From Rhizobium sophoriradicis (GTDB lineage Bacteria > Pseudomonadota > Alphaproteobacteria > Rhizobiales > Rhizobiaceae), in NCBI RefSeq assembly GCF_003939025.1, contig NZ_RQIH01000002.1, positions 62,001-126,000 of the forward strand: a DNA stretch of 64,000 nt. Reading direction: 5' to 3'. Positions 1-64,000 of the stretch are shown here, piece by piece. A program made the translations under genes and the position numbers. The notes beneath the pieces were generated by a model that had not been told where the DNA came from, made no database searches, and was given only the letters and a program-made list of their open reading frames with translations. Numbering within the stretch: the first letter of the stretch is position 1; each line of letters starts with the position of its first letter.

Positions 1-666
1 TTCGATGCCTTCGACCTTGCCATTGCCGATGATCGCCTTGGTGTTGGCCTTGCAGATGACCTTGATGCCGCGTTCTTCGACCGCCTTCTGCAGCAGATAA
101 CCGGCGGCGGGATCGAGCTGGCGCTCCATCAGCGTCGGCATGACGTGCAGGACGGTGACGTCCATGCCGCGCTGGGCAAGGCCGGCCGCCGCTTCGAGGC
201 CAAGCAGGCCGCCGCCGATGACGACCGCCTTTTCGCGCGACTGGGCGGCAAGCAGCATCGCTTGCACGTCGTCGAGATCGCGATAGGTGATGACGCCGGG
301 CAGATCCTTGCCGGGAACCGGGATGATGAAGGGCACGGAACCGGTGGCGATCACCAGCTTGTCGTAGCTTTCGGTGACGCCGTGGTCGGAGGTGACGGTC
401 TTGGCGGCGCGATCGATGTTGACGATCTTGTGGCCCTTGTAGAGCATGATGCCGTGCTTGATGTACCAGCCGTCACCGTGAATGATGATCTGCTCGTAGT
501 CTTTCTCTCCGGAGAGAACCGGCGACAGCATGATGCGGTCGTAATTGACGCGCGGTTCGGCATTGAAGATCGTGACGTCGTAGCGTCCGGGCGCCCGTTC
601 GAAGAGGTGCTCCAGCATGCGCCCCGGCGCCATGCCATTGCCGATGATGACGAGTTTTTCGGTCAT
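1..666 (-). CDS. nirB: Nitrite reductase [NAD(P)H] large subunit, N-terminal part
   Basis: The N-terminal 222 residues of the assimilatory nitrite reductase large subunit, which reduces nitrite to ammonium in the cytoplasm; the C-terminal siroheme and iron-sulfur part lies beyond the window edge. Two Rossmann motifs are visible: IIGNGMAPGR near residue 6 (FAD) and VVIGGGLLGLEAAAG near residue 148 (NAD(P)H), the arrangement of the NirB flavoprotein domain. The gene starts 18 bases after the stop of the nitrate transporter gene and is surely in its operon, under the NasT-controlled leader near 2.0 kb. A stand-alone ferredoxin or rubredoxin reductase is the only serious alternative; the operon context argues against it. 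Confidence 0.9.
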   Translation of the reverse strand, partial: MTEKLVIIGNGMAPGRMLEHLFERAPGRYDVTIFNAEPRVNYDRIMLSPVLSGEKDYEQIIIHGDGWYIKHGIMLYKGHKIVNIDRAAKTVTSDHGVTESYDKLVIATGSVPFIIPVPGKDLPGVITYRDLDDVQAMLLAAQSREKAVVIGGGLLGLEAAAGLAQRGMDVTVLHVMPTLMERQLDPAAGYLLQKAVEERGIKVICKANTKAIIGNGKVEGIE

Positions 667-684
667 ACGTTCAAGTCCCTTGGA

Positions 685-1926
685 TTAGGTTGCAGGCACG
701 GGCGCGGAGTGCCCTTGGCGCGACAGTTGCTTGACGGACAGGTGCATCCAGATGAGCGAGATCGCGACGATTGCGAAGAGCAGCAGGAAGCAGCTGGACC
801 AGAGGCCCGTCATGTCCTTGAGGAGGCCGAAGGCGATCGGCAGGATGAAACCGCCGAGACCGCCCATCATGCCGACGACGCCGCCGACGGCGCCGACGCT
901 GTCGGGATAGTAGCCCGGAATGTGCTTGTAGACGGCGGCCTTGCCGAGGCTCATGAAGAAGCCCAGCACGAAGATGACGGCGATGAAGATGACGGGTGTG
1001 ATTGTCGCGACCGGCAGCGACAGGATGAGCGTGGCCACGGCCGACACGGCGAACATTGCGTACATCACGCTGCGTGCGCCCTTCTTATCGGACAGCACGC
1101 CGCCGAAGGCCCGGAAGATGCTGCCGGGGATCGAGTAGGCCGCCGCGATCATGCCGGCAGTTTCGAGGTTGAAGCCGTAGACGCCGACCAGATAGCGCGG
1201 CAGCCACAGCGACAGGGCGACGAAGCCGCCGAAGGCGAAGAAATAGTAGAGCGAGAAGCGCCAGACCTGGACGTTCTGCAGCGGTGCGAATTCCTGGGCT
1301 AGGCTCTTCGAAGCGGCGCCGCGCTCGCGGCGAAGACGGAAGGCCGGATCGTCCGTGGTGGTGAACCAAAAGACGATGGCCATCACCGCCAGACAGACGG
1401 CCCAGATTTCCGCAACCGCCTGCCAGCCCCAGGCGAGCAGAACGAAGGGAGCGGCGAATTTGGTCACAGCCGCGCCGACATTGCCGGCGCCGAAGATGCC
1501 GAGCGCCGTTCCCTGCTTCTCCGCCGGGAAGAACGGCGAGACATAGGCGACACCGACCGCGAAGGAGCCGCCGGCAAGCCCGACGCCGAGGCCGGCGATC
1601 AGCATCTGCGTATAGGTGTGGGCGTAGGAGAGCAGGAAGGTCGCCACTGCGGCGGCAAGCATCGTGAGCGTGTAAACGAGACGGCCACCGTAACGCCCCG
1701 TCCAGATACCGAGCACGATGCGCACGAGCGAACCGGTCAGAACCGGAGTGCCGATCAACAATCCGAACTCAGCCTCGTTGAGGTTGAGCTCCTGCTTGAT
1801 GCGGACGCCGATGATCGCAAAGATCGTCCAGACGGCGAAACAGAGGGTGAAGGCAACCGTGGAGATCCACAATGCTTTGGCTGGTTCGCCGGCGGACATA
1901 GGCTTCGCTTTCTCGATGACAGACAT
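685..1926 (-). CDS. Nitrate/nitrite transporter, MFS family (NarK/NasA type)
   Basis: A 413-residue, 12-helix major facilitator that imports nitrate for assimilation across the inner membrane. The nitrate/nitrite porter signatures are present: GAGNVGAAVTKFAAP in the first half and GVVGMMGGLGGFILP in the second, both glycine-rich helices 5 and 11 of this family. The reading frame is open back to 2010, but that stretch is the terminator hairpin of the leader; the start at 1926 follows CGGAGAAGCC and gives the normal length. It is followed after 18 bases by nirB. Expression should depend on the sigma-54 promoter and the antitermination leader upstream. Confidence 0.9.
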   Translation of the reverse strand: MSVIEKAKPMSAGEPAKALWISTVAFTLCFAVWTIFAIIGVRIKQELNLNEAEFGLLIGTPVLTGSLVRIVLGIWTGRYGGRLVYTLTMLAAAVATFLLSYAHTYTQMLIAGLGVGLAGGSFAVGVAYVSPFFPAEKQGTALGIFGAGNVGAAVTKFAAPFVLLAWGWQAVAEIWAVCLAVMAIVFWFTTTDDPAFRLRRERGAASKSLAQEFAPLQNVQVWRFSLYYFFAFGGFVALSLWLPRYLVGVYGFNLETAGMIAAAYSIPGSIFRAFGGVLSDKKGARSVMYAMFAVSAVATLILSLPVATITPVIFIAVIFVLGFFMSLGKAAVYKHIPGYYPDSVGAVGGVVGMMGGLGGFILPIAFGLLKDMTGLWSSCFLLLFAIVAISLIWMHLSVKQLSRQGHSAPVPAT

Positions 1927-1974
1927 GGCTTCTCCGTGGCCCGACAAGGTCGCGCCGATCCATCGCTGGGGGTT

Positions 1975-2068
1975 AAAAACAAAAAAGCCGCTGGTCAGGC
2001 TGCGCTGCACGAGGTGCGCGAAATATCCTGATCAGCGGCTTTGCTGGTGGCGCCCGCCGTTGGACGCC
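1975..2068 (-). promoter_or_regulatory. ANTAR-type antitermination leader of the nitrate operon (P1, P2 and terminator)
   Basis: Read on the minus strand, three RNA elements follow one another. P1 (2068-2049) pairs GGCGUCC with GGGCGCC around the hexaloop AACGGC. P2 (2048-2031) pairs CCAGC with GCUGA-side bases around the hexaloop AAAGCC. Both loops have A at position 1 and G at position 4, the ANTAR recognition rule. The second element is overlapped by a terminator: arm 2041-2027 (AAGCCGCUGAUCAGG) pairs over 15 positions, with one G-U, to 1999-1985, followed by UUUUUUGUUUUU. P2 and the terminator share bases and exclude each other, so NasT binding P1-P2 should let transcription continue into the transporter gene at 1926. 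Confidence 0.85.
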
Positions 2069-2145
2069 GAATTCATGGTCTTCTGCGAGCGCCTGTTGCG
2101 CTCACATACTGCGCTGATCGCCATTGATCTGTGCGCTAATAGTCT

Positions 2146-2161
2146 TGCAAACTGCGTGCCA
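2146..2161 (-). promoter_or_regulatory. Sigma-54 (RpoN) promoter of the nitrate transporter-nirB operon
   Basis: On the minus strand the sequence reads TGGCACG-CAGT-TTGCA, a full match to the -24/-12 consensus TGGCACG-N4-TTGCW. The predicted start is near 2134, giving a leader of about 208 bases that contains the complete antitermination element. NtrC would be the expected activator in rhizobia, but I found no convincing NtrC dyad upstream. A separate operon promoter here means nasT-nasS and the transporter genes can be expressed independently. Confidence 0.85.
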
Positions 2162-2320
2162 GTTTTGTGGTTTTTCTTTAAGTTGTTGGATATAAAGGGA
2201 ATTTGCCGCCAGCATCCATCTGCTCGTTTTTACGGCTGCCAAAAATCGTGCAAATCTTTTGTGCGTCGCGGTGATGGTGGGCATCGAACTTTGCTGGCGT
2301 TTTGTGCAGTCCGGCAAGGA

Positions 2321-3604
2321 TCAGGTCTCATCGCTGTGGGGAGCGAAGGGCAGGGTGCTTTTGACGGCAAAGCTCGCTACATAGCTCGGCAGTTCCGTCG
2401 GATCGAAGACGTGGCCGTCCATGAAGCGGTCGCCCTCGTCATTGCCTTCGATACGGATATCGGCGTCGTCAGGTGCGTTGGCGTCGCCGAGAGCGGTGCG
2501 ATAGAGATCGGGGCGGTAGGCGGAGGCGGCGGCCCGCGCCTTGACGAGGCTGGCCTCGGCCTGCCCCCAGCGCATCATCTGGCTGTAAATCCACAGCGCA
2601 TGGCTCGGCCGGGGATAATTGGCGAAGCCGGAATGAAACTGGAAATAATCGGCGATGATGCGCCGGTTTCCCCTGCCATCGAGGCTGAATTCGCCGGCGA
2701 GAACGCGGCGAATGATGTCGACGGGGGCGGCAATATAGCGCGGATCGGCGAGGGCGGCGGCCAGCGCGTTGTGATTGTCTGGCCGGTCGCACCAGCGGGC
2801 AGCCGCGTCGAGCGCTACGATCAGCCGGGAAACGGTCTCCGGATGGCTTTCCGCCCAATCCGGCCGCATGCCGATCACCTTTTCCGGCGCCGACGGCCAG
2901 ATGTCCTGTTTGGCGGCGACGATGCGGCCGAGACCGCGCTCCGAGGCGACCATGTTCCAGGGAGCGCCGACGCAGAAGCCGTCGATCGCGCCTGCCGCCA
3001 GAGCATCCGATGTCAGCGGCGGCGGCACGACGACGAGCTTGACGTCCTTGTCGGGATCGATGCCGCCGGCCGCCAGCCAGTAGCGGAATTCGTAATTGTG
3101 CGAGGAGAAGGGATAAGTGACCCCGAAGGTCGGCAGCGGCTCGCCGCGCGCCTTGATCGCGGCGATCGTTTTTGCCAGAGCATGGGCGTTATCCAGCGCG
3201 GTTGCTGTTTCCGGCAATCCGGTGTCATCCCGCATCCTGTCGAAGAGCCGCGCCGACAGCGTGATCGCATTGCCGCCCCGGCCAAGGGAAAACGGCGTGA
3301 TTGTCGGCGAGGGATTGGAGCCGAGGCCGAGCATGGACGCGACCGGCATCGGCGACAGCATATGGGCGATATCGAATTGGCGGAATGCCAGGCGGTCACG
3401 GACATTCGCCCAGGAGACGTCCTTGACGAGATGGAGCGTCAGGCCTTCCTTCTGCGCGAAGCCGAATTCCGCTGCCGCGATCAGCACCGATGCATCGACG
3501 AGCGGAATGAAGCCAGCCCGCAGCACTTTCGGGCCTTCATTGTTGATCTGCGCGGGCGAGGGCAGCCCGCCGCTGGAACTGGCGGTCTTCGTCATCATGT
3601 CCAC
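2321..3604 (-). CDS. nasS: Nitrate sensor NasS (nitrate-binding, NrtA/CmpA-like)
   Basis: A 427-residue protein of the nitrate/bicarbonate periplasmic-binding fold but without an export signal, so it should act in the cytoplasm. In characterised NasS-NasT pairs NasS binds nitrate or nitrite and, without ligand, sequesters the antiterminator NasT. Typical family segments seen are LRAGFIPLVDASVLIAAAE near residue 30 and the NMVASERGLG and WCDRPDNH stretches in the second half. The gene lies 34 bases after nasT. The annotated start is GTG at 3604; an in-frame ATG at 3598 with CCGGAG upstream is about equally likely and would remove two residues. Confidence 0.87.
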   Translation of the reverse strand: MDMMTKTASSSGGLPSPAQINNEGPKVLRAGFIPLVDASVLIAAAEFGFAQKEGLTLHLVKDVSWANVRDRLAFRQFDIAHMLSPMPVASMLGLGSNPSPTITPFSLGRGGNAITLSARLFDRMRDDTGLPETATALDNAHALAKTIAAIKARGEPLPTFGVTYPFSSHNYEFRYWLAAGGIDPDKDVKLVVVPPPLTSDALAAGAIDGFCVGAPWNMVASERGLGRIVAAKQDIWPSAPEKVIGMRPDWAESHPETVSRLIVALDAAARWCDRPDNHNALAAALADPRYIAAPVDIIRRVLAGEFSLDGRGNRRIIADYFQFHSGFANYPRPSHALWIYSQMMRWGQAEASLVKARAAASAYRPDLYRTALGDANAPDDADIRIEGNDEGDRFMDGHVFDPTELPSYVASFAVKSTLPFAPHSDET

Positions 3605-3638
3605 TCCGGTTTCCTCCGGAAATTTAGGAGGCCCGCCA

Positions 3639-4226
3639 TCACATCAAAAGCCCCGCGGCGGTGACAACGCTCTGGGCGATTTCCGACATCTTCTTCTTCT
3701 CGTTCATCGCGGTCTGGCGCAGTAGGGCGAAGGCCTCTTCCTCGCTCAGGCCCCGTTTCTTCATCAATATGCCCTTGGCGCGCTCGATGAGCTTGCGTTC
3801 CTCCAGCGCCGAACGGGCATCGGCAAGCTCCCGCCGCAATCGGCTGAAGGCGTTGAAGCGGCTGACGGCCATGTCGAGGATCGGTTTGACGCGTTCCTTC
3901 TTCAGTCCGTCGACGATATAGGCGGATACCCCGGCCTCGACCGCAGCCTCGATCGAGGCGGTGTCGGAGCGATCGACGAACATGGCGATCGGTCGGCTGA
4001 CGGTGCGCGTCAACTGAAACAGATGCTCCATCATATCGCGGTTGGGATTTTCGATATCGATGATGATCACGTCAGGCATCAGCGTTTCGATGGTTCGTGC
4101 AATGCCGTTGACTTCATGCACTACGGTAACGCGCGCGTGCCCAGCCTCGCGCAGCCCTTCCTCGATGATGGAAGCGCGAATGGTATTTTCGTCGATCACC
4201 AGAATCGTCAGATCGAGATGCGTCAT
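3639..4226 (-). CDS. nasT: ANTAR-domain response regulator NasT (antiterminator)
   Basis: A 195-residue RNA-binding antiterminator. An N-terminal receiver-like domain (LTILVIDEN at the start, DVIIIDIENPN at the phosphorylation position) is followed by a coiled segment and a C-terminal ANTAR domain, ERAKGILMKKRGLSEEEAFA, with the usual three-helix pattern. The frame is open further upstream, but the ATG at 4226 follows AGAGGC and matches the family N-terminus. Together with nasS it forms a two-gene unit directly ahead of its own target leader. The target hairpins are visible near 2031-2068, which makes the functional call unusually firm. Confidence 0.92.
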   Translation of the reverse strand: MTHLDLTILVIDENTIRASIIEEGLREAGHARVTVVHEVNGIARTIETLMPDVIIIDIENPNRDMMEHLFQLTRTVSRPIAMFVDRSDTASIEAAVEAGVSAYIVDGLKKERVKPILDMAVSRFNAFSRLRRELADARSALEERKLIERAKGILMKKRGLSEEEAFALLRQTAMNEKKKMSEIAQSVVTAAGLLM

Positions 4227-4373
4227 GCCTCTAATAATGACGCAGTGCAGCAATTTTGGCAAGATATCCGCCCTAAAATTGTGCATAAATAAGATCGCAC
4301 AAAAAATAGCCAGTGTGCTGCGCTTTTAAGCGCGGGATCGGAAGAAAATTTCGAAAGAGCTCCTGCTGGGCTG

Positions 4374-4407
4374 TGACAAGACCGATCAAAATTGATCGGT
4401 CTTGTCA
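4374..4407. repeat. 34-bp perfect inverted repeat
   Basis: Arms TGACAAGACCGATCAA (4374-4389) and its exact reverse complement (4392-4407) are separated by two bases. It sits in the 416-base gap between the diverging nasT and peroxiredoxin genes. There is no U-tract on either side, so an intrinsic terminator is unlikely; an operator for a dimeric or tetrameric repressor is the simplest reading. A second, weaker inverted repeat (CAATTTT/AAAATTG, 4251-4281) lies nearer nasT. The rest of the gap shows no credible gene. Confidence 0.7.
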
Positions 4408-4642
4408 TCGCGCCAGCTTGCCGGGAAAAATAATGCCGGCGGAGGCTGCAAATCGAAAGAGCGTACCTTCGGTTATCGTGGTATATAGCTTAAAGAAATG
4501 CAGCGAAAACCGTGGGATGGGAGAGTTTTCCGCTCGCAGCCGATGCTATCCGGTCGATCGCAATTAATCACGACTGCGGCAGGCAGTCCCATGGCCGCCG
4601 TTTTGAGATAATGAAACCAACAACGGCTTTGGAGGGCCGACC

Positions 4643-5302
4643 ATGAGCTTACGTATCAACGATATCGCTCCCGACTTTACCGCTGACACCACGCAGGGAC
4701 CGATCAGCTTCCATGACTGGATCGGCAACGGCTGGGCCGTGCTGTTCTCACATCCGAAGAATTTCACGCCGGTCTGCACAACCGAGCTCGGCGCGATGGC
4801 AGGCTTGGCGGGCGAATTTTCCAAGCGCGGCGTCAAGATCATCGGCATCTCAGTCGATCCGGTCGAAAGCCACTCCAAGTGGAAGGGCGACATTAAGACG
4901 GCAACCGGCTTCGACGTCGATTATCCGCTGATCGGTGACAAGGATCTTAAGGTCGCCAAGCTCTACGACATGCTGCCGGCCGGCGCCGGCGACAGCTCGG
5001 AAGGCCGCACGCCCGCTGACAACGCGACGGTGCGTTCGGTTTTCATCATCGGACCCGACAAGAAGATCAAGCTGATCCTTACCTATCCGATGACGACGGG
5101 CCGCAATTTCAACGAGATCCTGCGCGCCATCGACTCCATCCAACTGACGGCCAAGCACCAGGTAGCGACACCGGCAAACTGGAACCAGGGCGAGGACGTC
5201 ATCATCACCGCCGCGGTGTCCAACGAGGACGCGATCACGCGTTTCGGCTCCTTCGATACGGTTCTGCCCTATCTCCGGAAGACTAAGCAGCCGACGGCCT
5301 GA
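4643..5302 (+). CDS. 1-Cys peroxiredoxin (Prx6 type)
   Basis: A 219-residue cytosolic peroxidase that reduces hydrogen peroxide and organic hydroperoxides. The peroxidatic motif FTPVCTTELG places the active cysteine at residue 45 and it is the only cysteine in the protein, so there is no resolving cysteine. The C-terminal extension (residues about 160-219) is that of the Prx6 group rather than of AhpC. The ATG at 4643 follows GGAGGG with good spacing. It is monocistronic, with an intrinsic terminator directly downstream. Confidence 0.92.
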   Translation: MSLRINDIAPDFTADTTQGPISFHDWIGNGWAVLFSHPKNFTPVCTTELGAMAGLAGEFSKRGVKIIGISVDPVESHSKWKGDIKTATGFDVDYPLIGDKDLKVAKLYDMLPAGAGDSSEGRTPADNATVRSVFIIGPDKKIKLILTYPMTTGRNFNEILRAIDSIQLTAKHQVATPANWNQGEDVIITAAVSNEDAITRFGSFDTVLPYLRKTKQPTA

Positions 5303-5324
5303 TCGCTGTTTTCAAGCTGTTTCC

Positions 5325-5358
5325 AAGCCGCCGCGGCCATATGGTCCGGCGGCTTTTT
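5325..5358 (+). terminator. Intrinsic terminator after the peroxiredoxin gene
   Basis: Stem AAGCCGCCG / CGGCGGCTT with a 13-base loop, followed by a T-run (GGCTTTTTCG). Confidence 0.85.
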
Positions 5359-5473
5359 CGTGCCGGCATTGCTGAAATGGGGAAGCTTCGCGCCTCGATT
5401 GATGTTATCTAAGATCAGCGTCGCGATGGAAGTCGAACCTGCCGAGATGATAGGGCGAAAACGTCAGTCCGAC

Positions 5474-6403
5474 ATGGGGAGGAGATCGGCGAAGGTCATG
5501 CTTTCGCTCGGCTTGCTGTTTTCCACGGCGGACACGCCAAAAGCCCAGCCGGAAGGAAGCGATGCGCCACCGGCCTGCCTCTATTCCGGGCCTGCTGCCT
5601 CAGGATCAGGCGAGACGCTCTGCATCCGCAAGGACAATTTCAATCGCGACCTCTGCGCCGCTATCGAGCATTTCGCCGGGGCCAGTCGCTTGCCGCCGGA
5701 TTATTTCGCCCGTCTCATTTGGCGCGAAAGCACCTTTCGCCCCGATGCCGTCAGCTATAAAGGCGCGCAGGGTATTGCGCAGTTCATGCCCGGCACGGCG
5801 AAACTGCGCGGCCTCGACGACAGCTACCAGGTGCTGGAGGCGCTGCGGAAATCGGCGCAGTATCTCGACGAATTGCGCAACCGTTTCGGCAATCTCGGCC
5901 TTGCCGCCGCCGCCTATAATGCCGGCGAAAACGGTCTTGCTTCTTACCTTGCGTCAGGGAGATTACCTTACGAGACGCGGAGCTACGTCATGGCGATCAC
6001 CGCCCATACGGTCGAGGAGTGGAAGGACAATCCGCCGAAAGACGCGGCAGCCCCGCTCGACAAGGACAAGCCCTTTCTCGATGGCTGCGTGGCGCTCGCC
6101 GAAAGGCGGAGGTTGAAGGACACGCCCTGGCGTCAGGAGGGCAATTGGGCGCCCTGGGGCGTTCAACTGGCCGCGAATGCCGATGTGGCGGTGGCACGGC
6201 GCTTGTTTCTCGATGCCGTGCAGGATCTGCCTTCACCTCTGAATGCGGAACAGCCGCTGATCCTGCGCCAGCGCGATCGCAGCTTCGGTTTCCGCCCGCG
6301 TTATGTCGCCCGCATCGCCCGGCAGACGCGTGGGGAAGCCAACGACGTCTGCAACCAGATCCGCCGGCATGGCGGCACGTGTCTTGTTTTCAAGAATCGA
6401 TAG
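5474..6403 (+). CDS. Lytic transglycosylase, SLT/GEWL domain
   Basis: A secreted murein-cleaving enzyme of about 309 residues. The SLT signatures are all present: IWRESTFRPDAVS (catalytic Glu in RES), GAQGIAQFMPGTA, and AAYNAGEN. The N-terminus after 5474 (MGRRSAKVMLSLGLLFST) looks like a signal peptide. The start is uncertain: the frame is open from 5360 and an ATG at 5498 is also possible; 5474 gives a proper export signal. The region after about residue 200 is alanine- and arginine-rich and ends in a SPOR-like stretch (RQTRGEANDVCNQIRRHGG, then CLVFKNR), though I could not delimit a full SPOR domain. Confidence 0.85.
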   Translation: MGRRSAKVMLSLGLLFSTADTPKAQPEGSDAPPACLYSGPAASGSGETLCIRKDNFNRDLCAAIEHFAGASRLPPDYFARLIWRESTFRPDAVSYKGAQGIAQFMPGTAKLRGLDDSYQVLEALRKSAQYLDELRNRFGNLGLAAAAYNAGENGLASYLASGRLPYETRSYVMAITAHTVEEWKDNPPKDAAAPLDKDKPFLDGCVALAERRRLKDTPWRQEGNWAPWGVQLAANADVAVARRLFLDAVQDLPSPLNAEQPLILRQRDRSFGFRPRYVARIARQTRGEANDVCNQIRRHGGTCLVFKNR

Positions 6404-6498
6404 CCGGCCCGCTCGCCACTCTCGGGGAAAACTCCGCTTGCAGGATCTTGGGCCGGCGCAGCATAGTCGGTGCGGATCACGCCAACGGAGGAACGACA

Positions 6499-7452
6499 AT
6501 GCGGGTTTTGGTCATCGGGGCGACGGGCCATGTCGGAACCTATCTCGTTCCGCGCCTGGTGGAGGCAGGTCACGACGTCGTCACCATCAGCCGCGGCGCG
6601 GCAAAACCTTATATGGAAAACCGGGCCTGGGCCTCCGTCGACCAGCGCCGGATGGATCGAGCCGGGATGGAGCGGGCCGGCGAATTCGCCCCTGCCGTGC
6701 GCGCATTGAAAGCCGATATCGTCATCGACATGATCTGCTTCACGCTGGCAAGTGCCGAGCAGCTGGTGACGGCCTTGTCCGGGCATGTCGGACACTTCCT
6801 GCACACCGGCACGATCTGGACACATGGCTATCCCGTGTCTGTGCCAACCTGCGAGGAAGCCCCGAAGTCTCCGTTCGGTGACTATGGTATTCAGAAGGCG
6901 GCGATCGAAACCTATCTGCTGCAGCAGGCAAGGCTGCAAGGCTTCCCGGCAACCATCATCCACCCTGGCCATATCGTCGGCACCGGATGGGCGCCGCTCA
7001 ACCCGGCCGGCAACTTCAACCTGGAGGTCTTCTCGACCCTTGCCCGGGGCGAAACCCTGACCCTGCCCAATTTCGGCCTGGAGACCGTTCATCACGTCCA
7101 CGCCGATGACGTGGCGGCGATGTTCATGGATGCAATTGCCCACTGGAACGCGTCGATCGGTGAGAGTTTCCACGCAGTTTCCGAGCAGGCCTTGACCCTT
7201 CGCGGTTATGCGGAAGCCATGTCGCGCTGGTTCGGGCGGGAGCCGAGGCTCACGTTCGCGCCTTTCGATGCCTGGGCCGAAGGCCAGACGGCCGAGGATG
7301 CGGAGGCGACATGGGAGCATATTGCCCGCAGTCCAAATTGCTCGATCGCGAAAGCCCGACGCCTGCTCGGTTATGCGCCGCGATATACGTCGCTGCAGGC
7401 AGTGCAGGAATCAGTCGGCTGGCTGGTGGGGCAGGGGCGGATCAAGACGTGA
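6499..7452 (+). CDS. NAD-dependent epimerase/dehydratase family protein
   Basis: A 317-residue extended short-chain dehydrogenase. The nucleotide-binding motif VIGATGHVGTYL is at residue 4, and the segment FGDYGIQKAAIE holds the YxxxK catalytic pair, so it is likely an active enzyme. The substrate cannot be read from sequence; related proteins act on nucleotide sugars or are uncharacterised. The ATG at 6499 follows ACGGAGGAACGACA. A much longer open frame begins at 6019 but its first part is an out-of-frame shadow of the transglycosylase gene. It converges with the glycerate kinase gene with only 12 bases between stops. Confidence 0.85.
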   Translation: MRVLVIGATGHVGTYLVPRLVEAGHDVVTISRGAAKPYMENRAWASVDQRRMDRAGMERAGEFAPAVRALKADIVIDMICFTLASAEQLVTALSGHVGHFLHTGTIWTHGYPVSVPTCEEAPKSPFGDYGIQKAAIETYLLQQARLQGFPATIIHPGHIVGTGWAPLNPAGNFNLEVFSTLARGETLTLPNFGLETVHHVHADDVAAMFMDAIAHWNASIGESFHAVSEQALTLRGYAEAMSRWFGREPRLTFAPFDAWAEGQTAEDAEATWEHIARSPNCSIAKARRLLGYAPRYTSLQAVQESVGWLVGQGRIKT

Positions 7453-7464
7453 TCCGGCCGGATC

Positions 7465-8736
7465 TCAAGCGATCAGGATGGCTCTGAAATCATTGACATT
7501 GGTGCCGGTCGGGCCTGTCTCGAAGAGATCGCCGACGGCAGCAAAGCCCGAATAGCTGTCATTGCCGTCCAGCAGCCGCCGCGCATCGAGCCCGGCGGCG
7601 CGAAGGCGCTTGACGGTGCCGCCATCGACAAAGGCGCCGGCATTGTCCTCCGAGCCGTCGATGCCGTCCGTGTCGGCAGCAAGGAGATGAATGCCTTCCT
7701 GTCCGTTGATCGCGAGCGCCATGGCGAGCGCGAATTCGCCGTTGCGCCCACCCCTGCCGCCCTTGGCCCGGAGCGTCACCGTCGTCTCGCCACCGGACAG
7801 GATGACGACCGGCTTCGAAAAAGGCCTGTTCCGGCCGAGCACTTCGCGGGCGATCGCCGCATGCACCTGCGCCACGTCGCGCGATTCACCTTCGATCGCA
7901 TCCGAAAGGATCGCCGGTTCGATGCCATGCTCTTTCGCCTGGGCGGCCGCCGCCTCCAGCGATACGCCGGCCGAGGCGATGACGTGATGCTCGTGCCGTG
8001 AAAACACCGGATCGTCGGGCCGCGGCGCATCGGCCTTCGGCGAGTTCAGATGATCGAGGGCGGCCTGCGGCAGCTGCAATCCGTATTGCCTGATAATCTC
8101 AAGGGCCTCGTGCCGAGTCGAACCGTCGGGCACGGTCGGCCCGGAGGCGACATGGGCGGGATTATCGCCCGGAATGTCGGAAACGATCAGGCTGACGACC
8201 TTCGCTTTCGTCGCCGCTGCAAGCCTGCCGCCCTTGATGGTGGAGAGATGCTTGCGCACGATATTCATCGCCGAGATCGGCGCACCCGAAGCAAGCAGCA
8301 TCTCGTTGAGCGCGATCTCGTCTTCGAGGGTCAGCCCCTCCGGCGGGGCGGGTAGCAGCGCCGAGCCGCCGCCGCAGATCAGGGCAATCACCAGATCGTC
8401 TTCCGTCAGCCGGTTCACCGTTTCCATCAACCGTCTTGCCGCGGCAAGCCCCGCCGCATCGGGCACAGGGTGGGCGGCCTCGATGATCTCGGTCTGGCGC
8501 GTTCCGCAGCCATAGCCGTATCTGGTAACCACCAGTCCCTCGAGCGGTCCGTCCCAGACGCTTTCGAGCGCCTGCGCCATTTGCGCCGCGCCCTTGCCGG
8601 CGCCGATCACCACGGTTCTGCCTTTCGGCTTCTCCGGCAGGCGCGCCTTTATGCCGGTCAGAGGATCGGCGGCACGAACCGCCGCGTCGAACAGGCTTTT
8701 CAGGAAGTCGCGGGGGGCGGCGGTTATTGTCATCAT
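7465..8736 (-). CDS. Glycerate 2-kinase (GckA/TtuD, MOFRL family)
   Basis: A 423-residue cytosolic enzyme that phosphorylates D-glycerate to 2-phosphoglycerate, feeding the serine and glyoxylate routes. Family segments include VVIGAGKGAAQMAQALE, ALICGGGSALLPAP, and the C-terminal MOFRL-domain stretch SGGETTVTLRAKGGRGGRN followed by LLAADTDGIDGSEDNAGA. Earlier annotations of this family used hydroxypyruvate reductase (ttuD). The start at 8736 (or 8733) gives the family length; the longer frame to 8832 has no better ribosome site. Confidence 0.9.
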   Translation of the reverse strand: MMTITAAPRDFLKSLFDAAVRAADPLTGIKARLPEKPKGRTVVIGAGKGAAQMAQALESVWDGPLEGLVVTRYGYGCGTRQTEIIEAAHPVPDAAGLAAARRLMETVNRLTEDDLVIALICGGGSALLPAPPEGLTLEDEIALNEMLLASGAPISAMNIVRKHLSTIKGGRLAAATKAKVVSLIVSDIPGDNPAHVASGPTVPDGSTRHEALEIIRQYGLQLPQAALDHLNSPKADAPRPDDPVFSRHEHHVIASAGVSLEAAAAQAKEHGIEPAILSDAIEGESRDVAQVHAAIAREVLGRNRPFSKPVVILSGGETTVTLRAKGGRGGRNGEFALAMALAINGQEGIHLLAADTDGIDGSEDNAGAFVDGGTVKRLRAAGLDARRLLDGNDSYSGFAAVGDLFETGPTGTNVNDFRAILIA

Positions 8737-8919
8737 TGGTCTCTGCTGGCTGAGGTGTCGGTCACGACTGTCGGCGCATCGGCGTGCCGCCGTCAAGGTC
8801 GAAGACACTGCGATTTGACCACGCGGCACCACGTCTTGCCGCCGAACCAGTCAAATGAATAGAAAGCATTAACCATCGTCCCGTAGACAACATATAGGAT
8901 CAAAGGAAACCTGTGTTCG

Positions 8920-9219
8920 ATGGCCACTGAAACGACCCGCCGCCCTGCTATCTCTCATGAAGGCAAGGTTATCGCCTTTCCCTCCGGAACCGGAATCGCC
9001 AATATCGAGCGCTGCGCCCGAGAGCTCGGCCGCCGGCATGGCGCCGAGGCGATCGAATTCTGGAAGAGCGAATGCCGCAGGCTCGCCGATCAGCTTTTGG
9101 CCGCAGGGATGTCGGAGAGTGAGGTCGGTCAGCGAGTGCTGGAGTTTCAACAAGATGTCCAGATCGAGCTCGTCCTAAGCCACCAAAAACGGGCTGTTGC
9201 AAAATCTCAGAAAGGCTGA
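8920..9219 (+). CDS. Small uncharacterised protein, resembles DUF6074
   Basis: A 99-residue soluble protein. The N-terminal KVIAFPSGTGIANIERCA followed by AIEFWKSECRRLADQLLAAGMSE and FQQDVQIEL resembles the small rhizobial DUF6074 proteins (IPFP-like start, a helix with YW or FW, LxxxG, then a C-terminal helix). Function unknown. The gene stands alone between the diverging glycerate kinase gene and the downstream membrane protein gene. Confidence 0.65.
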   Translation: MATETTRRPAISHEGKVIAFPSGTGIANIERCARELGRRHGAEAIEFWKSECRRLADQLLAAGMSESEVGQRVLEFQQDVQIELVLSHQKRAVAKSQKG

Positions 9220-9360
9220 TGCAGGTCGCCGGAGGCGCGCAGCGGCTGTGAAGAGAATACGATTTAATGCCATCCACGTGCATCTGGTCTAATGCAATGT
9301 ACTGTGGCGGCAACTTCGAAGATTGAGCCGCCGCCCCCCCGGACAGGTCCTACGGCATGA

Positions 9361-9385
9361 GGAACTTCCGCCCGGATCTGGAGTT
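9361..9385 (+). promoter_or_regulatory. EcfG/RpoE2-like general stress promoter
   Basis: GGAAC (9361-9365), 16 bases, then AGTT (9382-9385), ahead of the start at 9429. The rhizobial general-stress consensus is GGAAC-N16/17-CGTT; one base of the -10 element differs. Confidence 0.5.
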
Positions 9386-9428
9386 GATTTGTCGAATGAC
9401 AGCATTGACGACGCGGGAGCCTGCTCAA

Positions 9429-9836
9429 ATGTCAAACAAATCAAACTTCTTCTCTTCTTTTTCAACCGCCGTCGCCGAGCTTTCGGGAAGACCATATACC
9501 TTTGTCGCCGCTCTGGCGCTCGTCCTCGCCTGGGCGGTTACCGGACCCTATTTCGACTATTCTGAAACCTGGCAGCTTGTGATCAACACGACGACCACCA
9601 TCATCACCTTTCTGATGGTGTTTGTGCTGCAGAACACTCAGAACCGTGATGGAAAGGCTCTGCAGGCCAAGCTCGACGAGCTCATTCTCACGAGCCAGGC
9701 CGCCAATAAATTCGTCGGCATCGAAAAGCTGGATGAGGGCGAACTGAGGGAAATGAGCAAGTCGCTCGCTGAAAAGGCCGAATGCGTCGAGGAGAAAGCG
9801 GAGGAGAAATCTGACGCAGAGGCAACATCCGCCTAA
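9429..9836 (+). CDS. Low-affinity iron permease family membrane protein
   Basis: A 135-residue inner-membrane protein with two hydrophobic segments (FVAALALVLAWAVTG and LVINTTTTIITFLMVFVL) followed by the diagnostic QNTQNRDGKALQAKLDELI and a charged, coiled C-terminus. This is the small bacterial branch of the fungal FET4-like low-affinity iron permease family; iron transport has not been shown for these short forms to my knowledge. The start at 9429 is chosen for the GGGAG upstream and for the family N-terminus; the frame is open to 9357. A paralogue lies tail-to-tail just downstream, and a GGAAC-type promoter precedes it. Confidence 0.8.
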   Translation: MSNKSNFFSSFSTAVAELSGRPYTFVAALALVLAWAVTGPYFDYSETWQLVINTTTTIITFLMVFVLQNTQNRDGKALQAKLDELILTSQAANKFVGIEKLDEGELREMSKSLAEKAECVEEKAEEKSDAEATSA

Positions 9837-9848
9837 ATTCGTCGCGCT

Positions 9849-10220
9849 TCAGGCTTGCCTTTCCGAAATCTGTGCTTGGTGTTGCCGGCGCATAGCCTCG
9901 ATGGCGTCGGCATCTCTCTTCTCGGCCGCAATCCAGTGGTTTCCCGCCTCGCTTGAACGGATGAGTTCGTCAAGCTTGGCATGGAGCGCCTTCGTGTCTC
10001 GATTTTGGGCGTGTTGCACCAGCAGCACTACAAAGAACGCGATGAGCGTGCAGAAAGTATTGGTCAGCAAAAACCACCGCCGAGGAAAGGAAAAGTTCAG
10101 ACCGACCGCCGTCCATATGACAACGAACGCGATCAGCGCGACGGGCAGCACACGATGTCCTGCCCAGGACGCGGCGAGGTCAGAAATCTGTCGAAAGCGC
10201 CAGCGCATACGGCTCTCCAC
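9849..10220 (-). CDS. Low-affinity iron permease family membrane protein (paralogue)
   Basis: A 123-residue protein with the same plan as its convergent neighbour: two membrane segments (VLPVALIAFVVIWTAVG and FFLLTN-like helix), then the family signature QHAQNRDTKALHAKLDELI. It begins with an arginine-rich segment (MESRMRWRFRQ), with a second possible start at 10208. The genes end 12 bases apart. Function beyond the family name is not known. Confidence 0.78.
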   Translation of the reverse strand: MESRMRWRFRQISDLAASWAGHRVLPVALIAFVVIWTAVGLNFSFPRRWFLLTNTFCTLIAFFVVLLVQHAQNRDTKALHAKLDELIRSSEAGNHWIAAEKRDADAIEAMRRQHQAQISERQA

Positions 10221-10453
10221 AGCCTGTAATCAGAGATGGAGCAGATTGGAGCCTTGTCCATCACCCGAACGCGTGGCGAGCCTAAAGTTCGAAAGGTTGG
10301 CACCTACAAACTGAAGCTTTGCGGCGGCCCCGTGTTCGGCGCGAGCGAAGCCTATGACAAAAGCGGCCGCCTGGATGACGCCTCATCCGACCTGAGAGAG
10401 CCGAGGGTGTTTACATGGGGGCACAGCATTTCCGCGCCCCCATTGCTCATCCT

Positions 10454-11374
10454 CTACACCCGGGGGGTGACGATGAGATCTTCCTCTTCGTCGCGCTGCG
10501 ATCCTCCGAGAGCCGCGGCCGCAGCGGCGATGAAAGCACCGACCAGAAGCGACAGGGATCCAAGCAATGCCGTGGTGGAAGCGGCCTTGCGTGCCTCGTC
10601 GGCAGCCTTCTGGGTGGCGACCTTGGCGTCGTCGACACGTTTCAGAACCGTGTCAACGCGGGCGCGCGCATCGGCTTCGGAAAGACCGGTCCGGGCAGAG
10701 ACGATGGTGGCAAGATAGGCCTTGTCCTCATCGGGAACTTGCCCCTCGGCGGCACCATTGAGGAGAATGCGGGAGACTTCCGATGTCGCCGCGACATCAT
10801 TGGATGTGGCCGCCGCACGCGCCTGATCAGGACGCAGCAAGGCGTCGGTGAAATAGGCGGTGGAAAGATCCAGCGGCGACGTTGCTGACGATGCGGCTGC
10901 CGTACCGGCGGCTGTGGCAGTGGAACCCACGGCGTGTGCGGCCGATCCCACCGCTTGGGCGCCGGCGCCGGCGAGCGATGACAGCGACGATGCGAGGAAC
11001 CCGGCGACAAAGATCGTCGCCAGAGCCCAGCTTAAGAACCCATGTGCGGTGTCCCGGAAGAACACCTCATCGGTGTGGACGGCCGCCCATTTGGTCCGCA
11101 AGCGGCCGGTAACATAGCCTCCAAGCGCAGAGGAGAGCCATTGCACGAGAACGAGCCAGATTGCCGCCGTAACGCCAAGTGTTCCGAGCGAACTGCTTTG
11201 CCCCGACCAGGGAGACACCATCGTCAGCCCGAGCCCGGATCCCAGAAGCAGAAGGATGAGGGTCACTCCGATGGCGGCGGCTGCGCCGCCGAAGATGGGT
11301 CCCCATGTCATGGCCGATTTGGAGGATTCGACCGGAGTGGCAACTTCTCCGGAACCTGTCATTGAAACCGACAT
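10454..11374 (-). CDS. Uncharacterised alanine-rich membrane protein
   Basis: A 306-residue inner-membrane protein. Hydrophobic segments: around residues 22-55 (two helices with GGAAAAIGVTLILLLLGSG), 65-90, 110-140, and a last one near 275-295 (LLGSLSLLVGAFIAAAAAALGG). Between them lies a soluble, helix-rich region with LSTAYFTDALLRPD and a repeated Ala/Asp/Lys segment near 240-270. Similar proteins in rhizobia are annotated as hypothetical or, without good reason, PhnA-like. It follows a 25-residue peptide gene by 9 bases and lies behind a GGAAC-N16-AGTT promoter, which points to a general-stress role. Confidence 0.75.
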   Translation of the reverse strand: MSVSMTGSGEVATPVESSKSAMTWGPIFGGAAAAIGVTLILLLLGSGLGLTMVSPWSGQSSSLGTLGVTAAIWLVLVQWLSSALGGYVTGRLRTKWAAVHTDEVFFRDTAHGFLSWALATIFVAGFLASSLSSLAGAGAQAVGSAAHAVGSTATAAGTAAASSATSPLDLSTAYFTDALLRPDQARAAATSNDVAATSEVSRILLNGAAEGQVPDEDKAYLATIVSARTGLSEADARARVDTVLKRVDDAKVATQKAADEARKAASTTALLGSLSLLVGAFIAAAAAALGGSQRDEEEDLIVTPRV

Positions 11375-11383
11375 GATCTGTTC

Positions 11384-11461
11384 CTATCGCATAAACAGAG
11401 CCAGAAGAATGATGATAGGCAGTGGAACACCGAGCAGCCAAAGTAGAATACCGCGACCCAT
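11384..11461 (-). CDS. 25-residue hydrophobic membrane peptide
   Basis: Begins MGRGILLWLLG and continues with a single hydrophobic stretch ending LALFMR. It has a near-perfect ribosome site (AGGAGGTCTCTC before the ATG at 11461) and stops nine bases before the start of the larger membrane protein gene. Peptides with this MGRG-I-LLWLLG-P pattern are frequent in alphaproteobacteria, usually unannotated. A regulatory or assembly partner of the neighbour is possible but inferred only from context. Confidence 0.75.
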   Translation of the reverse strand: MGRGILLWLLGVPLPIIILLALFMR

Positions 11462-11506
11462 GAGAGACCTCCTGTCAAAGTCGACGTTACATGGTTGATG
11501 CCACAC

Positions 11507-11531
11507 AACTTTTAACCACGAGGTTTGTTCC
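11507..11531 (-). promoter_or_regulatory. EcfG/RpoE2-like general stress promoter
   Basis: Minus strand: GGAAC (11531-11527), 16 bases, AGTT (11510-11507), about 46 bases before the start of the 25-residue peptide gene. One base of the -10 element differs from CGTT. Confidence 0.5.
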
Positions 11532-11569
11532 CGGCAGACTATGTCGTCGCGCAACGCGCGGGGACGTCC

Positions 11570-11839
11570 TCAATCGCGCGGCAGCATCCGAAGGAGCAGC
11601 AGGTTGGCGGAGCGGTTGTCGCATTCCCGACATCTGAGGCGCTTGGCCAGCGTGGCGAGGGATAGGTTTTGGCCGCAGCGCCAGGCAACGTCCCGCCGGT
11701 CTATAGGCGCTTGGTGGCGGCAAGCACGGCAACGGGCGTAGATGACGAACCACTCCGGCAGGTTCGCCAGCGTTGCCTTGTCGATTTCAATGGCATGACG
11801 ATCAGGCGGCACGAGCTCGATGCTGCGACGATGTTTCAT
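11570..11839 (-). CDS. Small zinc-ribbon-like protein
   Basis: An 89-residue protein with two cysteine pairs, YARCRACRHQ and LRCRECDN, about 30 residues apart, with a further single cysteine (WRCGQNL) between them: a probable zinc ribbon. Function unknown. The ATG at 11839 overlaps the stop of the upstream gene in ATGA and follows GAAGGGAC, so the two are probably translationally coupled. Rhizobial genomes hold many such short zinc-ribbon proteins without assigned roles. Confidence 0.7.
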   Translation of the reverse strand: MKHRRSIELVPPDRHAIEIDKATLANLPEWFVIYARCRACRHQAPIDRRDVAWRCGQNLSLATLAKRLRCRECDNRSANLLLLRMLPRD

Positions 11840-12108
11840 GTCCCTTCGCGAGACGTCGAGCGTTCACATGCCGTGCCGCGGCTCACCCCTCCATCTCGAA
11901 GGGCAAGCTGAAGTCGCAGGTGACGGCAATCCAGCAGCAGCGTCGTAATGGCGGCACGAATGTCGCCGTCGTGAAAAGCGACGACTGCGTCGACTTCTCC
12001 TTTCAGCGCGTCTTCTGCCAGTTTTTCAGCTGCCTGCGGACGCACGACCCCGATCTCCTTCAAAACTTTCGACCATGTTTTCAGCTTTTGCCATACGGAT
12101 GTTCTCAT
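11836..12108 (-). CDS. Small uncharacterised protein upstream of the zinc-ribbon gene
   Basis: A 90-residue soluble protein, MRTSVWQKLKTWSKVLKE at the start, then a helical part with GDIRAAITTLLLDCRHLRLQ, a pattern found in short rhizobial proteins of unknown function. The frame is open much further upstream, but the start at 12108 gives a protein with normal composition. It ends in a four-base ATGA overlap with the next gene, which supports both as real. Confidence 0.6.
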   Translation of the reverse strand: MRTSVWQKLKTWSKVLKEIGVVRPQAAEKLAEDALKGEVDAVVAFHDGDIRAAITTLLLDCRHLRLQLALRDGGVSRGTACERSTSREGT

Positions 12109-12374
12109 TATGTTCCGACTGGTCGTCGAGTCAAGAAAGAACGCGTCTCGCGCATCGATCGTGCAAGTGCGAGACGCTGCACGCGAAAATATCGGTGGTG
12201 AAGGAGGTCGCGCAAAGCGAGGGTGGTGCGTGCGGGACAGAGCCTCCGTCTGCGCGATCCAGCTCAGGCAACAAAATCGGCGAGGGCGGAAGTTCCAGTA
12301 CGCTTTCGAACTGAAACAATCTTCTGGGGCTCTTGTTTGCTGCCTATCGGCAATGAAGCCTCGAGGAGGATACC

Positions 12375-12713
12375 ATGCTTCTGAGAATGATGGCAGTAAC
12401 GGCAATTTCGATTGGCCTGGCAACATCGGCAATGGCGCAATCGGGCGGCGGGGGATCTGGCAGCGGTAGCAGTGGCGGAGCTTCAGGTTCCGGCAGCGGC
12501 ACCACGTCTGGTACTGATGCTTCAGGCTCCGGCAATACCAACGCCAGCGGCACCGGCGCAAATACCACCATCGGCGCCGGCGCGACTGGTGCGAACAGCT
12601 CCGGTGGCGACCCGAACGACTGTCAGCGCCAGCAGGCCGGTGGCACCGGCAACCCGGCTCCCACTTCCGGCAACAGCTCGACACAGCCCGATGCTGCAAA
12701 TGCATGCCAGTAA
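12375..12713 (+). CDS. Secreted Gly/Ser-rich low-complexity protein
   Basis: A 112-residue exported protein: signal peptide MLLRMMAVTAISIGLATSAMA, then a low-complexity chain of Gly, Ser, Thr and Asn (GSGSGTTSGTDASGSG) ending in a short part with two cysteines (NDCQRQQ and NACQ). No catalytic domain. The ribosome site GAGGAGGATACC is strong. It is followed by an 11-bp stem-loop (TACCCCGGAAG/CTTCCGGGGTA, 12737-12766) without a T-run. Confidence 0.75.
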   Translation: MLLRMMAVTAISIGLATSAMAQSGGGGSGSGSSGGASGSGSGTTSGTDASGSGNTNASGTGANTTIGAGATGANSSGGDPNDCQRQQAGGTGNPAPTSGNSSTQPDAANACQ

Positions 12714-12990
12714 GCCCGGGCGCCGCGTCACAAAGCTACCCCGGAAGGAACATCGCTTCCGGGGTACGCATCCAATGCTATTCGAGATGCCTTAGCAAAG
12801 GCGGTCATATCGGACCGCCTGCACGCGAAATTCATGACGATCGGCAAGAATACGCGCTGCTGGAGCTGCGTCCCTTGCAGAAGTGCCTATATCTCTAAGC
12901 GCAAGCGATTTCGGAGTAAGTTTGGAAAACGACTCCCTTTGTTCCTGGGGAGCTCGCTCACCGATCGCGGCGACAATGGGAGAAGTAGAG

Positions 12991-13170
12991 ATGAAGAGAT
13001 TTCGGGCATTTTTAGCGGCCGGCACAATTACTCTGGCCGCCCTTGCCTCAGCCTGCTCGACGCCACCAAACTCATACGGCTCGGCATCGGGATATCAGCC
13101 GGGCGATTCAATGAACCCGGCCTGTGCCGACGGCTTCCGACCCGGCAACGGTCGGTCGTGCAGTTATTAG
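12991..13170 (+). CDS. Small lipoprotein
   Basis: A 59-residue protein with a lipoprotein signal: charged start MKRFRAFLAAG, hydrophobic core, then a lipobox-like ALASAC with Cys as the anchor. The short mature part is rich in Gly, Ser and Pro and contains two more cysteines (NPACADGF and SCSY). Function unknown. The start at 12991 follows GTAGAG, a weak ribosome site; longer in-frame starts would bury the signal. Confidence 0.65.
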   Translation: MKRFRAFLAAGTITLAALASACSTPPNSYGSASGYQPGDSMNPACADGFRPGNGRSCSY

Positions 13171-13266
13171 AGATGGTACCGTGGTCAATCCGCGGAGGCC
13201 ACTGTGATTGATCTGTGGTGTGTGAATATTTTTCCGCAAGGTGGAACCGCCACCGCTGACCGAAGC

Positions 13267-13291
13267 GGAACCCTTATCGTTCGTCCCCGTT
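13267..13291 (+). promoter_or_regulatory. EcfG/RpoE2 general stress promoter of the csbD-like gene
   Basis: GGAAC (13267-13271), exactly 16 bases, CGTT (13288-13291): a full match to the rhizobial general-stress consensus, 30 bases before the CsbD start codon. Confidence 0.8.
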
Positions 13292-13320
13292 CCTCTATCC
13301 CAAGATAGGAGGAACTAACC

Positions 13321-13524
13321 ATGGATTGGAATCGCGTCGAAGGTAACTGGAAGCAGATGAAAGGTAAGGTCAAGGAGCAATGGGGCAAGCTGACCGACGA
13401 TGATCTTGATGTCATCAACGGTAAGCGCGATCAGCTCGAAGGCAAGATCCAAGAGCGCTACGGCTATGAAAAAGACCGCACCAGGAGAGATATCGACGAT
13501 TGGTATAATCGCCAGACCTGGTAA
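13321..13524 (+). CDS. CsbD-family stress protein
   Basis: A 67-residue, highly charged cytosolic protein: MDWNRVEGNWKQMKGKVKEQ at the start, then KLTDDDLDVINGKRDQLEGK and a terminal DDWYNRQTW. This is the complete CsbD domain. In many bacteria CsbD proteins belong to the general stress regulon; their molecular role is not known. Here a perfect GGAAC-N16-CGTT promoter supports that regulation. The ribosome site is GATAGGAGGAACTAACC. Confidence 0.93.
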   Translation: MDWNRVEGNWKQMKGKVKEQWGKLTDDDLDVINGKRDQLEGKIQERYGYEKDRTRRDIDDWYNRQTW

Positions 13525-13676
13525 TTCACCTGCACCGCGCAGCGGCTGCCGTTAGCCTTAATCGCTGACCTGCTGCGCCTAATTTCGCGACGGGCGTTCT
13601 CATCTCTTTCGGCTGCGTCCCGTCGCAAGTTGGGCGCTGTCAATTGATCGATTTACATTGGCTTCCGCGGCGCTCG

Positions 13677-13760
13677 GAAAAAATGCCCCGCCGTGGCGGG
13701 GCAAGCTTGGCGAGCGGACCGCACAGAAAAAACGAGGAACACCCGTGCGATCCTACGCCT
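13677..13760 (-). ncRNA. Candidate minus-strand small RNA with intrinsic terminator
   Basis: On the minus strand GCCCCGCC-AC-GGCGGGGC (13701-13684) is followed by ATTTTTT, a strong terminator, yet no minus-strand gene lies within several hundred bases upstream. The RNA before it has a U-rich single-stranded stretch (CUCGUUUUUUCUGUG) and a small GCGGUCCGC hairpin, a build typical of trans-acting small RNAs. The 5' end is a guess. The rest of 13525-14059 shows no convincing gene; the plus-strand open frame at 13658-13915 has unlikely composition. Confidence 0.45.
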
Positions 13761-14059
13761 TAACGGCAGGGGCTCGGCCAAGTTCCTGTACGGTATTTGA
13801 CAGAGGATATTCCGCTAGTCGCACCAGTCGTTACGCTGCTTCGAACTCCAGGGGGTCGAAAACCCTCCGTAAGCATCTTCTTCCCAATCTCTTCCCTTTT
13901 TTATGCTCCAGGTGACTCAGAATATCTTCGTTCCAATAAACCGTACTTGTTGAAAAACTTATGAGAGGGGTATGGCGCACCTTCGATCCGCAGCGGAGAG
14001 CCGTTCATCCTAGGTTAATGCCTATTAACCCAGACTTGCGGGCTGGAAAGGATGCGCCG

Positions 14060-14368
14060 ATGAACAAGCTTTTACCCGCAGTCGCAGCGTCAGTCTTGGC
14101 TGCATGTTTCGCTCTGCCGCTAAACGCCATGCCGATCGTCGTGCCAAAAGCGGTAGCTGTGCACACCTCCGACGTCGAGCAGGTCAAACACCGTCGTCAC
14201 GGTAATGGACATGCGTATGGCCACTGGAAGAAACGCCGGTACGCTTCCCGCGACTGCCGGTACTACGACTCTTGCTACCGTCCGCGGTATTATCGCGAGC
14301 GTTACGGCTATCGCGATTATTCCCCCTATCGCCGTCGGTCGGGTGTGACTGTGTACTTCAATTTTTAG
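14060..14368 (+). CDS. Secreted Tyr/Arg-rich small protein
   Basis: A 102-residue exported protein. Signal peptide MNKLLPAVAASVLAACFALPLNA, then a mature part full of Tyr, Arg and His (RPRYYRERYGYRDYSPYRRR) that ends GVTVYFNF. Proteins of this kind are common in the Rhizobiales envelope and have no known function. The start at 14060 follows AAAGGATGCGCCG; longer frames lack a signal. The 311 bases downstream to the tRNA contain no credible gene. Confidence 0.75.
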   Translation: MNKLLPAVAASVLAACFALPLNAMPIVVPKAVAVHTSDVEQVKHRRHGNGHAYGHWKKRRYASRDCRYYDSCYRPRYYRERYGYRDYSPYRRRSGVTVYFNF

Positions 14369-14679
14369 GCGGCAGTGCCCGGGCCACTTGGCCGTCGGCC
14401 TCACAGGCCGGCGGCACGCTTCCGTATCGCCGGCATCTTGTCTGAAACCGGCTGTATGCGAACACAACCCGTTTTACATCTCCGACAGAAACGCGTGCGC
14501 CATCGGGGCGCACCGATTTCGCTCGGAATAAACATGCATCACAAAAGAAGGCGCCCGCGCAAAGCTGCGTGCGGTGCAGAACTTCAACCGCGAATTATCA
14601 CAGGATGCTAAAGCGGGGAGGGAAGGTGGGAAGTAAATGCCTGTCTTCGGATTTCTCAACAAAACAGGCAATTAAGAAA

Positions 14680-14754
14680 TGGCTCCCCGGGCCGGATTCG
14701 AACCGGCGACCTGTCGATTAACAGTCGAATGCTCTACCGCTGAGCTACCAGGGA
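14680..14754 (-). tRNA. tRNA-Asn (GTT)
   Basis: Complete cloverleaf with encoded CCA: acceptor TCCCTGG/CCGGGGA, D arm AGCTCAGCGGTAGAGC, anticodon loop CTGTTAA with GTT, T arm GTTCGAATC. 75 bases. Confidence 0.97.
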
Positions 14755-14871
14755 TCACTGCTTGGCGCGGTGTGAGTGGGCTAATACAAATGCTTGCCCG
14801 ATTTGCCAAGCGGTTTTTTCAAAAAAATGAAATGAACTTGTATTTGGGTGGCTTATGCCCATCTCTGGGAA

Positions 14872-15186
14872 ATGACAAAAAGGGATGATCGCCAGAACAC
14901 GGGTAGCGAGAAGCGCAGGGTGCGGGCACGGCGCTTCGGCATCGATCACGCTAGCCACAGGCTTATGCTCGGCTCCTTCAGCATCGGTATGCCGCGTTCG
15001 CGCATCGGGCGGATGGCAATCGGCGTGGCCCTCGTCTTGTGCGGCTTCCTGGGCTTTCTTCCGATCCTGGGTTTCTGGATGATACCGCTCGGCCTCCTGG
15101 TGCTCTCGCATGATCTTCCCATAGCGCGCAGGCTTCGACGCCGGCTGGCAGTCTGGTGGCATAAGCGGGGAAGACCGGCCGGATGA
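14872..15186 (+). CDS. Small two-helix membrane protein (PGPGW-like)
   Basis: A 104-residue protein with a basic N-terminus, then IGRMAIGVALVLCGFLGFLPILGFWMIPLG and LLVLSHDLPIARRLRRRLAVWW. This pattern (a glycine-rich hairpin of two membrane segments, then a basic amphipathic helix) resembles the PGPGW transmembrane family, whose role is unknown. The start is not certain; 14872 and 14848 are both open. Its stop overlaps the start of an upstream-extended frame of the next gene, so the two may be cotranscribed. Confidence 0.65.
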   Translation: MTKRDDRQNTGSEKRRVRARRFGIDHASHRLMLGSFSIGMPRSRIGRMAIGVALVLCGFLGFLPILGFWMIPLGLLVLSHDLPIARRLRRRLAVWWHKRGRPAG

Positions 15187-15257
15187 GGCTGATCACCGCA
15201 GAGCCCCGCGGGAGTGCGGATCGCTTGCGCCAACACGGCACTACCGAGGGTGAGGTA

Positions 15258-15545
15258 ATGAAAGTGTTCTTGATTGTCGTCCTGTCAGCGGCGGCGATTC
15301 TTTCGGCGAGGTCCGCCGGAGCCCAACCCGTCGACAGCCGCGGATTTGACGCCGGCGGTATTTGCCGCCGTCCGGAAGGCTGCGTCATCGATCAAGGCCA
15401 GGGCGGCGGATATAGCGGGCCTCGCAACTATCGCAATTTTAACGGCCGCAATGAGCGCGACGGCGAGAACGACCGTGGCCGGGACGATCGCCGCTACCGC
15501 TCCCGGAGCAGGACCTCGCTTGCGACGGTCAGCATCGTTGCCTGA
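15258..15545 (+). CDS. Small secreted Arg/Gly-rich protein
   Basis: A 95-residue exported protein: signal peptide MKVFLIVVLSAAAILSARSAGA, then a Gly/Asn/Arg-rich chain with one cysteine pair (GGICRRPEGCVID) and RNERDGENDRGRDDRRYRSR. No domain recognised. The start at 15258 follows GAGGGTGAGGTA. Confidence 0.65.
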   Translation: MKVFLIVVLSAAAILSARSAGAQPVDSRGFDAGGICRRPEGCVIDQGQGGGYSGPRNYRNFNGRNERDGENDRGRDDRRYRSRSRTSLATVSIVA

Positions 15546-15601
15546 TTGCGCGCTGCAGGCTGTCGGGATCGAGACGCATGGACCCGGGGGCGCACGCGGT
15601 T

Positions 15602-15940
15602 CTAATTCGATCTCAGTTGGCTTTCCTCGAAAATCACGTCATGGCCCGGATCGAGATCGGTTGCCATCAACAGGCTGCAGGCGGCCAGAAGCAGAACGAG
15701 CTTCAGTCCGTAGGAGACCATCGAGATCGGCCCTCGACGAGCCGGCGAGACGCGCGATGGCGCGATATAGTACTGGTAATAGAAATGGGGATCGTTCGTT
15801 TCCAGCAGGTTCTGGTAGACATGCGGCGGAATGTCGGCATGTCGTACCGCCGCGGAACCGGAGAACTTTACGCGGAGATCGCCGGTTTCGGCGTTATACG
15901 CCGCACGTCCCTGATTTGACTTGAGGGCAGCCCATTTCAT
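15602..15940 (-). CDS. KTSC-domain-like protein with C-terminal membrane segment
   Basis: A 112-residue protein. Residues about 4-62 (AAYNAETGDLRVKFSGSA, then ADIPPHVYQNLLETND) fit the KTSC fold, in which a short beta-sheet presents a conserved Y...L.V.F pattern and VP..VY. The family is poorly characterised and has been linked to nucleic-acid-associated proteins. The C-terminal third contains one hydrophobic helix (YGLKLVLLLAACSLLMA). Start at 15940 with GGAGCTGCTGT upstream. Confidence 0.65.
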   Translation of the reverse strand: MKWAALKSNQGRAAYNAETGDLRVKFSGSAAVRHADIPPHVYQNLLETNDPHFYYQYYIAPSRVSPARRGPISMVSYGLKLVLLLAACSLLMATDLDPGHDVIFEESQLRSN

Positions 15941-16201
15941 ACAGCAGCTCCTATACCCTCCCGGGGCGGAAGATGGCGGGTAGGCGTCCGAAGTCAAGTT
16001 AAGAGTTGGTTCAAATGCTGTGGTTGGTGCGAAACAGGGCGTGATCGCCGAGAGGAAGTTTCAGCCTGGGCCGCGGCGTGTCCCGGGATGGAAAAATGGT
16101 CTTCTCGGCTGCCGCGGAATGGCGTTTTTGCAAAATGCCCTCTTGCGATTTCCTTACGATCATTCTAAACGCTCGCCACGGCTCAGATGATGAGCATGTG
16201 A

Positions 16202-16275
16202 GGCCTCGTGGCGGAGTGGTGACGCAGAGGACTGCAAATCCTTGTACCCCGGTTCAATTCCGGGCGAGGCCTCCA
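16202..16275 (+). tRNA. tRNA-Cys (GCA)
   Basis: Complete cloverleaf with encoded CCA: acceptor GGCCTCG/CGAGGCC, anticodon loop ACTGCAAAT with GCA, T arm GGTTCAATTCC. 74 bases. The 261 bases before it hold no credible gene. Confidence 0.96.
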
Positions 16276-16445
16276 ATATTTCCCCACCGCTGATAAATGA
16301 TTGTGAAACCTTGATATTTCAAGGCTATCGCGCCGAATTGCAGCCGCCGCTCGGTCCAGCCTATGCCAACCGGCGTGCGCAGCCCGCGTCCGCCCGGATG
16401 AGATCGTGACCGGCGCCAGCGGCTCCATGCCGCAGCGCGCGCTCC

Positions 16446-16547
16446 TCAGCTTGTTTCACCGTCCAGCAACCTGCAACAGAAGATGCCGATGAGCGCTGCG
16501 AGGATGAAGAAATCGAACAGCGTCAGATATTCGAAAATCGCAGACAT
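16446..16547 (-). CDS. 33-residue single-pass membrane peptide
   Basis: Starts MSAIFEYLTLFDFFILAALI and ends with a two-cysteine, acidic tail (FCCRLLDGETS). One hydrophobic helix fills most of it. The ribosome site GGGAGGAGCAGGCC before the ATG at 16547 is strong and a TATGAT element lies about 55 bases before the start. No family recognised; real expression is likely but not shown. Confidence 0.5.
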   Translation of the reverse strand: MSAIFEYLTLFDFFILAALIGIFCCRLLDGETS

Positions 16548-16752
16548 GGCCTGCTCCTCCCATTTCCTCCGCTGCAAATCATACCATGAAGGGGCAGGGG
16601 ATTCCATGTTTGGTCTGCAGCGCCTTTCCCCTCCTGTGGCTCGAAAGAGGCGTCCGCCGGATTCTTTTCGCCGACTGCTGCCAAGCCTTGAAAGCATTCG
16701 TGTCGGAGATTAAGAGACGGGGGACAGGAACCGCTTTCAAGAGCGAGAGGAC

Positions 16753-17418
16753 ATGATGGATTTCGAAGCAGCGCGCGCAAAGATGGTCGACAACCAAGTT
16801 CGCACGACCGACGTGACCTCGCATTCCGTGCTGACGGCGTTTCTCACGGTGCCGCGTGAGGCTTTCGTGCCGGAGAAGGCAAAGCTCCTGGCCTATGTCG
16901 ACAACGATGTCGAGATCTCCGCTGCCGCACCGGGCAAGCCGGCCCGCTTCCTGATGGAAGCTTCGCCACTCGCCAAGCTGCTGCAGCTCGCTGCTATCAG
17001 CAAGGATGATTTCGTGCTCGAAGTCGGTTGCGGCACCGGTTACACATCGGCGCTGCTGTCGATTATCGCCGGCTCGGTCATCGCGCTCGAATGCGACGAG
17101 GGTCTGGCCGCCGAGGCGAAGGAAAAGCTTGCCGGCTACGGCAAGGTCGAAGTTGTCACCGGCCCGCTCGAAATGGGCTACGCTGCCGGCGCTCCCTATG
17201 ATCTGATCTTTATCAATGGCGCGGTCGAGGAAGTTCCGGCCGCTCTTCTCGGCCAATTGCGCGATGGCGGCCGTCTGGTCACGGTCGAAGGTCATGGCAA
17301 TGCCGCCCGCGCCAAGGTCTTCGTCGCCGAGCGCGGCGCCATTTCGGAGAACGTCTTCTTCAATGCTTCAGTCAAGCCGCTGCCGGGTTTCGCCAAGGCG
17401 CGCGAATTCGTTTTCTGA
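16753..17418 (+). CDS. PIMT-family protein-L-isoaspartate O-methyltransferase
   Basis: A 221-residue class I SAM-dependent methyltransferase. N-terminal DNQVRTTDVTSHSVLTAF and PREAFVPE are the PIMT entry segment; VLEVGCGTGYTSALLS near residue 92 is the SAM-binding loop; LIFINGAVEEVPAAL follows the usual strand 4. A second, more canonical PIMT gene lies near 39.3 kb, so this is the divergent paralogue often found upstream of popZ-valS in rhizobia, with unproven substrate. Terminator follows at 17447. Confidence 0.85.
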   Translation: MMDFEAARAKMVDNQVRTTDVTSHSVLTAFLTVPREAFVPEKAKLLAYVDNDVEISAAAPGKPARFLMEASPLAKLLQLAAISKDDFVLEVGCGTGYTSALLSIIAGSVIALECDEGLAAEAKEKLAGYGKVEVVTGPLEMGYAAGAPYDLIFINGAVEEVPAALLGQLRDGGRLVTVEGHGNAARAKVFVAERGAISENVFFNASVKPLPGFAKAREFVF

Positions 17419-17446
17419 CGCTGGTCTCCTCGACGAATTGCAGCGA

Positions 17447-17470
17447 CGGGCGCCGATGGCGCCCGCTTTT
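17447..17470 (+). terminator. Intrinsic terminator after the PIMT-family gene
   Basis: Stem CGGGCGCC / GGCGCCCG with loop GAT, then CTTTTATTT. The remaining 310 bases up to popZ show no gene and presumably hold its promoter. Confidence 0.8.
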
Positions 17471-17783
17471 ATTTGCGCGCCGCGTGTCTTTTCAGACGCG
17501 CAAAGGACGCTGTGACAGTTTGCATCAGCGCATCCGCCCTCAAGATCGATTCCGATTTCCGGGCGGAGTCGTTCGCGCTGCCGGAAACCCTTCACAAACA
17601 TCATTTATCCTGACGCCTCGGCCGCGAATTGCCGACGGCATTCATTGGGTAACAAAACTGTGCATGGCCGCATTCATTTGATTCGCGATGATTTTTTTCA
17701 CGTCTGGGGTATTCTAAGGTCGTGGTGATTCGGATGAACGCTCCACACCATCCGGTCGTTGTTTTGGGATAACGGGGATAGAT

Positions 17784-18653
17784 ATGGCTCAGCCAAGTGT
17801 AGCGCGTGAACCGTCCATGGAAGAAATTCTGGCGTCCATCCGCCAGATCATCGAAAGCAATGAACCCGGCGCCGGCAAGGCGATTTCCGCATCCCTGCCG
17901 CCGGTTTACGGCTCCGACGAGGACGTGAACGGCTCCGAGATCCATCTGACCGTCGATGACACCTATGCCGGCGTCGAGTTCCCCGAGCCGGCCATGCGCT
18001 CTTCCGATCCGCGTTTCGTCGCCGCCAATTCGGCCGGGACCGCCCCCGAGACGGAAGCGCCGGCCCGCGCCCTGTCGCTTGCCGATGTCGCCGCCCGCGT
18101 GCGCGCCGCCTCCGAGCGCAGTGCCGTGCAGGCCGGTCAGGCCCTGCGGGAAATTCCGAGCGGCTTCCGTCAGCCCGAACCGCAGCCGGCCGTGACGCCG
18201 GAACCGTCGCGCGCGACGGCGCCGCAGCCGCAGCCGGTCCAGCCCGTTTTCCCGGCCGCTGCAGCACCCGTTCCGCCGCATGGCATTCAGCAGCCGGCCG
18301 AGCCGGCTCCTGTCGAAACGCCACGGGTGGCCGTCGCCGAGCCGGCCCCGGTCGTCGAAACGGCGCCGCCTGCCTTAGAGCCCGCCGGTTCGTCGACCGA
18401 GCGCTTCCTGCCGAGCGTTGTCGATGAGGTCCAGTCGACGCTTCTCTCCGAAGATGCCGGTCTGCAGATCAGCCGTTCCTTCGAGGAGCTTGCTGCGGCG
18501 ATCGACGGCGCGGAGCGCCGCTCGCTGGATGAAATCGCAGAGGACATGCTGCGCCCGATGCTGCGCGAATGGCTTGATGATAATCTGCCGACGCTGGTCG
18601 AGCGGTTGGTGCGCGAGGAAATCGAGCGCGTGGCGCGCGGCCCGCGCCGTTGA
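17784..18653 (+). CDS. popZ: Polar organising protein PopZ (DUF2497)
   Basis: A 289-residue scaffold that in alphaproteobacteria self-assembles at a cell pole and tethers the ParB-origin complex and cell-cycle regulators. The N-terminal helix (PSMEEILASIRQIIESNE) and the C-terminal oligomerisation region (EDMLRPMLREWLDDNLPTLV, then ERLVREEIERVAR) are the two conserved ends of the family. The 170-residue middle is a proline-, alanine- and glutamate-rich linker, as expected for its disordered part. It precedes valS, a common alphaproteobacterial order. Confidence 0.88.
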   Translation: MAQPSVAREPSMEEILASIRQIIESNEPGAGKAISASLPPVYGSDEDVNGSEIHLTVDDTYAGVEFPEPAMRSSDPRFVAANSAGTAPETEAPARALSLADVAARVRAASERSAVQAGQALREIPSGFRQPEPQPAVTPEPSRATAPQPQPVQPVFPAAAAPVPPHGIQQPAEPAPVETPRVAVAEPAPVVETAPPALEPAGSSTERFLPSVVDEVQSTLLSEDAGLQISRSFEELAAAIDGAERRSLDEIAEDMLRPMLREWLDDNLPTLVERLVREEIERVARGPRR

Positions 18654-18672
18654 TCGGATTGCTTTTTCTTGG

Positions 18673-18706
18673 AAAAGCCGCTCCGGTCTCCGGGGCGGCT
18701 TTTTTA
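18673..18706 (+). terminator. Intrinsic terminator between popZ and valS
   Basis: Stem AAGCCGCTCCGG / CCGGGGCGGCTT (one G-U) with loop TCT, then TTTTTTATT. Confidence 0.88.
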
Positions 18707-18770
18707 TTGACTTGGCCGTGGCCATCCTATTTACAAACGCCACCCTCGAACCTCGAAAATTGGTCAGAAA

Positions 18771-21614
18771 ATGCTCGACAAGACCTATGATTCCGCCGCC
18801 GTCGAACCAAAAATCGCAGCGAAATGGGATGAAGAGGACGCCTTCCGCGCTGGCGCCAACGCCAAGCCCGGGGCCGAGACCTTCACCATCGTCATCCCGC
18901 CGCCGAATGTCACCGGTTCGCTGCATATGGGCCATGCGCTCAACAACACGCTGCAGGACATCCTGGTGCGTTTCGAGCGCATGCGCGGCAAGAACGTGCT
19001 CTGGCAGCCGGGCATGGATCACGCCGGCATCGCCACGCAGATGGTCGTCGAGCGCAAGCTGATGGAACAGCAGCTGCCGGGCCGCCGCGACATGGGCCGC
19101 GACGCCTTCATCGACAAGGTCTGGGAGTGGAAGGCTGAATCGGGCGGCCTGATCTTCAATCAGCTGAAGCGCCTGGGTGCCTCATGCGACTGGTCGCGCG
19201 AACGCTTCACCATGGACGAAGGCCTGTCGAAGGCCGTTCTCGAGGTTTTCGTCACGCTCTACAAGGAAGGTCTGATTTACCGCGACAAGCGTCTGGTCAA
19301 TTGGGATCCGAAGCTGCTGACGGCAATTTCCGATATCGAAGTCGAGCAGCACGAGGTCAAGGGCAATCTCTGGCACCTGCGTTATCCGCTAGAAAAGGGC
19401 GTCACCTATCAGTTCCCGATCGCTTTCGATGAGGAAGGCAAGCCGACCGAATTCGAGACGCGCGACTATGTGGTTGTCGCAACCACACGGCCGGAGACAA
19501 TGCTGGGCGACACCGGTGTTGCCGTCAATCCGAAAGACGAACGCTACCAGGGCATTGTCGGCAAGCATGTCATTCTGCCGATCGTCGGCCGCAGGATTCC
19601 GATCGTTGCCGACGACTATGCCGATCCGGCCGCCGGCAGCGGCGCGGTGAAGATCACGCCCGCGCATGATTTCAACGACTTCGACGTCGGCAAGCGCGCA
19701 GGCCTTCGCATCATCAATATCATGAATGGCGACGGTACGATTACCATCAAGGACAATGAGGATTTCCTCGAAGGTCTCGATAATCCGGCGGCGCTGCACG
19801 GCGCCTGGGATCGCCTGGAAGGGCAGGATCGTTTCTTTGCGCGCAAGGTCATCGTCGAGATTTTCGAAGAGGCCGGTCTCGTCGACAAGATCGAGCCGCA
19901 CAAGCACATGGTCCCGCACGGTGACCGCGGCGGCGTGCCGATCGAGCCGCGGCTGACCGAGCAATGGTATGTCGATGCCAAGACGCTCGCCGAACCGGCG
20001 ATCGCTTCGGTGCGCGAGGGCCGCACCAGGATGGTGCCGAAGAGCTGGGACAAGACCTATTACGAATGGATGGAAAACATCCAGCCCTGGTGCGTTTCCC
20101 GCCAGCTCTGGTGGGGTCACCAGATCCCCGCCTGGTACGGTCCGGACGGCCAGGTCTTCGTCGAAAAGACGGAGGAAGAGGCGTTGCAGGCGGCGATCCA
20201 GCATTACCTCTCACATGAGGGGCCGATGAAGGCCTATGTTGAGGACCTCCTCGAAAACTTCAAGCCGGGCGAGATCCTGACGCGGGACGAGGACGTGCTC
20301 GACACGTGGTTCTCCTCCGCTCTCTGGCCCTTCTCGACACTCGGCTGGCCGGACGAAACGCCGGAACTCGCCCGTTATTATCCGACCAACGTTCTCGTCA
20401 CCGGCTTCGACATCATCTTTTTCTGGGTTGCCCGCATGATGATGATGGGCCTGCACTTCATGAAGGATGACGACGGCAACCCCGTTGAGCCCTTCAGTAC
20501 CGTCTATGTCCACGCGCTGGTGCGCGACAAGAACGGGCAGAAGATGTCGAAGTCGAAAGGCAACGTCATCGACCCCCTGGAACTGGTCGACGAATACGGC
20601 GCCGACGCGCTGCGCTTCACCCTGGCGATCATGGCCGCACAGGGCCGCGACGTGAAGCTCGATCCGGCCCGCATCGCCGGCTACCGCAATTTTGGCACCA
20701 AGCTCTGGAACGCCACGCGCTTTGCCGAGATGAACGGTGCAAAAAGCGATCCGCATTTCGTGCCGGAGGCGGCCGAACTCACCATCAATCGCTGGATCCT
20801 GACGGAACTTGCCCGTACGGAACGTGACGTTACGGAAGCGCTTGAAGCCTTCCGCTTCAACGACGCGGCCGGCGCGCTTTATCGTTTCGTCTGGAACGAG
20901 GTCTGCGACTGGTATCTCGAACTTTTGAAGCCGGTCTTCAACGGCGAGGACGAAGGCGCCAAGGCCGAAGCCCAGGCCTGCAGCGCCTATATTCTCGAAG
21001 AGATCTACAAGCTGCTGCATCCCTTCATGCCCTTCATGACCGAAGAGCTCTGGGCGCATACGGCAGGTGAAGGCAAAGAGCGCGACACGCTGGTCTGCCA
21101 TGCCGAATGGCCGGCGCCCTCCTATGCTGACGACGCGGCTGCCGACGAGATCAACTGGCTGATCGACCTCGTCTCCGGCATTCGTTCCGTGCGCGCCGAA
21201 ATGAACGTGCCGCCGTCGGCCACAGCGCCGCTCGTCGTGGTCAAGGCCAACAACCTGACCCGCGAACGGCTGTTCCGCCACGACGCCGCCATCAAGCGAC
21301 TCGCGCGTGTCGAGGCGATCTCGCTGGCCGACGATGCGCCGAAGGGAGCAGCCCAGATCGTCGTCGCCGAGGCCACCATCTGCCTGCCGCTCGGCAATCT
21401 GATCGACCTTTCCGCGGAAAAGGCGCGTCTCGAAAAGGCGATTGGCAAGATGGAAGGCGAGATGTCGCGCATCGACGGTAAGCTCTCCAACGAGAAGTTC
21501 GTCGCCAATGCCAATCCCGAAGTGGTCGAGGCTGAGCGCGAGCGTTTAGAGGAACTGAAGGGTCAGATGGCGAGCCTGAAGATCGCCCTTTCCAGGGTGA
21601 GCGAAGCCGGATAA
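18771..21614 (+). CDS. valS: Valyl-tRNA synthetase
   Basis: A 947-residue class I synthetase charging tRNA-Val. The HIGH-type motif PPPNVTGSLHMGHALNN is near residue 45 and KMSKSKGNV near residue 590; between them lies the editing (CP1) domain. The C-terminal coiled coil (LSAEKARLEKAIGKMEGEM) binds tRNA. Length and start are as usual for the family. An intrinsic terminator follows at 21645. Confidence 0.98.
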   Translation: MLDKTYDSAAVEPKIAAKWDEEDAFRAGANAKPGAETFTIVIPPPNVTGSLHMGHALNNTLQDILVRFERMRGKNVLWQPGMDHAGIATQMVVERKLMEQQLPGRRDMGRDAFIDKVWEWKAESGGLIFNQLKRLGASCDWSRERFTMDEGLSKAVLEVFVTLYKEGLIYRDKRLVNWDPKLLTAISDIEVEQHEVKGNLWHLRYPLEKGVTYQFPIAFDEEGKPTEFETRDYVVVATTRPETMLGDTGVAVNPKDERYQGIVGKHVILPIVGRRIPIVADDYADPAAGSGAVKITPAHDFNDFDVGKRAGLRIINIMNGDGTITIKDNEDFLEGLDNPAALHGAWDRLEGQDRFFARKVIVEIFEEAGLVDKIEPHKHMVPHGDRGGVPIEPRLTEQWYVDAKTLAEPAIASVREGRTRMVPKSWDKTYYEWMENIQPWCVSRQLWWGHQIPAWYGPDGQVFVEKTEEEALQAAIQHYLSHEGPMKAYVEDLLENFKPGEILTRDEDVLDTWFSSALWPFSTLGWPDETPELARYYPTNVLVTGFDIIFFWVARMMMMGLHFMKDDDGNPVEPFSTVYVHALVRDKNGQKMSKSKGNVIDPLELVDEYGADALRFTLAIMAAQGRDVKLDPARIAGYRNFGTKLWNATRFAEMNGAKSDPHFVPEAAELTINRWILTELARTERDVTEALEAFRFNDAAGALYRFVWNEVCDWYLELLKPVFNGEDEGAKAEAQACSAYILEEIYKLLHPFMPFMTEELWAHTAGEGKERDTLVCHAEWPAPSYADDAAADEINWLIDLVSGIRSVRAEMNVPPSATAPLVVVKANNLTRERLFRHDAAIKRLARVEAISLADDAPKGAAQIVVAEATICLPLGNLIDLSAEKARLEKAIGKMEGEMSRIDGKLSNEKFVANANPEVVEAERERLEELKGQMASLKIALSRVSEAG

Positions 21615-21644
21615 GTTTCGCTGCCCATTTTGGCAAATCATTTC

Positions 21645-21674
21645 AAAGACGCGCCCGGCTAAGGCGCGTCTTTT
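21645..21674 (+). terminator. Intrinsic terminator after valS
   Basis: Stem AAAGACGCGCC / GGCGCGTCTTT with a short loop and TTTTG. The following 340 bases to the FadL gene hold no credible gene; the region with TTGACGTGTCC (about 21878) may contain the FadL promoter. Confidence 0.85.
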
Positions 21675-22014
21675 GTCGTTCTAGGCGCCCGCGTGATTCG
21701 GTCATGAAAGCGGCTGATTTCAGGCCCTGAGCCTGTGGATTGTGGCTCTGCTGGCATGCCAAGGGCGAAAACTGCCACTGTTGTCGGATTGATACAGCTT
21801 TCGCAATGTGTGGAATGAAAACCCAAAAGCGAGACTGAAACCCGGTGGTTTCGGAATAGAATTTTATTAACCAGATTTTTTGACGTGTCCGTCAATTTCT
21901 TTACGTAAGTTGGCCACTGCAATGCCCGGGAGCGCTGCCGTGGGGCGCGTTGCCATGTCAGGCGAACACTTACTAGAGTGGCGCAACATCAATTGCTGGA
22001 GTGGGGGAGACACA

Positions 22015-23280
22015 ATGGCATCGCGTAGGTTTTCCAAGGGCGTAACGTCGCTCGTTCTTCTTTCGTCGCTTACATCGCCGTCCTTCGCCGGCGGTCTGGA
22101 GCGCGGCGGCTACAATATTGACCAACTGTTCGACACGTCGCCTTTTTCGTTCCAGTCGGGTGTGACCTACGTCACCCCGCAGCGCAAGCTGAAGGACGTC
22201 CGTGACACGAATACCTCCGTCTTAACTGGGGGTGGCAATCTCAACACCCGTTCGGACACCGCCGACGAGACGTCGAATTACACCATTCCCTATGTCGGCT
22301 TCAAAGCCGGCTTCGCCGATACGATCGATTGCCTCGTCGATTATTCCGAGCCCTTCGGCGGCCACTCCGATCCTGGTCTGAACTGGGCGGGCGCCAACAA
22401 CAACATCGAAACGGAAATCAAGACCCGCAACTATGGCGGCACTTGCTCCTATCGGTTCGATGTCGGCCCTGGACAGCTTCGCTTCATCGGCGGTGCCTTC
22501 TATCAGGAAGTCGAGGGCTTCAAGGAACGTCTGGTTTCAACACTTCCGCTTCTACTCGGCGTAGGCACGGGCGTCGGCCGCCTTGATCTGGAAGATAGCG
22601 GTTGGGGTTGGCGGGCCGGCCTCGCCTATGAGATTCCGGAATATGCGATGCGCGCGAGCCTCGTTTATAACAGCCGCGTCAAGTACGACGACCTGACCGG
22701 AACTGTTGATCTCCGTCAGGTTCCAGTTGTGCCGGTTTATGGAGGTCAAGTCACACCTGTTTTTGGTTCCGCCGAAGCGCCGGATTCACTTGAGCTGAAG
22801 TTGCAAAGCGGTATTGCTCCAGACTGGCTCGCCTTCGGCTCGGTGAAATGGACGAACTGGAGTGTGCTTCAATCCGTGCCTTTCTGCCCGACCTCGACAA
22901 AGGGATTGGCCGCCTGCAAATCCGGCGGCGCGACGGAACTGACCTCCCTCGACCTGCTTTATCGTGACGGTTGGACGATCTCCGGTGGTGTCGGCCACAA
23001 GTTCACCGATCAATGGGCCGGTGCGGTAAGCCTGACCTGGGACCGCGGCACCAGCCAGGGCTATGGTGCACAGACAGACAGCTGGACGCTGGGTGTCGGT
23101 GCAGCCTATACGCCGACCGAACATATCGAATGGCGCATCGCCGGCGCCGTGGGTCTGTTGACGAGCGGATCGTCCGGCGTTGTGACCCAGAATGGTGTCA
23201 CCTTTGGAGATGATGTCTCCTATTCCTTCGGCAACGATCTGGTCACTGCACTGTCGACGAGCCTAAAGGTCAAGTTCTAA
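22015..23280 (+). CDS. Outer-membrane protein, OMPP1/FadL/TodX family
   Basis: A 421-residue beta-barrel for uptake of long-chain fatty acids or other hydrophobic compounds through the outer membrane. A signal peptide (KGVTSLVLLSSLTSPSFAGG) is followed by an N-terminal hatch and many alternating strands; it ends SLKVKF with the terminal Phe needed for barrel assembly. The repeated strand pattern WGWRAGLAYEIPEYAMRASL and IAPDWLAFGSVKWTNW are FadL-like. The start at 22015 follows GGGGGAGACACA; the frame is open to 21880. A terminator follows. Confidence 0.88.
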   Translation: MASRRFSKGVTSLVLLSSLTSPSFAGGLERGGYNIDQLFDTSPFSFQSGVTYVTPQRKLKDVRDTNTSVLTGGGNLNTRSDTADETSNYTIPYVGFKAGFADTIDCLVDYSEPFGGHSDPGLNWAGANNNIETEIKTRNYGGTCSYRFDVGPGQLRFIGGAFYQEVEGFKERLVSTLPLLLGVGTGVGRLDLEDSGWGWRAGLAYEIPEYAMRASLVYNSRVKYDDLTGTVDLRQVPVVPVYGGQVTPVFGSAEAPDSLELKLQSGIAPDWLAFGSVKWTNWSVLQSVPFCPTSTKGLAACKSGGATELTSLDLLYRDGWTISGGVGHKFTDQWAGAVSLTWDRGTSQGYGAQTDSWTLGVGAAYTPTEHIEWRIAGAVGLLTSGSSGVVTQNGVTFGDDVSYSFGNDLVTALSTSLKVKF

Positions 23281-23302
23281 TACTCCGGTTTGAAGAATTG
23301 AG

Positions 23303-23330
23303 AGCCCGGCACTGCCGGGCTTTTCTGTTT
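23303..23330 (+). terminator. Intrinsic terminator after the FadL-family gene
   Basis: Stem AGCCCGGC / GCCGGGCT with loop ACT, then TTTCTGTTTT. Confidence 0.88.
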
Positions 23331-23987
23331 TACGTCCGTTAATCATACTATTCCCCGCCGATTTTGTGACGATTCAGCAACACTTTTTTACGACGGTTGG
23401 CATATGGTGACTGCGCGGCGAATTTGTCTATTTCCCGCCACAAAGAGAGCGCAGCGATATTGGCAGGCGACGAGACGGCAGACGTAGGGTGCGTGTAAAG
23501 AGTAGCATGGGTCGATTTTTTTCCGGCAACAGCAGGTCATACGACGCGATTGGCGACATTCGTTCGATTGCGGCCGTTTCGCTCTCTGGACAAGGCTGTT
23601 CCGGCCGCAGATCCAGCCTCGCAACGAGGTTGTCGATCCGTCGAGTGCCGGTTTTTTCGGCCAACACGCCTGAGCAGCGCGGCTTTGGCGGAGAAGCCGA
23701 TACTGGTTTCGTCACATTTGCTGTTTACCAAAGCGATCAAGGCAGGAAGGCGAATACCGCGCCTGCCAAAGGAATGCCAGGCAGATTGCAGTGGGGCCAT
23801 GCCGGGAGCCGGGTGGTTCTAGATGACATGCTGAAAATTCGGCTGGGAAACGGCCAATGGGCTGGATGCGACGCGGGCAAAGGGGCCATGGAGCCCACCG
23901 CGGGATCGCTCGCCTCGAATGAATACATCGACCGTCTGCCCGGCGCCCGCGCCGGCTGCGTGCGATGAACGAAAGAAATCGGTTGAA
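23331..23987. other. Long gap upstream of exoR
   Basis: About 660 bases without a gene I can support. Open frames exist on both strands (plus 23489-23968; minus 23428-23715), but neither has a ribosome site, a recognisable motif or normal rhizobial codon use. The stretch is long enough to hold the complex exoR promoter, and includes an AT-rich block near 23330-23400. Confidence 0.5.
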
Positions 23988-24782
23988 ATGGTAACGTCCG
24001 AGTTCAAGTTGTTCAAATTCATGCTGATAGGCATAGGGATCGCGCTGGCAATGTCTGGCCCGGTTCGCGCTTTCGACATCAAAAGCGACGTCAGCAAGGA
24101 ATCCGGTCCTTTCGACCTCTTCAAGTTCGGCTTCAAGGCCTACAAAAACGGACAGAAGGAGGAGGCGGTCGAAGCTTACAAATATGCCGCCGAAAAAGGC
24201 CATACCGGTTCACGCTGGGCGCTCGCCAATATGTATGCCGACGGCGACGGCGTCACTCAGGATGATTTCGAAGCCTTCAAGATCTACAGCGAGATTGCCC
24301 AGCAGGGTGTCGAACCCGGCTCGGAGGACACCGGCTTCTTCGTCAACGCGCTTCTCTCGCTCGCAAATTATTACAAGCACGGCATATCCGGCAGCCCGGT
24401 CAAGATCGATCTCACCCAGGCACGCCAGCTTTATTTCCAGGTGGCCTCCACCTTTGGCGTTCCCGAAGCTCAGTTCCAGCTGGCGCAGATGATGCTGGCC
24501 GGCGAGGGCGGCAATGCCAGCCCGCAGCAGGCGAAGAAATGGTTGAACCAGGCGCGCAAGAGTGGCCATCCCGGCGCCATGGCAATTTTCGGAAATATTC
24601 TCTTCGACGAAGGCCAGACGGCCCGCGGTCTCGCGCTGATGACCGCCGCTCTCGACCGCTGCAAGCCCAAGGACTGCGGCTGGATGGAAGCCCTGCAGGA
24701 GCAGGCTTTCTCGGTTGCGAACGAGGCCGACCGCCGCACGGCAGTATCGCTGTCGCACGCCATCGCGAGCGGCTCCGACTGA
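23988..24782 (+). CDS. exoR: Exopolysaccharide regulator ExoR (periplasmic, Sel1 repeats)
   Basis: A 264-residue exported protein that, in Sinorhizobium, binds the sensor ExoS and keeps the ExoS/ChvI system off; its proteolysis turns on succinoglycan synthesis and turns off motility. After a signal ending SGPVRA the mature start FDIKSDVSKESGPFDLFKFG matches ExoR closely as I remember it. Sel1-type repeats follow (AAEKGHTGSRWALANMYADG; FGVPEAQFQLAQMMLAGEGG; SGHPGAMAIFGNILFDEG). The start is not marked by a good ribosome site; 23988 gives the expected length. The order exoR, xthA, erpA, dgt, argS is typical for rhizobia. Confidence 0.93.
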   Translation: MVTSEFKLFKFMLIGIGIALAMSGPVRAFDIKSDVSKESGPFDLFKFGFKAYKNGQKEEAVEAYKYAAEKGHTGSRWALANMYADGDGVTQDDFEAFKIYSEIAQQGVEPGSEDTGFFVNALLSLANYYKHGISGSPVKIDLTQARQLYFQVASTFGVPEAQFQLAQMMLAGEGGNASPQQAKKWLNQARKSGHPGAMAIFGNILFDEGQTARGLALMTAALDRCKPKDCGWMEALQEQAFSVANEADRRTAVSLSHAIASGSD

Positions 24783-24843
24783 AGCCTGCGATGCAGCGCC
24801 CTGATACGCGCTTGCAATGACGCGGTGCTATGGGCTGCGAATG

Positions 24844-25635
24844 TCAGGCCGCAAAATCGAAATAGGCGATGACAGGCACGTGGTCGGACGGCTTTTCCCA
24901 GGCCCGCACATGTTTTTCGATCGCCGCCGACGTCATCCGGTCGGCAGCCTCCGGTGAGAGCAGCAGGTGGTCGATGCGGATGCCGTTGTTCTTCGGCCAC
25001 GCACCTGCCTGATAGTCCCAGAAGGAATAGAGCCGCGTCGCGTCCGTCGTTGCGCGCACCGCATCCGTCAGCCCGAGATTTTCGAGCCTGCGGAATGCCT
25101 CCCGCGTCTGCGGCAGAAACAGCGCATCGTTTTCCCAGACCTTGGGGTCGAAGCAGTCGTGCGGCTCAGGGATGACGTTATAATCGCCGGCAAGCACCAG
25201 CATCTCCTCATAGGCGAGGCGCTCTGCGGCAAAGCTCCGCAGGCGTTCCATCCAGGCGAGCTTGTAGGGATATTTCTCCGTTTCGACGGGATTGCCGTTC
25301 GGCAAATAGATGCAGCAGACGCGCAGGATGCGCGTGTTCGGCAGCGTGAACACCGCCTCGAGGAAACGCGACTGTTCATCCAGCGCATCGCCGGGCAGGC
25401 CGCGGTTGACTTCGGAAGGCGAAGTCTTGGAGAGAATCGCCACACCATTGAAGCCCTTCTGGCCGTGCGTCTCGACGTGATAGCCGAGCGCCTCGATCTC
25501 CAGCCTGGGAAAACCTTCGTCGATCGTCTTGATCTCCTGCAGGCAGACTATATCAGGATCGGAATCCTTGAGCCATTGCGTCAGATTGTCGATGCGCGCC
25601 TTGACGCCGTTGATGTTCCAAGTCGCGATCTTCAT
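24844..25635 (-). CDS. xthA: Exodeoxyribonuclease III
   Basis: A 263-residue enzyme of the EEP fold that incises abasic sites and has 3'-5' exonuclease activity in base-excision repair. All catalytic motifs are visible: MKIATWNINGVKARI, VCLQEIKT, GDYNVIPEP, IRIDHLLLSP and the terminal KPSDHVPVI. It converges on exoR with about 60 bases between. A 9-bp hairpin (AACCGGCCG/CGGCCGGTT, 25702-25731) lies upstream, between it and erpA. Confidence 0.96.
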   Translation of the reverse strand: MKIATWNINGVKARIDNLTQWLKDSDPDIVCLQEIKTIDEGFPRLEIEALGYHVETHGQKGFNGVAILSKTSPSEVNRGLPGDALDEQSRFLEAVFTLPNTRILRVCCIYLPNGNPVETEKYPYKLAWMERLRSFAAERLAYEEMLVLAGDYNVIPEPHDCFDPKVWENDALFLPQTREAFRRLENLGLTDAVRATTDATRLYSFWDYQAGAWPKNNGIRIDHLLLSPEAADRMTSAAIEKHVRAWEKPSDHVPVIAYFDFAA

Positions 25636-25760
25636 CTCTTCGTCCTATTTCGCTGCGTGCGCTTCTTTTATCGTGGTCTTTCACAACAGGACAAGACGAT
25701 AAACCGGCCGGAAGCGCTTCTTCGGCCGGTTCGTTCGCACAGCGAAATGTTTCTGGAAGG

Positions 25761-26093
25761 TCAGATCGAGAAGCTGGTGCCGCAGCCGCAGCTTGCCACC
25801 GCATTCGGGTTCTTGATCTGGAAGGATTGACCAAGCAGATTATCGACGAAGTCGATCTCGGAGCCAGCCATATAGACGAGCGACAGGCTGTCGATCAGCA
25901 CTTTCGCGTCGTTCTTTTCGACGATGATGTCATCGTCGCCCGCGCTGTCGGCAAGGTCGAACTTATAGGAAAAGCCCGAACAGCCGCCGCCTTCGACCGA
26001 AACGCGCAACGCGCTCTTGCCGGCCTCCGCGCCGATGATCGCAGCGATACGCTTTGCGGCGGCATCTGAAAGGGTTACACTCGTATCCGTCAT
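25761..26093 (-). CDS. erpA: Iron-sulfur cluster carrier/insertion protein, ErpA/IscA type
   Basis: A 110-residue A-type carrier that passes Fe-S clusters to apoproteins. The three cluster ligands are visible in VEGGGCSGFSYKF and ASCGCGTSFSI at the C-terminus. The ATG at 26093 follows GCAGGAGGAAAC. The stop of this gene and the start of xthA are 125 bases apart. Whether it should be named erpA, iscA or sufA cannot be decided from sequence alone. Confidence 0.92.
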   Translation of the reverse strand: MTDTSVTLSDAAAKRIAAIIGAEAGKSALRVSVEGGGCSGFSYKFDLADSAGDDDIIVEKNDAKVLIDSLSLVYMAGSEIDFVDNLLGQSFQIKNPNAVASCGCGTSFSI

Positions 26094-26311
26094 GTTTCCT
26101 CCTGCCGGGGTCAAGATCCGGAGAGAATGGGTTTTGGCACTGAAATGTTCAAATGCCTGATATCAAAAGAACTTACCATGATCTTCGCAAAAAGGCCATG
26201 ATGTGCGAAACGGTCGGCGGGCGCCTTTGTCGTTTCGTCGGGCTATAGGTATGAACAGGGCAAAGCGGCGTCAATGGGCAGATGCGGCAACAGGCAGAAT
26301 GACGGTGAAGA

Positions 26312-27529
26312 ATGACGGTTGACAGGCGGGCTTTGGGTTTCGGCAACAGCGAAAGGGCGGTCTATGCGGCGGACCCCTGGACGACGCGCGGGCGCCTCTA
26401 TCAGGAGGATGAAAGTCCGACGCGATCCGATTTTCAGCGCGACCGCGACCGCATCGTCCACACGACGGCTTTCCGCCGGCTGAAGCACAAGACCCAGGTC
26501 TTCATCGCCCAGGATGGCGATCACTACCGCACCCGGCTGACGCATACGATCGAGGTGGCGCAGATCGCCCGCGCGCTCGCCCGCGCCCTGAAACTTGACG
26601 AGGATCTGGCCGAGGGCGTGGCGCTCGTGCACGACTTCGGCCACACGCCGTTCGGCCATACCGGCGAGGACGCATTGCACGAGGTGCTGCTGCCCTATGG
26701 CGGCTTCGACCACAATGCCCAATCGCTGCGCATCGTGACCAAGCTGGAGCGGCGTTATGCCGAATTCGACGGCATCAACCTGACGTGGGAAAGTCTCGAA
26801 GGCCTCGTCAAGCACAATGGTCCGCTGCTGACGCCGGATGGTGTCGGCACACGCGGCCCGGTTCCGCAGCCGATCCTCGACTATTGCGAACTGCACGATC
26901 TCGAGCTTGCAACCTACGCCAGCCTCGAGGCCCAGGTCGCGGCGATTGCCGACGATATCGCCTATAATACCCACGATATCGATGACGGCCTGCGCTCCGG
27001 CTACCTGACTTTCGACATGCTTGAGGAAATCCCGTTTCTGGCCGGGCTGATGGCCGAGGTGAGGGCGCGATACCCGCATCTGGAGCCGAGCCGCTTCACT
27101 CACGAGATCATGCGCCGGCAGATCACCCGTATGGTCGAAGACGTGATCGGCGTCGCGCAACAGCGTCTTTCACTTCTTCGCCCTGAGAGCGCAGCCGACA
27201 TTCGCGCTGCCGACCGGGTTATCGCCACCTTCTCCGACGCGATGGCCGAAACCGACAGGCAAATCAAGGCGATGCTCTTCAAACGCATCTACCGCAATCC
27301 CGATATCATGCGTATCCGCGCCGGCGCCGCCCAGATCGTCTCCGATCTTTTCGGCGCCTACATGGCCAGCCCCAAGGAGATGCAAAGCCATTACTGGGTC
27401 GATCATATCGCCGGCCTCGCCGATGCGCCGAAGGCTCGCCATGTCGGCGACTATTTGGCCGGCATGACCGACACCTATGCAATCAGTGCCCACAGGCGAT
27501 TGTTTGACCACACTCCGGATTTGCGATAG
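26312..27529 (+). CDS. dgt: Deoxyguanosinetriphosphate triphosphohydrolase-like protein
   Basis: A 405-residue HD-domain enzyme that cleaves dNTPs to nucleoside and triphosphate. The metal-binding residues occur in [19 protein letters not shown] and [16 protein letters not shown], with [16 protein letters not shown] as the third HD-motif segment. This is the short type 2 branch of the family usual in alphaproteobacteria. Divergent from erpA, and 63 bases upstream of argS. Confidence 0.93.
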
Positions 27530-27592
27530 GCAGCGGTCGCCCGCCGAAGGCCGATTTGCGCCTTTGGCACAGCCTATGCATGGAAGAGTGCG

Positions 27593-29350
27593 ATGAACCT
27601 TTTTACCGACTTCGAAGCCAGGATCAAAACCGCCCTTGAACAGATCGATCTGGTCAGGGAAAAGCGATCCGAGCTCGATTTCGGCCGCATCACCGTCGAG
27701 CCGCCGCGCGATGCGAGCCATGGCGATGTTGCGACCAACGCCGCGATGGTCCTGGCAAAGCCGCTCGGGTCCAATCCTCGCGCGCTTGCCGATGTCATCA
27801 TCGCCAAGCTCAAAGAGGATGCCGACGTCGCCGATGTCTCGGTCGCCGGTCCCGGCTTCATCAACATCCGTCTCGCCGTCGGTTATTGGCAGCGGCTGCT
27901 CGCCTCGATGATCGCCTCCGGCACCGACTACGGCCGCTCGACCCTCGGGGAGGGGCGCAAGGTCAACGTCGAATATGTCTCGGCCAATCCGACCGGGCCG
28001 ATGCATGTCGGTCATTGCCGCGGCGCCGTCGTCGGCGATGCGCTCGCCAACCTGCTCGCCTTTGCCGGTTACGGCGTCGAGAAGGAATATTACATCAACG
28101 ACGCCGGTTCGCAGATCGACGTGCTCGCCCGCTCGGTCTTCCTGCGTTATCGCGAAGCGCTCGGGGAACGGATCGGCGAAATCCCCTCGGGTCTCTATCC
28201 AGGCGATTATCTCGTGCCCGTCGGCCAGTCGCTTGCCGCCGATTACGGCGTGCGGCTGCATAACATGCCGGAAGTGCAATGGATGCCGATCGTCAAGGAT
28301 CGCACCATCAGTGCGATGATGGTGATGATCCGGGAAGATCTGGCGGCGTTGAACGTCCATCACGATATCTTCTTCTCCGAACGCACGTTGCATGCCAATG
28401 GCGCCGCCGCGATCCGCACGGCGATCAATGACCTGACGTTCAAGGGTTACGTCTACAAGGGCACTCTGCCGCCGCCGAAGGGCCAGTTGCCTGAGGATTG
28501 GGAGGATCGCGAACAGACGCTGTTCCGCTCGACCGAGGTGGGCGACGACATGGACCGGCCGCTGATCAAGTCGGACGGCTCCTACACCTATTTCGCCGCC
28601 GATGTCGCCTACTTCAAGAACAAGTTCGACCGCGGTTTCGACGAGATGATCTATGTGCTCGGCGCCGACCACGGCGGTTACGTCAAGCGCCTGGAAGCGG
28701 TTGCGCGTGGTGTTTCGGACGGTAAGGCGAAGCTGACGGTGCTGCTTTGCCAACTGGTCAAGCTCTATCGCAACGGCGAGCCGGTGAAGATGTCGAAACG
28801 CTCGGGCGATTTCGTCACGCTTCGGGACGTGGTCGAGGAAGTCGGCCGTGATTCGGTCCGCTTCATGATGCTTTACCGCAAGAATTCCGAACCGCTGGAC
28901 TTCGATTTCGCCAAAGTGACGGAACAGTCGAAGGACAATCCTGTTTTTTACGTGCAGTATGCGCATGCCCGCTGCATGTCGGTCTTCCGGCAGGCGAGGG
29001 AGGCTTTCCCAGGCCTCGATGTTTCGTCTGAAGATCTGGCGAAAGCCGTTGCTGGCATTGGCGATCCGGCCGAATTGCAGCTCGTCGCCAAGCTCGCCGA
29101 ATTCCCGCGTGTGGTCGAAGCAGCGGCTCAATCGCAGGAGCCGCATCGCATCGCTTTTTACCTCTACGACCTCGCCAGTTCCTTCCACGCGCACTGGAAC
29201 AAAGGTAAAGATCAGACGGAATTACGATTTGTTAATGATAAAAACCGAGAATCAAGTATTGCCAGACTAGGGCTGGTGTACGCCGTCGCGTCGGTTTTGA
29301 AGTCGGGACTTGCCATTACAGGCACTGCCGCACCTGACGAAATGCGATAA
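27593..29350 (+). CDS. argS: Arginyl-tRNA synthetase
   Basis: A 585-residue class I synthetase. The N-terminal tRNA D-loop domain precedes the HIGH-type motif [18 protein letters not shown] near residue 133; [14 protein letters not shown] lies near residue 400, and the anticodon-binding helical domain ends the protein. Start ATG at 27593. It is followed after 61 bases by the SPOR-protein gene, co-directional. Confidence 0.97.
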
Positions 29351-29411
29351 CGTCACCATTTCCCCACAATGCGCTGGCATTTGAGCGTTGGCGTTTGCGA
29401 GTGGGAAAAGC

Positions 29412-32400
29412 ATGGCTGAGAAACAACTTGCGTATGATACGCGCGGAAGAGACGATCTGTTTGCTGACGACGATCCGTTGGCCGAGCTTGCTCGTATCGT
29501 CGGCTTCGAACCGCGTGTTGCAGCAAATACGGTGACCGAAGCCGCACGGCGCGAGCCCGCCTTCGATCTCGAAGATGAGCTCGGGCGCGAATTCGACCGT
29601 TACGATTCGCCGCGTCCGCTCGCAGAGCTCGACCATCCGGCCGAGCCGATTTCCGACGAGGTTGCGCCCGAGGATTATGTCGAGCCCGTTCTCGATGCCT
29701 CTCCCGCTGTCGGACATGCCGAGATTTCCGAGCCGGTTTCCGTCGCCCCCGTTGTGGTCGAAGAAATAGCTGCCGCACCTGCCGCAAGCGGTGCAGACGA
29801 GCAGGCCGCCGCCTGGGCGGTTGCTCCTCAGCCGGTCTCCATCGATCCCGCTTTCGAGGCGCCGGTGCAATCGGCCTTCGGCGGTGCGCGCGACCTCATC
29901 GAAGAGCTCGAATTGTCGATCGGTGCGGCGCCGGTCTCTGCTGTGCCGCAGCCTGTCAAGGCGCCACAATGGTCGGCTGCCAGCATCCGGCTGCCGCTTG
30001 CCAATTTTCATGCGACCAAACGCGAGGAGCCGGTCGTTCAGCCGGAGCGGGTCGAGCCGGTGGCTGAACCGACCGCCGCAGCGCCGGCCGAGACGTCGCT
30101 TGCCGATCTTCCCGAGGTGGAGCCGGCGCCCGTGATCGAGGAGCCGGCGCCCGTCGCCGCTATTGAAGCTTCGGCCGCCGTCGAACCTCCCGAGGAGTTC
30201 GCATCCGTTTCTCCGTCGCTCGGCTTCCCCGCCGAACTCGATCGTCACGATGATGAGATGGTCGCGCCGGAAGAGATTGCAGAAGCAGAGGATTTCGTTG
30301 AGATCGAGGAGGACCTTCAGGAATTTAGGCCCGACGCCGGTTTCGATCTCATTGCCGCCGCCGTCGAAGGCGAGATCCAGGCCGATGCGGCGCTGACCGA
30401 GGTCGTGCCTGAAGTGCCGCATACTGCCGGCACGTTCGATCTCGACGATCTGCTCGCCGATGTCTCGCGTTATCCCGTGCCGCATCCGGTATTGCAGCGT
30501 ACCAATCCGGTGCCTGTCACATCGCAGCCTGCCTCGATCGACGTCGCGCCCGTGGCTGCTGCCCCCGTGGCCGAAGCGCCCGTCCGGCCTGCGCCGGCCG
30601 AATCGGCTCCGGCCCATGCTGTCGAAGCCGTAAGGCCGATCGCGCCGCCGCCTACTGCGGTTGCCGCACCCCAGCCTGCCGCGCCGTCATATTCGCGGGC
30701 GCCGCAGCCGGTGCCGGAAGCCGACGACCCCTTCGCCGGCCACGATTTCGAGCTGGATCTTGCCGGCATCGAGCTGGAACTTTCCGATCTCGATTTCTCG
30801 GAAGCATCCGAACCCGCGCCGCAGCCAAAGCCGCAGGCGCCGGTCATCGCGCCTCAGCCGCAGGCGGTCGCTCCCGCACCCCAGCCGATGGTGCCTGCGC
30901 CCCAGCCGGAAATGCGCCCGATCGCCGCTGCCGCTCCACGACCCGCGCCGGCTTTCGTTCCCGAGCCGCCGGCCCCAGTTGCGGCTTTCAACTGGGCGCC
31001 GCCAGTCGCAGAATCGACTGAAGACCTGCCTTTCGATCCGGCGATGATCTCTGACCCGGAGGAACGTCCCGAAACCGTCGACGACATGCACGTGCCGGCG
31101 CTGCCGCCGGTCGAGCAACCTGCTCCGGTCGCGAAAACGGCAGACTTCGATTTCGATCTCGACGCGGAGATCGCGAGCTTCTTCGAACCGGCCAAGCCGC
31201 GGGAAATGCCGGCGTCGCCCCGGGATACCGCAGCCGCGGCCAAGCCGGTCAAGCCGACCATTGCCGACGGCCTCGACGATTTTGAACGGGCGCTGGAGGA
31301 GGATTTCCGCCGCAGCGTGCGCGAGCCGGTCGAGCGCCGCGAGACCTCCGAGGTCCGCATCGAGTCAGCAAGCCAGGCCGCCGATTTCAGCCGCGCCCGC
31401 TCGATGCGCCGGTTGCTAGCCGGGGCTGTCGTGCTCGTGGTCTTCGCCGGCGTCGGTTATGGCGTCTATTCCTCCGTCTGGAACGGCGAGGGACTTGGCA
31501 TTGTCGCATCCGGCGAGCCGCGCGTGATCACCGCCGACAAGGAGCCGGTCAAGGTCGTTCCGGAAAATCCCGGCGGCAAGACCGTGCCCAACCAGGACAA
31601 GGCCGTTTATGATCGGGTTGCGGGTTCTGCCGAGGATCCGAAGCAGAAGGCGCTCGTGTCGTCCGACGAGGCGCCCGTCGATGTCGTCCAGCGGACACTG
31701 ACACCGGAAGCGCTGCCCGAGGACGACGAGAACGCCGGCGCCGACGATCGGGTCACGCCGACTGCGGTCGGTGAGACGGAGGATCCGCGTCTGTTGCCGA
31801 ACCAGGCGAACGCCGACGACGCGCCCGCAAGCAGCGCCGACAAGACGCCGTCCGTTTCGCCGCGCAAGGTCCGCACGATGATCGTCAAGCCTGACGGCAC
31901 CCTGGTCGCCCGCGAGGAGATTGCGCCGCTCGATCAGCCGGAGCCGCCTGCACAGTCTGCCCAGACAACGCCGTCTGCCCAGCCGCCGGTCACCGCCCAG
32001 TCCGCGCCGTCGACCCCCGCCGTGCCGCCGGTCGGCGGAACGGCTGCAAGCTTCCCGGCAAGCGCCGAGGTTGCTTCCGCCGATTCGCGTTCGGCAGCAC
32101 CTGTTGAAGCAGCGCCGGCTCAGCCGTCGCCTGCGGCAACTGCCGATGTGCAGCAGGAAAATCCCGCCCCGGTCGATGCGCCGGTACGGCCGGTCAAGAC
32201 GACGGCGGTCGCCGATACGGCCCCGGTTCCGATCGCCCGCCCGGCCGATCAGCCCGTCAATGTCGTCGGCACCGTCACCGAAAGGGGCAATGTCCGCACG
32301 CCCGCGCAGCAGCCGAAGCCGACGCAGGTCGCCTCTGCCGCGCCGGCCGCCGCCCAGCCGCAGCAGGCCGCATCCACCGGCGGCTACGGCCTCCAGATCG

Positions 32401-32621
32401 CGTCCCTGCCGTCGGAGGACGAGGCCAACAAATCCTATGCCAACCTCTCGAAGAAATTCGCCGGGGTGCTGGGTGGCCGTGCTCACGAGATCCGCAGGGC
32501 CGATATCGCCGGCAAGGGCACTTTCTACCGTGTTCGCATCCCGGTCGGCTCCAAGGATGAGGCCGCAGCACTTTGCGAAAAGTATCGCGCAGCCGGTGGA
32601 AGCTGCCTGATCTCCAAATAA
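29412..32621 (+). CDS. Large SPOR-domain membrane protein
   Basis: A 1069-residue single-pass protein. The first ~665 residues are a low-complexity, Pro/Ala/Glu-rich cytoplasmic part with short acidic segments (EADDPFAGHDFELDLAGIEL; DFDFDLDAEIASFFEPA). One membrane helix follows (RRLLAGAVVLVVFAGVGYGV, about 668-690), then a ~300-residue Pro/Ala-rich periplasmic linker and a C-terminal SPOR domain (GGYGLQIASLPSEDEANKSY at ~990), which binds septal peptidoglycan lacking stem peptides. A role in cell division is inferred from SPOR and the position ahead of nagZ. Confidence 0.88.
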   Translation: MAEKQLAYDTRGRDDLFADDDPLAELARIVGFEPRVAANTVTEAARREPAFDLEDELGREFDRYDSPRPLAELDHPAEPISDEVAPEDYVEPVLDASPAVGHAEISEPVSVAPVVVEEIAAAPAASGADEQAAAWAVAPQPVSIDPAFEAPVQSAFGGARDLIEELELSIGAAPVSAVPQPVKAPQWSAASIRLPLANFHATKREEPVVQPERVEPVAEPTAAAPAETSLADLPEVEPAPVIEEPAPVAAIEASAAVEPPEEFASVSPSLGFPAELDRHDDEMVAPEEIAEAEDFVEIEEDLQEFRPDAGFDLIAAAVEGEIQADAALTEVVPEVPHTAGTFDLDDLLADVSRYPVPHPVLQRTNPVPVTSQPASIDVAPVAAAPVAEAPVRPAPAESAPAHAVEAVRPIAPPPTAVAAPQPAAPSYSRAPQPVPEADDPFAGHDFELDLAGIELELSDLDFSEASEPAPQPKPQAPVIAPQPQAVAPAPQPMVPAPQPEMRPIAAAAPRPAPAFVPEPPAPVAAFNWAPPVAESTEDLPFDPAMISDPEERPETVDDMHVPALPPVEQPAPVAKTADFDFDLDAEIASFFEPAKPREMPASPRDTAAAAKPVKPTIADGLDDFERALEEDFRRSVREPVERRETSEVRIESASQAADFSRARSMRRLLAGAVVLVVFAGVGYGVYSSVWNGEGLGIVASGEPRVITADKEPVKVVPENPGGKTVPNQDKAVYDRVAGSAEDPKQKALVSSDEAPVDVVQRTLTPEALPEDDENAGADDRVTPTAVGETEDPRLLPNQANADDAPASSADKTPSVSPRKVRTMIVKPDGTLVAREEIAPLDQPEPPAQSAQTTPSAQPPVTAQSAPSTPAVPPVGGTAASFPASAEVASADSRSAAPVEAAPAQPSPAATADVQQENPAPVDAPVRPVKTTAVADTAPVPIARPADQPVNVVGTVTERGNVRTPAQQPKPTQVASAAPAAAQPQQAASTGGYGLQIASLPSEDEANKSYANLSKKFAGVLGGRAHEIRRADIAGKGTFYRVRIPVGSKDEAAALCEKYRAAGGSCLISK

Positions 32622-32642
32622 AATCAGGTCACAGAATTGTGA

Positions 32643-32676
32643 GAGCGGCGGGCCGATCGGCCCGCCGCTCTTTTTT
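32643..32676 (+). terminator. Intrinsic terminator between the SPOR-protein gene and nagZ
   Basis: Perfect 13-bp stem GAGCGGCGGGCCG / CGGCCCGCCGCTC with a two-base centre, followed by TTTTTTG. Confidence 0.92.
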
Positions 32677-32731
32677 GTGCATCGCGCCCGCGCTTGCTCG
32701 CATTTGGCCCGGGACGGTCTATGATTCCCAA

Positions 32732-33745
32732 ATGACCGAATCAAAAGCGATGATCCTGGGCTGCAGCGGCCTTGCCCTCACATCCGAAGAGAAAGCCTTC
32801 TACCGGGGCGAACGGCCCTGGGGCTTCATCCTTTTTGGGCGCAACATTTCCGAAGCTTCGCAGATTGCCGATCTTGTCGCCGAACTGCGCGACAGCGTCG
32901 GTTGGCATGCGCCGGTGCTGATCGACCAGGAGGGTGGTCGCGTCCAGCGCATCCGCCCGCCGGTCCTGCCGCGTTATCCATCGGGTCAGGCGCTCGGTGA
33001 TCTTTATCGCCGCGACACAGCACTCGGCCTGCGCGCCGCCTGGGTGATGTCGCGGCTGCATGCTTTCGACCTTGCGCGGCTCGGCATCAATGTCGATTGC
33101 CTGCCGGTGCTCGACGTGCCGGTCGAAGGCAGCAGCAATGTCATCGGCGACCGCGCCTATGGCGGCGATCCCGGGACCGTCATCGCCATGGGCCGGGCGG
33201 CGGCCGAAGGGTTGAAGGCAGGCGGCCTGTTGCCTGTGATGAAACATATGCCCGGCCATGGTCGCGGTTTTGCCGATTCCCATCTGGAACTGCCTGTCGT
33301 CACCGTCTCGCGCGATGAGTTGGAAACCCATGATTTCCCGCCCTTTATCGCCATGAAGGACGAGCTGATGGCGATGACCTGCCACCTCGTCTTCACCGCC
33401 ATCGACCCCGACAATCCGGCGACGACCTCACGCAAGGTGATCGACGGCGTTATCCGTCAGCATATCGGCTTTACCGGTCTGCTGCTTTCCGACGACAGCT
33501 CGATGAACGCTCTTTCCGGCACAATCGGCGAGCGTGCGGCGAATATCATTGCAGGCGGATGCGATATCGTGCTGCATTGCAATGGCAAGATGGACGAGAT
33601 GCTGGATGTCGTGGCAAACGTTCCGCCGCTCGCCGGCGCGTCGCTTGCGCGCGCAAAAGCGGTAGAAGCAGGTTTTGCCGCGCCGGATACAGCCCATGAG
33701 GCTGAGTTGCGGGCGGAATTCGAGGCGATGTTTGCGATTGTCTGA
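32732..33745 (+). CDS. nagZ: Beta-N-acetylhexosaminidase NagZ
   Basis: A 337-residue glycoside hydrolase family 3 enzyme of the cytoplasm that removes GlcNAc from anhydro-muropeptides during cell-wall recycling. Motifs: LIDQEGGRVQRIRPP, KHMPGHGRGFADSHLELP (the catalytic His-Asp loop) and LLLSDDSSMNALSG with the nucleophile Asp. The frame is open upstream to 32573, through the terminator; the ATG at 32732 is the family start. Heads the nagZ-scpA-scpB-tatABC run. Confidence 0.95.
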   Translation: MTESKAMILGCSGLALTSEEKAFYRGERPWGFILFGRNISEASQIADLVAELRDSVGWHAPVLIDQEGGRVQRIRPPVLPRYPSGQALGDLYRRDTALGLRAAWVMSRLHAFDLARLGINVDCLPVLDVPVEGSSNVIGDRAYGGDPGTVIAMGRAAAEGLKAGGLLPVMKHMPGHGRGFADSHLELPVVTVSRDELETHDFPPFIAMKDELMAMTCHLVFTAIDPDNPATTSRKVIDGVIRQHIGFTGLLLSDDSSMNALSGTIGERAANIIAGGCDIVLHCNGKMDEMLDVVANVPPLAGASLARAKAVEAGFAAPDTAHEAELRAEFEAMFAIV

Positions 33746-33763
33746 TCGCAGAGGAGCAGGTTG

Positions 33764-34621
33764 GTGAACACGGTCAAGGGCACGGAGCGTCCGCAGGCGG
33801 CAACGCCGATGGACAAGCTGTGGCAGGACAACGGCGCCGAGCGCGCCAGCCATGAGCCGGCGCTGGTGATCGACGTCGCCGGTTTCGAAGGTCCGCTTGA
33901 CCTGTTGCTCTATCTCGCCCGCAACCAGAAGGTCGATCTGTCGCGCATTTCGGTGCTGGCGCTCGCCGAGCAATATCTGCAGTTCGTCGAGAGCGCCCGG
34001 CGCATCCGCATCGAACTTGCCGCCGATTATCTCGTCATGGCGGCCTGGCTTGCCTATCTCAAGTCTCGCCTGCTCATTCCCCAGCAGGTCAAGGATGACG
34101 GCCCCTCGGGCGAGGAGATGGCGGCAACGCTCGCCTTCCGTCTGAAACGTCTCGAAGCCATGCGCCAGGCGGCCGAAGGCCTCGTCAACCGTAACCGCCT
34201 CGGCCGCGATATTTTTGCGCGCGGCGCGCCTGAGCATATTCCCGACCGGCAGCAGTCGGCTTATGCGGCCAGCCTCTACGATCTCCTGACCGCCTATGCG
34301 GCGCTGCGCCAGCGCCACGCCATCACCCAAGTGACGATCGAGAGGCGCAATGTCTGGTCGTTGACCGATGCCCGCGAGCTACTGACCCAGATGATCGGCG
34401 AGGTCGGGGACTGGACGGCGATGGAGCACTATCTGCTGCGTTATCTCGCGGCGCCCGAGGAACGTGTTACCGCCATCGCCAGCGCCTTTGCCGCTTCGCT
34501 GGAACTGGTGCGCGAGGGCAAGCTCGAAATCCGCCAAGACGGCGCCTTTCAGCCGATCTATATGCGCCGAGGCCCGAAACATGCGACGCTGCAGGTGGTG
34601 GAACAGGAGCGGCCGGCTTGA
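33764..34621 (+). CDS. scpA: Segregation and condensation protein A
   Basis: A 285-residue kleisin that bridges the SMC dimer in chromosome condensation. The conserved N-terminal segment FEGPLDLLLYLARNQKVDL and the following SRISVLALAEQYLQFVE, and the C-terminal winged-helix part VTAIASAFAASLELVREGKL, are typical. GTG at 33764 has GAGGAG seven bases upstream; TTG at 33761 is the alternative. It ends in a TTGA overlap with scpB. Confidence 0.94.
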   Translation: MNTVKGTERPQAATPMDKLWQDNGAERASHEPALVIDVAGFEGPLDLLLYLARNQKVDLSRISVLALAEQYLQFVESARRIRIELAADYLVMAAWLAYLKSRLLIPQQVKDDGPSGEEMAATLAFRLKRLEAMRQAAEGLVNRNRLGRDIFARGAPEHIPDRQQSAYAASLYDLLTAYAALRQRHAITQVTIERRNVWSLTDARELLTQMIGEVGDWTAMEHYLLRYLAAPEERVTAIASAFAASLELVREGKLEIRQDGAFQPIYMRRGPKHATLQVVEQERPA

Positions 34622-35322
34622 TCGATCTGAAGGGCGACGAGGATTTCGAGGACGAGGGCCGCGATCTGCAGGCCGCGATCGAGGCCGAGCGCATCGCCGA
34701 GGCGCTGGTCTTCGCCTCATCGCAGCCGGTCCCCGAAGCTTTCCTCGCCGAGCGCCTGCCTGAGAAAGTCGATGTGCGGGCGATCATGCTGCGCCTGAAG
34801 GCGCAATATGCGCCGCGCGGCGTCAACCTCGTGCAGGTGGAGGGAGCCTGGGCCTTCCGGACTGCCGCCGATCTCTCCTTCGTCATCCGCCGCGATGAAA
34901 ACGAGGTGAAAAAGCTTTCGCGCGCCGCCCTGGAAGTGCTTGCAATTATCGCTTATCACCAGCCGGTGACGCGCGCCGAAATCGAGGATATCCGCGGCGT
35001 GCAGACTTCGCGCGGCACGCTCGACGTGCTGATGGAAGCGGGCTGGGTGCGGTTTCGAGGCCGCCGGCGCACGCCGGGCCGGCCGGTTACATTGGGCACC
35101 ACGCGGGATTTTCTCGACCATTTCGGCCTCGAGGAATTGCGCGATCTGCCCGGTCTCGAAGAATTAAAGGGAGCAGGCCTGCTCTCGGGCCGCATTCCGG
35201 CGAATTTCAATATTCCCTCGCCATTGATGAACGACGAGCTGAGCGAGGACGAAGACCCCATTACCCAGATGGATCTCGAAGAACTTGGGTTGCTTGCCCC
35301 GCGTTCTACGTCCGAAGATTGA
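34618..35322 (+). CDS. scpB: Segregation and condensation protein B
   Basis: A 234-residue partner of ScpA and SMC, built of two winged-helix domains. Conserved LEVLAIIAYHQPVTRAEIED, then RGTLDVLMEAGWVRFRGRR and TRDFLDHFGLEELRDLP. The start codon is TTG at 34618, whose last two bases form the scpA stop, so it is translated by coupling. The C-terminal tail after residue ~205 is acidic. Confidence 0.94.
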   Translation: MIDLKGDEDFEDEGRDLQAAIEAERIAEALVFASSQPVPEAFLAERLPEKVDVRAIMLRLKAQYAPRGVNLVQVEGAWAFRTAADLSFVIRRDENEVKKLSRAALEVLAIIAYHQPVTRAEIEDIRGVQTSRGTLDVLMEAGWVRFRGRRRTPGRPVTLGTTRDFLDHFGLEELRDLPGLEELKGAGLLSGRIPANFNIPSPLMNDELSEDEDPITQMDLEELGLLAPRSTSED

Positions 35323-35504
35323 AGGACTTCCTCTTGCTTTTGCCATGCTTGACGAAAACAATGGTGCTCACCATTTTTCGGCGGTTCTGTGGCTTGTCAC
35401 AAAGGGCGATACCGTGACATTAAGCGCAGTTCGAAGGACTTGATGTTGGAAACGGTGTGGGAAATCCTTACATCGAGGGAACATCACAACAGGGAGTAAG
35501 CGTA

Positions 35505-35696
35505 ATGGGTTCTTTTGGCATCTGGCACTGGCTGATCGTTCTGGTCGTCGTGCTGTTGTTGTTCGGTCGCGGCAAGATCCCGGAACTGATGGGCGATGTC
35601 GCCAAGGGCATCAAGAGTTTCAAGAAGGGCATGACGGACGAAGACGCGCCGGAAACGGCAAAGACCGTCGATCACAAGGCCGACGAAACGAAGTAA
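35505..35696 (+). CDS. tatA: Sec-independent translocase protein TatA
   Basis: A 63-residue pore-forming subunit of the twin-arginine translocase in the inner membrane. N-terminal helix [15 protein letters not shown], then the [18 protein letters not shown] amphipathic helix (the FG motif at the hinge) and an acidic tail. The start at 35505 follows GGGAGTAAGCGTA; a longer frame to 35457 is not the family form. Confidence 0.96.
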
Positions 35697-35748
35697 CCAA
35701 AGTCCGGGAAAAAGCGCCGCCCCCGCGCTTCCCGTCCAGGAGCCTTGC

Positions 35749-36366
35749 ATGTTCGATATTGGTTGGACCGAGCTTTTGGTCATCGCGGTCGTGCTGATCG
35801 TCGTTGTCGGTCCCAAGGATTTGCCGCCGATGCTGCGCGCTTTCGGCAAGATGACGCAGCGCGCCCGCAAGGTGGCGGGTGACTTCCGTGCGCAGTTCGA
35901 TGAGGCGTTGCGTGAAGCCGAGCTTGACGATGTCCGCCAGACCATCGGCGACGCCCAGAAGCTCAACCCGGTCAACAGTCTGCGCGAGGCAATGAACCCC
36001 CTTCGTCAGATGGGTAACGAGATCAAGGCCGATCTGCAGAAGGCAAGCACACCTCCTCAGAACAAGACCGAAGTGCCGCCGACTGCGGCTTCGGCCCCGG
36101 CGCCTTCGATGAGCCTGCCGGAAACGCCGCCACTGGTGCCGACACCGGCGCCGACGCCGGAACCCGTCGCCGCAGCGGCCGTCCAGGCCGACACGATTGC
36201 CGCCAAGCCGAAGGCTCCGAGGAAGCCGCGCGGCAAGGCCGCTGATAAGGCCGATGCCGTCGCGGCCACTGCAGCGCAGGTGGAAAAGCCGAAGCGCGCG
36301 ACGGCAACCAGGAAGCCCGCAACGCCGAAAACGCCGGCGCAGACTGAGAAGAAGGACGAGGCATGA
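35749..36366 (+). CDS. tatB: Sec-independent translocase protein TatB
   Basis: A 205-residue TatA-like protein that with TatC forms the receptor for twin-arginine signals. N-terminal MFDIGWTELLVIAVVLIVVV and GPKDLPPMLRAFGKM define TatB. The long C-terminal part (from about residue 95) is a Pro/Ala/Lys-rich low-complexity tail, common in alphaproteobacteria. It ends in an ATGA overlap with tatC. Confidence 0.95.
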   Translation: MFDIGWTELLVIAVVLIVVVGPKDLPPMLRAFGKMTQRARKVAGDFRAQFDEALREAELDDVRQTIGDAQKLNPVNSLREAMNPLRQMGNEIKADLQKASTPPQNKTEVPPTAASAPAPSMSLPETPPLVPTPAPTPEPVAAAAVQADTIAAKPKAPRKPRGKAADKADAVAATAAQVEKPKRATATRKPATPKTPAQTEKKDEA

Positions 36367-37190
36367 GCGGTGATATCGAAGACAAGCCGCAGCCGTTGAT
36401 CGAGCACCTGATGGAGCTGCGCACGCGGCTTATGTGGTCGATCGGCGCGTTCTTCATCGCCTTCGTCGTGTGCTTCTTTTTCGCCAAGCACATCTTCAAC
36501 TATCTGGTCTATCCCTATAAGCTCGCCGTCAGCTGGGCCAACCTCGATGTCGAGAAGGCGCAGCTCATCTACACCGCGCCGCAGGAATTCTTCTTCACGC
36601 AGGTCAAGGTCGCCATGTTCGGTGGCCTTGTGATCGCTTTTCCGATCATCGCCGCCCAGATCTACAAGTTTGTCGCTCCAGGCCTCTATAAGAATGAACG
36701 GGCGGCCTTCCTTCCGTTCCTGATCGCTTCCCCACTTCTGTTCCTCTTGGGCGCCGCGCTGGTCTATTTTTTCTTCACGCCGATGGTCATGTGGTTTTTC
36801 CTGTCGATGCAGCAAGCGCCGGGCCATGACGAGGTAGCGATCTCGCTTCTGCCGAAGGTCTCGGAATATCTGAGTCTGATCATGACGCTGGTCTTCTCCT
36901 TCGGCCTCGTCTTCCAGCTGCCTGTTGTCACGACACTGCTTGCCCGTGTCGGCCTGCTGACGTCGGAATGGCTCGCCGAAAAGCGTAAATTCGCCATCGT
37001 GCTGGCCTTTGTCGTCGCTGCCGTGCTGACGCCGCCGGACCCCTTATCCCAGATCGGCCTTGCGATACCGGCGATCCTTCTCTACGAGATTGCCATCTAT
37101 GCGGCGCGACTCGTGGAGCGCCAGCGTGCCCGGCAGGCGGTCGAGAAGGAAACCGGATCCGCAGACGTTGCCAAGACGGACAGCGTCTGA
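36363..37190 (+). CDS. tatC: Sec-independent translocase protein TatC
   Basis: A 275-residue six-helix inner-membrane protein that binds twin-arginine signal peptides. The N-terminal PLIEHLMELRTRLMWS contains the conserved Glu of the binding site; FGLVFQLPVV and PPDPLSQIGLAIPAILLYE are the helix-5/6 signatures. Overlaps tatB by four bases. Confidence 0.97.
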   Translation: MSGDIEDKPQPLIEHLMELRTRLMWSIGAFFIAFVVCFFFAKHIFNYLVYPYKLAVSWANLDVEKAQLIYTAPQEFFFTQVKVAMFGGLVIAFPIIAAQIYKFVAPGLYKNERAAFLPFLIASPLLFLLGAALVYFFFTPMVMWFFLSMQQAPGHDEVAISLLPKVSEYLSLIMTLVFSFGLVFQLPVVTTLLARVGLLTSEWLAEKRKFAIVLAFVVAAVLTPPDPLSQIGLAIPAILLYEIAIYAARLVERQRARQAVEKETGSADVAKTDSV

Positions 37191-37289
37191 AGCGGCGATC
37201 CGGCAATCCTTTCATGAGCGCCGTCCCATCCGGTCGAAGCCGATCAGGCTTTGGCCGGGTCACTTCTGTTGCAACGACCTGGAACGACG

Positions 37290-38573
37290 ATGCTCGATAT
37301 CAAATGGATCCGTGAGAATCCCAAAGCGCTCGATGCCGCCCTTGCCAAGCGCGGTGCGGAGCCTCTTGCGCAAAGCCTCATTTCCCTCGATGAAAAGCGC
37401 CGCTCCGCCGTGCAGAAGGCGCAGGACCTGCTGTCCCGCCGCAATCTCGCCTCCAAGGAGATCGGCGCGGCGCTGTCCCAGAAGAACGGCGAACTCGCCG
37501 AGAAGCTGAAGGCCGAGGTCGCCGAGCTGAAGACGTTGCTGCCGATGGTCGAGGAAGAGGACCGGCAGCTGACGGCCGAGCTCAACGACGCGCTCTCGCG
37601 CATCCCGAACGTGCCTTTCGACGACGTCCCGGTCGGCAAGGACGAGCATGACAATGTCGTCACCCGCACCGTCGGCGAAAAGCCGCGCTGGAACCACACG
37701 CCGAAGGAGCACTTCGAAATCGGCGAGGCGCTCGGCTATATGGACTTCGACCGCGCCGCCAAGCTCTCCGGCTCGCGCTTCACGGTGCTGACCGGGCCGC
37801 TCGCCAGGCTCGAGCGCGCGCTCGGCCAGTTCATGATCGATCTCCACACCCGCGAGCACGGTTATACCGAAGTAAGCTCGCCGCTGATGGTTCGGGCTGA
37901 AGCGGTGTTCGGCACCGGCAGCCTGCCGAAGTTCGAAGAGGATCTCTTCAAGACGACGGATGGCCGCTATCTCATTCCGACGGCGGAGGTGACGCTGACC
38001 AATCTGGTGCGCGAGGAGATCCTCGACCAGGAAGAGCTGCCGCTGCGCTTTACCGCGCTGACGCCGTCCTTCCGCTCGGAAGCGGGCTCGGCCGGCCGCG
38101 ACACGCGTGGCATGCTGCGCCAGCACCAGTTCTGGAAATGCGAGCTCGTTTCGATTACCGACGCCGAGAGCGCCATCGCCGAGCATGAAAGGATGACCGC
38201 CTGCGCCGAAGAAGTGCTAAAGCGTCTCGGCCTGCACTTCCGCACCATGACCCTTTGCACCGGCGACATGGGCTTCGGTTCGCGCAAGACCTACGATCTG
38301 GAAGTCTGGCTGCCGGGACAGAACACCTTCCGCGAAATCTCCTCCTGCTCGGTCTGCGGCGATTTCCAGGCCCGTCGCATGAACGCGCGCTATCGCGGCA
38401 AGGATGACAAGACCAACAGGTTCGTCCACACGCTGAACGGCTCCGGCACGGCCGTCGGCCGCTGCCTGATCGCCGTGCTTGAAAATTATTTGAACGAGGA
38501 CGGTTCGGTCACGATTCCGGACGTTTTGCTGCCTTATATGGGCGGATTGACCAAGATCGAACGGGCGGCCTGA
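37290..38573 (+). CDS. serS: Seryl-tRNA synthetase
   Basis: A 427-residue class II synthetase. The N-terminal coiled-coil arm (about residues 30-105) binds the variable arm of tRNA-Ser. Motif 2, [21 protein letters not shown], and motif 3, [18 protein letters not shown], are intact. The start at 37290 gives the usual [10 protein letters not shown]. Four bases before the next gene, surE. Confidence 0.98.
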
Positions 38574-38577
38574 GGCG

Positions 38578-39351
38578 ATGCGCATCCTGCTTACGAATGA
38601 CGACGGCATTCACGCAGAGGGCCTGGCCGCACTGGAGCGGATCGCCCGCACGCTGTCCGACGATGTCTGGATCGTGGCGCCCGAGACCGACCAGAGCGGT
38701 CTTGCCCATTCGCTGAGCCTGTCCGAACCTCTGCGGCTGCGCAAGATTTCCGACAAGCATTTCGCCTTGCGCGGCACGCCGACCGATTGCGTCATCATGG
38801 GTATCCGCCAGGTGATGGACATCAAGCCCGATCTCGTTCTATCCGGCGTCAATTCGGGTTCGAACGTTGCCGACGATGTGACCTATTCCGGTACGATCGC
38901 CGGTGCCATCGAAGGCACGATGCAGGGCGTGCGCTCCTTCGCGCTCAGCCAAGCCTATCTCTATGAGGATGGCGCACGCATCGTGCCCTGGGAAGTCTGC
39001 GAGGCACATGCCCCGGCTCTTCTGGAAAAGCTGATGGGTCTGGACTTGCCGGAGGGCACGTTCCTCAATCTCAACTTCCCGAACTGCCGTCCCGATGAGG
39101 TCGATGGCGCCGAAGTGACCATGCAAGGCAAGCTCGCCTTCAATCTGCAGGTCGATGCCCGCTCCGACGGCCGGGGCTTTCCCTATTACTGGCTGAAGTT
39201 CGGCGAACGCGCCGGCGCCTTCATCGAAGGTACCGATATTCACGCCCTCAAGCATAACAAGATTTCGGTAACGCCTTTGAAACTGGATCTGACCGATTAT
39301 TCCGTGACGGACCGCGTGGCGCGGGCCCTGGGATACGGAGCACAGGTTTGA
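38578..39351 (+). CDS. surE: 5'/3'-nucleotidase SurE
   Basis: A 257-residue metal-dependent phosphatase acting on nucleoside monophosphates, linked to stress survival. The N-terminal [16 protein letters not shown] with the Asp-Asp metal pair and the [20 protein letters not shown] segment are the family signatures. It is four bases downstream of serS and overlaps pcm, the pair normally found together. Confidence 0.97.
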
Positions 39352-40001
39352 CGGCAAGACTGGCGGAGAAGGAGGGCTTTGCGGCGCTCGTCCTCAGATT
39401 GCGTGCCGAAGGCATCTCCGACCTCGATCTGCTGACGGCGGTCGAGCAGACGCCGCGCTCGCAGTTCGTGCCGGCGCAATTTTCCGACAATGCCTATTCG
39501 AGCCGAACGATCCCGATCGAATGCGGATCCTTCCTCGAAGGCATCGATTTTGCGGTCCGCATCCTGCATCACCTGAAGCTCAAGCCGGGCCAGCGGGTCC
39601 TGGAAATCGGCACCGGCAGCGGCTTCACCGCCGCCGTCATGGGGCGCCTGGCCGAGCGTGTGCTGTCGATCGACCGCTACAAGACGCTGACATCGGCAGC
39701 GCAGCGGCGCATGGAATGGCTTGGCCTGCGCAACGTCGTCATCCGCCATGCCGACGGCAGCGCCGGCATGCAGGGCGAGGGCACCTTCGACCGTATCCTG
39801 GTGACGGCGGCGTTCAATGCGATGCCGCGCTTTTATACCGACCAGCTCGTTTCCGGCGGTTCGATGATCGCGCCGCTGATGATTTCCGAAAACGAATGTC
39901 GCATGGTGCGGCTGACGAAAACCGGCAGCCGTTTCGAACGCGAGGAACTGTTCGAAGCCCCTTATCTGCCGATCGTTCCGCGTCTTGCCTCGCTGCTGTA
40001 G
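39348..40001 (+). CDS. pcm: Protein-L-isoaspartate O-methyltransferase
   Basis: A 217-residue SAM-dependent enzyme that repairs isoaspartyl residues in aged proteins. Motif [20 protein letters not shown], and the PIMT-specific segments [11 protein letters not shown] and [19 protein letters not shown]. The start codon is TTG at 39348, overlapping the surE stop as TTGA. Genetic coupling to surE fits the known role of both in stationary-phase survival. Confidence 0.95.
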
Positions 40002-40140
40002 GCACTGCGATTTTTCACCCGTAAGCTATGGTTATCAACTCCTCAAAAATATCGCACTGATTCCAGCATCTTAACCGCGTGGTAATACTAACGCGTTTTA
40101 ATAGACTCACAAATGGTTGCGTTCTCAGTGGGTCGAGTCA

Positions 40141-41721
40141 ATGCGTTTCAGTCTTTCGCCAAAGTTCGGTAAGTCGGCCGGTAATCTTCTGGTTGTGGGC
40201 CTGCTGGCGAGTGCCGCAACGGGCTGCAGTTCCGATGTGACACGGTTTGGCAGTTTGTTTTCCTCCTCCGGTCAGGATCAGATCACCACAAGTTCCATTC
40301 CGCGCCGGGGCGGCGTCCAGGGCGATCCGGTGCCGCGTGCCGATCTCGGCGGTACGGCCCTCGCCAGCCAGCCCGGTTACGGCGGCAACAATGCGCCGAA
40401 CCAGCCCTATCCGGTAAACCCGGGCTACGAGCCGGTCCGTCCATCGAGCGCACGTCTGGCTTCCTCGCCGGTCTCGATACAGCGTTCCGAGCTTGCCGCG
40501 CCGACCGCTGCCGCGCCATCCCGTCAGCGGGAAAAGGAAGTGGCGCTCGCCCAGCCGTTCCCAGCTTCGCCACGGGCTGAAAAACCGCGGCTGGTGGCGC
40601 CGAAGGCGGCGCCCGATTCGCTGACGACCGGCACGACGCCGAAGATTTCCGGCTGGTCGGCGACCAATGCGCCTTCCGTGACACTGCGTCCGGGCGAAAA
40701 CATCGCCACGCTGTCCAGACGTTTCGGCGTTCCGGAAAAGGAAATCCTGCGCGTCAACAATCTGAAGACGGCCTCTGCCGCCCAACCCGGCCAGGCGATC
40801 CTGATACCGACTTTCAATGGCGGCAATGCCGCCAAGGCGGCATCGCAGGCGGCCGACCTTTCCAAGCCCGGCAATATGCCGGGACCGGCCAAGGCGCCGG
40901 AGCAGAAGGTCGCCGTCGTCCCGGGCGCCAATTCCGCGCGTGACAAGACCATGGCGAGCGCCGAGCCGACCGGCAAGCTTCCCGCCGGCGCGGGCAAGGA
41001 TCCGAAGGCGCCTGCCGGCACTTATGTCGTCAAGCAGGGCGATTCGCTGGCAAAGATTGCCAAGGCGACCGGCGCCAATATCGACGATCTCAAGGCCGCC
41101 AACAATATTTCGGCGAGCTCGCTGCGTGTCGGCCAGGCCCTGAAGATTCCGAACGGCAAAGCCGACACGATCAAGACCGCCTCGATCCCGGCTGAAAAGG
41201 TCGAGTCGAAGCCGGTCGAGCCCGCGCCTGCCCAGCAGACGGCGTCCGTTCAGCCCGCACCCTATAAGGCGCCGGCCGCCACCCAGACCCTCGACGAGGT
41301 CGAGAAGAAGGCCGATGTCAGCGCCGACGCGCCGGAATCCACCGGCATCGGCAAGTATCGCTGGCCGGTGCGCGGCCAGGTCATTGCCGCCTATGGCGCC
41401 AACGTCAATGGCAACCGCAACGACGGCATCGATATCTCGGTACCGCAGGGTACGCCGATCAAGGCGGCCGAAAACGGCGTCGTCATCTATGCCGGCAACG
41501 GCCTGAAGGAACTCGGCAACACGGTTCTCGTCCGTCACGACGACGGCACCGTCACCGTCTACGGCAATGCCGACACGCTGAGCGTTGCCCGCGGCCAGAA
41601 GATCCAGCGCGGTCAGACCGTCGCGGTCTCCGGCATGAGCGGCGACGTCAAGCAGCCGCAGGTCCATTTCGAGGTGCGCAAGGACGCGTCACCGGTCAAC
41701 CCGATGACTTTCCTGGAATAG
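40141..41721 (+). CDS. LysM/M23 (LytM) lipoprotein, NlpD/DipM-like, probably catalytically inactive
   Basis: A 526-residue envelope lipoprotein: signal with lipobox LLASAATGC, a Pro/Ala-rich linker, LysM domain 1 (VTLRPGENIATLSRRFGV, about 178-225), LysM domain 2 (GTYVVKQGDSLAKIAKATG, about 292-340), and an M23 fold from about 403. In the M23 part the usual zinc and catalytic histidines are replaced: HxGxD reads NDGIDIS, the YAHL site reads YGNADTL, and HxH reads QVHFEV. This is the degenerate LytM pattern of NlpD, EnvC and DipM, which activate amidases instead of cutting murein. The start at 40141 is preferred over 40117. Confidence 0.88.
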   Translation: MRFSLSPKFGKSAGNLLVVGLLASAATGCSSDVTRFGSLFSSSGQDQITTSSIPRRGGVQGDPVPRADLGGTALASQPGYGGNNAPNQPYPVNPGYEPVRPSSARLASSPVSIQRSELAAPTAAAPSRQREKEVALAQPFPASPRAEKPRLVAPKAAPDSLTTGTTPKISGWSATNAPSVTLRPGENIATLSRRFGVPEKEILRVNNLKTASAAQPGQAILIPTFNGGNAAKAASQAADLSKPGNMPGPAKAPEQKVAVVPGANSARDKTMASAEPTGKLPAGAGKDPKAPAGTYVVKQGDSLAKIAKATGANIDDLKAANNISASSLRVGQALKIPNGKADTIKTASIPAEKVESKPVEPAPAQQTASVQPAPYKAPAATQTLDEVEKKADVSADAPESTGIGKYRWPVRGQVIAAYGANVNGNRNDGIDISVPQGTPIKAAENGVVIYAGNGLKELGNTVLVRHDDGTVTVYGNADTLSVARGQKIQRGQTVAVSGMSGDVKQPQVHFEVRKDASPVNPMTFLE

Positions 41722-41742
41722 GTACAGCGTACCAGGAAGCGC

Positions 41743-41769
41743 AAAAGCCCGGCCAACCGCCGGGCTTTT
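41743..41769. terminator. Bidirectional intrinsic terminator
   Basis: Stem AAAAGCCCGGC / GCCGGGCTTTT between the convergent LysM/M23 and DUF815 genes; both strands give a T-run. Confidence 0.88.
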
Positions 41770-41775
41770 GTCATT

Positions 41776-42648
41776 TTAGACTCTATCGATATGGACGCGC
41801 ATGCGTCCCGCCAGATCCTGAATATACTGCCAGGCAACGCGGCCCGAGCGCGCACCGCGCGTCGTTGCCCATTCCAGCGCCTCGGCATGCAGCGTGTCGC
41901 GCGCGAGCCCGAGTTTGAAGTGATCGGCATAGCCGTCGATCATGCCGAGATAGTCTTCTTGGCTGCATTTATGAAATCCGAGCCAGAGGCCGAAACGGTC
42001 AGACAGCGAGACCTTCTCCTCGACGGCTTCGGACGGATTGATCGCCGTCGATTGTTCGTTTTCCATCATGTGGCGCGGCAGCAGGTGGCGCCGGTTCGAG
42101 GTGGCGTAGAAGAGCACGTTGTCCGGCCGTCCTTCGACGCCGCCGTCAAGCGCCGCCTTCAGCGACTTGTAGGCGGTGTCGTCGTGATCGAAGGAGAGGT
42201 CGTCGCAGAAGACGATCACCCGGTACGGCGTGTCCTTTAAGAGGTCGAGCAGGTTGGGCAGGCTGGCGATATCCTCGCGGTGAACTTCGACCAGCTTCAG
42301 CGCGACGCCGCTTTCGCGCCTGACATCCTCGTGCACGGCCTTGACCAGCGATGATTTGCCCATGCCCCGTGCACCCCAGAGCAAAACGTTGTTGGCCGCA
42401 TAACCCTCGGCGAAACGCACCGTATTTTCATGCAGGATATCGCGCACGTGGTCGACACCGCGGATGAGCTTCAGCGCCACCCGGTTGGGTTTCTTGACAG
42501 GCTGCAGATGCTGGCGCAGCGGCGCCCAGACGAAACAGTCGGCCGCATCCCAGTCATTGACGGAGGGTGCCGGTCCGGCAAGACGCTGGACGGCATCAGC
42601 GAGGCGCTTGAGCTCGGCAAGCAGGGCGGTGTTGATTTCCTCGGTCAT
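41776..42648 (-). CDS. AAA+ ATPase, DUF815 family
   Basis: A 290-residue cytoplasmic P-loop ATPase. Walker A NVLLWGARGMGKSSLVKAV and Walker B YRVIVFCDDLSFDHDD are clear, as is the sensor-like LFYATSNRRHLLPRHMM followed by NEQSTAINPSEAVEEKVSLS, the DUF815 signature. Function unknown in bacteria. The ATG at 42648 follows CAGGAGCTTGCG; the longer frame to 42774 lacks a ribosome site. Confidence 0.9.
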   Translation of the reverse strand: MTEEINTALLAELKRLADAVQRLAGPAPSVNDWDAADCFVWAPLRQHLQPVKKPNRVALKLIRGVDHVRDILHENTVRFAEGYAANNVLLWGARGMGKSSLVKAVHEDVRRESGVALKLVEVHREDIASLPNLLDLLKDTPYRVIVFCDDLSFDHDDTAYKSLKAALDGGVEGRPDNVLFYATSNRRHLLPRHMMENEQSTAINPSEAVEEKVSLSDRFGLWLGFHKCSQEDYLGMIDGYADHFKLGLARDTLHAEALEWATTRGARSGRVAWQYIQDLAGRMRVHIDRV

Positions 42649-42850
42649 CGCAAGCTCCTGATTTCTTGCTGCGGCTATCCGCTTTATCTTTCGATGCGGG
42701 TAGCATGGCGTTTTGCCGCCGGAAAGGTTATGAGGCAGCGGAATCGGTACTGTTCCCGGCTGTTTCTGTTGCATTCATCGAAGCGGCAACTATAGTCCGG
42801 CAACCTGAAAAACGAGGCGGAGTTCCGCCGCCAAGCCTGAGGAGTTTAGC

Positions 42851-43198
42851 ATGTTCATCACCCCGGCATTCGCCCAGAGTGCGACCGATACCGCAACCGG
42901 TTTCGGCGGCTCCGGTTTCGAAATGATCATTCTGTTCGTGCCGCTGATGGTCGTCTGGTATTTCCTGCTGATCCGCCCGCAGCGCGCCCAGGCCAAGAAG
43001 CGTGAGGAAACCCTGAAGGCGATCCGTCGCGGCGACCAGGTCGTGACCGGCGGCGGTCTCGTCGGCAAGGTGACGAAAGTCGTCGACGACAAGGAAGTCG
43101 AAGTCGAGATTGCCGAAGGCGTTCGCGTGCGCATCGTCCGCAGCGGAATTTCGGAAGTTCGCGTCAAGGGTGAACCTGTAAAGGCCGACGCGGCGTAA
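42851..43198 (+). CDS. yajC: Sec translocase accessory subunit YajC
   Basis: A 115-residue inner-membrane protein of the SecDF-YajC complex. One membrane helix (MIILFVPLMVVWYFLLIRP) with the family QRAQAKKREETLKAI and GDQVVTGGGLVGKV. The ATG at 42851 follows GAGGAGTTTAGC. Directly upstream of secDF. Confidence 0.95.
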   Translation: MFITPAFAQSATDTATGFGGSGFEMIILFVPLMVVWYFLLIRPQRAQAKKREETLKAIRRGDQVVTGGGLVGKVTKVVDDKEVEVEIAEGVRVRIVRSGISEVRVKGEPVKADAA

Positions 43199-43242
43199 CA
43201 GGCGATAACGGCAAACCGCCGGATCGGAAGATCGTCGAGAGA

Positions 43243-45783
43243 ATGTTGCATTTTTCCCGCTGGAAAACACTTCTGATTTGGCTGGTTGCGTTTGCGGCCG
43301 TCGTCATCGCTGCGCCCAATCTGCTGAGCGAGGCACAGCGTGCCTCTCTGCCGGATTGGCTGCGAAACGATCGCGTGATGCTCGGCCTCGATCTGCAGGG
43401 CGGTTCGCATATCGTTCTGAAGGTCGAGCGTTCCGATATCGTCAAGGACCGCCTGGAAGAGGCAGTCGCGAATGTGCGCAACGCGCTGCGCGGCGCCGGC
43501 ATCCGCTATACCGGGCTGACCGGCAACGACCGGACCGTCACTGTCCGGATCACCGATCCTGCCGAGACGCAGAAAGCGGTCGATCGTCTGAAATCCCTGA
43601 CGATGACCGGCGGCGATTCCGCCGCCGGACTCGCGCTGCAGCAGGGCGGCGAAGGGCAGCTTTCGCTGCAGATTTCCGACGCCGGCATTACAGCTGATGT
43701 CGCCTCCGCCCGGACCCGGTCGCTCGATATCGTCGGCCGGCGCATCGCCGGATTCGGTTACGAGAATTTCCTCGTTCGCCCCGACGGGGACGACCGAATC
43801 ACCGTGCAGGTGCTGGGATCGGTCGATGCCGAGCGGTTGAAGAATCTCCTTAACCAGCCGGCCAAGCTTTCCTTTCATCTGATCGATGAAAGCATGTCGG
43901 GGCAGGAGGCGCTGAACGGCCGCTGGCCGGCGACATCGCAGGTGCTCTATTCGCTGGACGATCCGCCGGTTCCCTATCTCGTCGACCGTACGGCCTTTGT
44001 CACCGGCAGCAACATGGTCGACGTCGAGCCTGTGGTGGATCCGCAGACCCAGGATGTCTCGATCACCTATCGCCTGGACGCGGAAGGCACGCAGCGGCTG
44101 GCTGAGGCGACGGCGCGGAATATCGGCAAGCACCTTGCCGTCGTCTTCGACGACCAGGTTATGTCGGCGCCGGCCATCGATGCGGCGATAACCAACGGCG
44201 AAGGTCGGATCTCAGCGAACTTCTCCGAGGATGGCGTCCGCGACCTGGCAGTCATGCTGCGGGCAGGGGCCCTGCCGGCAACGCTGACGAGCGTCGAGGA
44301 ACGCAGCGTCAGCCCGCGCTTCGGCGCCGACTCCATCTTCTCCGGCCTCATCGCCGGCTTCAGCGCCGTCGTGCTGGTCGCAGCATTGATGATCGCGCTC
44401 TATCGTATTCTCGGCCTTGTCGCCGTCGTCTCGCTCTTCTTCAATCTGATCTTGATCATTGCGGCGCTCAGCCTTGCCGGCGCGACGCTGACCTTGCCCG
44501 GTATTGCCGGCATCGTGCTCATCGTCGGCATGGCGGTCGATTCCAACGTGCTGATCTACGAGCGCATCCGCGAGGAGGAGAAAACCGCCCATTCCTTTGC
44601 GCAGGCCGTCGAGCGCGGTTTCTCGCGCGCCTTCGCAACCATCGTCGATGCGAATGTCACGATCTTCATCGCCGCCGTCATTCTCTTTTTCCTCGGCAGC
44701 GAATCCATTCGTGGATTCGCCGTGACACTGGCGGTCGGCATTCTGACGACGGTTTTAACGGCATTCACGCTGACCCGCTCGATCGTCGCCGTATGGCTGG
44801 CGCGACTCCATCCACGGCACCTGCCGAAAAGCGTCCTGACCCATCTCTTCGAGCACGCCAATATCCGGTTCATGGGGATCCGCCGCTATGTCTTCACGGC
44901 GTCGGCTGCGATCTCGCTGATTGCCATGGCGGCTTTTGCCACTGTCGGCCTGCAGCTCGGCATCGACTTCACCGGCGGCTCGCTTATCGAGGTGACGGCG
45001 AAACAGGGCAATGCCGACATCGCCGATCTCAGATCGCGCCTCAACGATCTCAATCTCGGCGAGGTCGGGGTCGAACGCACCGGCGGGCCGGCCAACGCGC
45101 GAATCCGCATCGCGTCCCAGGGCGGCGGAGAGAATGCCGAGCAATCGGCAGCGACGCTGGTGCGCGGCGAGCTCGAGGCGGATTATGATTTCCGCCGCGT
45201 CGAAGTCGTCGGCCCTGCGATCTCGGGCGAATTGACGATGATGGCGACGCTTGGCGTCGTTGCCGCGCTGGCGGCAATCCTGCTCTACATCTGGATCCGC
45301 TTCGAGTGGCAGTTCGCCATCGGCGCCATCGTCGCAACGCTGCACGACGTCATCATCATGCTGGGGCTTTTCGTGCTAACCGGTATCGAATTCAATCTGA
45401 CGAGTATCGCCGCGGTGCTGACGATTGTCGGCTATTCCCTGAACGACACCGTCGTTGTCTATGACCGGATGCGCGAGAACCTGAAGCGTTACACGAAGAT
45501 GCCGCTGCCGATCCTGATCGATGCCTCGATCAATCAGACATTGTCGCGCACCGTCCTGACGGCGGCGACGACGCTGCTTGCCTTGCTGGCGCTCTACCTG
45601 TTCGGCGGCGACGTCATGCGGTCGTTCGCCTTTGCGATGCTCTTCGGTGTCGCTCTCGGAACTTTCTCTTCGATCTATATCGCCGCTCCCGTGCTGATCG
45701 TCTTCCGGCTGCGGCCGGAAAGCCCCGACGGGCAAGAGAGCAACAAGACGGATGCTAGTGTAAGATCCGGCACGGTGGTTTGA
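43243..45783 (+). CDS. secDF: Protein translocase subunit SecDF (fused)
   Basis: An 846-residue fusion of SecD and SecF, the proton-driven accessory of the Sec translocon. The SecD half (about 1-520) has the periplasmic P1 domain after RVMLGLDLQGGSHIVLKVE and the membrane segment VDSNVLIYERIREE; the SecF half starts near residue 540 (RRYVFTASAAISLIAM), with GIDFTGGSLIEV and VGYSLNDTVVVYDRMREN. Fusion in one polypeptide is usual in rhizobia and Bacillus but not in E. coli. 44 bases after yajC and four bases before the next gene. Confidence 0.96.
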   Translation: MLHFSRWKTLLIWLVAFAAVVIAAPNLLSEAQRASLPDWLRNDRVMLGLDLQGGSHIVLKVERSDIVKDRLEEAVANVRNALRGAGIRYTGLTGNDRTVTVRITDPAETQKAVDRLKSLTMTGGDSAAGLALQQGGEGQLSLQISDAGITADVASARTRSLDIVGRRIAGFGYENFLVRPDGDDRITVQVLGSVDAERLKNLLNQPAKLSFHLIDESMSGQEALNGRWPATSQVLYSLDDPPVPYLVDRTAFVTGSNMVDVEPVVDPQTQDVSITYRLDAEGTQRLAEATARNIGKHLAVVFDDQVMSAPAIDAAITNGEGRISANFSEDGVRDLAVMLRAGALPATLTSVEERSVSPRFGADSIFSGLIAGFSAVVLVAALMIALYRILGLVAVVSLFFNLILIIAALSLAGATLTLPGIAGIVLIVGMAVDSNVLIYERIREEEKTAHSFAQAVERGFSRAFATIVDANVTIFIAAVILFFLGSESIRGFAVTLAVGILTTVLTAFTLTRSIVAVWLARLHPRHLPKSVLTHLFEHANIRFMGIRRYVFTASAAISLIAMAAFATVGLQLGIDFTGGSLIEVTAKQGNADIADLRSRLNDLNLGEVGVERTGGPANARIRIASQGGGENAEQSAATLVRGELEADYDFRRVEVVGPAISGELTMMATLGVVAALAAILLYIWIRFEWQFAIGAIVATLHDVIIMLGLFVLTGIEFNLTSIAAVLTIVGYSLNDTVVVYDRMRENLKRYTKMPLPILIDASINQTLSRTVLTAATTLLALLALYLFGGDVMRSFAFAMLFGVALGTFSSIYIAAPVLIVFRLRPESPDGQESNKTDASVRSGTVV

Positions 45784-45787
45784 AAAC

Positions 45788-46174
45788 ATGGCAAAAGGCA
45801 TAGAAATCCGCGCCGCGCATTTTCCCGGCCGCGCCCCGATCGATACTTACGGCAATGGCGGTTTCCGTTTTGCCGACATGTCGCATCGCGGCTCGATCCT
45901 TTGCCTGCCCTCCGGGGTTCATGGCTGGGACATGGACATGTCGAAGCCGCTGTCGCCTGAAAATTTTCGCCGCGTGTTGGAAGAGGCCGGCGATATTGAG
46001 GTTCTGCTCGTCGGCACAGGAACCGAGCTTCGCCGTCTGCCCGAGGAATTGAAGCAGGCGCTGAAGGCGCGCGGCGTCGCCTCCGATCCGATGAGCACGG
46101 GTGCCGCAGTGCGCACGTTTAATATCATGCTCGCCGAACAGCGCGCCGTCGCCGCGGCATTGATTGCGGTCTGA
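45788..46174 (+). CDS. Mth938-like protein (NDUFAF3 homologue)
   Basis: A 128-residue soluble protein of the Mth938/DUF498 fold: AAHFPGRAPIDTYGNGGFRF, then VLLVGTGTELRRLPEELKQA and MSTGAAVRTFNIMLAEQRAV. The eukaryotic member NDUFAF3 is an assembly factor of respiratory complex I. The bacterial role is not established. It is four bases after secDF and two bases before the squalene/phytoene-synthase-like gene, the same neighbours noted for NDUFAF3 homologues in other alphaproteobacteria. Confidence 0.85.
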   Translation: MAKGIEIRAAHFPGRAPIDTYGNGGFRFADMSHRGSILCLPSGVHGWDMDMSKPLSPENFRRVLEEAGDIEVLLVGTGTELRRLPEELKQALKARGVASDPMSTGAAVRTFNIMLAEQRAVAAALIAV

Positions 46175-46176
46175 CG

Positions 46177-47034
46177 ATGGCGGAAGGAAATATTGCGACG
46201 AACCAGGATATCTGCCTGGCGATGCTGCGCGACAATGATCGCGACCGCTATCTCGCCTGCCTTCTGTCACCGCAGGACAAGCGCGGGGCGCTTGCGGCGC
46301 TTTACGCTTTCAATGCCGAGCTTGCCCGCATCCGCGACCTGGTGCACGAGCCGCTGCCAGGCGAGGTGCGCATGCAATATTGGCGTGACCTGCTGGAAGG
46401 CAGTGCGCATGGCTCGACGGCGGCCAATCCCGTCGCCGTGGGCCTTCTGGGCGCAATCGAAACGCATCGCCTGCCTCGTAAGACGCTGATCGATATGATC
46501 GAGGCTCGCACTTTCGATCTCTACGACGACCCTATGGAAACGCGTGTTTCGCTTGAAGGTTATGCCGGCGAAACGGCGTCCGCGCTGATCCAACTCGCAA
46601 GCCTTGTGTTGTCGCCTGAGGCAGCCGCCCAATCGGCCGGCGCGGCCGGCCATGCCGGTGTCGCCCAGGCGGTCGCCGGCCTGCTGCTGCTGATGCCGCT
46701 GCATCGTCGCCGCGGCCAGCTCTATATTCCGCTGCAGATCCTTTCGGCCACCGGCCTCGACCGCGATACCTTCCTTGCCGGCGAAGACCGGCCGCGCATC
46801 TCCGCCGCCGTCGAGGCCTTCGCCGGCCTCGGCCGCGAGCATCTGGCAAAGGCAAGGGGGGCAGGACCGATTGCGCCGGCCGTCTTTCCGGCCTTCCTGC
46901 CGGTCACGCTGGCCGAGCCGGTGCTCCGCAAGGCACAGAGGCGTGGCGCCCTTGTGTTCGAGCGGCCGCTGCAGCCGCCGCAATGGCGCCGCCAGCTCGC
47001 AATGGCGCTGGCTGCATCGCGCAGGAAAATCTGA
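46177..47034 (+). CDS. Squalene/phytoene-synthase-like protein (NDUFAF6 homologue)
   Basis: A 285-residue helical protein of the trans-isoprenyl-diphosphate-synthase fold. The active enzymes need two Asp-rich motifs; here the first reads YAFNAELARIRDLV and the second AVAGLLLLMPLHRRRGQLYI, neither with the metal-binding DxxxD. It is therefore probably not a carotenoid or squalene synthase but the homologue of NDUFAF6, a complex I assembly factor with the same loss. Translation is likely coupled to the Mth938-like gene (two-base gap). Confidence 0.82.
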   Translation: MAEGNIATNQDICLAMLRDNDRDRYLACLLSPQDKRGALAALYAFNAELARIRDLVHEPLPGEVRMQYWRDLLEGSAHGSTAANPVAVGLLGAIETHRLPRKTLIDMIEARTFDLYDDPMETRVSLEGYAGETASALIQLASLVLSPEAAAQSAGAAGHAGVAQAVAGLLLLMPLHRRRGQLYIPLQILSATGLDRDTFLAGEDRPRISAAVEAFAGLGREHLAKARGAGPIAPAVFPAFLPVTLAEPVLRKAQRRGALVFERPLQPPQWRRQLAMALAASRRKI

Positions 47035-47105
47035 GATCGGTCAAATTCGCGCAAGTCTCGCGCGCTACAAGCTCCTCACCGCTACCCATTGAACGGAGAC
47101 TCGGC

Positions 47106-47573
47106 GTGGGCATTATCGTCTGGTGCGTCCTTTTCGCCATCGTCATTTTCTTTGCCTTCGTGGCAACACGCATGGCTGCGCAAAACAAGGACGACAGCCT
47201 GCACGACACCGGTCTCGCCATCATCGAGTTCGGCCGCGCCTTTCCCAACGAGGCGATCCGGCAGTTGCAGGCGACTGAAAACGGCCAGGCGATCTTCGTG
47301 CGTCTACACGACAACAAGGCTGGCCTGATGCGCAACATGGCGCGCCACTTCTCCTGCCATCTGATCGAGCCCGGCCGTGTGCGCGTGGTAAGCTCGGAGA
47401 CGGGCAGGGGACTGGCGATCGATTTTCTCGACGCCCCTCATCACAACGGCAAGTTCGAATTCGCCTCGCCCAAGGAGGCGTCCGAGGTCGCGCTCTGGCT
47501 GCTCGGCAACTACATCGCCGAGCCGGATAAGGATCTGCCTCCGGGCACTATCGCCGCGGCGAACAAACAGTAG
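47106..47573 (+). CDS. Uncharacterised membrane-anchored protein
   Basis: A 155-residue protein with one N-terminal membrane helix (GIIVWCVLFAIVIFFAFVA) and a soluble part with AIIEFGRAFPNEAIRQL, GLMRNMARHFSCHLIEPG and FASPKEASEVALWLLGNY. No family recognised. The GTG at 47106 follows GGAGACTCGGC; the frame is open to 46983, but that part overlaps the upstream gene. Confidence 0.65.
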   Translation: MGIIVWCVLFAIVIFFAFVATRMAAQNKDDSLHDTGLAIIEFGRAFPNEAIRQLQATENGQAIFVRLHDNKAGLMRNMARHFSCHLIEPGRVRVVSSETGRGLAIDFLDAPHHNGKFEFASPKEASEVALWLLGNYIAEPDKDLPPGTIAAANKQ

Positions 47574-47628
47574 AAGTGTTGCTTACGGCTTTGCGCGCTT
47601 GAAAAGACGCCCAAAAACGGTTTCAGCA

Positions 47629-49065
47629 TTATGCAGAGGCGCTTTCGGCAACCCCCTGCGTCTGGCCGAGCCAGGCGGCGCAGTCAGCAAGCGCGCGACG
47701 CGCGATCAACTGCCGTTTCATGATCGTCTTGTCCTTGCCGCGGAAACGCTTCACGCCCTCGGGCTTGACGATCGAACCCGGCTGAAGCTCCGGAAACAGC
47801 CCGAAATTGATGTTCATCGGCTGGAATGATCGTTTGCCGGGCTCCTCGTCGGAGACGATGTGGCCGCCGGTGATATGACCGAGCAGCGAGCCGAGCGCGG
47901 TCGTTGCCGGCGGCAGCAAGATCGCTTCGCCCTTGCGTTCGGCGGCGGCGAAACGGCCGGCCATCAGCCCGACGCTGGCGCTTTCGACATAACCCTCGCA
48001 GCCGGTGATCTGGCCGGCAAAGCGCAGGCCGGGCCGCGATTTCAATGTCAGCGACGGATCGAGCAAGGTCGGGGAGTTGATGTAGGTGTTGCGATGCAGA
48101 CCGCCGAGGCGGGCGAATTCGGCATTTTCCAGTCCGGGGATCATCCGGAAGATTTCCGCCTGCGCGCCGTATTTCAGCTTCGTCTGGAAACCGACCATGT
48201 TGTAGAGCGTGCCGAGCGCATTGTCCTGGCGCAATTGCACAACGGCATAGGCCTTGACTGTCGGATTATGCGCGTTCGTCAGCCCCATCGGCTTCATCGG
48301 CCCGTGGCGCAGCGTCTCGCGGCCGCGTTCGGCCATCACTTCGATCGGCAGGCAGCCGTCGAAATAGGGGGTGCCTTCCCATTCCTTGAAGCCGACGGTG
48401 TCGCCCGCTATCAACGCATCGACGAAGGCATTGTACTGCGCCTCGTCCATCGGGCAGTTGATGTAGTCCTTGCCGGTGCCGCCGGGGCCGACCTTGTCGT
48501 AGCGCGACTGATACCAACAAATATCCATGTCGATGCTGTCACGATAGACGATCGGCGCGATGGCGTCGAAGAAGGCGAGCGAATCCTCGCCCGTCTGCGC
48601 CTGGATGGCGCTGGCGAGCGATGGCGCCGTCAGTGGCCCGGTGGCGACGATGGCAAGATCCCAGTCGCGCGGCGGCAGGCCGGTGACTTCCTCGCGCACG
48701 ACGGTGATGAGCGGGTGATCGTGGATCGCCTTGGTCACGGCTTCAGAAAAGCCGTCGCGATCGACGGCCAGCGCGCCGCCGGCCGGCACCTGGTGGCGAT
48801 CGGCGGCGGCCATGATCAGCGAGCCCGCCATGCGCATCTCGGCGTGGATGACGCCGACGGCATTGCTGGTCGCATCGTCGGACCGGAAGGAATTGGAGCA
48901 CACGAGCTCGGCAAGAGCGTCAGTCTTATGTGCGTCCGTGCCGCGCACCCCTCGCATTTCATGCAGAATGACGGGAACGCCGGAGCTGGCGATCTGCCAG
49001 GCGGCTTCCGAACCGGCAAGCCCGCCGCCGACGACGTGAATAGGAGGATAGGAGATCGTGTTCAT
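47629..49065 (-). CDS. trmFO: tRNA uracil-54 C5-methyltransferase TrmFO (folate-dependent)
   Basis: A 478-residue FAD enzyme that makes 5-methyluridine at position 54 of tRNA using methylenetetrahydrofolate. The N-terminal [20 protein letters not shown] binds [23 protein letters not shown] is the family signature with the active cysteine. The C-terminal LLGHITGGH segment is also typical. Convergent with the membrane-anchored protein gene. Distinguished from GidA by length and the NSFRSDD motif. Confidence 0.95.
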
Positions 49066-49112
49066 TCCGGGCTGATATCATGTCGGCAGATGCGATCCAA
49101 CACCCCCGAATC

Positions 49113-49137
49113 AAAAACGGCGCCCTGATGGCGCCGT
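49113..49137 (-). terminator. Intrinsic terminator after the first DUF1127 gene
   Basis: On the minus strand ACGGCGCC / GGCGCCGT with loop ATCAG, then TTTTG. Confidence 0.8.
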
Positions 49138-49165
49138 CTTGAAGCATCGTGCCGGTTACCCGCTA

Positions 49166-49309
49166 TTAGCGGAACGAGCGGGATGCAATATTGCGGATGT
49201 CGTAGCGGCTGACGCCGATGTCGGACAGGGTCTGGTTCGACAGGCTGCCGAGTTCGTTGAGTGTACGGCGGTAGCTGAGCCAGCTTTTTGCAATGCGGAT
49301 CGGGTTCAT
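49166..49309 (-). CDS. DUF1127 small protein 1
   Basis: A 47-residue basic protein, MNPIRIAKSWLSYRRTLNEL and then LSDIGVSRYDIRNIA, the typical DUF1127 pattern (a basic helix, L..L....L.DIG..R.DI). These proteins bind RNA or influence RNA turnover and phosphate or carbon metabolism in other alphaproteobacteria. The ATG at 49309 has GAGGA eight bases upstream; the ATG at 49315 is too close to it. Preceded by a TTGCACTGCA promoter motif shared with the sRNA near 50.4 kb. Confidence 0.9.
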   Translation of the reverse strand: MNPIRIAKSWLSYRRTLNELGSLSNQTLSDIGVSRYDIRNIASRSFR

Positions 49310-49372
49310 TGTCATCTTCCTCGAACAAATGTCCGCTGGACGGCGGGATCGCCTGTCTCTCTGCGGTTGATG

Positions 49373-49410
49373 TTTACATAGGCGCAAACCCTCTCATTGT
49401 GCAGTGCAAA
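49373..49410 (-). promoter_or_regulatory. Promoter of DUF1127 gene 1 with TTGCACTGCA motif
   Basis: Minus strand: TTTGCACTGCA (49410-49400), 19 bases after GCACTGCA, then TATGTA (49380-49375). The same element at the same spacing lies ahead of the sRNA at 50208-50397. The motif is palindromic around its centre (TTGCA-C-TGCA) and fits the T-N11-A shape of LysR-type activators. Confidence 0.5.
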
Positions 49411-49534
49411 TAAAAGGCGTCTGCCATGCAAATGTGCAATATGATGCTTCAGAAATAAGCGGTGAACATTTTTTGAGCGGACAAAGGAACCAGGAAGATC
49501 CTGTAACCGCGACGACCGTCGATCGCCGAAAAAG

Positions 49535-49608
49535 AAAACGCCCGCTGTGGTGCAGCGGGCGTTTTAATCTTGGAGGGATCTGCTTGGGAGGAAGCAGAAA
49601 CCTTTGAA
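49535..49608 (-). ncRNA. 3'-UTR small RNA of DUF1127 gene 2, with CCUCCC-loop hairpin
   Basis: Directly after the stop of DUF1127 gene 2 the minus strand forms CUGCUU-CCUCCC-AAGCAG (49597-49580), a 6-bp stem whose whole loop is CCUCCC, followed by AUCCCUCC and a strong terminator (AAAACGCCCGCT/AGCGGGCGTTTT, 49565-49535, then TTTTCTTTTT on the RNA). This is the layout of the alphaproteobacterial CCUCCUCCC (cuckoo) RNAs, which are processed from 3' ends of DUF1127 messages. Boundaries are from structure only. Confidence 0.7.
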
Positions 49609-49755
49609 TTAACGCGAAGAAGCTTCGCGGGCAACGCGATGGATGTCCGAACGGTCGATGCCGAGGTCATGCAATTCGCGGTTGGTCATGCGGCCGAGTT
49701 CGGTGACCGTCTGACGATACTTGCGCCAGTTGTTGAAAGAGCGTGTGATGTTCAT
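49609..49755 (-). CDS. DUF1127 small protein 2
   Basis: A 48-residue basic protein: MNITRSFNNWRKYRQTVTEL, then RELHDLGIDRSDIHRVA, a canonical DUF1127 sequence close in pattern to its neighbour. The ATG at 49755 follows AAAGGGGCTTAAC. Its 3' end carries the CCUCCC-loop hairpin and terminator described separately. Upstream, TTGACC (49924-49919), 17 bases, TGTAAA (49901-49896) is a possible promoter, overlapped by GCATTGCA, a variant of the motif in front of gene 1. The stretch 49925-50207 holds no gene I can support. Confidence 0.92.
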   Translation of the reverse strand: MNITRSFNNWRKYRQTVTELGRMTNRELHDLGIDRSDIHRVAREASSR

Positions 49756-50207
49756 GTTAAGCCCCTTTCCGAGGGTTTGATCTGCCAGCAGCCACCCATC
49801 GGCGCTGACCTCTATTTGATGGCCGGAATATATGTTGCGGCGCGAAGAACGAAAACAGCCAAGTTTTCAGGTCACCTATGCGAGATATGCAATGCTTTAC
49901 ACAATCTTACCGCACTCTGGTCAACGATTAGGCAAAGTCACTTGAGCGAATACTCGAGCTTTGAAGTGGCGAAGGGGCTGCGATGAGGAAAACCCGCCTC
50001 TGGCGAGTTGCGCGCTGGGCAAGTGATCCGGTGCCGGTTCGACAAGCCTGTCCGTCATTGCGTCTGGCCGCCGCAAAGCGTCGCGATCACGAATCCGGCG
50101 CCACGGCTTGATGCGAAGAAAAATCCGGTGAACCTTGTTTTCTCGGTGGCGCAGCGCAACCAGCCTCGAGGTGCTAACGCCTTGAACTTACGTAGTATGC
50201 CGTCATC

Positions 50208-50397
50208 AAATAAAACGCCCGCCGGGGGAGGATCCGGCGGGCGCATTATAGTGACTGGCAACTGGGAGGAGGAGTGTCGCCAGTCTATCGCGGCGCGCTT
50301 GGGAGGAGGAGTGCGCGGCTGCGAATCTCGTCACGGACAAAGCCATCCGCGGGCGTCCGGCAGTGCCGGGCCGGGGCGCCACCCCCGTGCTTCGATA
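50208..50397 (-). ncRNA. Three-hairpin anti-Shine-Dalgarno small RNA (cuckoo / alpha-r14-like)
   Basis: On the minus strand three hairpins each display a CCUCC loop. A (50317-50294): CGCGC / GCGCG, loop ACUCCUCCUCCCAA. B (50283-50255): CUGGCGAC / GUUGCCAG, loop ACUCCUCCUCCCA. C (50243-50216): CGCCCGCCGG / CCGGCGGGCG, loop AUCCUCCC, followed by UUUUAUUU, the terminator. The loops are complementary to the Shine-Dalgarno GGAGG. The build matches the rhizobial alpha-r14 (NfeR1-like) RNAs and the cuckoo RNAs of other alphaproteobacteria as I recall them. The 5' end near 50397 is inferred from a TATTTA element at 50409-50404; a shorter form starting near 50330 is possible. Confidence 0.75.
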
Positions 50398-50403
50398 TGT
50401 CGG

Positions 50404-50439
50404 TAAATAGTATGACTAATTGATATTTTGCAGTGCAAT
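50404..50439 (-). promoter_or_regulatory. Promoter of the anti-Shine-Dalgarno sRNA with TTGCACTGCA motif
   Basis: Minus strand: ATTGCACTGCA (50439-50429), 19 bases after GCACTGCA, then TATTTA (50409-50404). Identical core and spacing to the promoter of DUF1127 gene 1. The 214 bases from here to the next gene hold nothing else I can name. Confidence 0.5.
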
Positions 50440-50653
50440 AATTACATGTGAGATATGCCGATCGCGCATACCTCGTCCTTCATATGCTGATGTTAGCAGT
50501 TCCGACGTTAGCGCCCGGTTAACACCTGACCCAAATTAGACCAATGAGGAATTTGCATATTCAGCGCTGAGGCGTTTGCGAAGCTGCCTGCTGCGTCTAT
50601 AAATGACGAAGCCGCAGCGCCGGGCGAGCGTCGCGAAACTGAGGGGTGGAATC

Positions 50654-51757
50654 ATGTATCGCGGCAGATTGGAGCGGGATCTCTCGCTCTGGGTGGGCAA
50701 GGGTCTGCTGGCAAAGGAAACGGCCGGCGCGCTTCTCGCCGAATATGACAGCCGCCCGGCCAGCTTCAGCCTCGGCCGGGTGCTGATGGGGCTGGCGGCG
50801 GTGCTGCTTGCTGCTGCCGTTCTGCTGGTCGTCGCCTCCAATTGGGAAGCCATTCCGCGCCTCGTCCGCGTCGGCGCCATCCTCGCTCTGATCTGGGCGG
50901 TGCATATCGCCGCCGCCCTGATGCTCGCACGCGGTGCGACAGCCGCTGCAAGCGGCCTGCTGGTCATCGGGGCGATGAGCTTCGGGGGTGCCATTTCTCT
51001 GGTCGGGCAGATGTATCATCTCTCCGGCGACCAGCAGACGGTGATGTATCTCTGGTTCGCCATCGCGACGATCTCGGCGATCCTGTTCCGTTCGGGCGCT
51101 GTGGTGGTCGTCGCCGGCTTCCTCTCCTGGGCCTCCTTTGCCGTTTACCTCGAGAATAATGACACGCATTGGATCGGGCCTGATCCCTGGATGGCGCCTG
51201 TTATGGCGGTGATCGTCATCGCGCTGGTGCGTTACACCGGCGCTGCGCGGGCTCGTCATCTGGCCTATTTGCTGATGATCGGCTGGCTTGCATGGCTCTA
51301 CACGCTTTATGAGGAGATGGCGGTAGCGCTTGCCTTCGCCATCGGCGGCATGGCGGTTTTCGTGCTGACGGCGTTGCCGCATCCCCGTATCGCGCCACTG
51401 GTCAGGAGTGCCGGCGCGGCCCCGGCATTCTACAGCTTCCTCGTCGCGGCGATCGGCTTGCTGCTGCTGCATATCGAGATAGAGCAGGGATGGCGGCTGG
51501 TGGTGCTCGGTCTGGCGACACTTGCCGCCGCCGTGCTGGCGATCGCGCTGCATGGCAGGAACAACGGTGCCGTGCGTTACCTTGCCTATACGGCCTTCGC
51601 TGCAGAGATGCTCTATCTCGCTTCCGTGACCGTCGGCTCGATCCTCGGCACGTCGAGCCTCTTCCTGTTTTCCGGTCTCGTGGTTGCGCTGGTCGCATGG
51701 ATCGTCATCCGTCTCGAGCGGCGCTTTTCGGCAAATGCACGGGAGGAGCTCGCATGA
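50654..51757 (+). CDS. DUF2157 membrane protein
   Basis: A 367-residue inner-membrane protein. The N-terminal soluble part (RGRLERDLSLWVGKGLLAKE) is the DUF2157 head, followed by about ten hydrophobic segments beginning LAAVLLAAAVLLVVASNWEAIP. Function unknown. The ATG at 50654 is the family start; a longer frame to 50603 exists. Overlaps the next gene in ATGA; the two families habitually occur together. Confidence 0.85.
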   Translation: MYRGRLERDLSLWVGKGLLAKETAGALLAEYDSRPASFSLGRVLMGLAAVLLAAAVLLVVASNWEAIPRLVRVGAILALIWAVHIAAALMLARGATAAASGLLVIGAMSFGGAISLVGQMYHLSGDQQTVMYLWFAIATISAILFRSGAVVVVAGFLSWASFAVYLENNDTHWIGPDPWMAPVMAVIVIALVRYTGAARARHLAYLLMIGWLAWLYTLYEEMAVALAFAIGGMAVFVLTALPHPRIAPLVRSAGAAPAFYSFLVAAIGLLLLHIEIEQGWRLVVLGLATLAAAVLAIALHGRNNGAVRYLAYTAFAAEMLYLASVTVGSILGTSSLFLFSGLVVALVAWIVIRLERRFSANAREELA

Positions 51758-52344
51758 GCTCGTTGATGGCACGGCTGCAGTCCGGCAAGGGCTACCTGCT
51801 TTCGGCAATCATCGTCGCCGGCCTGCAGACTGTGATCCTCGGCACGATCATCCAGAGCCGGGCGTCGATTCTCACCAACGGCACCGAAGTGCTGCTGAAG
51901 ACGGCCCCGGTCGATCCGCGTGATTTCCTGCGCGGCGATTATGTCGTCCTGAACTACGACATTTCCACTGTGCCGGTGCAGACAGTTTCCGGCGGCATTC
52001 CGGCGGAGCCGGGCGAACGCACGCTGTGGGTCCGGTTGAAGAAGCAGGGGGACGGTTTTTGGACGGTGACCGAATCGTCCTTCCAGACGCTGCCGCGTCA
52101 GCCGGAAACGGTGATCCTGCGCAGCCAGCCATTCTATAGCGGCGGACTGGCTGCGGGTGACAGCAACCGCGTCGAATACGGCATCGAGCGCTATTACGTC
52201 CCCGAAGGTCAGGGTAAACCGCTGGAGGAGGCGCGCAATGATGGCAATGTCGCCATAGCGGTGCGCGTTTCGCCTGACGGAAGCGCGCAGATTCGCAGTC
52301 TGCTCGTTGACGGCAAGCCGGTTTACGACGAGCCGCTTTACTGA
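51754..52344 (+). CDS. GDYXXLXY-domain protein
   Basis: A 196-residue protein with one N-terminal membrane helix (LLSAIIVAGLQTVILGTII) and a soluble part with RDFLRGDYVVLNYDISTVP, the name-giving motif. The second half (GIERYYVPEGQGKPLEEARN) is also conserved in the family. Function unknown; translationally coupled to the DUF2157 gene. Confidence 0.88.
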   Translation: MSSLMARLQSGKGYLLSAIIVAGLQTVILGTIIQSRASILTNGTEVLLKTAPVDPRDFLRGDYVVLNYDISTVPVQTVSGGIPAEPGERTLWVRLKKQGDGFWTVTESSFQTLPRQPETVILRSQPFYSGGLAAGDSNRVEYGIERYYVPEGQGKPLEEARNDGNVAIAVRVSPDGSAQIRSLLVDGKPVYDEPLY

Positions 52345-52496
52345 TCCCGCAAGCCTTCGGAGCAGGGCGGCTGGAGACCTTAAATCCCTTGTCATTTGCC
52401 GTTCATTTTTCCTTTGCCTCGACCAAATCGGGTGATATAGAGACGCCGCGCTCCGGAAGGCCTCATGCGCAGGCATAGGCATGCGGTTCTGTGGAC

Positions 52497-52581
<85 letters not shown>

Positions 52582-52785
52582 GGCTGTTTGCAGGGGGAGA
52601 CTAAGATCTTAGTTGTCCCCGAATGACCGAAGGTTGTTCCGAATACTCGGAAGTGAGTGCCGTTCCCCTTTTTGGCGGAATGATACAGGAATTGGGAAAA
52701 GCCACGCGCGGCACGCAGCCGGCGTCGTGCTCATCGAAACGAACGGCGTCTGGGCACGGCCGCCACGACATGAAGGTAGGAAGAC

Positions 52786-54267
52786 ATGCAGGTTATCGAA
52801 ACGCTCGCTGAAGGGCTGAAGCGCGAAATCAAGGTCGTTATCCCGGCCAAGGACATGGAAGACAAGATGAATGCGCGTCTTGCCGATGTGAAGGACAAGG
52901 TTCGCATCAACGGCTTCCGTCCGGGCAAGGTCCCCGCAGCTCACCTGAAGAAGGTCTATGGCAAGTCGATCATGGCCGAACTCGTCAACGAGATCGTCCG
53001 CGAACAGCCGTCCGCCATCCTGTCCAGCCGCGGCGAAAAGTCGGCCACGCAGCCGGAAATCGCCATGACGGAAGACAAGGACGAAGCCGACAAGATCCTC
53101 TCCGCCCAGCAGGATTTCGAATTCACCCTTTCCTATGAAGTGCTGCCGCCGATCGAGCTGAAGTCGGTCAAGGGCATCAAGGTCACGCGCGAAGTCATCG
53201 ACATCTCGGATGACGAAGTCAACGAGCAGGTCCTGAAGGTTGCCGAAAGCGCCCGTTCCTACGAAAGCAAAACCGGCAAGGCCGCCAACGGCGACCGCGT
53301 CACCATGGATTATGTCGGCAAGGTCGACGGTGAAGCCTTCGAAGGCGGCACCGACCAGGGCGCCGAGCTGGTGATCGGTTCCGGCCGCTTCATCCCGGGC
53401 TTCGAAGACCAGCTCGTCGGCGTCAAGGCCGGCGAAGAGAAGACCATCACCGTGACCTTCCCGGCCGACTACCCGGCCAAGAACCTCGCTGGCAAGGACG
53501 CGACCTTCGACATCACGGTCAAGGATGTTGCAGCCCCCGGCGCTGTCGAGATCAACGACGAACTCGCCTCCAAGCTCGGCATCGAATCCGCCGACCGCCT
53601 GAAGGAGATCGTCCGTGGCCAGATCGAATCGCAGTACGGCTCGCTGACCCGCCAGAAGCTGAAGCGTCAGATCCTCGACCAGCTCGACGAGATGTACAAG
53701 TTCGACACTCCGGCTTCGCTCGTCGACGCCGAATACAACGGCATCTGGAGCCAGGTGAACAACGACCTCGCCCAGTCGGGCAAGACCTTCGAGGACGAAG
53801 ACACGACCGAAGAGAAGGCGCGTGAGGAATACAAGACGCTCGCCGAGCGTCGCGTCCGCCTCGGTCTCGTTCTCTCCGAGATCGGTGAAAAGGCCGGCGT
53901 CGAAGTGACCGAAGACGAAATGCAGCGCGCCATCTACGATCAGCTGCGCCAGTATCCCGGCCAGGAAAAGCAGATCCTCGAATTCTTCCGCAGCCAGCCG
54001 GGCGCCGCCGCCTCGATCCGCGCCCCGATCTTCGAAGAGAAGGTCATTGATCACCTGCTGACCGAAATCGACGTCACCGACAAGAAGGTGACGAAGGAAG
54101 AACTGCTCGCCGAGGGAGAAGGCGAGGCCAAGGCTGACACCAAGAAGGCGGCGCCGAAGAAGAAGGCTGCCGCCAAGGCCGAAGCTGCCGACGCCGCTGA
54201 AGGCGAGGAAGCCGCTCCGAAGAAGAAGGCTGCTCCGAAGAAGAAGGCAGCCGACGAAAGCGCCTAA
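52786..54267 (+). CDS. tig: Trigger factor
   Basis: A 493-residue ribosome-associated chaperone and peptidyl-prolyl isomerase. The ribosome-docking signature [10 protein letters not shown] is near residue 41; the FKBP domain ([20 protein letters not shown]) spans about 155-245; the helical chaperone domain follows. The C-terminal ~45 residues are a repetitive Lys/Ala tail ([17 protein letters not shown]) longer than in E. coli and usual in rhizobia. A terminator follows. Confidence 0.97.
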
Positions 54268-54294
54268 TAATCGCTTTTCAGTTCTGAAGCTTGG

Positions 54295-54330
54295 AAAGGC
54301 CCCGCCATCGCGCGGGGCCTTTTGTTTTTT
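54295..54330 (+). terminator. Intrinsic terminator after tig
   Basis: Stem AAAGGCCCCGC / GCGGGGCCTTTT with loop CATCGC, then TTGTTTTTT. Confidence 0.9.
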
Positions 54331-54454
54331 CGGATCATCCGGACGGTTCATTCTCCAATGCCGTCTTCGTGGTCTTGTCTTGAATGCAACAACAAAGAGT
54401 TGAAATGAAGTAGTATTCAAGGCAGATTTTACGGGGGAATGGGAGGACCGGAAA

Positions 54455-54877
54455 ATGACTTCAACGCATGAGATGAAAAAGCTGGTAGAGGAAATCTATG
54501 CTGTGCGTGGTCGCGGCGATATCGAGGGCACGCTGGCGCTGCTCGGCGAGAATTGCACCTTTCGCATTGTCGGCAATACGCGGATGGCGCCTTTTTCTAC
54601 TGAAACAGGCGGACCTGCCTTTCGCCAAGCGATTACGCAGCTGATCAATGACTGGGATCTGTCCGGCATGAGGACAGCTGGGATGTATGCCGATGAGGAC
54701 CATGAGGTGGTCGTTGCGCATCGTGAAGGCGAGGTCCGACATATCCCGTCAGGGGTGCGCTTCCGCACCGAGTTCATCGACAAGATCCATTTCAGTGGCG
54801 GCAAACCAGTGAAGATCGTGGAATTTCTCGATACCCTGCAGGTGGCTGAGACCAGCCAAATGATCCGAGTGGCTTAG
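54455..54877 (+). CDS. SnoaL/NTF2-like fold protein
   Basis: A 140-residue protein of the cone-shaped NTF2 fold. MKKLVEEIYAVRGRGDIEGT and LLGENCTFRIVG form the first helices and strand; EVVVAHREGEVRH and KIVEFLDTLQVAE the curved sheet. Members include ketosteroid isomerases and polyketide cyclases, but most bacterial singletons are uncharacterised. Good start with GGGAGGACCGGAAA upstream. Convergent with the radical SAM gene. Confidence 0.75.
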   Translation: MTSTHEMKKLVEEIYAVRGRGDIEGTLALLGENCTFRIVGNTRMAPFSTETGGPAFRQAITQLINDWDLSGMRTAGMYADEDHEVVVAHREGEVRHIPSGVRFRTEFIDKIHFSGGKPVKIVEFLDTLQVAETSQMIRVA

Positions 54878-54971
54878 TCGCCGGTCAAAGTCGGAGCGCC
54901 AGGCTTCGCCTTTGACGTCTCCGGTGATTTCCGGCCAACAGGGCGTCAGCCGCCGTTGCCGGGATTGCAGC

Positions 54972-56741
54972 TCAATGCCGTGTCAGCTCCGCGACTTTCC
55001 GGACATGGCTGACGGCCGCCGCTCCCCCGGCGGTTTTGGTGAAGAGGCTGAGCGTCTCTTCCTCGTCGTCGGCGACCGGCGTCAGAGCCTGATCCGTGTA
55101 GCTCTTCGATTTGGCATCCCACGAAATCAGGAATGCCGAAATTGTCAGGCCGATAATCGTGCCGGCGAGCGAAGCATGTTTGCTCAAAGTTTCCCAGGCA
55201 AAGCGCGGCCAGAAGACCAGCGGGTTTTCGCGCGGCAGTTCCGGGCGTCGCTCGGCCGGCGTCTTCAGGCGCATGAGGCCGCTCTGCAGCGGATGCACGT
55301 TTTCCAGCGGAACGGTGGTCGCGAAGGAGACGAGAACCTTGACGAGCCTTGCGAGCGGCACCCCGGTCGCGACAGCGCGGCGCAGCAGCGTCTTCATATG
55401 ATCAGGCGAATAATAGAGCGACCAGGCCTCGTGGTAGATGTCCTCCCACTCCTGCTTGCTCATCTTCTGATGCGCGGTGCAGACGTGCTCGACATCGTAG
55501 ATGTTGAGGTCGCCATCCATCTCGACGCCCTTCTTCCACAGGACCTGATGGTCCTCGGAACCCGGCAACGGCGTCAGGATGAAGAATTCGATGACGTCGA
55601 GCGGCAGCTCTTCCTGAATGATCGCAATATCGCGGCGGATCGATTCCGGCGTGTCGGCGGGGAAGCCCAGAATGTAACCGGCCAGCGTCATGATGCCCTG
55701 CGCCTTCCAGGCGAGCAGCATCTTGCGGTATTCGGTGATCTTGTTCTGGTTCTTCTTGGCGGCGGTCAGATTGTCCGGATTGACGTTTTCAAGACCGATG
55801 AACACGCGGGTGACGCCGGCGCGCCGGGATTTCTCGATGAAGTTCGGGATTTTGTGGCAGAGCGTGTCGACCTGGATCATCAGGCCGAGCGGAATTCCGT
55901 CCCGCTCCTTGAGCTCGATCAACCGGTCGAAGATCGCTTCCCAATCTTTGTTGCGGGCGAAATTATCGTCGGTGATGAAGAATTTGTGGATGCCCTGCGC
56001 CCAGTTCATCCGCACCAGCTTTTCGACATCGTCGGCCGAGCGGAAGCGCGACTTGCGTCCCTGCACGTTGATGATGGTGCAGAACGAGCACTGGTAAGGA
56101 CAGCCGCGCCCGGCATCGAAGCTGGTGCTGAGGCCGAGCGTGCGCTGGATATTGTCCTTCGGCAGGAAGGGAACCGGTGTGCCGCCGATGCCGGGAAGGT
56201 CGTTCATGAAATTGTAGAGGGGCTTCAGCTCGCCGTTGGCGGCATCGCGCAACACCATGTCCAGCCGCCCCTCGGCCTCGCCGGCGAACATCGAGATGCC
56301 CATGTCGCGGCAGGCGTCGAGCCCGACCGCCTTGCCGTCGAGCATCGACAGGCAGCCGGATACATGAAAGCCGCCCATCGAAACCGGCAGGCCGGCATCA
56401 CGGAAGGGGCGGGCGATATCGAGCGCGCGCGGATACTGGTTTGACTGGACGCCGACCAGCGCGACCATGCCGAAATTGCCGTGGCGCTTGAACTGGGCGA
56501 GCAGCCTGGGGAAATCGATCCGCGTATTGGTCTCGTCGATGACGGTGATATCGATTGCGGTATCGGGCCCGAGCACCTGGCGCTCGGCGCATTCGGCGGC
56601 GATGCCGTAGAGAGCTGCGAGTGAATTGGAAGGGATCATCGCCCGCCACCAGCGGATGACGTAGCCGTCGTCATCATAATGCGACGGCTTGATCAGGATG
56701 AGCTGAAAACGTCTGCGTGCGGCTTCCAAAGCATGGGACAA
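54972..56741 (-). CDS. B12-binding radical SAM protein
   Basis: A 589-residue enzyme. The N-terminal ~170 residues fit a cobalamin-binding Rossmann domain (VALVGVQSNQYPRALDIA, then SMGGFHVSG). The radical SAM cluster motif CxxxCxxC is intact in DAGRGCPYQCSFCTI near residue 222. A C-terminal part of about 250 residues contains a predicted membrane segment (SLAGTIIGLTISAFLISW). Such enzymes methylate or rearrange unactivated carbons, for instance in hopanoid or cofactor synthesis; the substrate is not apparent here and no hopanoid gene is nearby. Confidence 0.85.
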   Translation of the reverse strand: MSHALEAARRRFQLILIKPSHYDDDGYVIRWWRAMIPSNSLAALYGIAAECAERQVLGPDTAIDITVIDETNTRIDFPRLLAQFKRHGNFGMVALVGVQSNQYPRALDIARPFRDAGLPVSMGGFHVSGCLSMLDGKAVGLDACRDMGISMFAGEAEGRLDMVLRDAANGELKPLYNFMNDLPGIGGTPVPFLPKDNIQRTLGLSTSFDAGRGCPYQCSFCTIINVQGRKSRFRSADDVEKLVRMNWAQGIHKFFITDDNFARNKDWEAIFDRLIELKERDGIPLGLMIQVDTLCHKIPNFIEKSRRAGVTRVFIGLENVNPDNLTAAKKNQNKITEYRKMLLAWKAQGIMTLAGYILGFPADTPESIRRDIAIIQEELPLDVIEFFILTPLPGSEDHQVLWKKGVEMDGDLNIYDVEHVCTAHQKMSKQEWEDIYHEAWSLYYSPDHMKTLLRRAVATGVPLARLVKVLVSFATTVPLENVHPLQSGLMRLKTPAERRPELPRENPLVFWPRFAWETLSKHASLAGTIIGLTISAFLISWDAKSKSYTDQALTPVADDEEETLSLFTKTAGGAAAVSHVRKVAELTRH

Positions 56742-56903
56742 GAGTATCTATCTTTCTTTAGAAACGTCTGCCCGGAGGCAAAATGGCGTTGAGGGCACAA
56801 ATCAGGCACGGCGTATTAATGCGATTGATCACGGTTCAACCTAAGGCGTAAAATCGTACATTGCGCGCAAAAGTTTGGGCGGCGCGCGCCGTTCCTCAAT
56901 ATA

Positions 56904-57455
56904 CTACACGATATCGAGCAGCAATGCGCGGTGGTCGGAGACCTCGGGGCTCGCCACCACCTCGAACTTGGCAATTTTCACCTCCGGCGTCACCAGCATG
57001 TAGTCGGCAAAGCGGCCTTGCTTCAGATAGTAGGAGGTCCGCGTATCGACAAGGCCGTTTCCGGTGACGAGATCGGAAAGACCTAATCGGGCGAGGATCT
57101 TAAAGGTCGCACTGTCAAAGTCTATCGCCTGGGCGATGACGGAATGCGATTTGCGCACGAAGGTCGCCAGCCCGAATTCGGCGACAATGGCGGCATCGCC
57201 GTCGAAGAGCGTGCCTCGCGATGTCGGGCAGAAGAAGCCGTCATGGCCGGGCAGGGCGGCGCTGATCTCCGCAAACAGATTGGCGCGCTGCGGCAGCTCC
57301 AGCCCCGAATCGCGATAGATCGGCCATCCGGAACCAGGATCCGGCGCCCGCAGCACCTCCTGCAGGCACAGCACATCAGCATCGGACTGCCTGACATAAT
57401 CGATCAGGGCTTCATGCAGCCTGCCGCCCCATGCGTTCAGGGAAATGATGCGCAA
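56904..57455 (-). pseudogene. Endonuclease/exonuclease/phosphatase-family protein, internally deleted
   Basis: An open frame of 183 residues starting at TTG (MRIISLNAWGG). N-terminal EEP motifs (LNAWGG, LCLQEV) and the C-terminal SDHRALLLDI are intact, but between QAIDF and DSATFKILARLG about 70 residues normally present are missing, including the GDFN loop and the preceding catalytic His/Asp. Family members are usually around 250 residues. The deletion is in frame, so a product can be made, but it should lack nuclease activity. Hence pseudogene is likely; a retained non-catalytic role cannot be excluded. Confidence 0.6.
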
Positions 57456-57511
57456 TGCCTTCGGCGCCCTTCAGGTGGCGGGATTGAGATGGCTGCTCTG
57501 TCGCCGTGCGG

Positions 57512-58921
57512 CTACAGTTCCGACTTGATGTCGCCCATCCGGTTCCAAGCATCGAGCCCGGCGATCTTGTAGGCTTCGGCGAGCGTCGGATAGTTGAAGG
57601 TGTTCTCCACGAAATATTCGACCGTGCCTTTGAGATTGAGCACCGCCTGGCCGATATGCACCAGCTCGGTGGCGCCTTCGCCGACGATATGCACGCCGAG
57701 CAGGCGGCGCGTCTTCAGCGAGAAGATCAGCTTCAGAAGTCCGGTGTCGAGACCCATGATGTGGCCGCGCGAGGTCTCGCGAAAGCGGGCAATACCGCAT
57801 TCATAGGGAATACCGCGCTCTTTCATTTCCTCTTCGGTCAGGCCGCAAGTCGAAATCTCCGGCACGGCATAGATGCCGTAGGGGAAATATTTCTGCGGCT
57901 CCTTGGCAACCGCCCCGATCGCTACGCGCGCGGCGATGCGGCCCTGTTCCATCGAGGTCGAGGCGAGGCTCGGAAAGCCGACGACGTCGCCGGCGGCGTA
58001 GACGTTGGCAACCGATGTTTGAAACGTCTCCGGGTTGACCTTGAGGCGGCCGCGGCTGTCGGCTTCGAGGCCGATGGCCTCAAGGTTCAGCATGTCGGTC
58101 GCCCCCATACGGCCGGCGGCGAAGAGCACCATATCGGTGGTCAGGCGCCGACCGCTATCGAGCGTCAGCTCGACCTTGCCGTTTTCGAGCTTCTCAACTT
58201 TGTCGGCCTTCTGGCCGAGCAGTAGCTTCATGTTGCGGTCGCGCAGCTGATAGGTGAAGTCCTCGATGATTTCCTTGTCGATGAAGTCGAGCATCGTCGC
58301 CTTGGGGTCGATGACGGTGACGGCGGTGTCGAGTGCGCTGAAGATCGTCGCGTATTCGATGCCGATGACGCCGGCGCCGATGACGATCATCGAGCGCGGC
58401 AGCTCCTCGATGTCGAGCAGTTCGTCGCTGTCGAGGACCGTCTTGCCGTCGAAGGGGATGTAATCGGGGCGGAACGGCTTGGTGCCGACGGCGAGCAGCA
58501 CGCTGGCGGCGCTGACCTGGGTGATCTCGCCGTCATCCTTGATGACCTGCAGCGTCGACGTATCGACGAAGCTCGCCCTGCCGCGCATATGGTGCACACG
58601 ATTGCGGGCGAACTGATGCTCCAGCACTTCCACTTCATGGTTGAGCGTAATCAGCAGGCGACGGCGCAGATCTTCGGCGCTGATCTCCTGCTTGACGCGG
58701 TAGGATCGGCCGTAAAAACCGCGTTCGCGCCAGCCGGAAAGATTGAGCGCGGTCTCGCGCAGCGTCTTCGAGGGAATGGTGCCGGTATGGACGGACACAC
58801 CGCCGACGCGCTTACCCTGCTCGATGACAAGCACTTTCTTGCCGAGCTTGGCAGCCTGGATCGCGCCGCGGCGCCCCGCAGGACCGCTACCCACCACAAC
58901 GAGATCGTACTGAAACATCAT
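57512..58921 (-). CDS. sthA: Soluble pyridine nucleotide transhydrogenase
   Basis: A 469-residue FAD flavoprotein that exchanges hydride between NADPH and NAD+. FAD motif VVVGSGPAGRRGAIQAAKLG; IPSKTLRETALNL replaces the redox-active disulfide segment of lipoamide dehydrogenases, as expected for SthA; NAD motif IVIGAGVIGIEYATIF; C-terminal FNYPTLAEAYKIAGLDAWNR. Start 58921 (or 58918) gives the family length. Confidence 0.94.
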   Translation of the reverse strand: MMFQYDLVVVGSGPAGRRGAIQAAKLGKKVLVIEQGKRVGGVSVHTGTIPSKTLRETALNLSGWRERGFYGRSYRVKQEISAEDLRRRLLITLNHEVEVLEHQFARNRVHHMRGRASFVDTSTLQVIKDDGEITQVSAASVLLAVGTKPFRPDYIPFDGKTVLDSDELLDIEELPRSMIVIGAGVIGIEYATIFSALDTAVTVIDPKATMLDFIDKEIIEDFTYQLRDRNMKLLLGQKADKVEKLENGKVELTLDSGRRLTTDMVLFAAGRMGATDMLNLEAIGLEADSRGRLKVNPETFQTSVANVYAAGDVVGFPSLASTSMEQGRIAARVAIGAVAKEPQKYFPYGIYAVPEISTCGLTEEEMKERGIPYECGIARFRETSRGHIMGLDTGLLKLIFSLKTRRLLGVHIVGEGATELVHIGQAVLNLKGTVEYFVENTFNYPTLAEAYKIAGLDAWNRMGDIKSEL

Positions 58922-59032
58922 CAAGCCCCGGATTGGAATGGAATCATTTGCGACAAAAATGTCGCGCCTCATCGGTAGCCGGTCAATGTTACAGATTGTT
59001 TTACGACCGCCGATTCAGCCGGACCTGTGTTT

Positions 59033-59159
59033 TATCAGCTTCAGCATCTTCAGGCGACATGGCCGTTCTTGCCGATGATGATCTGGTCGTGGACGATGAT
59101 ATCAAGTGCTTTCACCGCGTCGATGATCAGCTTCGTCCTATCGATGTCAGCACGCGACG
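59033..59159 (-). pseudogene. Fragment of a second radC 3' end
   Basis: On the minus strand this stretch encodes SRADIDRTKLIIDAVKALDI and then IVHDQIIIGKNGHV, 27 of 34 residues identical to the C-terminus of the intact RadC encoded at 60458-61282. One base is missing after GHV relative to radC (GTC-GCC against GTCAGCC), breaking the frame; with it restored the fragment would continue SLKMLKLI, as RadC ends. No other part of radC is present. It abuts the stop of the alpha-hydroxy-acid oxidase gene. At the nucleotide level about four of five bases match. Confidence 0.85.
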
Positions 59160-59164
59160 GCTTT

Positions 59165-60352
59165 TCATGCGCGGGTGATGTAGTCCGCAGAAATATCGCC
59201 CACCTTGGTAACGCCGAGCAACGCCATATTGCTATGCAGTTCCGCCGTCAGGATATCCGCCGCCTTCAGCACGCCCGGCAGCCCCGCGACGGCTGCGGCA
59301 TAGAGGAACGGCCTGCCGACGAACACGAAACGGGCCCCCAGCGCCAGCGCCTTCATGATATCAGTTCCCCGCCTGATGCCGCCGTCGATCATGACGGCAA
59401 TGCTGTCTCCGACGCGTGCCGCAATCTCCGGAAGGACCTGAAGGGGAGATGCGGTGCCGTCGAGCTGGCGGCCGCCATGATTGGAGACGATCACGCCATC
59501 CGCCCCGGTATCGGCCGCCCGTGCTGCGTCTTCGGGATGCATGATCCCCTTGACCACGAGCTTGCCGGACCACCTCTTGCGGATCTGCTCCAAATGGGCC
59601 CAGTTGAGATGGTCACGCCTGCCGAAATCGCGCATGACGTTGGAGGAGATGATCGGCGCGCCTCTTGTGGCATAGGAATTTTCAAAATGCGGAATGCCGT
59701 GCCGGGCGATCGTGCGCAGCAATGTGCCGGTGGTCCAGCGGGGATGCGAGATGCCTTGCCATGCCAAGCGGAGGCCGGGACGCAAAGGCGTCGAAAATCC
59801 AGCCCTGACATTGTTTTCGCGGTTGGGCAGCGTGGCAGTGTCCACGGTCAGCAGAAGCGTGTCGATGCCGGCCGCACCGACGCGATCGATGAGGGCATCA
59901 ATACGATCGGGTTCGCCGGGCAGATAGGCCTGAAACCATGCTGGTGGCGAAGCCGCAGCGATCTCTTCCAAGGGGATAAGCGACGAGCCGCTGATGATCA
60001 TCGGGATTCCCGATTGGTCCGCGCCTTGCGCGAGCACGATGTCCCCCCGATAGGCCATCAGCGCGCTGATCCCCATCGGCGCGATGCCAAACGGGGCGGC
60101 GTGGGTCTTGCCAAAGAGGCTCGTCTCGGTGCTGCGCGTCGAGACGTCTCGAAGGACCCGAGGCCGGAAGGCATAGGCCTGGAAGGCCTCGGCGTTACGC
60201 CGCAGCGACGCATTGGTCTCGGTCGCGCCGGCGATGTAACCGAACAGCGGCTTCGGCAAATGTCGCCGTGCCTTCATTTCAAAGTCGTCGAGGCAGAGCA
60301 CGCCGCGGCAGAGCCGGGTCGATCGATCAATGTTACCGCTGCGGATCGTCAT
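59165..60352 (-). CDS. FMN-dependent alpha-hydroxy-acid oxidase/dehydrogenase (LldD-like)
   Basis: A 395-residue TIM-barrel flavoenzyme that oxidises L-lactate or a related 2-hydroxy acid. Family motifs: FGYIAGATETNASLRRN, MGISALMAYRGD, VSNHGGRQLDG with the active His, and the FMN phosphate loop DGGIRRGTDIMKALALGA followed by FVFVGRPFL. The substrate (L-lactate, mandelate, glycolate) is not determined by sequence. It lies between intact radC and a broken copy of the radC 3' end, which suggests it arrived by recombination at radC. Confidence 0.88.
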   Translation of the reverse strand: MTIRSGNIDRSTRLCRGVLCLDDFEMKARRHLPKPLFGYIAGATETNASLRRNAEAFQAYAFRPRVLRDVSTRSTETSLFGKTHAAPFGIAPMGISALMAYRGDIVLAQGADQSGIPMIISGSSLIPLEEIAAASPPAWFQAYLPGEPDRIDALIDRVGAAGIDTLLLTVDTATLPNRENNVRAGFSTPLRPGLRLAWQGISHPRWTTGTLLRTIARHGIPHFENSYATRGAPIISSNVMRDFGRRDHLNWAHLEQIRKRWSGKLVVKGIMHPEDAARAADTGADGVIVSNHGGRQLDGTASPLQVLPEIAARVGDSIAVMIDGGIRRGTDIMKALALGARFVFVGRPFLYAAAVAGLPGVLKAADILTAELHSNMALLGVTKVGDISADYITRA

Positions 60353-60457
60353 GGAGCTTCATCTTCTCGGTATCCCCAGCGGGCATTGTTCAGCGAATGG
60401 AGCGCAGATTGCATACAATCGCGCGCCACCGACTGCTGTCAACTCCAGCCTTGCTTC

Positions 60458-61282
60458 TCAGATCAGCTTCAGCCCCTTGAGGCTGACATGTCCGTCCTTG
60501 CCGATGATGATGTGGTCGTGGACGGTGATGTCGAGCGCCTTGGCCGCCTCGATGATCACCTTCGTCATGTCGATGTCGGCGCGAGAGGGCGTCGGGTCGC
60601 CGGAGGGGTGGTTGTGGACGAGGATGATCGCTGTTGCCGAAAGCTCGAGCGCGCGCTTGACCACTTCGCGCGGATAGACTGGCGTATGGTCGACCGTGCC
60701 GCGGCCCTGTACCTCGTCGGCGATCAGCACGTTGCGCTTGTCGAGGAAGAGGATGCGGAACTGTTCGCGGGTCTCGTGCGCCATGGCGGCGTGGCAGTAT
60801 TGAATGACCGAGGACCAGGAGGAGAGCACCTGTTTGCTTCTGATCTCGCTTTTCAACGTCCGGTGGGCCACCGTCGAGATCAGTTTCAGGTCGAGGGCTA
60901 CATTCTCGCCGACGCCTTTGACCTCGGTCAGCAACGCCGCCGGCGCGCCAAAAACGCCGGAAAGTGAGCCGAAGCGTTCGATCAGCGCCTTGGCGATCGG
61001 CTTGGTGTCGCGCCGCGGGATCAGGCGGAAAAGCAGGAGCTCGAGGATTTCATAATCGGCCAGCGCCGTGTCGCCCTGCTCGCGGAAGCGGTCACGCAGC
61101 CGCTCGCGATGACCGTGGTAATGTTCCGGTGCGGAGAGCGAGGCGGGCAGGGCGGTCCGGGCATTCGGCACGGTTGGGTTTTGCGGCCGGCCGCCGAAGA
61201 ACGAACGTTCGTCGGCAACAGGCTCTTCAGTCGCGAAAGGCAGCTCGTCGTCAGAAGATGTTGCAGCAGGCCCCTTCGCCAT
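60458..61282 (-). CDS. radC: RadC-family protein (JAB/MPN domain)
   Basis: A 274-residue protein. An N-terminal helix-hairpin-helix region ([20 protein letters not shown]) precedes a JAB/MPN domain with the metal-binding pattern [20 protein letters not shown]. RadC was once thought to be a repair protein, but its function is unproven. The start is ATG at 61282 with AGGTGA upstream; the frame is open from 61300. It lies seven bases behind map and may be cotranscribed. Confidence 0.92.
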
Positions 61283-61289
61283 CGGATCG

Positions 61290-62126
61290 TCACCTGGCAA
61301 GCGACGGCAGTCCGGGCCGGTCGAGCCCAGCAGGTGACAGCGTGAAGATCTCGCAGCCGTCGGCGGTGACGCCGACCGTATGTTCGTATTGTGCCGAAAG
61401 CGAGCGGTCGCGGGTCACCGCCGTCCAGCCGTCGGCCAGCACCTTCACATGCGGCCGGCCGAGATTAATCATCGGCTCGATGGTGAAGATCATGCCTTCA
61501 CGCAGTTCGGGCCCTTCATTGGCGCGGCCGTAATGCAGGATGTTCGGTGAATCATGGAACAGCCGGCCGACGCCGTGGCCGCAGAAATCGCGCACCACCG
61601 AACAGCGCTCGGCCTCCGCATAGGTCTGGATCGCTTCGCCGATCGCCCCGGTGCGGGTGCCCGGCCTGACCGCGGCAATGCCGCGCATCAGCGATTCATA
61701 GGTCACTTCGAGCAGTCGCTCGGCGGCGCGCTTAACGGTGCCGACGGGATACATCCGGCTGGAATCGCCGTGCCAGCCGTCGAGCACGAAGGTGACGTCG
61801 ATATTGACGATATCGCCTTCGCGCAGCGGCTTGTCGTTCGGAATGCCGTGGCAGACCACATGGTTGATCGACGTGCAGGTCGACTTGGTGTAGCCGCGAT
61901 AGTTCAGCGTCGCCGGATAGGCGCCGTGGTCCATGCCGAAATCGAAGACGAACCGGTCGATCTCATCGGTCAGCAGGCCGGGCTTGACGATATCGGCCAG
62001 CGCATCGAGGCAGCGGGCGGTCAGCTGGCATGCCTTGCGCATGCCTTCGAATGCTTGCGTGTCGTAAAGCCGGATGGCGCCGGTGTTCTTCGGCGGCGCG
62101 GAAGAGGCTTCGATATAGTTCACCAT
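61290..62126 (-). CDS. map: Methionine aminopeptidase type I
   Basis: A 278-residue metalloprotease that removes N-terminal methionine. The five metal ligands lie in [18 protein letters not shown] (two Asp), [14 protein letters not shown] (His), MIFTIEPM (Glu) and QYEHTVGV (Glu-His region); the upstream [13 protein letters not shown] is also conserved. The N-terminal 20 residues are an extension usual in rhizobia. Heads the map-radC unit. Confidence 0.96.
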
Positions 62127-62320
62127 TGCAGGGCCTTAGCGGAGAATATTAGCTTTGTTCATAATTCAGCTATGACGGGTTCGTCCATCGCGATCAACCG
62201 TCGGGGTGAGATTTCTCAAGGGATTTGGCCGCCTCAAGCAGCCATTCGCAGCCGAATTATTCGTGCCGAACGAAATATCCACAATCTTCCCAAAGGGATA
62301 GGATTGATCGGAGGAAGCCT

Positions 62321-62351
62321 CCCCGCTATTCACCGATTGGTGACAGCGGGG
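62321..62351. repeat. Inverted repeat over the TetR-gene ribosome site
   Basis: CCCCGCT-A-TTCACC-GATT-GGTGA-C-AGCGGGG: outer arms of 7 bp and inner arms of 5 bp, ending 11 bases before the start codon of the TetR gene. It covers part of the ribosome site region, so it may be an autoregulatory operator or an RNA hairpin that limits translation. Confidence 0.5.
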
Positions 62352-62362
62352 AAGGGTCGGTC

Positions 62363-63022
62363 ATGCTGAATGAAGCAATAAATCTTGATAGTTCGCCCGG
62401 CGCCGGTGGCGAGCCGGAACGGCGGGTGCGCGATCGCGGCGCCACCGAGCGCGCCATCCTTGCCGCCGCAAAGGGCCTGCTGGCGGAAGAAGGCTTCCAG
62501 AATTTCGGCATCAATGCCGTCGCCCGCCGCGCCGGTTGCGACAAGCAACTGATCTACCGGTATTATGGCGGCCTTGACGGTCTGGTCGAGGCGATCGGCG
62601 CCGATCTCGGCACATGGGTGAGGGATCGCATTCCGGAAGATGCTGGCGGCATGTTCCTGCTCACTTACGGCGATCTGATGGAGCGGTTGGCGCTGCTTCT
62701 GCTCGACGCCTTGAGAAATGATCCGCTGATGCGCCGCATCCTCGCTTGGGAGGTATCGGAAAATACCGAGCAGGTGAGGCGCCTTTCCGAAGCACGATCG
62801 AAGGCTCTCGCCCTTTGGCTGGATCGCATGCGCGGCTCGCTGGCGCCGCCGAAGGGTGTGGATGCGGCGGCTGTCAATGCCGTCGTCATCGCTGCAATCC
62901 AGCATCTCGTGCTTGCCGGGTCCGCCGGCGGCCAATGCGCCGGCCTGTCGCTCAAGACATCAAAGGACTGGGAGAAGGCGGCGACGGCGCTGAAGCGTCT
63001 CGTTCGCGGCGTCTATGGCTGA
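62363..63022 (+). CDS. TetR/AcrR-family transcriptional regulator
   Basis: A 219-residue repressor. The N-terminal helix-turn-helix reads ILAAAKGLLAEEGFQNFGIN and AVARRAGCDKQLIYRYYGG, with the Y-Y recognition helix of the family. The ligand-binding part is not diagnostic. Target unknown: there is no divergently paired transporter; map lies upstream on the opposite strand, and two small membrane protein genes follow. An inverted repeat covers its ribosome-site region. Confidence 0.88.
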   Translation: MLNEAINLDSSPGAGGEPERRVRDRGATERAILAAAKGLLAEEGFQNFGINAVARRAGCDKQLIYRYYGGLDGLVEAIGADLGTWVRDRIPEDAGGMFLLTYGDLMERLALLLLDALRNDPLMRRILAWEVSENTEQVRRLSEARSKALALWLDRMRGSLAPPKGVDAAAVNAVVIAAIQHLVLAGSAGGQCAGLSLKTSKDWEKAATALKRLVRGVYG

Positions 63023-63120
63023 CATTTCCGTTACCCACAGGAGGCGGATGCGGCGTTAACCTTAACGAATGGTTTACGTTGCGTGGGGCGGGTTAAGCCG
63101 ACACTGTGACACCAGCAGAG

Positions 63121-63327
63121 ATGGTACGAGTGAAAGTCCCCGAGTTGACATCCATGGGAAGCAAGATCGCCAAAGCCGCATTTTTGGTGACGGCAATGAT
63201 GTTCTTCGCGCTCCTGGCGCTGGATATTGCAATTCCGACGCTGGTGCTTTGCACCATGGCATTGTCGACTTGGTTGGTCTCCCTCGATCTGCCCGTCGCG
63301 CGCAAGCATGGAGGAGAGGCCGCATGA
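63121..63327 (+). CDS. Small two-helix membrane protein
   Basis: A 68-residue protein: a short basic start, then AAFLVTAMMFFALLALDIAI and TLVLCTMALSTWLVSLDLP, two hydrophobic segments. No family recognised. An ATG at 63121 or the later ATG at 63154 could be the start. It overlaps the next gene in ATGA. Confidence 0.6.
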   Translation: MVRVKVPELTSMGSKIAKAAFLVTAMMFFALLALDIAIPTLVLCTMALSTWLVSLDLPVARKHGGEAA

Positions 63328-63656
63328 AGTGGTTTCTGATCTTCTGGGCCGGCCCCATCGTCTTTCTGGGCGGATGGTACTGGCTCTCTTATTACGACAT
63401 CAATTTCGGCATCTTCATGCTGACACGGCAGGTCCATGACCTGACGTTCCAGATCTACGGCGAGGCGCTCGGCATGCCGCCGGAGGCTATCCCGCCGCTC
63501 GTTGCCCGGGCAATCGCCGTCGACAGTGTCATCGTCTTCGCCCTCCTTGGCTTCAGAAAGCGCAAGTCGATCATTGCCTGGTGGCAGGCGCGTCAGGCGC
63601 TGAATTCCTCCCCTGCAGATCTTGCCAGCAAGGAAAGTCTGTCGAGCGCGCCCTGA
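63324..63656 (+). CDS. DUF6105-family membrane protein
   Basis: A 110-residue membrane protein: [20 protein letters not shown], then [19 protein letters not shown] and [17 protein letters not shown]. The pattern (W-W-LSYYD-NFG-FM-TR--HDL) fits the small rhizobial DUF6105 proteins. Function unknown. Its 3' end overlaps the 3' end of the convergent ruvX gene by 64 bases. Confidence 0.75.
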
Positions 63657-64000
63657 AGAATGAAGCTGGCCGCGGCCGAATCGATCCGTTCGGCGCGTTT
63701 GGCGCGCGAGACGTCCATTTCGAGCAGCGTCCGTTCGGCCGCAACCGTTGAAAGCCGCTCATCCCAATAGACGAAGGGCAGCGCCGTTTTCTGCTCCATG
63801 TTGCGTACGAAGGCACGCGTCGCCTGCACGCGCGGGCCCGCCGATCCGTCCATATTCATCGGCAGGCCGATCACGAAGCCCGCGACCTTTTCCGTTGCCG
63901 CGAAATCCAGCAGCGCCTGCGCATCGATGGTGAATTTGACACGGCGGATCACCGGCCGTGGCGTGGCGAAACGCCGTCCGAGGTCGGACATCGAAAGCCC
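63593..64000 (-). CDS. ruvX: Holliday-junction resolvase-like RuvX (YqgF), N-terminus outside the window
   Basis: The C-terminal 135 residues of a putative Holliday-junction or pre-16S rRNA nuclease of the RNase H fold. Visible motifs are [14 protein letters not shown] (after the missing first strand with its catalytic Asp), [23 protein letters not shown] and [13 protein letters not shown] with the last acidic residue. The start lies beyond the window edge. Converges with the DUF6105 gene. Confidence 0.92.

Follow-up and report, generated by a model that had tools for sequence, protein, structure and literature searches.

The window, a stretch of 64,000 nt from the genome of Rhizobium sophoriradicis, encodes an RNA that is a member of the known rhizobial small RNA (sRNA) family ar14, and ahead of its three-hairpin core lies a structured 5′ domain, conserved in the genus, which is the part that is new relative to the ar14 model of Rfam. 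As the best explanation of the whole, which we hold to be slightly better than evenly likely, this RNA could be a trans-acting ar14 sRNA that is activated by a LysR-type regulator, is cut by RNase E from a longer precursor, and originated from a DUF1127–ar14 transcript.

The ar14 core and its relatives

Three hairpins with anti-Shine-Dalgarno (anti-SD) loops on one strand had been proposed from the letters of the sequence, and they were recovered here (Table 1): positions 50206-50331 of the minus strand fold into three hairpins at −57.8 kcal/mol (z −6.8), with none of 200 dinucleotide shuffles as good. Loops 1 and 2 contain CUCCUCCUCCC, i.e., the full anti-SD motif, and the third loop, that of the terminator, is AUCCUCCC(C), a truncated form with UCCUCCC(C) only, as had been read. 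The proposed alpha-r14 identity was borne out by the covariance-model search suggested along with it, as the Rfam ar14 model (RF02344) matched 50210-50329 on this strand with 108.9 bits against a cut-off of 58.8 (cmscan). Frames overlapping the ar14 region are present on both strands. The 58-aa frame with a GTG start on the strand of ar14 had no Pfam family match, and across 50 genus loci the distance from the promoter box to ar14 falls into all three phases (20/17/13, modulo 3); a peptide in the leader was therefore rejected and the leader was taken as non-coding, in line with the earlier statement that no coding gene lies on the RNA. Before the divergent DUF2157 gene, no known gene was found in the window ahead of ar14 on the same strand, and the present layout is not that of a 3′ UTR-derived sRNA, which would lie directly behind a coding frame in the same transcript.

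Table 1. Features of the ar14 locus, in positions of the window
Feature	Position	Strand	Description and basis
TGCG-N6-GCAT, variant of the LsrB motif TGCA-N6-GCAT	50455..50468	−	Sequence
TTGCACTGCAAAA element, probable LysR-type regulator site (predicted)	50426..50438	−	Pattern TTGCACTGCAMAA restricted to the locus
Predicted −10 region (TACTATTT)	50405..50412	−	Alignment conservation; by eye, corresponds to CTATAT in relatives
5′ domain, predicted to be transcribed	50330..50396	−	H1 50373-50386, H2 50357-50369, H3 50332-50351; alignment of 30 loci
RNase E-like site RN↓WUUC (AGAUUC)	50323..50328	−	Predicted cut freeing ar14 of ~120 nt; motif conservation
ar14 core	50210..50329	−	Three hairpins with anti-SD loops, the third being the terminator; RF02344, 108.9 bits; fold z −6.8
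DUF1127 gene #2, 48 aa	49609..49755	−	PF06568, 59.3 bits
3′ UTR of DUF1127 gene #2	49533..49608	−	Hairpin with UCCUCCC loop (49580-49597) and terminator (49533-49563); ar14 match of 33.5 bits, sub-threshold
DUF1127 gene #1, 48 aa	49166..49312	−	PF06568, 50.3 bits; second TTGCACTGCAMAA upstream, 49397-49409
trmFO (Pfam GIDA), presumed name; syntenic anchor	47629..49065	−	PF01134

In the part of the literature available for Sinorhizobium meliloti, NfeR1 is described as a 123-nt RNA from its own sigma-70 promoter, which represses at Shine-Dalgarno sites (PMC10746234), the silencing of mRNAs via its anti-SD loops being Hfq-independent. The window RNA shares with ar14/NfeR1 of this species the three hairpins, the anti-SD loops, the terminator and the presence of several copies per genome, and by analogy it should be an NfeR1-type anti-SD silencer covering ribosome-binding sites. 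In contrast to ar14/NfeR1, it has a conserved 5′ domain in addition, its promoter elements lie at a greater distance, its third loop is truncated to UCCUCCC, and two DUF1127 genes adjoin it. The designation "NfeR1-like" in the sequence-only reading calls for caution, as the sequence has a conserved, structured leader in the place of the directly adjacent sigma-70 promoter of NfeR1. Orthology of the window copy with NfeR1 is not supported at the sequence level, whereas another copy in the same genome (C4:29063-29184), which by eye has the motif TGCA-N6-GCAT and what looks like a promoter immediately ahead of it, appears to fit better.

Hairpins with CCUCCUCCC loops are also reported, in the available part of the source (PMC3927594), for the multi-copy RNAs RFMSmelA075 and RFMSmelA099, with three and four such hairpins, respectively, and "cuckoo" appears in the available text as a broader published term for hairpin RNAs of this kind. 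The window RNA has such hairpins and the multi-copy state in common with all of these, with CCUCCUCCC complete in loops 1 and 2 and partial in loop 3. It differs from RFMSmelA075/RFMSmelA099 in the hairpins of its 5′ domain, which are without an anti-SD loop; such a domain is not among the features described for these two RNAs in the available part of that paper (PMC3927594). The likeness to cuckoo RNAs that had been noted is sustained at the level of the locus, since an anti-SD hairpin RNA with a short DUF1127 gene as its neighbour, the definition of cuckoo RNA/CIN1 in the citing text available, was found at 50 of 50 loci.

The genome (6.66 Mb, 67 contigs) contained nine ar14 matches, of which seven exceeded the cut-off; the other two scored 47.3 and 33.5 bits, the latter being located in the 3′ UTR of DUF1127 gene #2 in the window. 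Among sampled genomes of the family, ar14 matched in 60 of 61 and exceeded the cut-off in 56. Single-sequence folding gave the copies on C43, C19 and C9 an additional hairpin at the 5′ end, its loop being of the CCUCC type, similar to the published four-hairpin RFMSmelA099 as far as the available part describes it (PMC3927594). A DUF1127 gene lies within 1.5 kb of one of the other six over-cut-off copies, C43 only, and DUF1127 linkage is a feature of the window locus, not of every ar14 copy. This C43 copy (L004, G000:C43:281540-281663), with its extra 5′ hairpin, stands 198 nt behind the DUF1127 stop on the same strand. The match of 47.3 bits (L008, G000:C8:56473-56581) is a degenerate ar14-like element with CCCCUC-type loops, and an ar35 sRNA (RF02346, 52.4 bits) is located ~1 kb from it.

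The conserved 5′ domain, its promoter and its junction with ar14

Between the conserved promoter and the start of the Rfam ar14 model, 67 nt in the window could form three small hairpins. Each of the 60 genus genomes had a match to at least part of positions 50190-50480 of the window. The 30 loci with the highest scores (L010-L039, where L010 is the window) were aligned, and 20 further loci from the same 60 genomes gave 50 genus loci, window included, with the matches listed for the ten genomes outside this set covering mainly the ar14 core. In the alignment of 30 loci, 16 pairs had 95.8% of their cells paired and six of them showed two-sided changes, and shuffling equalled this in 0 of 500 trials on four of five measures and in 4 of 500 on the fifth; because the structure was derived from the same alignment in which the pairs were counted, it is favoured over the slid controls. 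By itself the domain has no exceptional folding stability (z −0.47, with 60 of 200 shuffles folding equally well), and it is supported by covariation, not by energy. The loop of H1 is [A/G]UGGC[G/A], kept in its strict form in 45 of the 50 loci; a loose form occurs in 49 of 50 leaders (not in L142), but also in 31% of random 45-nt stretches. Pairing of a G-rich stretch of the leader with the anti-SD loops was rejected, as the minimum-energy fold keeps the hairpins apart. The interval of the sequence-only reading, which ran to 50397 and hence 68 nt past the Rfam model, did take in this domain, which that reading left undescribed.

A model of the 5′ domain (R1) matched 99 of 120 genus genomes at E ≤ 0.001, with scores of at least 58 bits in 65 and of 25-44 bits in the other 34. 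Outside the genus, no strong R1 match was found in two samples of 61 genomes, from the family and the order: two genus genomes in each sample scored 79 and 88 bits, and all others remained below 29 bits. The weak matches of 21-28 bits (in 14 of the 61 genomes from the family and in 8 of the 61 from the order) were taken as chance, those of the family being at no ar14 place among the matches listed. In the nearest genus (L146), R1 fits directly beside ar14, weakly (E 0.18).

Promoter, 5′ domain and core are 75-93% conserved in the 29 aligned relatives, and this conservation, together with the two-sided pair changes, makes it very unlikely that the window copy is a silent spare with little expression, even if only one of six ar14 copies in S. 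meliloti was reliably detected by Northern blot according to the available text.

The ar14 promoter, with a LysR-type-like box (TTGCACTGCA), lies upstream of the 5′ domain. The pattern TTGCACTGCAMAA occurs twice in the 6.66 Mb, both times at the window locus (the backwards pattern once): one occurrence is in the ar14 promoter, the other ahead of DUF1127 #1 (49397-49409). In the available parts of the sources, TGCA-N6-GCAT is the published LsrB motif, with LsrB activating NfeR1 in S. meliloti (PMC10746234), and GCAT-N3-TG-N3-T is the published VtlR-type box (PMC7486931). Across the 50 loci, the VtlR-type box was found upstream of DUF1127 #2 in 50 (within 260 nt), of DUF1127 #1 in eight and of ar14 in one, and the exact LsrB motif in 35, one and 14 (within 190 nt for ar14), respectively; the window ar14 has the TGCG variant instead of the exact motif. 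GCAT/TGCA-like boxes, here predicted sites, are thus located upstream of ar14 copies and DUF1127 genes as they are in the LsrB/VtlR-activated genes (NfeR1, AbcR1, Atu1667), and by this analogy the window copy might be regulated by LsrB. In the genome, GCATNNCTGCANTGC occurs seven times, five of them ahead of other ar14 copies; the remaining two matches (C11, C66) were set aside, with no Rfam match over the cut-off and no DUF1127 in the fetched stretches, and look like coding sequence.

These elements bear on whether the window simply contains an ordinary primary ar14 of ~120 nt, with a promoter directly before 50329 and an upstream conservation that reflects regulatory DNA only. We consider this unlikely: it would suit the 123-nt NfeR1 with its own sigma-70 promoter, the other copy in the genome that by eye has that layout, and a leader which is not unusually stable as RNA, but the 67 nt ahead of ar14 show covarying hairpins, and the conserved elements that resemble a −10 region and a LysR-type site sit beyond these.

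A processed RNA, as we prefer to read it, would have to be released at the junction. The sequence AGAUUC there agrees with RN↓WUUC, which we take to be the RNase E consensus. Counted within −12 to +10 of the ar14 start, the motif is present at 49 of the 50 genus loci (L027 is without it), compared with 7.2% of random 22-nt stretches, although this AU-rich motif is not independent of the alignment because it overlaps the start of the Rfam model. Beyond the genus set it accompanies 10 of 11 ar14 copies that come first, 30 of 36 that follow DUF1127 and 20 of 25 that follow a further ar14. Four of the tandem second copies (L148, L150, L175, L176) have a −10-like CTATATT or CTATCTT at their start, resembling a primary start, and two of them count as motif matches only because TATATTC fits the motif. 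The near-invariant motif at the junction also argues against an uncut RNA of ~187 nt as the mature product, in which the 5′ domain would be a second functional module, for stability or for protein or RNA binding via the [A/G]UGGC[G/A] loop; the strict loop, which persists in 45 of 50 loci while the stem pairs change, speaks in its favour, and we regard this reading as distinctly improbable.

DUF1127 genes and synteny at trmFO

The two nearby DUF1127 genes that had been pointed out, as in other species, proved to be a constant of the locus: the order ar14–DUF1127–DUF1127 on one strand, both genes downstream of ar14, is found at 50 of 50 genus loci including the window, and DUF1127 accompanies ar14 in all 44 ar14-bearing regions of other genera. 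The anchor behind them is presumably trmFO rather than gidA, judged from its length. DUF1127 #2 has CCTCCCA at most 50 nt from its stop in 32 of 50 loci, and a second clade of the genus has a different hairpin in this 3′ UTR; for DUF1127 #1, none of the 50 has CCTCC up to 75 nt from the stop. The hairpin in the 3′ UTR of DUF1127 #2 could give a mini anti-SD RNA. A match to MmgR/suhB at 49524-49599 was discarded (34.6, below its cut-off of 41). Plasmid records matched in 28 cases, and the 20 of 28 listed all lie over the DUF1127 #2 region. The window also contains a tRNA-Leu(tag) at 52497-52581 on the plus strand, and many fetched regions of relatives have a tRNA near the trmFO locus.

According to the available text, RNase E takes part in releasing the CcsR RNAs of Rhodobacter sphaeroides from the ccaF1 transcript, ccaF1 being a DUF1127 gene. 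CcaF1–CcsR1-4 and the window have in common a DUF1127 gene linked to anti-SD RNAs, and maturation by RNase E, described for the former, is predicted for the latter. In the window, however, the RNA precedes the DUF1127 genes; the CcsR1 model (RF02791) scored 34.5 on the window against a cut-off of 65.3. A literature search, not exhaustive, found no paper treating DUF1127 together with NfeR1.

A trmFO match was obtained in 59 of 61 family genomes, and the upstream region was fetched in 54, each of another genus, with two genus genomes and three matches at contig ends left out and the regions of L164 and L168 being short. Upstream of trmFO, ar14 over the cut-off was present in 44 of these 54, always on the trmFO strand (72 copies). 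On that strand, DUF1127 came first in 33 of the 44 ar14-bearing regions and behind the first ar14 in 11; seven regions had neither ar14 nor DUF1127 and three had DUF1127 only. Where ar14 follows DUF1127, the stop codon lies 1-15 nt before it in 28 of 36 cases. Linkage by chance was gauged with 26 loci recruited by weak R1 matches, none of which holds DUF1127. Three or four tandem ar14 copies stand behind a single DUF1127 gene in L158, L164, L167, L170 and L179. No DUF1127 remnant was recognised by eye in the ar14 leaders inspected.

The promoter box connects both arrangements. The box TATTGCACTGCACAAA is located ~94 nt (L154) and ~102 nt (L156) ahead of a DUF1127 frame that has ar14 behind it, and in the 11 ar14-first loci TATTGCACTGCACAAA precedes the ar14 leader in nine, with a variant in L149 and none seen in L152. 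Named genomes with the box gave at least 118 stretches, in which ar14 was called by a motif rule rather than by Rfam and on the box strand only. Among the 118 listed, 90 are ar14-first, nine DUF1127-first with ar14, seven DUF1127 only and twelve neither, counts that express co-occurrence and not frequency because the box itself selects the loci. The ar14-first stretches listed include Rhizobium (41), Sinorhizobium (6), Ensifer (9), Shinella (5) and Ciceribacter (4), besides one Pseudohoeflea and one Agrobacterium that are outside the tree described below. The nine DUF1127-first stretches listed are from Hoeflea (8) and one unnamed Hyphomicrobiales, so that Hoeflea is DUF1127-first in 8 of 8 and Rhizobium ar14-first in 41 of 41; six of the seven listed with DUF1127 only are from Phyllobacterium, and the twelve with neither comprise eight unrelated bacteria, probably chance, and four incomplete stretches.

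In the TrmFO tree, the window falls into a ten-row group (94/82, just under the tool's star) in which nine members are ar14-first and the tenth lacks the locus. On this tree, no fewer than five changes are required for the ar14-first label (shuffled mean 11.1), of which starred branches force two. A single loss of the leading DUF1127 is not established, since five changes are needed, many forks are unsupported, the root serves for drawing only, and three ar14-first genera with more DUF1127 genes (L153, L183, L188) lie outside the group of the window. The spread of the DUF1127-first arrangement and its occurrence in R. sphaeroides suggest that it is probably the older state.

Proposed processing and origin of the window RNA

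In the mechanism that we favour, a LysR-type regulator (LsrB/VtlR by analogy) would activate the promoter at about 50405-50468, the RNA would start near 50396, and a precursor of ~187 nt would end at the terminator. A cut by RNase E at the conserved AGAUUC could then release the ~120-nt ar14 from the 5′ domain with its three hairpins, and the anti-SD loops of ar14 would block translation by pairing to Shine-Dalgarno sequences. The gene itself might be derived from a DUF1127–ar14 transcript by loss of the leading DUF1127 frame, with promoter and processing site retained, and the window ar14 is thus perhaps 3′ UTR-derived in ancestry, not in its present layout.

We tentatively extend this, with a confidence somewhat short of even, to the passage of a 3′ UTR-derived sRNA into a free-standing gene, in which the Rhizobium/Sinorhizobium clade would have lost DUF1127 and kept the LysR-type-like promoter and the RNase E-like site, and the resulting gap in Rhizobium would have become the 5′ domain with a functional [A/G]UGGC[G/A] loop.

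How free-standing sRNA genes originate is a general question on which the trmFO locus bears. Given that a single syntenic locus occurs in both a coding-first and an sRNA-first state, with a shared promoter element, among named genera that can be cultured, the loss of a frame with retained processing is testable. For the Rhizobium copy, the likely limits of the transcript are altered, which is relevant to probes, deletions and target searches.
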